This document shows positions 1-33,113 of a stretch of 33,113 nucleotides of DNA, in pieces. How positions within the stretch are numbered: the stretch's first letter is position 1; each line of letters opens with the position of its first letter. The DNA comes from Acidiferrobacteraceae bacterium (GTDB lineage: Bacteria > Pseudomonadota > Gammaproteobacteria > Acidiferrobacterales > Acidiferrobacteraceae): positions 1 through 33,113 of the forward strand of contig DAHWKH010000104.1 of assembly GCA_027343725.1 (NCBI GenBank), in the 5' to 3' direction. The notes under the pieces were generated by a model. It saw only the letters and a list, made by a program, of their open reading frames with translations, made no database searches and had not been told where the DNA came from. The translations under genes and the position numbers were made by a program.

Positions 1-611
1 TTCAGGGTCTCGCGCAAGAGTCGCACCGTCGAATAGAGAATGAGCCCGGATATGACCAGAGACAGGATCGGATCGATGGGCAGCCAGCCCGTGAAAAAGA
101 CCACGGCGCCGGCGACGAGCGCGGCGGCGGATCCCAGGAGATCGCCGAGTACGTGGAGGATCGCGCTTTTGGTATTGAGCGTGCGCTTCTCCTGGCTCAG
201 CGCGTAGACGACACCGCCGTTCAGGATCATCCCGAGCGCGGCGACGCCCATGACCGCGGCGCCGTTCACCGCTTGCGGCCGCTGCAGGCGCTCGATGGCC
301 GCGACCACGATGGCGATGACGACCGCGAACAGGATGAGCCCGTTCACGAACGCGACGATGATCTCGCTGCGCGCGAATCCGTAGGAATGGCGCGACGACG
401 GCGGACGGCGCGCGAGCCAGGCGGCAAAGACCGACAAGGCGAGCGCGAGCGTGTCGGAAAACATATGGCCCGCGTCGCTCAAAAGCGCAAGCGAGTGCGC
501 CCACACGCCGGTCGCGGCCTCGATCAGGGCGAACGTGAGCGTGAGCCCCAGCGAGACCCACAGGCCGCGTCCTTCGCCCCCGTGCGTGTGATGCGGATCG
601 TGCGCGCCCAT
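1..611 (-). CDS. Cation diffusion facilitator (CDF) family transporter, N-terminal part (runs off the left edge)
   Basis: Not in the ORF track because it lacks a stop in the window. Minus-strand translation from ATG at 609-611: MGAHDPHHTHGGEGRGLWVSLGLTLTFALIEAATGVWAHSLALLSDAGHMFSDTLALALSVFA...HSYGFARSEIIVAFVNGLILF...ILHVLGDLLGS. It has the HxxxD pairs (HMFSD, HVLGD), a His-rich N-terminus and multiple TM segments. Confidence 0.9.
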   Translation of the reverse strand, partial: MGAHDPHHTHGGEGRGLWVSLGLTLTFALIEAATGVWAHSLALLSDAGHMFSDTLALALSVFAAWLARRPPSSRHSYGFARSEIIVAFVNGLILFAVVIAIVVAAIERLQRPQAVNGAAVMGVAALGMILNGGVVYALSQEKRTLNTKSAILHVLGDLLGSAAALVAGAVVFFTGWLPIDPILSLVISGLILYSTVRLLRETL

Positions 612-613
612 GG

Positions 614-1660
614 CTAGAGCGGGTCCCGCGCGTAATCGAAGGCATCCGAGAAAAAGGCGTCCGCGCCCAGGCCGTGGCCCGGAAAGACCGCGCGCGCCGC
701 CTCGATCATCTGCGGCGGCCCGCTCGCGTAGACCTCGTAGCCCGAGAGATCCGGGTGATCCGCGGCCACGGCCGCGTGCACGTAGCCCACGCGCCCGCGC
801 CACTCGTCCTCGGGTCGCGGCTCGGACAAGACCGGCGTGTAGCGGAAGGTATCGTGCGTGCGCGCCCAGTCCTCGACCAGCTCGTGCAGATAGAGGTCGA
901 CGCGCGCCCGCGCCCCCCAGTAGAGGTGCACCGAACGGCGGCTTTGGGCGTGGAACAACTGCTCGAGAATCGCCTTCATGGGCGCGAATCCCGTGCCTCC
1001 GGCCATGAGAATGATCGGCCCATCGCGCTCCTCGCGCACGAAGAACGTCCCGAGCGGCCCCTCGAAGCGCAACAGGGCGCGTTCCTGCATCGCCGTGAAC
1101 ACATGCCCCGAAAACATCCCGCCCGGGACGTGCCGGACATGCAGCTCCAGCAACGCGTCCTGGCTCGGGGCGTTGGCGAGCGAGAAGCCGCGCCGCCGCC
1201 CGTCCTTCAAAAGGATGTCGATGTACTGCCCGGCGAGATACTGGAGGCGTTCGTTCTGCGGCAACTTCAACAGAAGACGCATCACATCGGGCGCGAGTTT
1301 CTCGAGCCGCGCGACCCGGCACGGCAGCGTCTTGATGATGATATCCTTGGCGATGCCGATCTCGCGCGCCTCGATCACCACCGGGCCTTGCGGCACGGCG
1401 CGACAAAAGAGCGCCTGTCCCGCGGCGCGCTCTTGCGCGCTCAAGGCCTTGGGCTCGTAATCGCGTTGCGTCACCTCGCCCGACACCACCCGTCCTTTGC
1501 AGGTGCCGCAGGCGCCGTTGCGACAACTGTAGGGAAGATGGAAGCCTTCGCGTAGCGCGGCCTCGAGTATGGTCTCTTGCGGAGCGGCTTCGAACTCGTG
1601 GCCGCTTGGCTCAATGCGCACTTTCACGATGGGTATCCCAGGACGGTCGGTAGCGGCCAT
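614..1660 (-). CDS. 2Fe-2S ferredoxin / FAD-NAD(P)H oxidoreductase fusion (CDP-6-deoxy-delta-3,4-glucoseen reductase-like)
   Basis: N-terminal plant-type ferredoxin motif CRNGACGTCKGRV...FCRAV, then an FNR module (RRGFSLANAP, GGTGFAPMKAILEQ). Likely start is ATG at 1660; the ORF track extends to 1705. Confidence 0.88.
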   Translation of the reverse strand: MAATDRPGIPIVKVRIEPSGHEFEAAPQETILEAALREGFHLPYSCRNGACGTCKGRVVSGEVTQRDYEPKALSAQERAAGQALFCRAVPQGPVVIEAREIGIAKDIIIKTLPCRVARLEKLAPDVMRLLLKLPQNERLQYLAGQYIDILLKDGRRRGFSLANAPSQDALLELHVRHVPGGMFSGHVFTAMQERALLRFEGPLGTFFVREERDGPIILMAGGTGFAPMKAILEQLFHAQSRRSVHLYWGARARVDLYLHELVEDWARTHDTFRYTPVLSEPRPEDEWRGRVGYVHAAVAADHPDLSGYEVYASGPPQMIEAARAVFPGHGLGADAFFSDAFDYARDPL

Positions 1661-1714
1661 TGTCGCTAAAACCGCCGCCCCGGGAAAGGCCGGCGGCCGA
1701 CACATGGGGCCGCG

Positions 1715-1743
1715 TTGACAAACCGCAGAGCCTTCCCTTTAAT
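1715..1743 (+). promoter_or_regulatory. Sigma70-like promoter: TTGACA-N17-TTTAAT
   Basis: Perfect -35 TTGACA at 1715-1720, 17-bp spacer, -10 TTTAAT at 1738-1743. Confidence 0.65.
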
Positions 1744-1750
1744 GCCGGGC

Positions 1751-2719
1751 ATGGACAACGGCACCGAAAGAGACGCAGGACACAGGCCCGAGGTGCTGGT
1801 CGAGGCGGTGGGCCTGACACGCGTCTACGGACGGGTCCCGGCGGTAAGCGACGTGAGCTTCGTGATCCGTCGCGGCGAGGTCCTCGGGTTTCTCGGGCCG
1901 AACGGGGCGGGCAAGACCACGACCATGCAGATGCTGAGCGGGAACCTGGCGCCGACCTCCGGTCGGGTCCTGATCGGCGGCCACGACATGATGAGCGAGC
2001 CGAAGCGCGCGAAGGCCGCCCTCGGGTACCTGCCCGAGATCCCGCCTTTGTACCGGGAGCTCACGGTCGACGAATACCTCGATTACTGCGCGGCGCTGCA
2101 CCGCGTCCCGCGCCCCGACCGGACGCGTTTGCGCGAGCGCGCCAAGGCGCGCTGCGGGCTCAGTGAGGTCGGCAAACGCCTGACCGCGAACCTGTCGAAG
2201 GGATACCAGCAGCGCGTGGGGCTCGCCCAGGCGATCCTCCACGAACCGCCGGTGGTGATCCTGGATGAGCCGACCATCGGCCTCGATCCGATCCAGATCC
2301 GCGAGGTGCGCCGCCTCATCCGGGACCTCGGCCGCGAACACGCGGTGATCCTGTCGACCCACATCCTGCCCGAGGTCCAGGCGAGTTGCGATCGCGTCCA
2401 GATCATTCACAAGGGACGGCTCATCCTGAGCGAGACCATCGGCGATCTGGAGCGCCGCTCGCAGTCGCGGGTCCTGATGGTGGCCTTCCATCGCGCCCCC
2501 GACACGGCGCGCATCGCGGAACTCGCGGGCGTGCAATCGGTCACAAGTATGGGCGATCACCGCCTGCGGCTCTTTCATGACCCGGACCAGGACCCGACGG
2601 AGGCGCTCATGCGATTGTCCATGACCGAGGATTGGGGCCTGCGTGAAGTGACCCCCGAAACCTCGTCTCTCGAAAACCTCTTCGTCGAATTGACCGGCGA
2701 ACAATCGGCAAACCCATGA
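1751..2719 (+). CDS. ABC transporter ATP-binding protein, GldA-like
   Basis: Walker A GPNGAGKTT, signature LSKGYQQRVGLAQA, Walker B VVILDEPTIGLDP, H-loop STHI. The ORF track starts at TTG 1715, but that codon is the -35 box; ATG 1751 is preferred. Confidence 0.92.
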   Translation: MDNGTERDAGHRPEVLVEAVGLTRVYGRVPAVSDVSFVIRRGEVLGFLGPNGAGKTTTMQMLSGNLAPTSGRVLIGGHDMMSEPKRAKAALGYLPEIPPLYRELTVDEYLDYCAALHRVPRPDRTRLRERAKARCGLSEVGKRLTANLSKGYQQRVGLAQAILHEPPVVILDEPTIGLDPIQIREVRRLIRDLGREHAVILSTHILPEVQASCDRVQIIHKGRLILSETIGDLERRSQSRVLMVAFHRAPDTARIAELAGVQSVTSMGDHRLRLFHDPDQDPTEALMRLSMTEDWGLREVTPETSSLENLFVELTGEQSANP

Positions 2720-3471
2720 TTCGCACAATCGCCTGGCGGGAATTTCGCAGCCTCTTTTTGTCGCCGCTCGCGTTCGTGATCCTCGCGGTCACGCAACTCA
2801 TCCTCGCGCGCCTGTTTCTCGCGCACGTCAATCTTTTTCTGATGGTCGAATCCCGCCTGCCGACGCTGCCCAATCCGCCGGGGCTCACGACCCTGGTGGC
2901 GGCCCCTCTGCTCGGCAACGTCGGGGTCCTGCTGTTGCTGATCATCGCCCCGCTTGCGACCATGCGGCTGGTGGCCGACGAACGCCACAACAAGACCCTG
3001 CCCCTGCTCTTTTCGGCGCCCATCAGCATGCGCGACATCGTGCTCGGCAAATATCTCGGCGTGCTCGGGTTTTTTCTCGTGATCACGGCGCTCGCGCTCG
3101 CGATGCCGCTTGCGCTTCTGATCGGCGGGCACCTGGACTTCGGCATGCTCGCGTGCGGGCTTCTGGGGCTCGTGTTGCTGGCCGCGGCGCTCGCGGCCGT
3201 GGGGCTTTTCGTATCGACGCTCACGCAATACCCGGCGGTCGCCGTCATGGGGACCTTCGGGATCCTGTTCCTGTTGTGGATCCTCGGCTATGCGAACAGC
3301 GGCCACGGGCTCGGCCGGCGGATCGTCGCGACGCTGTCGATCGTCGATCATTACGAGCCGTTCCTGCGCGGTCTCTTCAGCACCGCTAACGTCGTGTACT
3401 ACCTCGTGTTGACGCTCACCTGCCTCTTGTTCGCCGTGCGCAAACTCGAGAGTGAGCGGGTGGGGGCGTGA
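2716..3471 (+). CDS. ABC-2 type permease, GldF-like
   Basis: Multiple TM helices; 4-nt overlap with the upstream ATPase; motif RLVADERHNKTLPLLFSAPIS typical of ABC-2 permeases. Confidence 0.88.
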   Translation: MIRTIAWREFRSLFLSPLAFVILAVTQLILARLFLAHVNLFLMVESRLPTLPNPPGLTTLVAAPLLGNVGVLLLLIIAPLATMRLVADERHNKTLPLLFSAPISMRDIVLGKYLGVLGFFLVITALALAMPLALLIGGHLDFGMLACGLLGLVLLAAALAAVGLFVSTLTQYPAVAVMGTFGILFLLWILGYANSGHGLGRRIVATLSIVDHYEPFLRGLFSTANVVYYLVLTLTCLLFAVRKLESERVGA

Positions 3472-4802
3472 TAGTGCGCTCGCGGATCCTCACCTGGGGC
3501 AGCCAAGGGGCCTTCGTGCTCCTCTGGCTTGCCATCGCAACGCTCGTGGTCGCGATCGGCGAGCGCTACCGCTACACCGCCGACTGGACCGCGAACGGTC
3601 GCAACAGCCTCAGCGCGCCCTCGGTCGCGATCGTCAAGGCCTTGCGGGGACCTGTCCGCGTCGACGCCTTCGTGCACGGGGGCGCCAAACAGCGCGCGAT
3701 CCGCGCCCTGATCGCCAAATACCGGCGCGTGGACCCGCGCATCCGTTTGACCTTCGTGAACCCGAACAAACACCCGGCGCGCGTGCGGCGCGTCGGCATC
3801 ACCTTCAACGGCGAACTGCAGATTCATTACGGCAAGCGCGCGGCCCTGGTTTTGAGCCCGACCGAGATCGGCATCACCAATCAACTCGCGCGCCTCGAGC
3901 GGACCGGCCTGCAACGCATCACCTTCCTGACCGGCAACGGCGAGCGCGGCATCACGAACGCCGGTCCCTTGGGTCTGTCCTCCTGGGCGCACCAGTTGCG
4001 CGCCCGCGGCCTCCGGGTCACGACCTTCGACATCGCCTCGGGACACGCGCTCACGCCCGCCGCGGGGGTGCTCGTGATCGCCGATCCGCGCGCGCCGTTC
4101 CTGGCGGGCGAGCGCAAGATGCTGGTTCGGTATCTCGCCTCCGGCGGCAGCCTCCTGTGGCTCTTCGAGCCCGGCCACACCGATGGCCTTGGCGCCCTCA
4201 TGCGGCCGTTCGGCATCGGCGTGCGCACGGGCTTCGCGGTCGACCCGACGTCGAGCCTCCTGACCGGCGAGAGCCCGGGGTTCATCGCCGTCACCCATTA
4301 TCCGAACCAGGACCTCGTGCGCGGCATGCACCTCGTGACCGTGTTCCCGAGCGCCGCGGCCCTCACCCTGAAGCCCGTGAACGGGGTGAAGGCAACGCCC
4401 ATTCTCCAAACGGACAGCGGCGCCTGGGTTCAACACCGCCCGCTCAAGGGCCTCATCCGACCGAAGCCCGGCACGAAGACCGGCGCCTTGACGCTCGGGG
4501 TCGCATTGACGCGCCCCGTACGGCCGTCGTCGCGGCAGCGGATCGTGGCGATCGGCGACAGCGACTTCGTCTCCAACGCCTACCTCGGGGAAGGCGGCAA
4601 CATGACGCTCGCCATGAACGCCGCCAACTGGCTTACGCATGACGACGCGTTCATCAACGTCCCGAACCGCCCCTCGCCCGACCTCACCCTCATCCTGACG
4701 GCCCCCGAGGAGGACGTGATCACCTTCGGTTTCCTGGTGATCCTGCCGCTCGCGTTCGCGGGTCTGGGCATCGCCACCTGGTGGCGCAGGCGGCGGCTGT
4801 GA
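3468..4802 (+). CDS. GldG-like ABC transporter auxiliary protein
   Basis: N-terminal TM, YTADWTANGRNSLS motif, GNGERGI segment, C-terminal TM; overlaps the permease by 4 nt. Confidence 0.85.
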   Translation: MIVRSRILTWGSQGAFVLLWLAIATLVVAIGERYRYTADWTANGRNSLSAPSVAIVKALRGPVRVDAFVHGGAKQRAIRALIAKYRRVDPRIRLTFVNPNKHPARVRRVGITFNGELQIHYGKRAALVLSPTEIGITNQLARLERTGLQRITFLTGNGERGITNAGPLGLSSWAHQLRARGLRVTTFDIASGHALTPAAGVLVIADPRAPFLAGERKMLVRYLASGGSLLWLFEPGHTDGLGALMRPFGIGVRTGFAVDPTSSLLTGESPGFIAVTHYPNQDLVRGMHLVTVFPSAAALTLKPVNGVKATPILQTDSGAWVQHRPLKGLIRPKPGTKTGALTLGVALTRPVRPSSRQRIVAIGDSDFVSNAYLGEGGNMTLAMNAANWLTHDDAFINVPNRPSPDLTLILTAPEEDVITFGFLVILPLAFAGLGIATWWRRRRL

Positions 4803-5671
4803 GCCTGACACGGCGCGGGTGGCTGAACGCGGCCCTGGCCGTTATGGCCGTGGCGCTCGTCATGATCCTGGAGCACAGCGACAAACGCCCTCACCGCGCG
4901 GCCCCCAGGCGCCTGCTCGCGATCCACGCGGGACAGATCACGCGCATCACGCTCGCGCGCGCGCACCACCGCTCCATGCTCATCGTGCGCCGCGGATCGC
5001 ACTGGGTCCTGAAACGCCCGTTCGCCGCGCGCGCGGACCGATTCCGTGTCGAGAGCCTCACGGACCTCGTGCGCGCGCACGTCCACGATCGATTCCCGGC
5101 ACCCGCGGCCCTCGGGGCGTTCGGGCTCGCGCCGGCGCAAGCGCGCCTCAGCGTCAACGGCACGCGCGTGCTGGTGGGCCGCCGCCAGCCCTTCGGCAAC
5201 CTCCGCTACCTCCTGATCGGACACATGGTCGCCTTGGTCGCGGCCGATACCATTCACCCGCGAAGACTCACGGTCGACAGCTTTCTCAGCACCCGGCTCT
5301 TCGGCAAGCGCGTGCGCCCGATCGCCTTCGCCCTCCCGGGGCTCACCGTCGCGCGCCAACACGGGATCTGGCGCGCGCGACCGCTGCCGCAGCACACGTC
5401 CAACGACCGCATCACCACCTTCGTCGACGAGTGGCGCTACGCGCGGGCCTTGTCCGTCGACCGCTATCACGGGGAACCGGTGCAGGCGCACATCCTCATC
5501 CGCTACCGCGTGCGCGGCAACCACAAGGGACCGGTGCGTTCGCTGACGCTCGGGATTCTGGAGAGGCGCCCGGAATTGGCGCTGGTGCGCGACGACAACG
5601 GCCTTGTCTACCATTTTCCCGCGGAGACCGGGGAGCGCCTGCTGTCCCTGATGCGTGCCCGAACTTCCTGA
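4799..5671 (+). CDS. DUF4340-like protein of the Gld-type ABC operon
   Basis: GTG at 4799 overlaps the upstream stop. N-terminal TM, then repeated beta-rich segments (ITRITLAR, W.LKRPF.ARADRFRVESLTDLV). Confidence 0.7.
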   Translation: MSLTRRGWLNAALAVMAVALVMILEHSDKRPHRAAPRRLLAIHAGQITRITLARAHHRSMLIVRRGSHWVLKRPFAARADRFRVESLTDLVRAHVHDRFPAPAALGAFGLAPAQARLSVNGTRVLVGRRQPFGNLRYLLIGHMVALVAADTIHPRRLTVDSFLSTRLFGKRVRPIAFALPGLTVARQHGIWRARPLPQHTSNDRITTFVDEWRYARALSVDRYHGEPVQAHILIRYRVRGNHKGPVRSLTLGILERRPELALVRDDNGLVYHFPAETGERLLSLMRARTS

Positions 5672-6467
5672 GGTCGAAACCACGCGCCGCGGATTGCTGC
5701 CGCTCGTGCGCGGGGCGCGCATCGCGGCGCTCGTGGTCTACGACCCCCGGCTGCGCTGGCCGATCCCGCCGGTCCTGAGCCGGATCCTGCCGGGACGCGT
5801 GATCCACGACCTCAGGCGCCGTGGGAAATACCTGCTCGCGGATTGCGATCGCGGCACGCTCATCCTCCATCTCGGCATGTCGGGCAGCCTGCGGGTCGTG
5901 GACGCGGGCCTCGCGCCCGGCCCGTGGGACGCCTTCGATCTGGTCCTCGCCAACGGACAGGGCGTGCGCCTGCGCGATCCGCGGCGCTTCGGCGCCCTCC
6001 TCTATACCCCGCGGGCCGCGCGCCACCCGCTCCTCGCCCACTTAGGCCCGGAGCCCCTGGAGGCCGGTTTCGACGGCGCCTATCTCCACGAGCGCGCCCG
6101 GGGCCGGCGCGTCGCGATCCGCGATTTCCTGATGAACACCCGGGTGGTCGCCGGCATCGGCAATATCTACGCCAACGAGTCGCTGTTCAAGGCCGGCATC
6201 GACCCGCGCCGCGCCGCCGGGCGCGTGGCCCGCCCCCGGTACGAGGCCTTGAGCCGCGCGATCGTGACCGTCCTGACCGAGGCGATCGCCCAAGGCGGCA
6301 CGACCTTGAAGGATTTCTCCGGGAGCGACGGGCGTCCGGGCTACTTCCAGCAGGCGTTGCGCGTCTACGGGCGCGCGGGCGCCCCCTGCCAGTCCTGCCG
6401 AACCCCGGTGGTGGGGGTATCCCTCGGGGGCCGGAGCGCCTACTATTGTCCCCGCTGCCAACGTTAG
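5655..6467 (+). CDS. mutM: Formamidopyrimidine-DNA glycosylase
   Basis: N-terminus (G)PELPEVETTRRGL; GNIYANESLF; C-terminal zinc finger CQSCRTPVV...YYCPRCQR. GTG start inside the upstream CDS. Confidence 0.97.
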   Translation: MPELPEVETTRRGLLPLVRGARIAALVVYDPRLRWPIPPVLSRILPGRVIHDLRRRGKYLLADCDRGTLILHLGMSGSLRVVDAGLAPGPWDAFDLVLANGQGVRLRDPRRFGALLYTPRAARHPLLAHLGPEPLEAGFDGAYLHERARGRRVAIRDFLMNTRVVAGIGNIYANESLFKAGIDPRRAAGRVARPRYEALSRAIVTVLTEAIAQGGTTLKDFSGSDGRPGYFQQALRVYGRAGAPCQSCRTPVVGVSLGGRSAYYCPRCQR

Positions 6468-6519
6468 CCGCCGTTTGGCTATACTGAAGGACCGGACTGT
6501 CCTCCGGGGGGACCCTGAC

Positions 6520-8451
6520 ATGAGCCGTACCGCGATCGAAGCCCGCTTCGAGGCCTACAGCCTGTGGCGTTCACGCCTCACGGAGGCCCTGCGCGGCCTG
6601 CGCAGCTGGCTTGCCGAGCAGGGCCTCGCCCAACCGCAAGGCGACGCGCATCTCGAGCGCATGCTCGCGGCGCTGCGCGACGATAAGCTGTATCTTGCGT
6701 TCGTCGCCGAATTCTCGCGCGGCAAATCGGAGCTCATCAACGCCATCTTTTTCGGGACCCACGGCCAGCGCATCCTCCCCTCGAGCGCCGGGCGCACGAC
6801 CATGTGCCCGACCGAGATCCTCTACGAGCCGGACCTCCCGCCGTCCCTGCGGCTTTTGCCCATCGCCTCGCGCGAGGAGGGGGGCACGGTCGCCGACTTC
6901 AAGGGCTTCCCCGAGGAGTGGGTGACGATCCCGCTCGACCCCAAGGACCCGAATGCCATGGCCGAGGCCTTGCGCCACATCGCCGAGACCGAGACCGTGG
7001 AGCCCGCGCGCGCGCGGGCCCTCGGGTTGAGCGTGACGAGCGACCCGACGCAGCCCGGGGCCACGGTGGACGCGCAGGATGGACGCGTGGAGATCCCGAA
7101 GTGGCGCTACGCCTTGATCAATTTTCCGCATCCGTTGTTAAAAGACGGCCTGGTGATCCTCGACACCCCGGGCCTGAACGCGCTCGGGGCGGAACCGGAA
7201 CTGACGCTCAACACCCTGCCGAACGCGCATGCCGTGTTGTTCGTGCTCGCCGCCGACACCGGTGTCACGCAATCGGAGATCTCCGTATGGCGCGACCATA
7301 TCGCCGGCAGCCGCAAGGGTCGGCTCGTGGTCCTGAACAAGGTCGACGGGCTCTGGGACGAACTCAAAAACGAGGTCGATATCGCCCATGAGATCGCCCG
7401 CCAGGTTCGCGAGACGTCGCGCTATCTGGAGGTCCCGGAGGAGCGCATCTACCCGGTCTCGGCGCAAAAGGCGCTCGCCGCCAAGGTCCGCGGCGATGGT
7501 GCCCTCGAAAAGAGAAGCGGCATCGGTTTTCTCGAAAAGGCGCTGGCCGAGGAATTGCTGCCGAGCAAAGGCGGGCTGGTCGCAGCGACCCTCGCCGCCG
7601 AGTTCAACGAGATCGAGACCTCGGTCGAGCGCCTGATCGCGCAACGCCTGCACGGGCTGCGCGAACATTGGGGCGAACTGAGCGGGCTGAACGGCAAGAA
7701 CATGGACGTCATCGAACACATGATGGACAAGGTCCGCGCCGACAAGACCGAATTCGACAAAAGCCTGCAGCGCTTTCATGCCACGCGCACGATCTTCTCG
7801 CAGCAAAGCTCCGACCTTTATACGCGCATCAGCCTGCGGCGCTTGGACAGCGTGATCGCCGAGACCAAGAAAAGCATGGAGACGAGCCTCACGACCGCCG
7901 GCCTCAAGGCGGCGATGCAGGCCTTTTTCGCGTACGCCAACGAGCACATGGACCACCTGACGCACGACGCGCAGCAGATCAAGGCCCTGATGGACGGGGT
8001 GTACCAAAAGTTCCAGGACGAGCACGGCCTGCCCAACATCAAGCCGACCACGTTCTCGGTCATGCGCTATCAGCGGGAACTGAAGCGCCTGCAGGGGAAA
8101 CACGAGCAATTCATGAAGGGGCTGTCGCTGCTCATGACCGAGCAAAAGGCGGTCGTGCGGGGATTCTTCGAGTCCGCGGTCAGCAAGGTGCGGGCGATCT
8201 ACGTGAGCGCGAATCGCGACGCCGACGACTGGTTGAAGGACATGATGGCCCCCATGGAATCGCAGGTGCGCGAGCATCAGGCGCAGCTGCGGCGGCGGCT
8301 CGAGAGCATCAAGCGCATCCACCAGGCGAGCGATACCCTGGAGGCGCGCATGGCGGAACTGAAACAGGTCCTCGAGGAAATCGGCGAGCAGCACAAGGCG
8401 GCGCACGCGGCCTTCCGCGGCATTCGTTCGGCCTTGAAAGAGACCCCGTAG
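6520..8451 (+). CDS. Bacterial dynamin-like GTPase
   Basis: AEFSRGKSELINA (P-loop), TTMCPTEI, DTPGLNAL (G3), LNKVDGLWDE (G4), long helical C-terminal part. ATG at 6520 is preferred to the ORF-track start at 6475. Confidence 0.88.
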   Translation: MSRTAIEARFEAYSLWRSRLTEALRGLRSWLAEQGLAQPQGDAHLERMLAALRDDKLYLAFVAEFSRGKSELINAIFFGTHGQRILPSSAGRTTMCPTEILYEPDLPPSLRLLPIASREEGGTVADFKGFPEEWVTIPLDPKDPNAMAEALRHIAETETVEPARARALGLSVTSDPTQPGATVDAQDGRVEIPKWRYALINFPHPLLKDGLVILDTPGLNALGAEPELTLNTLPNAHAVLFVLAADTGVTQSEISVWRDHIAGSRKGRLVVLNKVDGLWDELKNEVDIAHEIARQVRETSRYLEVPEERIYPVSAQKALAAKVRGDGALEKRSGIGFLEKALAEELLPSKGGLVAATLAAEFNEIETSVERLIAQRLHGLREHWGELSGLNGKNMDVIEHMMDKVRADKTEFDKSLQRFHATRTIFSQQSSDLYTRISLRRLDSVIAETKKSMETSLTTAGLKAAMQAFFAYANEHMDHLTHDAQQIKALMDGVYQKFQDEHGLPNIKPTTFSVMRYQRELKRLQGKHEQFMKGLSLLMTEQKAVVRGFFESAVSKVRAIYVSANRDADDWLKDMMAPMESQVREHQAQLRRRLESIKRIHQASDTLEARMAELKQVLEEIGEQHKAAHAAFRGIRSALKETP

Positions 8452-8454
8452 CGG

Positions 8455-9804
8455 ATGGGGGCGCCCGCAGGCCCGCGCGTCCCCTGGCGGCGCCCCTGGC
8501 GCCGGTTTCGCGTCCTCTTCGGGCGCCGCCATTGGACCTTGCGCCTGGTGTTCTGGGGCGGTGCGGTGCTCGTCGGCCTGTCGGCCGCCTTGCTCACGGA
8601 ACTCGGCAACCTCGCGAACGCAAGCTTCGCCGAACTCTACCGGCACTGGCCGTGGGCGCCGTTTTTGGTGACCCCGGCGGGCCTGATGCTGTCGCTGTGG
8701 CTCACACGCCGGGTCTTTCCGGGCTCGCAGGGGAGCGGCATCCCGCAGGTCATCGCGGCCTTGAGCCGGCGCACCAAAGGTCCGCCCTCGCACCTCTTGT
8801 CGGTGCGCATCGCCGTCGGCAAGATCCTGCTCACAACGCTCGGGCTCTTCGCCGGAGCCTCGATCGGCCGTGAGGGGCCGACCGTGCACGTCGGCGCCTC
8901 CTTCACCGCCGCCGCCGGACACCTCGCCGGTATCAAACGCCCGCAACTCGAGCGCGCCCTGATCCTCGCGGGCGGCGCCGCCGGCATCGCCGCGGCCTTC
9001 AATACCCCGGTCGCCGGCATCATGTTCGCGATCGAGGAGCTGGCGCGCGGGTTCGATGAACACGCAAGCGGCACGATCATCATCACCATCCTGATCGCGG
9101 GCCTCACGGCGATCGCGATCGAAGGGAACTACACCTACTTCGGCGTCACCCACGCCGCCTTGCCCGTGAGCGGCTGGCTGTTGGTGCCCCTCACGGGCCT
9201 CGTCGGCGGGCTCGCCGGGGGCACCTTCAGCCGGCTGCTGCTGGACGCGAGCGCGCGCCTGGGACCACACCTCGCGCGTATTCCCTACCGGCTGGCCGCG
9301 GGCGCGGGCCTCCTTTTGGCGGGCATCGGCATCCTCTCCCACGGCGCGACGTTCGGCACCGGCTATCCCCAGGCGCGCGCCCTGGTCCTGGGCACGGCCC
9401 ACCTCCCGCTCGCGTTTCCGATCGCCAAATGGTGCGCCAATCTCGTGTCCTACTTGAGCGGCATCCCCGGCGGGTTGTTCGCGCCCGCGCTCGCGACCGG
9501 CGCGGGCCTCGGGGCCGACCTCGGGCGGCTCTTTCCGCACACGCCGCTCCAGGCGGCGGTCATTCTCGGCATGGTGAGCTACCTGAGCGGGGTCGTGCAG
9601 ACCCCGATCACGGCGTTCGTGATCGTCATGGAAATGACCGCCAACAACACCATGCTGTTCCCGCTCATGGCCGCGGCCTTCATCGCGAGCCTCGCCTCGC
9701 GCCTCATGTGCCGCGAACCCGTGTACCAGGGGCTCGCGGCGCGCCTGCTCGCGCGCGCCCACGCGGTCGCCCTCGAAGGCAAGGACTATGCCGGGCCGGG
9801 ATAA
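8455..9804 (+). CDS. ClC-family chloride channel / Cl-/H+ antiporter
   Basis: GSQGSGIPQV, GREGPTVHVGAS, FAIEELARG, GIPGGLFAPALATGAG signatures; no CBS domains. Confidence 0.95.
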   Translation: MGAPAGPRVPWRRPWRRFRVLFGRRHWTLRLVFWGGAVLVGLSAALLTELGNLANASFAELYRHWPWAPFLVTPAGLMLSLWLTRRVFPGSQGSGIPQVIAALSRRTKGPPSHLLSVRIAVGKILLTTLGLFAGASIGREGPTVHVGASFTAAAGHLAGIKRPQLERALILAGGAAGIAAAFNTPVAGIMFAIEELARGFDEHASGTIIITILIAGLTAIAIEGNYTYFGVTHAALPVSGWLLVPLTGLVGGLAGGTFSRLLLDASARLGPHLARIPYRLAAGAGLLLAGIGILSHGATFGTGYPQARALVLGTAHLPLAFPIAKWCANLVSYLSGIPGGLFAPALATGAGLGADLGRLFPHTPLQAAVILGMVSYLSGVVQTPITAFVIVMEMTANNTMLFPLMAAAFIASLASRLMCREPVYQGLAARLLARAHAVALEGKDYAGPG

Positions 9805-10369
9805 GGGGTCCGGGCAGGTGCGCATCATCGGCGGCGTCTGGCGCCGCCGCCTCCTGCCCGTGCCGGCGCTGCCGGGGCTTAGGCCGAGCCCCGATCGGGT
9901 GCGCGAAACGCTTTTCAACTGGCTCGCGCCGCGCCTGTCCGGCGCGCGCTGTCTGGATCTCTTCGCGGGCTCGGGCGCACTCGGCTTCGAGGCCCTGTCG
10001 CGCGGCGCCGCTGCTACGACCTTTGTCGAGCGCGACCCCCGGGCGGCCGCCGTCCTGACCGCCAGCGCCCGCACGCTCGCGGCCAGCGGGGCCGACATCG
10101 TGCAAGGCGAGGCCCTCGAGGTCCTGGCGACGCTGCCGCGCGCCGCCTTCGATATCATCTTCCTGGACCCGCCCTATGCCAGCGATCTCGTCCTCGAGGC
10201 CTTGACCGGGGCCCTGGGGCACGGCATCCTCGCGCCCGGCGGGTGGTTTTACCTGGAAACCCAAGGCCCCGCCCGGCCCGACCTGCCGCCCACGTTGCGC
10301 TGGCACAAAAGCGCGCGGGCAGGCGCTGTCGCGTTCGGGCTCGCCGAGCCCATCGAGGACCTCCCATGA
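9788..10369 (+). CDS. rsmD: 16S rRNA (guanine966-N2)-methyltransferase
   Basis: RIIGGVWRRR...RPSPDRVRETLFNWL, DLFAGSGALGFEALSRGA, FLDPPY motif. Confidence 0.96.
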   Translation: MPGRDKGSGQVRIIGGVWRRRLLPVPALPGLRPSPDRVRETLFNWLAPRLSGARCLDLFAGSGALGFEALSRGAAATTFVERDPRAAAVLTASARTLAASGADIVQGEALEVLATLPRAAFDIIFLDPPYASDLVLEALTGALGHGILAPGGWFYLETQGPARPDLPPTLRWHKSARAGAVAFGLAEPIEDLP

Positions 10370-10848
10370 CCATCGCCGTCTATCCCGGCACCTTCGACCC
10401 ATTCACGAACGGCCACCACGATATCGTACGGCGCGCCTGCGGGCTCTTTACCCAAGTCATCGTCGCGGTCGCCGAGAACGCGCGCAAGGCCCCGTTGCTG
10501 CCGCTCGCCCAGCGCATCGCGCTCAGCACCGAGGTCCTCTCGGACGTCCCCGGCGCCAAGGTCGTGGGCTTCCGCACCCTGCTCATGGACTTTGTCCACC
10601 AAGAGCGGGCCCAGGTGATCGTGCGCGGGTTGCGGGCGCTGTCGGATTTCGAGTACGAATTCCAGATGGCGGGCATGAACAAGCGCCTGGACCCGGCGGT
10701 CGAGACCGTCTTCCTGACCGCCTCGGAGCGCGACAGCTATCTGTCGGCGAGCCTCGTCAAGGAAATCGCGGCCCTCGGCGGGGATGTCACGCCGTTCGTG
10801 CACCCGGCCGTGAAGGCGGCGCTTCACGAGGCGCTATGCGCGACCTGA
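10366..10848 (+). CDS. coaD: Phosphopantetheine adenylyltransferase
   Basis: MTIAVYPGTFDPFTNGHHDIVRRA; VRGLRALSDFEYEFQMAGMN; SASLVKEIA. True start is ATG 10366 (ORF track extends to 10243). Confidence 0.97.
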   Translation: MTIAVYPGTFDPFTNGHHDIVRRACGLFTQVIVAVAENARKAPLLPLAQRIALSTEVLSDVPGAKVVGFRTLLMDFVHQERAQVIVRGLRALSDFEYEFQMAGMNKRLDPAVETVFLTASERDSYLSASLVKEIAALGGDVTPFVHPAVKAALHEALCAT

Positions 10849-10885
10849 CCGCGGTCAAGGCGCGCGTCGCGCGTCTTTCTGATAG

Positions 10886-11164
<279 letters not shown>

Positions 11165-11170
11165 GGCGGA

Positions 11171-12142
11171 ATGGCGCTCTTTCGAAAGTCAGAGGGCGAA
11201 AAACCAAGCGACAAGCCGGGGGTCTTCGCGCGTTTCAGCGAGCGCTTGGCGGGCACGCGCCAGGCCTTCGGCCAAAACGTGGGGAAGCTCTTGCGACGGC
11301 GGCGCCCGCTCGACGCCTCCCTCCTGGAGGAGCTCGAAACGGCCCTGATCGCCGCCGATCTCGGGGTGGGCACGACGGAATCGGTCATGTCCGAAATCCA
11401 AAAACGCATATCCCGCCACGGCTTATCGGACGCGCCCGCGGTCTATACCACGCTGAAACAGATCCTCTACGAGATCGTGCGCCCCGCCGAGCGCCCGTGG
11501 CCCAAGGCCCACAGCCCCGAGGTCGTGCTCCTGGTCGGGGTGAACGGGGCCGGCAAGACCACGACCGTCGGCAAGCTGTGCGCGCGCCTTCACGGCGAGG
11601 GCCAACGGGTCATGGTCGCGGCCGCCGACACCTTTCGGGCCGCGGCCATCGAGCAACTCGCGGCCTGGGCCGAGCGCACCGGCGCCGAGATCATCAGCCA
11701 GCCGCGCGGCGCGGACGCCGCCGCGGTTGCCCACGACGCGCTGGCCGCGGCGCGCGCACGCTCCGTGGATACGCTCCTGATCGACAGCGCCGGGCGCCTC
11801 CACACCCAGACGGGCCTCATGGACGAGCTCGCGAAGATCAAGCGCGTGCTCGCGCGCATCGACCCCGAAAGCCCCCACGAGGTGATCCTGGTGCTGGACG
11901 CCGGTATCGGCCAGAACGCGCTCGCGCAGCTCGAGCATTTCCACAAGGCGATCGGGGTGACGGGCTTGTGCGTCACCAAGCTCGACGGGACGGCCAAGGG
12001 CGGGGTCGTGTTCGCGCTCGCGCAACGCTACGGGCTGCCGATCTATTTCGTGGGCCTGGGCGAGGCCGCCGACGATTTGCGGCCGTTCGAGGCGCGGGCG
12101 TTCGTCGAGGCGCTCCTGCCGGCGGACGAGGAGGCCGCGTGA
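11171..12142 (+). CDS. ftsY: Signal recognition particle receptor FtsY
   Basis: LLVGVNGAGKTTTVGKLCA, DTFRAAAIEQL, DSAGRL, TKLDGTAKGGV, YFVGLGEAADDLRPF. Confidence 0.97.
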   Translation: MALFRKSEGEKPSDKPGVFARFSERLAGTRQAFGQNVGKLLRRRRPLDASLLEELETALIAADLGVGTTESVMSEIQKRISRHGLSDAPAVYTTLKQILYEIVRPAERPWPKAHSPEVVLLVGVNGAGKTTTVGKLCARLHGEGQRVMVAAADTFRAAAIEQLAAWAERTGAEIISQPRGADAAAVAHDALAAARARSVDTLLIDSAGRLHTQTGLMDELAKIKRVLARIDPESPHEVILVLDAGIGQNALAQLEHFHKAIGVTGLCVTKLDGTAKGGVVFALAQRYGLPIYFVGLGEAADDLRPFEARAFVEALLPADEEAA

Positions 12143-12798
12143 TCGAGTGCCAGCACGTCTTCAAGCGCTACCCGGGCGGCAACGAGGCCCTGAGCGACGT
12201 GAGCTTCATGCTCGAAGCCGGGGAAATGGCCTTCCTCACCGGGCACTCGGGCGCCGGCAAGAGCACCTTGCTCAAGCTCATCAGCCTGATCGAGCGCCCG
12301 ACCCGCGGCCAGATCATCGTCAACAATCACAACCTCGGGCGGCTCCCCCCGCGGCGCACGCCCCGGTTCCGCCGCCAGATCGGTGTCGTGTTCCAGGACA
12401 ACAAACTCCTGAACGACCGCACCGTGTTCGACAACGTCGCCCTGCCGCTGGTCGTGGCCGGCGTCACCGGAGACGAGATCCGCAAGCGGGTCCAGGCCGC
12501 GCTCGACAAGGTCGGCTTGCTCGCGCGCGCGCGCAGCCACCCGCTGATGCTGTCCGGGGGCGAGCAGCAGCGCGTCGGCATTGCCCGCGCCATCGCCCAT
12601 CGCCCATCGCTCCTGATCGCGGACGAACCGACCGGCAACCTCGACGCCGCGATGTCCGATGAGATCATCGATCTGTTTCGGGACTTCAACGATCACGGGG
12701 TGACGGTCCTCATCGCCACCCACGACTGGCGCCATATCGCGCGCTGCCAAAAGCGCGTGATCGAGCTCGGCGCGGGCCATCTGGTGACGGCGGCATGA
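12139..12798 (+). CDS. ftsE: Cell division ATP-binding protein FtsE
   Basis: GTG start at 12139 overlapping ftsY. MIECQHVFKRYPGGNEAL, GHSGAGKSTLLKLI, LSGGEQQRVGIARA, LLIADEPTGNLD. Confidence 0.96.
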   Translation: MIECQHVFKRYPGGNEALSDVSFMLEAGEMAFLTGHSGAGKSTLLKLISLIERPTRGQIIVNNHNLGRLPPRRTPRFRRQIGVVFQDNKLLNDRTVFDNVALPLVVAGVTGDEIRKRVQAALDKVGLLARARSHPLMLSGGEQQRVGIARAIAHRPSLLIADEPTGNLDAAMSDEIIDLFRDFNDHGVTVLIATHDWRHIARCQKRVIELGAGHLVTAA

Positions 12799-13691
12799 AG
12801 GGCTACCTCGCGCGTCACGCCCAGGTCCTCGTGGCGACTCTCGGTCAGTTCGCGCGCCACCCGGCCGCGACCGCCGCTACCATCCTCATGATCGGCGTCA
12901 CCATCGCCCTGCCGACGGGGCTGTACGTGGGGCTCCACAATCTCGAGCGCTTGAGCCACGGCTGGCACCGCGGCGACGGGCTCACGGTCTACCTCCACCG
13001 GGGCCGCAGCGATGCGCGCGCGCTCGCGGCCATCCGCCGCCTGCCGGGGGTGCGCGCGGTCCGCTACACCTCCCCGCAAAAGGGCTTGGCGGAGTTCGAG
13101 CGGCGCTCGGGGTTCGGGAAGGTCCTCACGGTCTTGCGCCATAACCCCTTGCCCGGGGTCGTCACCGTGAGCCTGCGCGGCGCAAGCCCTGCGCGCTTGC
13201 ACACGCTCGCGGCCACTCTACGGCGGCTGCCGGATGTCGGGCACGTGCAGTCCAACCGCCTGTGGCTCGAGCGCCTGAACGCGACCTTACGGCTCGGTCG
13301 GCGCCTGGTCATGATCCTCGCGGTCCTGCTCGGATTGGCGCTCGTCTTGATCCTCGGCAACACCACGCGGGTCGCGGTCGCGAACCGAGCGGACGAAATT
13401 GAGGTCATACGCCTTGTCGGGGGGACCGACGCCTTCATACGCCGGCCCTTCCTGTACACGGGCGCCCTCATCGGCGCCTTCGGGGCGCTGTGCGCCTGGG
13501 CGCTCATCACGCTCGGTCTGGCCGTGCTGTCGGGGCCGGTCCAAAGGCTCGACACCCTGTACGCGAGCCATTACGGGCTTGTGGGGCTTGGTGGCGGCAG
13601 CGCCCTGCGTCTCGTGCTCCTGTGCGCGGCGCTCGGGTGGCTCGGGGCGCGCTTGGCCGTCGGCCGCAGGCTCGCCCGCGGCCGCGCCTGA
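12795..13691 (+). CDS. ftsX: Cell division protein FtsX
   Basis: Overlaps ftsE; four-TM FtsX topology; NTTRVAVANRADEIEVIRLVGGTDAFIRRPFLYTG. Confidence 0.95.
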   Translation: MKGYLARHAQVLVATLGQFARHPAATAATILMIGVTIALPTGLYVGLHNLERLSHGWHRGDGLTVYLHRGRSDARALAAIRRLPGVRAVRYTSPQKGLAEFERRSGFGKVLTVLRHNPLPGVVTVSLRGASPARLHTLAATLRRLPDVGHVQSNRLWLERLNATLRLGRRLVMILAVLLGLALVLILGNTTRVAVANRADEIEVIRLVGGTDAFIRRPFLYTGALIGAFGALCAWALITLGLAVLSGPVQRLDTLYASHYGLVGLGGGSALRLVLLCAALGWLGARLAVGRRLARGRA

Positions 13692-13717
13692 AGCAGCCCG
13701 GGGAACTTTCCGAAAAA

Positions 13718-13744
13718 TTAGCACTCTCAGCCAGAGAATGCTAA
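13718..13744 (+). promoter_or_regulatory. CIRCE-like HrcA operator: TTAGCACTC-N9-GAATGCTAA
   Basis: Matches TTAGCACTC-N9-GAGTGCTAA with a single mismatch in the right arm. Confidence 0.82.
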
Positions 13745-13747
13745 AAT
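13718..13747 (+). promoter_or_regulatory. Candidate sigma70 promoter of rpoH overlapping the CIRCE element
   Basis: -35 TTAGCA (13718-13723), 18-bp spacer, extended -10 TGCTAAAAT (13739-13747). Confidence 0.6.
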
Positions 13748-13783
13748 CGCATCGCCGATATGGACAGTCGAAGGGGGTAATTC

Positions 13784-14653
13784 ATGACCACACAGACTCT
13801 GGCTATCGCTACGAACCTGCGCGCGGAGGGGGGGCTTGCCGGTTACCTCCGGCTGGCCCACGAGGCCCCCGTACTGAACGCCGAGCAGGAACGGGCGCTG
13901 GCCGTCGAGTACCGCGAGCACGACAACCTGGACGCGGCGCGCAGACTCGTGGTCTCGCACCTGCGCTATGTGGTGCGGGTCGCGCGCGCCTTTACCGGTT
14001 ACGGCCTGCCCCAGGCGGACCTCATCCAGGAAGGAAATATCGGCCTTATGAAGGCCGTCAAGCACTTCGACCCGAGCCACGGCGTGCGGCTGGTGTCGTT
14101 CGCCATCCATTGGATCCGCGCCGAGATCTACGACTACATCCTCCGGAACTGGCGCATCGTGAAGGTCGCGACCACCAAGGCGCAACGCAAGCTGTTCTTT
14201 AACCTGCGGCAGTCGCGCGCGCGCATCGGGTGGATGAACGAGTCGGAAATCGCTGGACTCGCCGCCGACCTCGACGTGCCCGAGGGGACCGTCAAAGAGA
14301 TGGAGTCCCGCATGGCCAGCGTCGATGTCCCATTCGACAGCCATGACGACGCTGACGATGAGGAATTCCACGCCTCGCCGGCGGGCTTCCTGCAGGATCT
14401 GCGTTACGACCCCGAGACCCTTCTCGCGCGCGCCGATGCCGAGGCCGTCCAGCAAGACCGGTTGCAGAACGCCCTGGTGTCGCTCGACGACCGCAGCCGC
14501 GATATCATTCGGCGCCGGTGGCTTGCGGCGGACAAGCCGACCCTGCATGAGCTGGCCACGGAATACGGGGTGTCGGCGGAACGCATCCGCCAGATCGAAA
14601 AGAAGGCACTCGATACCATGAAGGGCGTGCTGACGCTCCCGGAGCCGGCTTAA
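13784..14653 (+). CDS. rpoH: RNA polymerase heat-shock sigma factor (sigma32)
   Basis: RpoH-box-like segment AQRKLFFNLRQ; region 2 YVVRVARAFTGYGLPQADLIQEGNIGLMKAVKHFDPSHGVRLVSFAIHWIRAEI; region 4 TLHELATEYGVSAERIRQIEKKAL. Confidence 0.96.
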   Translation: MTTQTLAIATNLRAEGGLAGYLRLAHEAPVLNAEQERALAVEYREHDNLDAARRLVVSHLRYVVRVARAFTGYGLPQADLIQEGNIGLMKAVKHFDPSHGVRLVSFAIHWIRAEIYDYILRNWRIVKVATTKAQRKLFFNLRQSRARIGWMNESEIAGLAADLDVPEGTVKEMESRMASVDVPFDSHDDADDEEFHASPAGFLQDLRYDPETLLARADAEAVQQDRLQNALVSLDDRSRDIIRRRWLAADKPTLHELATEYGVSAERIRQIEKKALDTMKGVLTLPEPA

Positions 14654-15249
14654 GCCGACACCCGCTTGTGCGCCGCCGGGATCTGGCGCGCGGGATTGCC
14701 GAGCACCGTCGCATCGTCCGGGACCGGCACGATGACTACGGCCCCCATGCCGACGACGCAGCGCGCGCCCACGTCGGCGCCGATAAGGGCGCCCTCCCCG
14801 ATCCAGCTTTGGGCCCCGATGGTCACCCGCTCGATACGGTCCGGGCCGCCGACGCCGCCGGCATCGCCGTGGTGGTGGAGGCCCGAGGTGATCGACACGC
14901 GGCTTGCGATCCGCACCCCGGGACCGATGTCGGCAAGACCGATCACGCAGTAGGCGCCGATGCCGCTGCCCTCGGCGACGCGCGCGCCGCGCTTGGAAAA
15001 ATAACTCCCGAAATGCACCGCGGCGTCCGGCGCGAACCGCGCCAGGGTGTGGCGGTAGTAGGCCGCGCGCGCCGCGTTGCCGATGACCCCCGGGACGAGA
15101 GCCAGGCTCTGGCCGCCCAGGACAAAGACCGTGTCGCGTGGGCGATCGCGTGGTTCGCATTTCGCGATCAGGATAAAGGGGAGCGCCAGGATCACCCCCA
15201 GGGCCCTGAGGCCCGCCCGTATCCCCCGGCGCGATAGCGGGACATGCAT
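14650..15249 (-). CDS. Left-handed beta-helix (hexapeptide repeat) acyltransferase
   Basis: GSGIGAYCVIGLADIGPGVRIASRVSITSGLHHH...VTIGAQSWIGEGALIGADVGARCVVGMGAVV...GNPARQI. ATG at 15249 overlaps the upstream stop. Confidence 0.88.
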   Translation of the reverse strand: MHVPLSRRGIRAGLRALGVILALPFILIAKCEPRDRPRDTVFVLGGQSLALVPGVIGNAARAAYYRHTLARFAPDAAVHFGSYFSKRGARVAEGSGIGAYCVIGLADIGPGVRIASRVSITSGLHHHGDAGGVGGPDRIERVTIGAQSWIGEGALIGADVGARCVVGMGAVVIVPVPDDATVLGNPARQIPAAHKRVSA

Positions 15250-16298
15250 CAGAAGAGCTCCAAAAAGAACGAGCCGATGGCCGGCGGCAGCGCAAGCCCC
15301 GAACGCAAGGGCGCCAACAGCAGGCGGAACTTCCGGGGGGCCATGCGCAGGCCGAGACGCCGGAAGGGCCCGATATCCATGGAGCCGGTATCGGGCACCC
15401 ACACCGCCTCCACGTCATGATCGCGCAAGACCGCGGCGAGCACGCCGGCCACGAAGCCCTCGCGCTGAGGCGGCGAGAGCGCGCCGAAGGCCGCGATCTC
15501 GATATACGCATTGACCGCGACCTCGCCTGCGCGCACGACCGGGATGAACGAGACGTGCAACAACGCCTCGATGCCCTCGTTACCCTCATAACAGTAGGTC
15601 GCGACGCGCGCGCGCGTGCGCAGCAGAAAGTCGACGTCGGCGCGCGCGATCTCCTGCGCGAGCTCGGCGCGGTCACCGGCGGCGTTCAACAGGGCCCAGG
15701 CGCGGGCCTCATCCCGCGGGTCGTATTCGCGAATGATCCGTTGCGGCCCGCCCACGCGCGCCCTTAGGGCCGGGGCCTGGGCCACCAGGTAGTGGAAGTT
15801 CGTCACCGCCCGCACAGGCAGCCCGCGGGCCGCGAAGGCGCGCGCCACGACCTGGTTCGCGGGCGTGCCGGCGATCGTGACCGCCACGTAATAATCGTAA
15901 GCCCGGGCCTGCGCCTTATCGATCGCGAGGAGCTGCTGACGGTCACTCAGGCGCTGGCGGCGAAAGTCCCGGGACGCCGTCAGAAAGCTGGCAAAGACCC
16001 CGCGCGCATGCAACTCACCCACGCGCAACGACACGGGCAGGAAGGCGAGGTAGGTGGCCAGGCGCCCGTCGCCTGCCCGCAATCCCGTCACGAGCTCGGG
16101 GTCCGCGGTCGGGCGCGCGATGCGCATGGCCACGATCTCCGGATCGTACAGCCAGCAGGGCGGGAGCCAATTGGCGCGCATGAGCGCGCTCACGTCCATC
16201 AGATCCGGGTTCACCACCTCCGTGAAGGACTCGACCCCGCGAACCTCGGCCATGATCGCCCGCCCTTGGCGCGCACGCGCCGGCTGACATCCGTGCAT
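15249..16298 (-). CDS. GNAT-like N-acyltransferase domain protein (uncharacterised)
   Basis: About 350 aa with an acyl-homoserine-lactone-synthase/GNAT-like order of elements (YDPEIVAMRIARPT..., YLAFLPVSLRVGELHARGVFASFLTA). Start ambiguous: GTG 16304, ATG 16298 or ATG 16253. Confidence 0.5.
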   Translation of the reverse strand: MHGCQPARARQGRAIMAEVRGVESFTEVVNPDLMDVSALMRANWLPPCWLYDPEIVAMRIARPTADPELVTGLRAGDGRLATYLAFLPVSLRVGELHARGVFASFLTASRDFRRQRLSDRQQLLAIDKAQARAYDYYVAVTIAGTPANQVVARAFAARGLPVRAVTNFHYLVAQAPALRARVGGPQRIIREYDPRDEARAWALLNAAGDRAELAQEIARADVDFLLRTRARVATYCYEGNEGIEALLHVSFIPVVRAGEVAVNAYIEIAAFGALSPPQREGFVAGVLAAVLRDHDVEAVWVPDTGSMDIGPFRRLGLRMAPRKFRLLLAPLRSGLALPPAIGSFFLELF

Positions 16299-16311
16299 CG
16301 ACACCCCCGCT

Positions 16312-17499
16312 TCAAGCCGCCGTCACGAGATCGCGCAGCGCCCGCCCCACGAGGTCCTCGGCCCGTTTGAGCCCATGCTGGCAGCAACAGGCGTAGAGCA
16401 GGCGCTCGAGACCGAAGGCCGCGCACCCCGAGTGGGCGGGTTCCCCGCCACTGGCGTGGATCGCAAAGCGGCTGCCGAAAAACCGCTCGTGATAATTGAA
16501 CGAGGCGCAGGCGATGGCGGTCTCGGGGGCCACGTCCACCTTGAGTTCGTATTTCAAATCATTGGCGAGCTGAAAAAACCGCAGCGCGGGGAAATCCCCG
16601 GCGAAAAACGGGTCACACGCCGTTTCCAGGCGCGCCGACAAATCCAGGGCCTCGACCCACCACCAGGCGAGATCGAGGGCGCGCTCGCGCGCGGCCAACA
16701 CCTGCGCGCGCTCCCCCAGCCAGACGATCTCGCGCAGGGAGAACTCCCAGAGTCGGTCAAGACCGGTGAGGTTTTTCGATTCGTACCGAAAACACCGTCC
16801 CACACCCGTATAGGCGGCGAGCGCCGCCGGGAGGCGGCTATTCATCAGGGCGCCGTAGGTGTGATAACAGACGGCGGGCGATAGGCAGTGCTCGGGTGGG
16901 GCGATGTCCTCGAGACGCGCGAAGGTCACGTCCTCACCGTGGCGGTGGCGCTCGGCGAACGCCTCCAGGGCGCCGTAATCCTCGTGCAAGTGCACGGCGA
17001 AGGTCACCGAGTGCGAGAACGACCCGAAATATCCCGCGCGCTGCAGCCAGGCGCTCGGGAGAAGGGCATTGTAGGCGTGGACCGCCGCCTGAAAGCGCGT
17101 CACCGCCTGCCGCTCGAGCGCCGCGTCCAGATCCGCCAAGAGCCGCATGAAGGCGCCGCCGCGGGCGACCGCCCCGGCCCCCGACGGCCAGATGTCGCCG
17201 CGCTCTTGCAGCTGCTGATAGGCATCCGCGACGAAGCCCGGGCGCGCGCGCCGGCGCTCCCGCAGGACCCGTGGGGTCACGGTCAAGCGCTCGCCCTGCA
17301 TCTTTGTGATGAGTTGCGCCACCTTGTCGGCGACCGCGGCACTCGGGCGAGTGTCGTCGAGGGCGAGCTCGAGGCATTGGGATTCGGGGCGATAGCGGGA
17401 GCCCTGAATCGCGCGATCGCAATAACAGGCGCGCTTGCCGATTTCCGTACAGACGTCCGCCGGGAGATGGGCGGGTAAAGGGATTGCGAGTGTTTCCAT
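16312..17499 (-). CDS. Class II aminoacyl-tRNA-synthetase-like protein; amino acid:[carrier protein] ligase homologue (SerRS-like catalytic core without tRNA-binding arm)
   Basis: Motif-2-like GVGRCFRYESKNLTGLDRLWEFSLREIVWLG; motif-3-like SGCAAFGLERLLYACCCQHG. Only 395 aa, with no SerRS coiled-coil arm. Confidence 0.78.
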   Translation of the reverse strand: METLAIPLPAHLPADVCTEIGKRACYCDRAIQGSRYRPESQCLELALDDTRPSAAVADKVAQLITKMQGERLTVTPRVLRERRRARPGFVADAYQQLQERGDIWPSGAGAVARGGAFMRLLADLDAALERQAVTRFQAAVHAYNALLPSAWLQRAGYFGSFSHSVTFAVHLHEDYGALEAFAERHRHGEDVTFARLEDIAPPEHCLSPAVCYHTYGALMNSRLPAALAAYTGVGRCFRYESKNLTGLDRLWEFSLREIVWLGERAQVLAARERALDLAWWWVEALDLSARLETACDPFFAGDFPALRFFQLANDLKYELKVDVAPETAIACASFNYHERFFGSRFAIHASGGEPAHSGCAAFGLERLLYACCCQHGLKRAEDLVGRALRDLVTAA

Positions 17500-17640
17500 A
17501 GGTATCCATCCTGGGTCGTGGCCTGGCCGTCCTGGCCCGGTCTGGCAATCAAGCTAGCGCACGGTCTTTGGGGCGTCAATCGGGCTCGGAGGCGCATCGC
17601 GGACGCAACGCGCCAGGCGCCGAACGCGCGGCTCGAGGCC

Positions 17641-17799
17641 CCACCGCCTCCCCAAAGAGGCGGTGGTGTTCGGGTCTTCGCGGCAGTTGCGGTGGACGGT
17701 GCTCCGGGAATGTTCCTGGAGCCGGCGACACCCCATGATCGAGACACCGTTCCAAGCGGCCTGAACCGCCTCTCGGCGTGGGCTCTCTCTCGAGAGCCC
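17641..17799 (-). other. Hairpin-rich non-coding segment between the T4SS-like operon and the ligase-like gene
   Basis: Three strong inverted repeats: ccaccgcctc-cccaaa-gaggcggtgg (17641-17666, 10-bp arms); gctccgggaatgttcctggagc (17701-17722); minus-strand GGGCTCTC-GAGA-GAGAGCCC (17780-17799, GNRA-type loop). Confidence 0.55.
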
Positions 17800-17817
17800 C
17801 TCCGTAGGTCCGGGCCC

Positions 17818-19230
17818 TCAACCCGAGCAGGGCGCGGGATTGACCATCTCATTGGCCACCCAGGAGAAGGTGCGCGAATTGCCGGCGGCGTCGTTCAGCA
17901 CCAGCACGAGGGGGCCCAGGGCGAGGAGATTCATGTTCACATACCACACCCCGGTCGCGGTGATCTCGAGCGGCGCGCCATCGAGCGTCCCGCTCACGAC
18001 CCCCGAGAGGTCCTGCCAATGTCCGGATACGAGGACCGAGGCGCCCAGGAACTGGACGAAGGATAGACAGGCATCCGGCGGCGCATTGTCGACACCCACG
18101 GTCATCTCATCGCTCGCATTGACGCCCGCGGCGTCCCGGGCACTCACCGTGAGCGTATGCTCGCCTTGACTCAAAACCGTCGTATCGAGCGGGAGCGCGA
18201 AAGGCCCCGACGTCGATACGCTCTGGTAGGCGTGACCATCAACCGTCAGGGTGACGGTGTCGGGAAGCGCAAAGGGATCACTGACGCTCCCCGACACCGT
18301 CAGGACACCATGGACCCAGGACGGCAGCGGGGAGACGGTCAGGGCGAGCGGGCTCTTCGCGAAGGATCCGGTGATCGCCCCGAGGAGCGTCCCGCCGGCT
18401 GCGATATGACGGGCATAGGCCACCACCTGCCCCGCCTGGGGACCGGGGATCGCGGCCGCGGTCCCCGCGGGCGCGCCAGCCGCGACCTACATCAGGGCAT
18501 CGGCGAGAGCATCCGCGTAGGCCGTAGCCGACAGGGTGAGCGAGCCCAGCGTGAGCAGTCCCTGGGCGCCCTGCCCATTCAGTCGCCCGTCGAACGCAAG
18601 ATCCGCGACCATGGTGCGCGTGAGTGCGCGCGTGGTACTACCCGATGCCACCGCCCAGCGCGAAAGGGCCGCGAGAATCAGGCCGTACCGCAGGCTCGCA
18701 TCGAAAGTCTGGCCGGCGGGGAGCGCGTCCAGGAGCACCGGATCGGTCGTAGCCGGCGCGAAATCGAGCCAGGCAGCGAACTCATCGTTGGCATGGGCCT
18801 CGGCGGGCCCGGAGGCATAACCCTCCCGGACGAAGTCCTGGGCGAGCGCACAGGCGGCGGTCGTGATGGGCGTGACCGCGACTGTGAGCGTGTGGCCGGC
18901 GTGATAGGCAAAGGTTCCAGACAAACGCCCCGAGGACACGGAGCCCGGGTGCGTGGGCTCCGTGTAAGACCCCCCACTCACCACGACCGTAAGCGTCGCG
19001 CTCGGCGTCGCAAGCGGCAACCGGAACGCACCGCTTGCGTCGGTGCGTGTGCGGCCCAAAAGCCCACCGGGCCCGGAGACCTGCACCGTGGCCCCGGCGA
19101 CGGGCCCTCCGCTGACGACAAGGCCCGTGATCACCCCGCCCGGTAGAGGGGCGGGCTCGCTCGGATTCCCGAGCCGGCAACCGGCCAGGGCGAGGCCGAG
19201 ACAAAGGCAGAACGTTCTGAGTGTTTTCAT
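17818..19230 (-). pseudogene. Ig-like-domain lipoprotein gene interrupted by an in-frame amber codon (TAG at 18487-18489)
   Basis: MKTLRTFCLCLGLALAGC lipobox, carboxypeptidase-regulatory-like segment (SGGPVAGATVQVSGPGGLLGRTRTDASGAFRLPL), TAG at codon 248. The same frame then continues as VAAGAPAGTAAAIPGPQAGQVVAYARHIAAGG...Ig-like strands to TGA at 17818. Confidence 0.8.
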
Positions 19231-19781
19231 GGAAACCTCCAGAGGCCTGTGATCGTCAGAAGAGAGAAGCGGCGCGGGGCCGCGGTCGTCGCCGTCAGGG
19301 CCAGCGACCAGGATTTCGTCAACGGAATCTCGACCGAGGCCGCGAAGACCGCCACCGTCGCGCTCGTCGCAGGCTCCCTCGCCTCGACATAGCCTTGGCT
19401 ATCGATCCAGGCGCGATCGTCATCCCGGATCTGGCCGATCCCGGCACCGAGGCCCCACCACGGCCGCCATCCGTAGCCGAGTGGCATGCGCCACTCCCAT
19501 AAGCCCATAGCCGCCACCAAGCGCGCGCGCTGCATGAGCCCGCGGCGGCGCATGCCGCTCGCCGCCTGCGCAAGCGTGACCGCGGCCACGAGCCGCCGGC
19601 CCACTTGCGTCCTGCGCGCGAGCGCGAGCTCGACCTGCCAGCCGCGGGCGAGGGCGGTCGGGACGCCCGCTGGCAAATCGCCAAGACACAGCCCCCCGCC
19701 CCCCGCCAACTGCCAGGCGCGCGCCGCGAGCGGGACGACACAGGCCGCGGCGAGCACCAGAACCGGCGCGCGCGCCCTCAT
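19227..19781 (-). CDS. Small predicted outer-membrane beta-barrel protein of the T4SS-like operon
   Basis: MRARAPVLVLAAACVVPLAARAWQL (signal peptide), then alternating amphipathic segments with many Trp/Arg/Gly (GLWEWRMPLGYGWRPWWGLGAGIG..., ATVAVFAASVEIPLTKSWSLALTAT). It sits in the C-terminal part of track ORF 19227..20612. Confidence 0.6.
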   Translation of the reverse strand: MRARAPVLVLAAACVVPLAARAWQLAGGGGLCLGDLPAGVPTALARGWQVELALARRTQVGRRLVAAVTLAQAASGMRRRGLMQRARLVAAMGLWEWRMPLGYGWRPWWGLGAGIGQIRDDDRAWIDSQGYVEAREPATSATVAVFAASVEIPLTKSWSLALTATTAAPRRFSLLTITGLWRFP

Positions 19782-20500
19782 TGGCTCTGGACGTAGGCGT
19801 TTTGCGCCGGGACATAGACCCGGTGCCGCAGTCGCCAGCGCGCGAGCGTCGCGAGTGCCCCTTGCCCGCCGCCCGTCAGGGCCTGCGTCTCCCACGGGGC
19901 CTGCGCGCCGGCCAGGCCCAACGCGCCATCGGCGCTTGCGAGAAACGAGCGCCCGAACGCCATCACCACGTCCGCGCGCCGGCCGTTTTCCCGAAAGCCC
20001 GGCAATCCCAGATGAAAACGCCGATCGAAGGCGACCGCCCGGAACCGCGCGCGGCGCCCATCCGGCATCACCACGGACGTCACCGTCAGATCGACCCGCG
20101 CGCCCGCGACCCCCGTGACATGCGCCAAAAGCCTCGCGCCCACCGGCAAGGCCGTCTCCGGCCGCGACGCGGCGGCCCGGACATGCAGGACGACCTCGGC
20201 CGGATCGACGTCGCTGATGCCGTGACGCAAGGCCACCGCGATCCAGGAGCCAGGGCGAATCCCGAGGTGCACGGCGGGCGCGCCGACAACCGCGAGCGCC
20301 GCGTGGCGCCGGTAGACCACGAAGGCCAGGCCGCGGGCGCGCTGCGGGACCCCGCGCGGCGCGGACTTCGCGGGGCGTTTCGCCGTGGATGGCGCCTTGG
20401 GTATGAGCGTCAGGATGCGCTGCCACGGAGACGGGGATTTCGGGCGGGCAAGGGCCAGGCGGTGCACCACGGCCGTTGCGGGATTCGTGAGACTCACCAT
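19778..20500 (-). CDS. VirB10/TrbI-like protein (core domain)
   Basis: LGIRPGSWIAVALRHGISDVDPAEVVLHVR...ALPVGARLLAHVTGVAGARVDLTVTSVVMPDGRRARFRAVAFD resembles the VirB10 C-terminal core; operon position also fits. Confidence 0.6.
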   Translation of the reverse strand: MVSLTNPATAVVHRLALARPKSPSPWQRILTLIPKAPSTAKRPAKSAPRGVPQRARGLAFVVYRRHAALAVVGAPAVHLGIRPGSWIAVALRHGISDVDPAEVVLHVRAAASRPETALPVGARLLAHVTGVAGARVDLTVTSVVMPDGRRARFRAVAFDRRFHLGLPGFRENGRRADVVMAFGRSFLASADGALGLAGAQAPWETQALTGGGQGALATLARWRLRHRVYVPAQNAYVQSQ

Positions 20501-21243
20501 GACACCTCCACGGGCCCGAGGGCCCCGACCACCACCAGACGCCAGCGCCGGACCGGGGCCTTTTGGCGCAGGCAGGCGAGCGCGCAGCGCGTATCCCGCC
20601 GGGCACGGACACAGCTCAGACGCTCGCCCGGGTGGCGCCAGGGTGGGCGTCCGCTGTAAAGGGCCGCCGTCACGACCCGCGCGTTGCGGGGGTTGCGCGC
20701 CTTGAGCGCGAAACCCAGAACGGCGTGATGCGGCGTGTAGAGAAAGCGATGCACGAGGAGGACCAGGCGGTGGCCTCGGCGCACGAGCGCCCGGCGCTTG
20801 TCGATGGTCGTCCCCGCGCCGCCGAATGCCACGGCCGCGGCCACCCGGCGCCAGAAGCGGTGTCGTTTGGGTTGCGGGAGGGGGTGCCGGACGACCGGCC
20901 GGGGCGGCGCGAAGACGATATCGCTCGCATAGTGGCGGCCGCTGTCACTCGTGCACACGAGTAACGAGACCGCGGCGCGCGCAAGTCCTATGAACACGTT
21001 GCCGCAATAGCGGCGATGGCTGCCGCGCACGACGCTCAGCAAAAGGCCGCTCGCCCCCAAGCGCACGACCTTGAACACGGGGTTCGTGACCGCAAACATC
21101 AGCTCCCGGGCGTCACGCCTGGGGAACAGGAGCCGCAAACCGAGATTGGGAACGATCACGGCGCCGAGCGCCGTGTAAGGCGCGAGCACAACGTGACGCG
21201 CGTGGGGCGCAAGCGGGGCCAGGGGGGGCGGCAAGGCGCTCAT
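20494..21243 (-). CDS. VirB9/TraK-like conjugation protein
   Basis: RLLFPRRDARELMFAVTNPVFKVVRLGASGLLLSVVRGSHRRYCGNVFIG...SDSGRHYASDIVFAPPRP; position between VirB8-like and VirB10-like. True start ATG at 21243 (track ORF extends upstream). Confidence 0.5.
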   Translation of the reverse strand: MSALPPPLAPLAPHARHVVLAPYTALGAVIVPNLGLRLLFPRRDARELMFAVTNPVFKVVRLGASGLLLSVVRGSHRRYCGNVFIGLARAAVSLLVCTSDSGRHYASDIVFAPPRPVVRHPLPQPKRHRFWRRVAAAVAFGGAGTTIDKRRALVRRGHRLVLLVHRFLYTPHHAVLGFALKARNPRNARVVTAALYSGRPPWRHPGERLSCVRARRDTRCALACLRQKAPVRRWRLVVVGALGPVEVSW

Positions 21244-21848
21244 AGGCCCCGCATCCCGTCCACCACGATGCCCGCGGTATCGTTCGGGCGCCGGGCGCTC
21301 ACCGTCACCGTCAGGATCACCGCGAACGACACGTGGCGCACGGCCCCCGATGCGCGCGCGAGATGGATGACGCCCGACAACCGGAGCTGCGCGTGCGCGC
21401 CGGAACGCGAGAGCAGGCGCGCGTGTCGAAAGGTGACCCACGAACGAAAGTGGGCGGCGCGCACGCGCGCGATGTAAGCGGTCTTTCTCAGGGCCGCCAC
21501 CGTAGCCTGGCGCAAAGACGCGCTCATCATGTCGAGCGCCTGGACATAGTCCGCCACCACGGTGGTGCTGTTGACGCAAAAATAATCGCGTACGAAACGC
21601 ATGCCGGCGACCAGAAGATCGCGCCGCGAGCGCGCCTGCGGACTCAACCATTCGATGCGCCCCAACACCCGCCCCGACCGATCGACGGCGATGACGGGCG
21701 ATGGGCGCGCGATCGCGACCACGGCGAGCAACACGCAGGCAAGGGACGCCAGCGCGAACAGCAGCCAGCCCCAGAGGGCGTGGCGCGCGAGCCGCCTCAG
21801 GATGAGACCTTGCGGCCCGTGGACGGCGAACGGGTCAGGCCTTCTCAT
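21240..21848 (-). CDS. VirB8-like protein
   Basis: MRRPDPFAVHGPQGLILRRLARHALWGWLLFALASLACVLLAVVAIARPSPVIAVDRSGRVLG: N-terminal TM plus an NTF2-like periplasmic domain arrangement. Confidence 0.6.
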   Translation of the reverse strand: MRRPDPFAVHGPQGLILRRLARHALWGWLLFALASLACVLLAVVAIARPSPVIAVDRSGRVLGRIEWLSPQARSRRDLLVAGMRFVRDYFCVNSTTVVADYVQALDMMSASLRQATVAALRKTAYIARVRAAHFRSWVTFRHARLLSRSGAHAQLRLSGVIHLARASGAVRHVSFAVILTVTVSARRPNDTAGIVVDGMRGL

Positions 21849-22911
21849 CGGGCTCCTCGGGCTTTGGCGCGTCGAATTGCGGGTCGAGATAATTCGTGAG
21901 CGGCACGCTGCCGTCAGCCGACTCCGGCCAATAGTCGGGGTCGATCGGCACGTGCAGGGTCGCAGTCGGGCGCGGCGCGACCGTGTCGATATCGGGATCC
22001 CCCTCGAACCAGGCGTGGGCCGCGCGCGCGGCCCCCTGACCGACACCCATGGCCATGGTGGCGCCGACGGCGGTCACGGCCGCGAGGTAGGGGGCGATCA
22101 GGGGCTGCGCGGCACCCGCGTTTTCGATGAGGCTCGCGGTCACGTAGGGGGCCGCGAGCAGCACCGCGCACAGAATGAGATTCAGGATCGTGAACAGCAT
22201 GTGCGCGTACACGATCATGTAGGCGCCGGGCCCGACCAGCCTTTGCAGGTCCCCGACGGCCCGCGTGAAAAGCGGCGTGAACACCGCGAGAAGCAGGGCT
22301 TGCACGATCGGCCAGAGCACGAAGAAGCCCATGAGCTTCACGAACCCGCGCACGAGCGATAGGGTGCGGCTCAACGCGAGCGGAATGGCAATGAGGCCAT
22401 ACAGAAACGCGACCTCGAAACCAATGGCCTGGGCGATCCGCAACAGGGCCTCCAGCAACGTCGTGACCACCAAGGTGGCGTAAAAGACGAGCACGGTGGC
22501 GATGCGCAGCGGCAGGGCATTGATCTCCTTGATCGTGTTCCAGACGCCGCCGGGACTGGTGCTCGCGGTCTTGAGGAGGGCGGCCATCTGGTTCGCGGTG
22601 GCGCGCAGGGACCCGATGCCGGCCATCGCGCGATAGAGGGCGTTCAGGTAATGCGCGAGCAGATTGCCGATCGCAAAGTAGGTCACGAGCACGAGGCCCC
22701 AGACCACGACATCCCGCAAGGCCTGGCTGAAACGGCCCATGCCCGCAATCACGTCCGATTGCGCCTCCAGCAAGCGCGTATACAAACTCATCAGAAACAG
22801 CGACGGGGTGACCGTCATCATGAGGGTGCGGGCCACCGGGGCGGCGTTGGCGTAGACGCTTTTCGGACTCAAGTCCCGCAACAGCACGGCTACCAGGGAG
22901 GCGCTCGTCAT
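21835..22911 (-). CDS. VirB6/TrbL-like polytopic membrane protein
   Basis: Multiple TM segments (VVVWGLVLVTYFAIGNLLAHYL, LPLRIATVLVFYATLVVTTLLEAL, GFFVLWPIVQALLLAVFTPLF) and position between VirB5-like and VirB8-like. Confidence 0.65.
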   Translation of the reverse strand: MTSASLVAVLLRDLSPKSVYANAAPVARTLMMTVTPSLFLMSLYTRLLEAQSDVIAGMGRFSQALRDVVVWGLVLVTYFAIGNLLAHYLNALYRAMAGIGSLRATANQMAALLKTASTSPGGVWNTIKEINALPLRIATVLVFYATLVVTTLLEALLRIAQAIGFEVAFLYGLIAIPLALSRTLSLVRGFVKLMGFFVLWPIVQALLLAVFTPLFTRAVGDLQRLVGPGAYMIVYAHMLFTILNLILCAVLLAAPYVTASLIENAGAAQPLIAPYLAAVTAVGATMAMGVGQGAARAAHAWFEGDPDIDTVAPRPTATLHVPIDPDYWPESADGSVPLTNYLDPQFDAPKPEEPDEKA

Positions 22912-23531
22912 GGCGTGTGCCCAAAGGCCCGATAGAGCGATTGCGCCTCACGCGGCAAGCGGCGGTCATTGCGCCGCTCGGCGGCGTGACGGAGGGCGCG
23001 CTTGAGGGCGCGCTTCTCGCGGGCCGCGGCCAGCAGGGCCAGAGCCGACGTCGACTGCGCGGTGACATCAGCGCTCGCCTTCTCGCCGAGCGTGCGCGAG
23101 GCGAGGCGCATGTCGTGGTGGGCGCCGCGTGTGAGCCACGTCAGATCCCAAAGCGCGCGCAGGCGCCGCGCCCGACCCGAATCGAGGGCGCGCGCGCCGG
23201 TACGGGCCGGAACCCGGGGGTGCGCCCGCGCCAAGGCCGGCGCGATCGACGGCGGGACCCCTGGGGGCAGGCCTGCGCGCGCGTAGCGCAGAAGCGATCC
23301 ATTCGTGACGGCGCGGGCATTGCGCTCGCCCTCTTGAAGGGTCGCCTGCACGATACGCAGGCGGTCGAGTTCCGCTGTGAGCGTGTGATACACGGCGAGC
23401 GTCTGCTCGAACAGGCTCACGAGCTCCGCGTGCACCGGCGGGTCGAATGTGATATCCCCGACACCGAAGACGGCATGTGCCGCCCCAATGCCGAGGAACC
23501 AGAAACCGACGAACGCGAGGACGGTCTTCAT
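22908..23531 (-). CDS. VirB5/TrbJ-like secreted protein
   Basis: MKTVLAFVGFWFLGIGAAHAVFGVGDITFDPPVHAELVSLFEQTLAVYHTLTAEL: signal peptide, then a TrbJ/VirB5-like start and helical body. Confidence 0.55.
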   Translation of the reverse strand: MKTVLAFVGFWFLGIGAAHAVFGVGDITFDPPVHAELVSLFEQTLAVYHTLTAELDRLRIVQATLQEGERNARAVTNGSLLRYARAGLPPGVPPSIAPALARAHPRVPARTGARALDSGRARRLRALWDLTWLTRGAHHDMRLASRTLGEKASADVTAQSTSALALLAAAREKRALKRALRHAAERRNDRRLPREAQSLYRAFGHTP

Positions 23532-25843
23532 GGGGAAGACTTCAGGAACCGTTCGAGGCGCAAGAGCGGGTCCGCGGTCTCGCGCGCGATGCGTGCCTTC
23601 AAGGCCAATCCCTCCGGCGTGGTGTCGGCAAGCGCCAGCAGCAGGCGCGGAAAGGTGAGCCTTAACGCGAAATACTGCGAGGCGACCGAGCGAATCGCCG
23701 GGCGCCAATCGAGGGCCAGCGGAAAGGGCAGTCCGCGCCAGAGGGCCAGCGCCGGGGCGGGCATGCCGATGCGCCGGGCGATCTCGTCCCAGCCGTCCGC
23801 GCGGTACAAAAGCGAGCGGTACGGCATGGAATTGACGACCTCGGGCTCCAGGACATCGATCTCCGCCAAGCCCTGCGTCACGATGTCGATGGCCGCCGCC
23901 TCCTTGCGCCCCATGCGCGCGATCTCGGAAACCAGGCGGCGCAGGACATCGGGGGCGTGGGCGACGAAACGATGGATCTCGTCCAACAGCACACGGGCGG
24001 GACGCGGACCGGTGAAGGCCAGATGCAAGAATCGCAAACACAAGAAGACGAGATAGAACGTCAGGAGCTTCGGGCTTGCGCGGTCGACCTCCTTCAAATC
24101 GACGCCGCTGATCCCGGGGCTCAAAGACACGTTATCGCGCTCGGCGAAGATGCGGCCCTCCGGGGTTTCGAGAAAGCTGTGGAGATTGGCGGCCATGGCG
24201 CGGGCCGCGCGCGTCGGCTCGGCGCGCTCGAGCGTGAGCGATTCGAGCGCCTTCAGGAGATCGACGAGGCCGGGATCCCGGGTCGGGGCATCCGGGCCGT
24301 AGAGCGCCGTCAGGGCGGCGGCGCCGGCCGCGGATTCGTGGACGTCGAGGAGCGTGCGTCCATCCGTCAACAGGAAGGCGAGACTATTGAGGGTCGCGGC
24401 CGCGAGCGCCGGATCGAGTCCGGCCCCGGATGGGGCGCGCGGGGGCAGGGGATTGACGGCGGCGGCCGCGGGATCCAGGGTCGTGTAGACGCCGCCCAAC
24501 GCCTCCACCGTCCAGCGGTAGCTCGCCCCGATCTCGAGCAGATACCAATCGACCCCGAAGGGATAGGTCTCGAGGATTGTCGCGATTTTGTCCACGCCCT
24601 TGCCGGCGCCGGTCATCGCGACCGTGAAGCTGTGAGCGACGCTCTGCCGGGTGTAGTCGAAGGCCACCGCCTGCCCGGCCATGCCCAGACGCAGGGACTC
24701 GGGGCGGCGGGACCCCGTCCGGAAGACCTGGGCCGGGGCCATCGCGACGATCTGCGCTAGGTGGTCGGGGCGCCACAAAGGCGCCCGATAGCCCTGACCC
24801 GGCTGCGCTGCGCGAAAAAACGGCAGCTGAACGAAGGCGTCGTCGCGCACACGCCCGCCCTGGCCCTCGAGATGGCGGATCAGGCGCAGGCCCTCGCGCT
24901 CGTGTTCGGGAGGCCACTGCACACAGAGGATGTAGGCGTTGCGATGGATGGTGAGGTCGCGCGCCGCAACCGTCTCGCGAAAGCCCTGCATGTCGCGCAG
25001 GACGACGAGCTGCCGCTCGCGCCCGCGATGACCGATCGTGCCGTGCGCGAGGCGATCGGCGCGCTCGCTTTGTCGCAGCGCCTGCTCGGTCGATGGCGCG
25101 AACACCACTTGGCTCACGTGCAAAGAGAGAGACCCGGATACGAGCGGCAGGACAAAACCCGGGCGGGCGTCTGGATACAGATGCAGGTAGAGGGTTTTGA
25201 TGCGCCGCCCGGCGATGGTCAGGAACCGGTCCTGCGCGCGCGGCGGCTCGATGATGAGCTGTTCGGCCAACGACAGCCACGGATCCAGGCGCGCGTCCGC
25301 CCCGCCGTCATAGCTCTTGCGAATGAGAGCCAGGTACTCTTCCACGGTCGCAACGCGCCCACCGGGGAGCCCGTCTGCGATCCGGGAGGCAAGACCCGTC
25401 AGGGCCTCGGCATGGGCCGTTTGGTCCGCGAGGGCGCGCCGGATACGCACGCGGCGCGGGCCTCCGATGCGCCCGACGATGAGGGCTACGGTATTGGTGA
25501 GGACGTGCGGCGCCATATGCTCGGCGCACGCCTGGCGCAAGACCCGCGTGAAGGGGCTTTTGCGCTCCGCCTCGGCCTCGAGGGCGAGATAGGCCGCCAC
25601 CGCCCGCGGATCGCGTTCGCGCCACAAATGGAACTCGCACCAATGCTGGGGTGGCAGAAGGGCCAGGGCCTTGGCGATCCCATCGAAGGCGCGCGTGCGT
25701 CCACCCTCGTCCTCGAACTCTATATCGAGGCCCGACCAAAGAATCGCGAGCGACACCGCGCCATCGCCATGCGCGATCCCATGCGCGCCCAAGGCATGAG
25801 ACCAGGTGTAGAGATCGCAATAGCGGCGCGCGCCTAGACCCAT
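23528..25843 (-). CDS. VirB4/TraC-like T4SS ATPase
   Basis: FTVAMTGAGKGVDKIATIL (Walker A-like), RVLLDEIHRFVAHAPDVLRRLVSEIARMGRKEAAAIDIVTQGLAEID (Walker B and downstream TQ motif). ATG at 25843. Confidence 0.82.
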   Translation of the reverse strand: MGLGARRYCDLYTWSHALGAHGIAHGDGAVSLAILWSGLDIEFEDEGGRTRAFDGIAKALALLPPQHWCEFHLWRERDPRAVAAYLALEAEAERKSPFTRVLRQACAEHMAPHVLTNTVALIVGRIGGPRRVRIRRALADQTAHAEALTGLASRIADGLPGGRVATVEEYLALIRKSYDGGADARLDPWLSLAEQLIIEPPRAQDRFLTIAGRRIKTLYLHLYPDARPGFVLPLVSGSLSLHVSQVVFAPSTEQALRQSERADRLAHGTIGHRGRERQLVVLRDMQGFRETVAARDLTIHRNAYILCVQWPPEHEREGLRLIRHLEGQGGRVRDDAFVQLPFFRAAQPGQGYRAPLWRPDHLAQIVAMAPAQVFRTGSRRPESLRLGMAGQAVAFDYTRQSVAHSFTVAMTGAGKGVDKIATILETYPFGVDWYLLEIGASYRWTVEALGGVYTTLDPAAAAVNPLPPRAPSGAGLDPALAAATLNSLAFLLTDGRTLLDVHESAAGAAALTALYGPDAPTRDPGLVDLLKALESLTLERAEPTRAARAMAANLHSFLETPEGRIFAERDNVSLSPGISGVDLKEVDRASPKLLTFYLVFLCLRFLHLAFTGPRPARVLLDEIHRFVAHAPDVLRRLVSEIARMGRKEAAAIDIVTQGLAEIDVLEPEVVNSMPYRSLLYRADGWDEIARRIGMPAPALALWRGLPFPLALDWRPAIRSVASQYFALRLTFPRLLLALADTTPEGLALKARIARETADPLLRLERFLKSSP

Positions 25844-26103
25844 AAACGCTCCCGCTCCGCGAGACGGCGGTCGCGGCGGGCCTCGCCCATCATCGGCAGG
25901 AATACCACGTCGTCCCCGATCACAAGGGTCGCAATCAGGATCGGCAGCGCGCACCCGGCCCCCAGGGCCGGAAGCCAGCAGACCGGCGCGGGCGCGATCA
26001 CGGCGAGCAAGGCGCCGCTCACGGCCACGAGCCCGGACCCCACCGCCGGTAACGGGAAGCCCGCGACGCGTGCCGGTGCCAGGCGTTTGTTGAAGGCGCT
26101 CAT
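25834..26103 (-). CDS. VirB3-like inner-membrane protein
   Basis: 89 aa, hydrophobic hairpin (GLVAVSGALLAVIAPAPVCWLPALGAGCALPILIATLVIGDDVVFLPMM), directly upstream of virB4-like. Confidence 0.6.
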   Translation of the reverse strand: MSAFNKRLAPARVAGFPLPAVGSGLVAVSGALLAVIAPAPVCWLPALGAGCALPILIATLVIGDDVVFLPMMGEARRDRRLAERERLWV

Positions 26104-26402
26104 GCGCGCACGATGAGGGCTGCGATGCCGTACGCGCTGGCCGCGAGCACCAGGCCGATGATGCTGCCTATGACGTAGCTCTTGCCGCGCTCACCCTGAC
26201 CGCTTGCAAAATACGCGGCGCCGATCAGGATGCCGATGATCGCGAGGATACTGACGAGCAAGGCGATGACATCGGTGATCGCGTGCGCGCGTTCTTCGAG
26301 CGACATGCGCAGGTCCGCGCCCTCCGCGTAGAGCGGCAGGCGCAAAACGGCGTATGCGGCGTGGGACACGAGGCACATTCCAAACACAAGCGTCTTGCGC
26401 AT
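26100..26402 (-). CDS. VirB2/TrbC-like pilin
   Basis: 100 aa, signal peptide plus two TM segments (VIALLVSILAIIGILIGAAYFASGQGERGKSYVIGSIIGLVLAASAYGIAALIV); SD GAGGAG upstream of ATG. Confidence 0.65.
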   Translation of the reverse strand: MRKTLVFGMCLVSHAAYAVLRLPLYAEGADLRMSLEERAHAITDVIALLVSILAIIGILIGAAYFASGQGERGKSYVIGSIIGLVLAASAYGIAALIVRA

Positions 26403-26434
26403 GGCGGCTCCTCACGATCGGAGGCGCCACGCTA

Positions 26435-26453
26435 GCGCGCCGTGACGGCGCGC
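26435..26453. repeat. Inverted repeat gcgcgccg-tga-cggcgcgc between bioC and the virB2-like gene
   Basis: Perfect 8-bp arms, 3-nt loop; no adjacent T-run. Confidence 0.55.
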
Positions 26454-26492
26454 GCCATGCGGGAAATCGGGATGGCGTTTGCTGGGGGATTC

Positions 26493-27344
26493 TCAGCGCC
26501 TGCGCGCGAGATCGGCGATCGGCACCCGGACCTCGCCCGCGACCATCCGGGGTGCGTCCGGGTACCAGGCCTGGCCATAGACCACTTCATACGTGACGGG
26601 CAGCCGCCCGTCCCGGCGCTGGCGTTCATAGGCCTCGACGAATCGCCGATAGCGGCCCTTGCCGGTCAGCCCCGCAAAACGCCCCGCGTAGGCGTTGTGG
26701 GCCCCGATCCGCTTCAGGTCCCTGAGGGCCGAGACCGCGTGGGGATAGGTGAGCGTGTAGTGTTCGACATCGAGGACCGGGTCGGCGAAACCCGCTTCGA
26801 TGAGCGCATCCCCCACGTCGTGCATATCGGTGAACCGGTGGACATGGGGCCGGTCGTCGACCTCGGCCCACGCCGCGCGCAACTCCTTCAATGTGTCCGG
26901 GCCGAAGGTCGAAAAGGTCAGAAAGCCGCCGGGGCGCAGGAGGCGCAGGCACTCGGGAAAGGCCACCGAGACATCCATCCATTGAAACGCGAGATTCGAA
27001 TAGATGCAATCGACGCCGCGCCTGGCAAGCGGCAGCCGCTCGCCGTCCGCGACGAACAACGGACTTGTGCGCCACAGGCCGCGGCGGCGACGCGCCCTGC
27101 GGATCATGGCCGGGGCCACGTCGCAACCCATGACCATGCTTTGCGGGAAGCGTTTCCGTAAGCGCGGCAGCGCATAACCGGTGCCGGTGCCGAGATCCAG
27201 GATCACCGACGGGCGCGCGCGCAGCCATTCGAAACGCGCGAGCAGCTGATCCGCCACCGTGCGCTGAAGGATAGCGCCTTCGTCATAGCCGCGCGCGGCG
27301 CGATCGAAGGCGGCCCGGATCGCCGCGCGGCTCAAGTCATGCAT
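26493..27344 (-). CDS. bioC: Malonyl-[acyl-carrier protein] O-methyltransferase BioC
   Basis: SAM motif ILDLGTGTGY, LAFQWMD, LRPGGFLTFSTFGPDTLKEL; adjacent to bioH/bioF. Confidence 0.93.
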   Translation of the reverse strand: MHDLSRAAIRAAFDRAARGYDEGAILQRTVADQLLARFEWLRARPSVILDLGTGTGYALPRLRKRFPQSMVMGCDVAPAMIRRARRRRGLWRTSPLFVADGERLPLARRGVDCIYSNLAFQWMDVSVAFPECLRLLRPGGFLTFSTFGPDTLKELRAAWAEVDDRPHVHRFTDMHDVGDALIEAGFADPVLDVEHYTLTYPHAVSALRDLKRIGAHNAYAGRFAGLTGKGRYRRFVEAYERQRRDGRLPVTYEVVYGQAWYPDAPRMVAGEVRVPIADLARRR

Positions 27345-28053
27345 GCGCGAAGTCCCGCACGAGACCGACGAACGCGGCCTCGGCGCTCAGGAAGGGGGCA
27401 TGCCCCGTGCCCACCTCGTGAAAGCGCGCGTGAGGGATGCGCTGCGCGAGCCAACGCCCGGCCTCGGGGTTCACGACCGGGTCGTCTGCGCCGTGAATCA
27501 CGAGCGTCGGGGCGCGGACGGCGGACATGTGGTCGCGCAGGTCGCTGTGCCGCAGCACCGACAGCCCCTCGGTGAGCGCCTCGGGGCGCACGCCGCCTGC
27601 CCGCATCAGCGTCGCGAGCAGAGCGCGCACGCGCGCACGGTCGGCCATGCCCGCCTGCCAGGTGAGAAAGCGCCGCAAGGTCCCCTCGTAGTCGGCGCTG
27701 AGACGCTGCCCGAGGGCTTGCAGATCGGCAGCCGGCGTGCCGCAGGGCCAGTCGGGGCCCGTCACGAACCGCGGCGTCGCGGCCACCAGCACAAGCGCGC
27801 TGACGCAGTGCGGGTGGCGCGCGGCGAGTTCGAGGGCGATGAAGGCGCCCAGCGACCACCCCAGCCACACGCCGGGCTCCGGAAAGCGCCCGGCGAGCGC
27901 GGCGGCGCAGGCCGCAGGCGCAAGACTCCCCGGTTCGTAAGGCGCATGACCATGCCCTGGGAGATCGAGCGCCTGGACCGGGACGGCGAGCGCTGAACAC
28001 AGGTCCTGAAACACGCCGGCGTTCAGGCCCCAGCCGTGGAGCAGGCGCAGCAT
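27337..28053 (-). CDS. bioH: Pimeloyl-[acyl-carrier protein] methyl ester esterase BioH
   Basis: MLRLLHGWGLNAGVFQDL, nucleophile elbow GWSLGA, VIHGADDPVVNPEAGRWLAQ; overlaps bioC. Confidence 0.93.
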   Translation of the reverse strand: MLRLLHGWGLNAGVFQDLCSALAVPVQALDLPGHGHAPYEPGSLAPAACAAALAGRFPEPGVWLGWSLGAFIALELAARHPHCVSALVLVAATPRFVTGPDWPCGTPAADLQALGQRLSADYEGTLRRFLTWQAGMADRARVRALLATLMRAGGVRPEALTEGLSVLRHSDLRDHMSAVRAPTLVIHGADDPVVNPEAGRWLAQRIPHARFHEVGTGHAPFLSAEAAFVGLVRDFAHA

Positions 28054-29219
28054 TACGAGACGGCCTCCGGGAGCGCCGCCAGCAGGCGTTGGACGTCGTC
28101 TGCGGTGTGGGCCGCGGACAGCGCGATGCGCAGCCGCGAGCTACCCTTGGGCACGGTCGGTGGGCGGATGGCGGTCACGAGCAGGCCGCGGCTGCGCAAA
28201 CGCCGACTTGCGGCGAGAGCCGCCTCGGCGCCGCCGATCAAGACCGCCTGAATGGCGCTGTGCGAGCGCGTCAAACGCAGGCCCAGCGCCTCGGCCCCGG
28301 CGCGAAACTCAGTGATGCGCGCGGTGAGCGCCGCGCGCCGCTCGTCCTCGCGCGCCGCGATCGCAAGGCTCGCCGCCGCGGCTGACGCGATCGCCGGCGG
28401 CAGGGCCGTCGTGTAGAGATAGGGGCGGGCCTTTTGGATCAGGGCCTCGATCAGCGCCTCGGATCCCGCCACGAAGGCGCCAAACACGCCGAAGGCCTTG
28501 CCGAGCGTCCCCATCTGGATGAGGCACGACGCGGGCTCGAGGCCGTGATACGCCACACTCCCCCGCCCCTTCGGCCCGACCACACCGAAGCCGTGCGCAT
28601 CATCGATGACAAGCCCGAGATCATGCGCCTGCGCGCACGCGAGCAAGCCTGGGATATCGGCGATGTCGCCGTCCATGCTGAATACGCCATCGCTGGCAAT
28701 GAGCCCCCCGGGCTGCGCCCGATCGAGATGCGCGCGCAGGTCGTCGGGGTCGCGGTAGCGGACCCGATCGGCGCGCGACAAGGCCGCGGCATCGAGCAGC
28801 GAGGCGTGATTGCGCCGATCCTCGAACAGAGTCCGGTGGCGCGCGCCGAAGGTCGTGAGGAGAGCGAGGTTCGCCATGTAACCCGTCGAGAAGACCAAGG
28901 CGCGTGGGGTGCCGACGAACGCCGCGAGCGCCTCCTCCAGCGCGTGGTGGGCCTCGGTGTGGCCCCCCAGGAGGTGGGACGCCCCGGCGCCCACGCCGTA
29001 GCGATGCGCGGCCTCGCAAAACGCCGCGATCACCCGCGGGTCGGAGGCAAGCCCCAGATAATCGTTGCTCGAAAAGGTGAGGAGCGCCTCGCCCGCGACC
29101 TGCACCCGAGGCGCCGTGGCCGACGAGCGGCGCTCACGCACGCGCCAGAGCGCCTGGGACTTGAGATCGTCGAACGCCGCCTTAAGGTCACGGGCAAAGG
29201 GTTCTGGGGGATTGGGCAT
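28053..29219 (-). CDS. bioF: 8-amino-7-oxononanoate synthase BioF
   Basis: SSNDYLGLASDPRV, GASHLLGGHTEAHHALEEALAAF, DGVFSMDGDIADIPGL, DDAHGFGVVGPKGRGSV, GTLGKAFGVFGAFVAG. ATG at 29219. Confidence 0.95.
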   Translation of the reverse strand: MPNPPEPFARDLKAAFDDLKSQALWRVRERRSSATAPRVQVAGEALLTFSSNDYLGLASDPRVIAAFCEAAHRYGVGAGASHLLGGHTEAHHALEEALAAFVGTPRALVFSTGYMANLALLTTFGARHRTLFEDRRNHASLLDAAALSRADRVRYRDPDDLRAHLDRAQPGGLIASDGVFSMDGDIADIPGLLACAQAHDLGLVIDDAHGFGVVGPKGRGSVAYHGLEPASCLIQMGTLGKAFGVFGAFVAGSEALIEALIQKARPYLYTTALPPAIASAAAASLAIAAREDERRAALTARITEFRAGAEALGLRLTRSHSAIQAVLIGGAEAALAASRRLRSRGLLVTAIRPPTVPKGSSRLRIALSAAHTADDVQRLLAALPEAVS

Positions 29220-29281
29220 GCGGCATCCTTTCGGGCCTCCAGGATACGCATACGCCGGCCCGCGGGCAATGCGCGCCCCCT

Positions 29282-30304
29282 CTAGGAGCGAGCGAGCTCG
29301 CGGCGCACGAAGCGCTGAAGGACCGGGCCCAGGCGACAGCGCTCGGCCTCGTGAAAGGCCGTGCGCGCGGCGTGCGTGTCCGGCAACGAGAGCTCGGCGA
29401 TCCCGAGGCCCACCCACAGAACGCCCGCGTGCGCGAACCGCTCGAGCGCCACATGGTAGGTCGCGATCGCCGCACGGGTCTCGTGGGCGCGCATTTGCGC
29501 CGCGGCCAACAGCGCCCAATAGGGCTCCTGGGCGCGGGCCTTGACGGCAAACGGCGCCAGCAACGAGACGGCCGCCTGCGGCGCGCCCAAGCGCAGATCC
29601 ACTTGCGCCGCCAACAAGGCGAGCGACACGTTGTGCGGGCGCACCGAAAGCCCCGCGCCCAACACGCGCTCCGCCGCGTGCAGGCGCCCGTCCTGGACCT
29701 CGAGGCCCGCGAGTAGGAGCCGCGGGCGCACGCTGGCCTTTCGGAGCGTGAGCGCGCGCGCAAGCAACCCGCGGGCGCGCGCGTTGCGGCCCGCGCGCAA
29801 GGCCGCGATCGCGCGCCGATACAAGCGGTGTGAACGCGCGCGCGCACTGAGCGGTATGGCCTTGCGCGTGATCCGCCCGCGCGCCGCTTGCGCGCGCACC
29901 GGGACCGGGGGGGCGTGCGCCGGCACCGGGGGGGCGTGTGCCTTCGGTCGGGCGGCGACGAAGACCGGTAAGGCCGGGGCCCGGGCGGGCGCGGGATGCG
30001 GCTTGGCCGGGCGCGGCGGGAGCACGGCTTTTGCAAGCGGCGCGGGAACGCGCGCCGGGGGCACGATGACCGCCGGGATGCGTAAAGCGGGCTTTTGCGC
30101 CGCGGGCGCCGGGACCCTCTGCCACCACCACACGGCGAAGGCCACGGCCACGAGGCCGAGGGCCGCGACGACGAACCGCGTGGGTGCGCGCCGGGGGGCT
30201 TCGCGCGCCGCGCGCAGACCCGAGAGCACCGGGCGGGGGGGCGCCGACTCCGCCCCTCGCTCGCGCGCCTCCAGATCCTTCAAGACCTTGTTGATCAAGC
30301 TCAT
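29282..30304 (-). CDS. MshN-like TPR protein of MSHA-type pilus biogenesis
   Basis: N-terminus MSLINKVLKDLEARERG (MshN-like), one TM (FVVAALGLVAVAFAVWWW), then TPR-like helical repeats. Confidence 0.78.
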   Translation of the reverse strand: MSLINKVLKDLEARERGAESAPPRPVLSGLRAAREAPRRAPTRFVVAALGLVAVAFAVWWWQRVPAPAAQKPALRIPAVIVPPARVPAPLAKAVLPPRPAKPHPAPARAPALPVFVAARPKAHAPPVPAHAPPVPVRAQAARGRITRKAIPLSARARSHRLYRRAIAALRAGRNARARGLLARALTLRKASVRPRLLLAGLEVQDGRLHAAERVLGAGLSVRPHNVSLALLAAQVDLRLGAPQAAVSLLAPFAVKARAQEPYWALLAAAQMRAHETRAAIATYHVALERFAHAGVLWVGLGIAELSLPDTHAARTAFHEAERCRLGPVLQRFVRRELARS

Positions 30305-31161
30305 CGGCGACCCCACGGGAGCCATGAGAGGCGGTTGCCGCGATGGCGCATGGACTCGGTGTCGGCGCAGGCCAAGCGGATGTGGCGCGCGTGAATGGCC
30401 TCGGCGCCCTCGCCGTAGGCCGCCATCAAGGCCTTGTGGGCGAGGATGTTGGCAAGCCTGGGAACGCCGCCCGAGGCGCGGTACAGGACGCGCACCGCGC
30501 GTTTGCGAAAGAGGGCCGGCCCGTCGTAGCCCGCAACGTGCAGGCGGTGACGCAAATAATCCTCGGTGTCCGCGAGCGAAAGCGGCGCGAGGCGGCAGGA
30601 GAAGGCGATGCGCTGGCGCAACTGGCGCACCGAGCGTTCCTGCAGGCGCTCATCGAGTTCCGGCTGCCCGAAGAGCACGATTTGGATGAGCTTGCACTTC
30701 TCGGTCTCGAGATTGCTGATCAGTCGCAAGGACTCGAGCGTCTCGAGCGGCATCGCCTGGGCCTCGTCCAGGCACAGAATCACGCGCTTGCCCTCGGCGT
30801 AATTGCCGATGAGGCGCTCGGTCAGCTGCGTGAGGAGCGCGTGTTGTCCCTGCCCCGGCTCCAAGGGTAGGGCCAGCTCGAGGGCGATGGCCTCGATCAA
30901 GGCCCGGGGCTCGAGGTAGGGATTGGGGATATAAGCGGTCGTGAACTGCGCATCCGTCGCGAGCACCGCCAGGAACTTCCGGCACAGGAGGGTCTTACCG
31001 GTGCCGACCTCGCCTGTCACCTTGAGAAACCCCTCGCCCATGCGCACCGCGGCGAGCAGCATATTGAGGGCTTCCTGGTGGTGTGTGTGCGCGAAGTAAT
31101 ACCCGGTGTCGGGGGTGATCCCGAAGGGCAGCTCGCGCAGGCCGAAATAGCGCGCGTACAT
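30301..31161 (-). CDS. MshM/ExeA-like AAA ATPase
   Basis: MYARYFGLRELPFGITPDTGYYFAHTHHQEALNMLLAAVRMGEGFLKVTGEVGTGKTLLCRKFLA; VILCLDEAQAMPLETLESLRLISN. Confidence 0.92.
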   Translation of the reverse strand: MYARYFGLRELPFGITPDTGYYFAHTHHQEALNMLLAAVRMGEGFLKVTGEVGTGKTLLCRKFLAVLATDAQFTTAYIPNPYLEPRALIEAIALELALPLEPGQGQHALLTQLTERLIGNYAEGKRVILCLDEAQAMPLETLESLRLISNLETEKCKLIQIVLFGQPELDERLQERSVRQLRQRIAFSCRLAPLSLADTEDYLRHRLHVAGYDGPALFRKRAVRVLYRASGGVPRLANILAHKALMAAYGEGAEAIHARHIRLACADTESMRHRGNRLSWLPWGRR

Positions 31162-32846
31162 CAGCGGCCCGTGATGCGCGCGATGCGCCGCTGCGCGGAA
31201 CGCAACTCGTGCCCCCAGGGGGCGCCGAGGTTGACGACCGTGGGTTTCAGGAGAATGACCAGTTCCTTCTTGACGCGCACGATCTTCTTGTCCTTGAAGA
31301 GGTTCCCAAGAAGCGGGATGTTGCCGAGGATGGGGACCGCGGCGTTGTTGTTCGTCTGGCCCTCCTTCATGAGCCCGCCGATCACGATCACCTGCCCGCT
31401 GCGCGCGCGCACCACCGAGTCCGACTCCTGGATCGAACTCGAGGCGAGTGGCAGATTGAACGATTGGCCGGCGACGCTGAACTGCTGATTGACCTGCGTC
31501 ACCTGGCTGACCGAGGGATGGATATAGAGAACGATCGAGCCATGACGGTCGATCTCGGGCGTGACGTCGAGCGCGATGCCCGAGAAGAACGGCGTCAGCT
31601 CGACCGCCGGGCTCGTGATCGGGGAAACGCCCACCAAGGACTCGGTATTGGAAACGCCGGTCACGAAGAACTGGTCCCCGCCGACCTTGATCACGGCCTT
31701 TTGCTCGTTCACGGTCGAGATCCGTGGGCTCGAGAGCACCTGGACGCGGCCCTCGGTCGACAACAACTGAATGAAGGCCGCGAAATTGCCGCTATGGATC
31801 GCGAGACTGAAAATCCCGCCGAAGGCCTGCGCGAGGGTGTTGTTGATCGGCGAATAGGTGTTGGGCGCGGGATTGAGGTTGCCGCTCTGGCCGTTGGTGC
31901 TCGCAAGACCCGACGACAGGAGCTGGCTGCCCCCGGTCTGCGCCGCCAGCACGTTGGCCCCGGCCACGTTCCCAAGCCGCGCCCAGTCGATCCCGCTTTG
32001 ATAACCGCTCTTCAGGTCCACCTCGAGGATCTTGGCGTCGATGACGACCTCGCGATTCACGCTCGCCTGCGTGAGCCGCAAAAAACGCGCCACCGTGTGC
32101 AGGGTGCGCGCGTCGGCGCGCACCACCAACAATCCGGCCTGCGGGTTCGCCACCACCTTGAACCCGGGGCCCGGACCGACGAGCGCCGTCACCGCCTTGG
32201 TGAGGCTCTTCCAGAAATCGCTCTTCGAGGTCGTCTTCACGGAGATCGTGGGGGTGACGCCGTTTTGCGTATTGGCCGGCATCGGCATCCCGCCCGCGAC
32301 CCCCACACCCGTGGTCCCGACGCTCGTGAGGCTCGCCCCCGACAAGCGGGTCTCCGAGACCCCGCTGCGCACGACGTTCAGGTAGTGGATGCGAAAGATG
32401 CGCGTGTTGAGGCCCGGCGGCAGGATGTAATAGCGCGTCCCGCGCCGGCGGTATTGATAGCGGCCTTCCCGGCGGATGATACGCATGGCCTCGGGCACCG
32501 TGACGTTCTTCAGGTGCAGACTGATAAGCCCGCGCAGACCCTGCGGGAGCGCGACGCTGTAGGGCGTGCCGCGCACAAGCTCCATGAAGACCCGGGCCGC
32601 GGGCGCATCGGTCGCGTTGAAATCGAAGCGATTCGGGACCGCAAGGCTCTTGCCGTGCGGCAGGCGGATGGTCAGCGCCGGCACCAGCGCCTGGCTGACG
32701 GAGGCCGGGACCGCCGCCTTTTGCGAGCGCACGCCGGATGCCAGATGACGCTGCATGCGCGCCGTCATGGGCCTGTTAAAGCCGCTCGGCGCGCAGCCGG
32801 CGAGCGCCAGCGCCGCGATGAGGACAAATACCCCGGCGCGGCTCAT
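31161..32846 (-). CDS. MshL-like secretin
   Basis: Lipobox LALAGC; secretin domain VQVLSSPRISTVNEQKAVIKVGGDQFFVTGV...GQVIVIGGLMKEGQTNNNAAVPILGNIPLLGNLFK. Confidence 0.93.
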   Translation of the reverse strand: MSRAGVFVLIAALALAGCAPSGFNRPMTARMQRHLASGVRSQKAAVPASVSQALVPALTIRLPHGKSLAVPNRFDFNATDAPAARVFMELVRGTPYSVALPQGLRGLISLHLKNVTVPEAMRIIRREGRYQYRRRGTRYYILPPGLNTRIFRIHYLNVVRSGVSETRLSGASLTSVGTTGVGVAGGMPMPANTQNGVTPTISVKTTSKSDFWKSLTKAVTALVGPGPGFKVVANPQAGLLVVRADARTLHTVARFLRLTQASVNREVVIDAKILEVDLKSGYQSGIDWARLGNVAGANVLAAQTGGSQLLSSGLASTNGQSGNLNPAPNTYSPINNTLAQAFGGIFSLAIHSGNFAAFIQLLSTEGRVQVLSSPRISTVNEQKAVIKVGGDQFFVTGVSNTESLVGVSPITSPAVELTPFFSGIALDVTPEIDRHGSIVLYIHPSVSQVTQVNQQFSVAGQSFNLPLASSSIQESDSVVRARSGQVIVIGGLMKEGQTNNNAAVPILGNIPLLGNLFKDKKIVRVKKELVILLKPTVVNLGAPWGHELRSAQRRIARITGR

Positions 32847-33113
32847 GGCCTCCCCCCCGCCCAAAACGGCGTCTTGCGCACACCCGCCCCCTTCAAAAGA
32901 GTCAGTTCCCGGCGCCGTGCGCCGTCGGACAGCCATACCGAGTGGCGATGGATCGCGACCACGCGCGCGCCTGCAAAGCGCGCGCCCAGGCCCAGGAGGC
33001 GCCCGTCGATCAGCGCCAGGCGGCGCGGGCCATCGACCAGGATCGCCTGCAAGCCGGGGTCCGCGCGGTGGCGTGTCGGGGACGCGATCCACGGCGGGCG
33101 CGTCGGGTCGGTC
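32843..33113 (-). CDS. MshK-like protein (C-terminal part, runs off the right edge)
   Basis: Open minus-strand frame through the edge: DPTRPPWIASPTRHRADPGLQAILVDGPRRLALIDGRLLGLGARFAGARVVAIHRHSVWLSDGARRRELTLL. Confidence 0.72.
   Translation of the reverse strand, partial: TDPTRPPWIASPTRHRADPGLQAILVDGPRRLALIDGRLLGLGARFAGARVVAIHRHSVWLSDGARRRELTLLKGAGVRKTPFWAGGRP

Follow-up and report, generated by a model that had tools for sequence, protein, structure and literature searches.

A CIRCE operator coinciding with the rpoH promoter in Acidiferrobacteraceae and other Gammaproteobacteria, and the predicted control of sigma32 synthesis by HrcA

The rpoH locus and its promoter region

The window, by which we mean the whole stretch of 33,113 nucleotides of Acidiferrobacteraceae DNA analysed here, contains the gene order ftsY-ftsE-ftsX-rpoH, and the features of this locus are listed in Table 1. 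The last of the four genes was identified as that of the heat-shock sigma factor by a full-length match to TIGR02392 (370.4 bits versus a cut-off of 323.1). At a distance of 39 bp before rpoH lies the inverted repeat TTAGCACTC-TCAGCCAGA-GAATGCTAA (13718-13744, plus strand, 9-bp spacer), which deviates from the CIRCE consensus TTAGCACTC-N9-GAGTGCTAA at a single position (GAGTG to GAATG). It is the sole CIRCE match with three or fewer mismatches in the window, where dinucleotide shuffles gave a mean of 0.01, and by a simple calculation 2.7e-5 sites with at most one mismatch would be expected in the window by chance. The repeat coincides with a promoter: in a local survey of 300 bp around the rpoH start (13550-13850), TTAGCA-N18-TAAAAT with an extended TG (13718-13747) was the only sigma70-like promoter, and none was seen in shuffles. 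An earlier note made from the letters of this DNA had described a CIRCE one position off consensus overlapping such a promoter, and both parts of that description were borne out.

Table 1. Features of the rpoH locus in the window
Feature	Positions	Strand	Basis
ftsY	11171..12142	+	TIGR00064
ftsE, start approximate (from domain match)	12139..12798	+	TIGR02673
ftsX, directly upstream of rpoH, same strand	12795..13691	+	TIGR00439
CIRCE operator TTAGCACTC-N9-GAATGCTAA, predicted HrcA binding site	13718..13744	+	1 mismatch; class-wide conservation
-35 hexamer TTAGCA, equal to the outer end of the left CIRCE arm	13718..13723	+	
Extended -10 TG, within the right CIRCE arm	13739..13740	+	
-10 hexamer TAAAAT, its first 3 bases being the end of the right CIRCE arm	13742..13747	+	
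RBS-like stretch AAGGGGG in the short 5' leader	13771..13777	+	Sequence, inferred
rpoH, heat-shock sigma factor sigma32, 289 aa	13784..14653	+	TIGR02392 370 bits, NF005143 391 bits

The same note had called the site near-perfect, which is a fair label given that all 17 rpoH sites from the window's family (L031-L047) carry GAATGCTAA with the identical G-to-A change in the right arm. This uniformity marks the change as a lineage trait rather than a sequencing error, and the rpoH operator of this family is possibly a tuned, weaker one. Within these sites the inner letters T[C/T]...GA extend the palindrome by about 2 bases, and the middle is variable. Taken as a whole and with repression by HrcA included, the explanation that we hold to be highly probable is that the site is a genuine CIRCE and that the rpoH sigma70 promoter takes its -35 region and its extended -10 from the two arms.

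An RNA thermometer of the E. coli type at rpoH is unsupported in the window, as positions 13600-14700 matched no Rfam family and the putative leader together with the early coding region, counted from an assumed transcript start, folded with a z of 0.55 relative to shuffles. Further rpoH promoters may lie upstream, inside ftsX, the promoter scan having covered 13550-13850.

Elsewhere in the window, positions 16312-17499 (minus strand) encode a protein resembling both an amino acid--[acyl-carrier-protein] ligase and an atypical seryl-tRNA synthetase core, with scores below the curated cut-offs. A GldA-like ABC transporter ATPase (1715-2716, plus strand) and a GldG-like protein (3468-4799, plus strand), likewise below cut-off, were seen here outside the usual gliding bacteria.

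CIRCE sites and hrcA from genome to phylum

The window's assembly (1.86 Mb, 86% complete) holds exactly two CIRCE sites, one before rpoH and one before groESL. The earlier note had made its prediction depend on an hrcA gene in this genome; the assembly, 86% complete, yielded neither hrcA nor grpE, which suggests a gap. The two genes are adjacent in G005, a complete genome of the same genus, with grpE directly after hrcA, and hrcA is present in 12 of 13 same-genus genomes, the one exception (G006) being without grpE as well. Since the neighbour of hrcA is missing along with it, the absence is likely an assembly gap, and we rejected it as a refutation of HrcA control.

In most genomes of the window's order we counted about three CIRCE sites, located at groESL, hrcA and rpoH, with few matches to a reversed-pattern control, and CIRCE was present in every rpoH upstream region read from the order. 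The operator thus stands directly at groESL and at hrcA-grpE-dnaK in these bacteria. Two complete or near-complete same-genus genomes also have sigma32-type promoters before dnaK and clpB, of the form CTTGAAA-N-CCCCATCT (at about position 1501 in both L377 and L379); a strict sigma32 promoter pattern had no match in the window's own assembly. One 97%-complete family member, G015 (L006, L079), gave no rpoH match and yet has hrcA and two perfect CIRCEs, which means that rpoH either fell into a gap of the assembly or was lost.

To place these observations in a broader context we sampled the Gammaproteobacteria as defined by GTDB (including the former Betaproteobacteria) with one genome per family, 140 genomes in all, locating rpoH in 131 and hrcA in 105. 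A total of 129 rpoH upstream regions were read (99 from genomes with hrcA, 30 from genomes lacking it), and CIRCE was counted at up to three mismatches. A site was found in 90 of the 99 hrcA-positive genomes and in 4 of the 30 hrcA-negative ones (Fisher p = 1e-15), the relatedness of the families meaning that they cannot be counted as wholly independent events. Mismatch counts at rpoH were bimodal (0-3 or 5-8). The chance expectation is about 2e-4 sites in a region of 700 bp. Three of the four hrcA-negative genomes with a site also lack grpE, and there hrcA was probably missed through incomplete assembly; in the fourth, G142, grpE is present but has no neighbouring hrcA, and the site is degraded. 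Nine hrcA-positive families are without a standard CIRCE at rpoH, among them one with an 8-bp-spacer variant, one with a half-site only and one whose call came from a second rpoH copy.

Full concordance (22/22) was also seen in an independent second set of gammaproteobacterial genomes, three having both hrcA and the site and 19 having neither. The rpoH CIRCE was likewise present in 72 of 79 named relatives, one betaproteobacterium included, and among named genomes hrcA was found in 14/14 with the site and 0/7 without it, the latter seven being Coxiella endosymbionts and Succinivibrionaceae or their kin. Conservation upstream of rpoH in relatives, which the earlier note had proposed to check, extends to 90 of 99 hrcA-positive families. 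The claim that HrcA controls sigma32 synthesis gains comparative support, in that the site's presence follows hrcA and the site appears to decay where hrcA was lost.

The inverted repeat might instead function at the RNA level, as a hairpin or as a terminator (a bidirectional one between ftsX and rpoH, for instance), and on the minus strand it does read as a terminator-like hairpin followed by T's. We find this scarcely credible: the arm letters themselves are conserved, compensatory changes being few and the spacer length fixed at 9 bp; ftsX is a plus-strand gene; no minus-strand gene ends at the site; and the presence of the site tracks hrcA. The spacer of the rpoH CIRCE is also non-random, with T at position 1 in 60/90 and A at position 3 in 69/90 sites. 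In one family (L307 and L310; also L208) the arms read TTAGCAGTC and GACTGCTAA (or GATTGCTAA), with matching changes in both, which suggests a shift in HrcA specificity.

Outside the class the picture differs. Among the other Pseudomonadota, rpoH CIRCE was absent from 39 of 40 upstream regions, even though hrcA was present in 14 of the 18 genomes tested for it; thus hrcA alone does not imply an rpoH site. The sole outgroup genome with a site, G222 (L372), has hrcA and a CIRCE with one mismatch, and two genomes of the same family have neither. The predicted HrcA-rpoH wiring is therefore a gammaproteobacterial trait and not a phylum-wide one, the exceptions being G222 and a published case in Geobacter.

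Fusion of operator and promoter, and decay after hrcA loss

At rpoH the third base after CIRCE, which completes a TAAnnT hexamer, is T in 80 of 90 sites across the class and in 66 of 72 sites of named relatives. Elsewhere in the order the same -10-completing base is T in 15 of 28 hrcA sites and in 0 of 13 groES sites, the latter because groES has a separate TTGACA promoter upstream of CIRCE with a TATGAT-like -10 that ends where CIRCE begins. At rpoH the operator spans the promoter from -35 to -10, an arrangement that would keep RNA polymerase out.

Lineages that lost hrcA offer a view of what becomes of this composite element. The hrcA-positive genome G303 has TTAGCAGTC-N9-GACTGCTAAGAT at rpoH; G299, of the same genus and lacking hrcA, keeps TGACTGCTAAGAT/TGCTAAGAT with a left arm broken to CTGGTCAGTC. 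In G144, also without hrcA, the site reads TTGGCACTC-TTATTTGTT-GATGCTAAAAT, the right arm having a one-base deletion and the -10 being intact (TGCTAAAAT kept). Both look like operator fossils in which the promoter was preserved, and as part of the overall explanation it is very likely that lineages losing hrcA lose the operator half and keep the promoter.

These same sequences bear on whether the motif is merely the rpoH core promoter, with TTAGCA and TGCTAAAAT kept for RNA polymerase and the likeness to CIRCE being incidental or a remnant. The outer ends of the arms are indeed the -35 and -10 elements, and genomes lacking hrcA keep the -10 part. However, the inner bases CACTC/GAGTG, which a promoter does not need, are near-invariant in the 90 hrcA-positive genomes and lost where hrcA is absent, making this reading most improbable and leaving a functional CIRCE operator as the preferred one.

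Proposed wiring, related systems and significance

What is read from sequence is the site, where it lies, how well it is conserved and how it co-occurs with hrcA; on that footing we infer a scheme of binding, direction of repression, heat response, feedback and timing, in which HrcA with high probability represses rpoH by occluding the promoter, placing sigma32 downstream of HrcA. At normal temperature HrcA, aided by GroE, would sit on CIRCE and block RNA polymerase, such that little sigma32 is made. Under protein-unfolding stress HrcA would lose DNA binding, through titration of GroE or unfolding of HrcA itself, and its release would jointly derepress rpoH, groESL and hrcA-grpE-dnaK. The newly made sigma32 would then switch on its own set of promoters, those of dnaK and clpB among them, and the feedback loop would be closed by the increasing levels of GroE and DnaK. 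Heat sensing by HrcA and its stimulation by GroE have been shown in Campylobacter jejuni (PMC8533110).

This scheme modifies the proposal in the earlier note that the two heat-shock circuits are wired in series. A serial link fits the sigma32-type promoters at dnaK and clpB, but CIRCE also stands at groESL and at hrcA-grpE-dnaK, and the combination of direct HrcA targets with indirect targets reached through sigma32 makes the predicted wiring feed-forward rather than purely serial. Both hrcA and rpoH go up in nitrogen-starved Xylella (PMC3224663), which means that other control may override HrcA at rpoH.

A broader form of that caveat is that HrcA binds at rpoH, with the site having a minor or tuning role, while other promoters and control of translation or stability dominate as they do in E. 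coli. The E. coli gene, which lies in the same ftsY-ftsE-ftsX-rpoH neighbourhood, has multiple promoters and an mRNA thermometer; the organism has no hrcA and no CIRCE, and sigma32 is controlled by DnaK, GroE and FtsH. Control of RpoH at the level of its activity is also reported for Neisseria. Such a minor role seems unlikely to us, given the one promoter-like site in the surveyed region, a leader and early coding region with neither a folding signal nor an Rfam match, and a strict tracking with hrcA that implies real selection. Repression of rpoH by HrcA thus remains our favoured explanation, and we consider it likely that an HrcA-repressed, CIRCE-built rpoH promoter is ancestral in Gammaproteobacteria, the HrcA-free control of sigma32 in enterics and pseudomonads having arisen repeatedly upon loss of hrcA and leaving decayed arms with an intact -10. 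The different rpoH control of E. coli is then probably a derived state.

The kind of arrangement described here is already known. For Geobacter sulfurreducens, Rodionov et al. 2004 (PMC545781, Table 8) predicted that a perfect CIRCE lies 51 bp upstream of rpoH, with groESL and hrcA-grpE-dnaKJ as further predicted CIRCE targets. The likeness extends to the operator, the rpoH target near the start codon (-51) and the same three targets; in contrast, Geobacter belongs to another phylum, and the site is a single-genome prediction that involved no promoter analysis and did not extend to G. metallireducens, whereas the gammaproteobacterial site is conserved across the class and fused to the core promoter. 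A repressor at an rpoH promoter is also biologically plausible from Neisseria gonorrhoeae, where MtrR represses rpoH and blocks RNA polymerase at the promoter (PMC10850145), although the MtrR operator is different and degenerate and MtrR responds to ligands such as steroids rather than to heat. With the classical HrcA/CIRCE systems of Bacillus subtilis, Agrobacterium and Campylobacter, the present one shares the operator, the repressor family and the groESL and hrcA-grpE-dnaK targets. It differs in having a sigma factor gene as a target and in an operator that makes up the -35, spacer and -10, the classical operator lying just downstream of the -10.

Apart from Geobacter, our literature search brought up no account of rpoH being controlled by HrcA; novelty at the level of the class is unproven, the work of Permina and Gelfand 2003 having stood outside that search. 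Their study, which reportedly treats beta, gamma and epsilon regulons, could contain rpoH sites already. The potentially new elements are the extent of the arrangement across the class, its close association with hrcA, the fusion with the promoter and the fossils.

The HrcA and sigma32 circuits are usually described as parallel, and the title of an Agrobacterium paper describes their roles as 'differential and independent'. If the wiring proposed here holds in most hrcA-positive Gammaproteobacteria, sigma32 would be a second-tier output and the E. coli model a derived exception, and models of the heat-shock regulon would change in many environmental, plant-associated and clinical genera. The class would moreover offer a natural experiment in regulatory rewiring, in which a repressor was lost repeatedly, its operator decayed and the promoter half was preserved.
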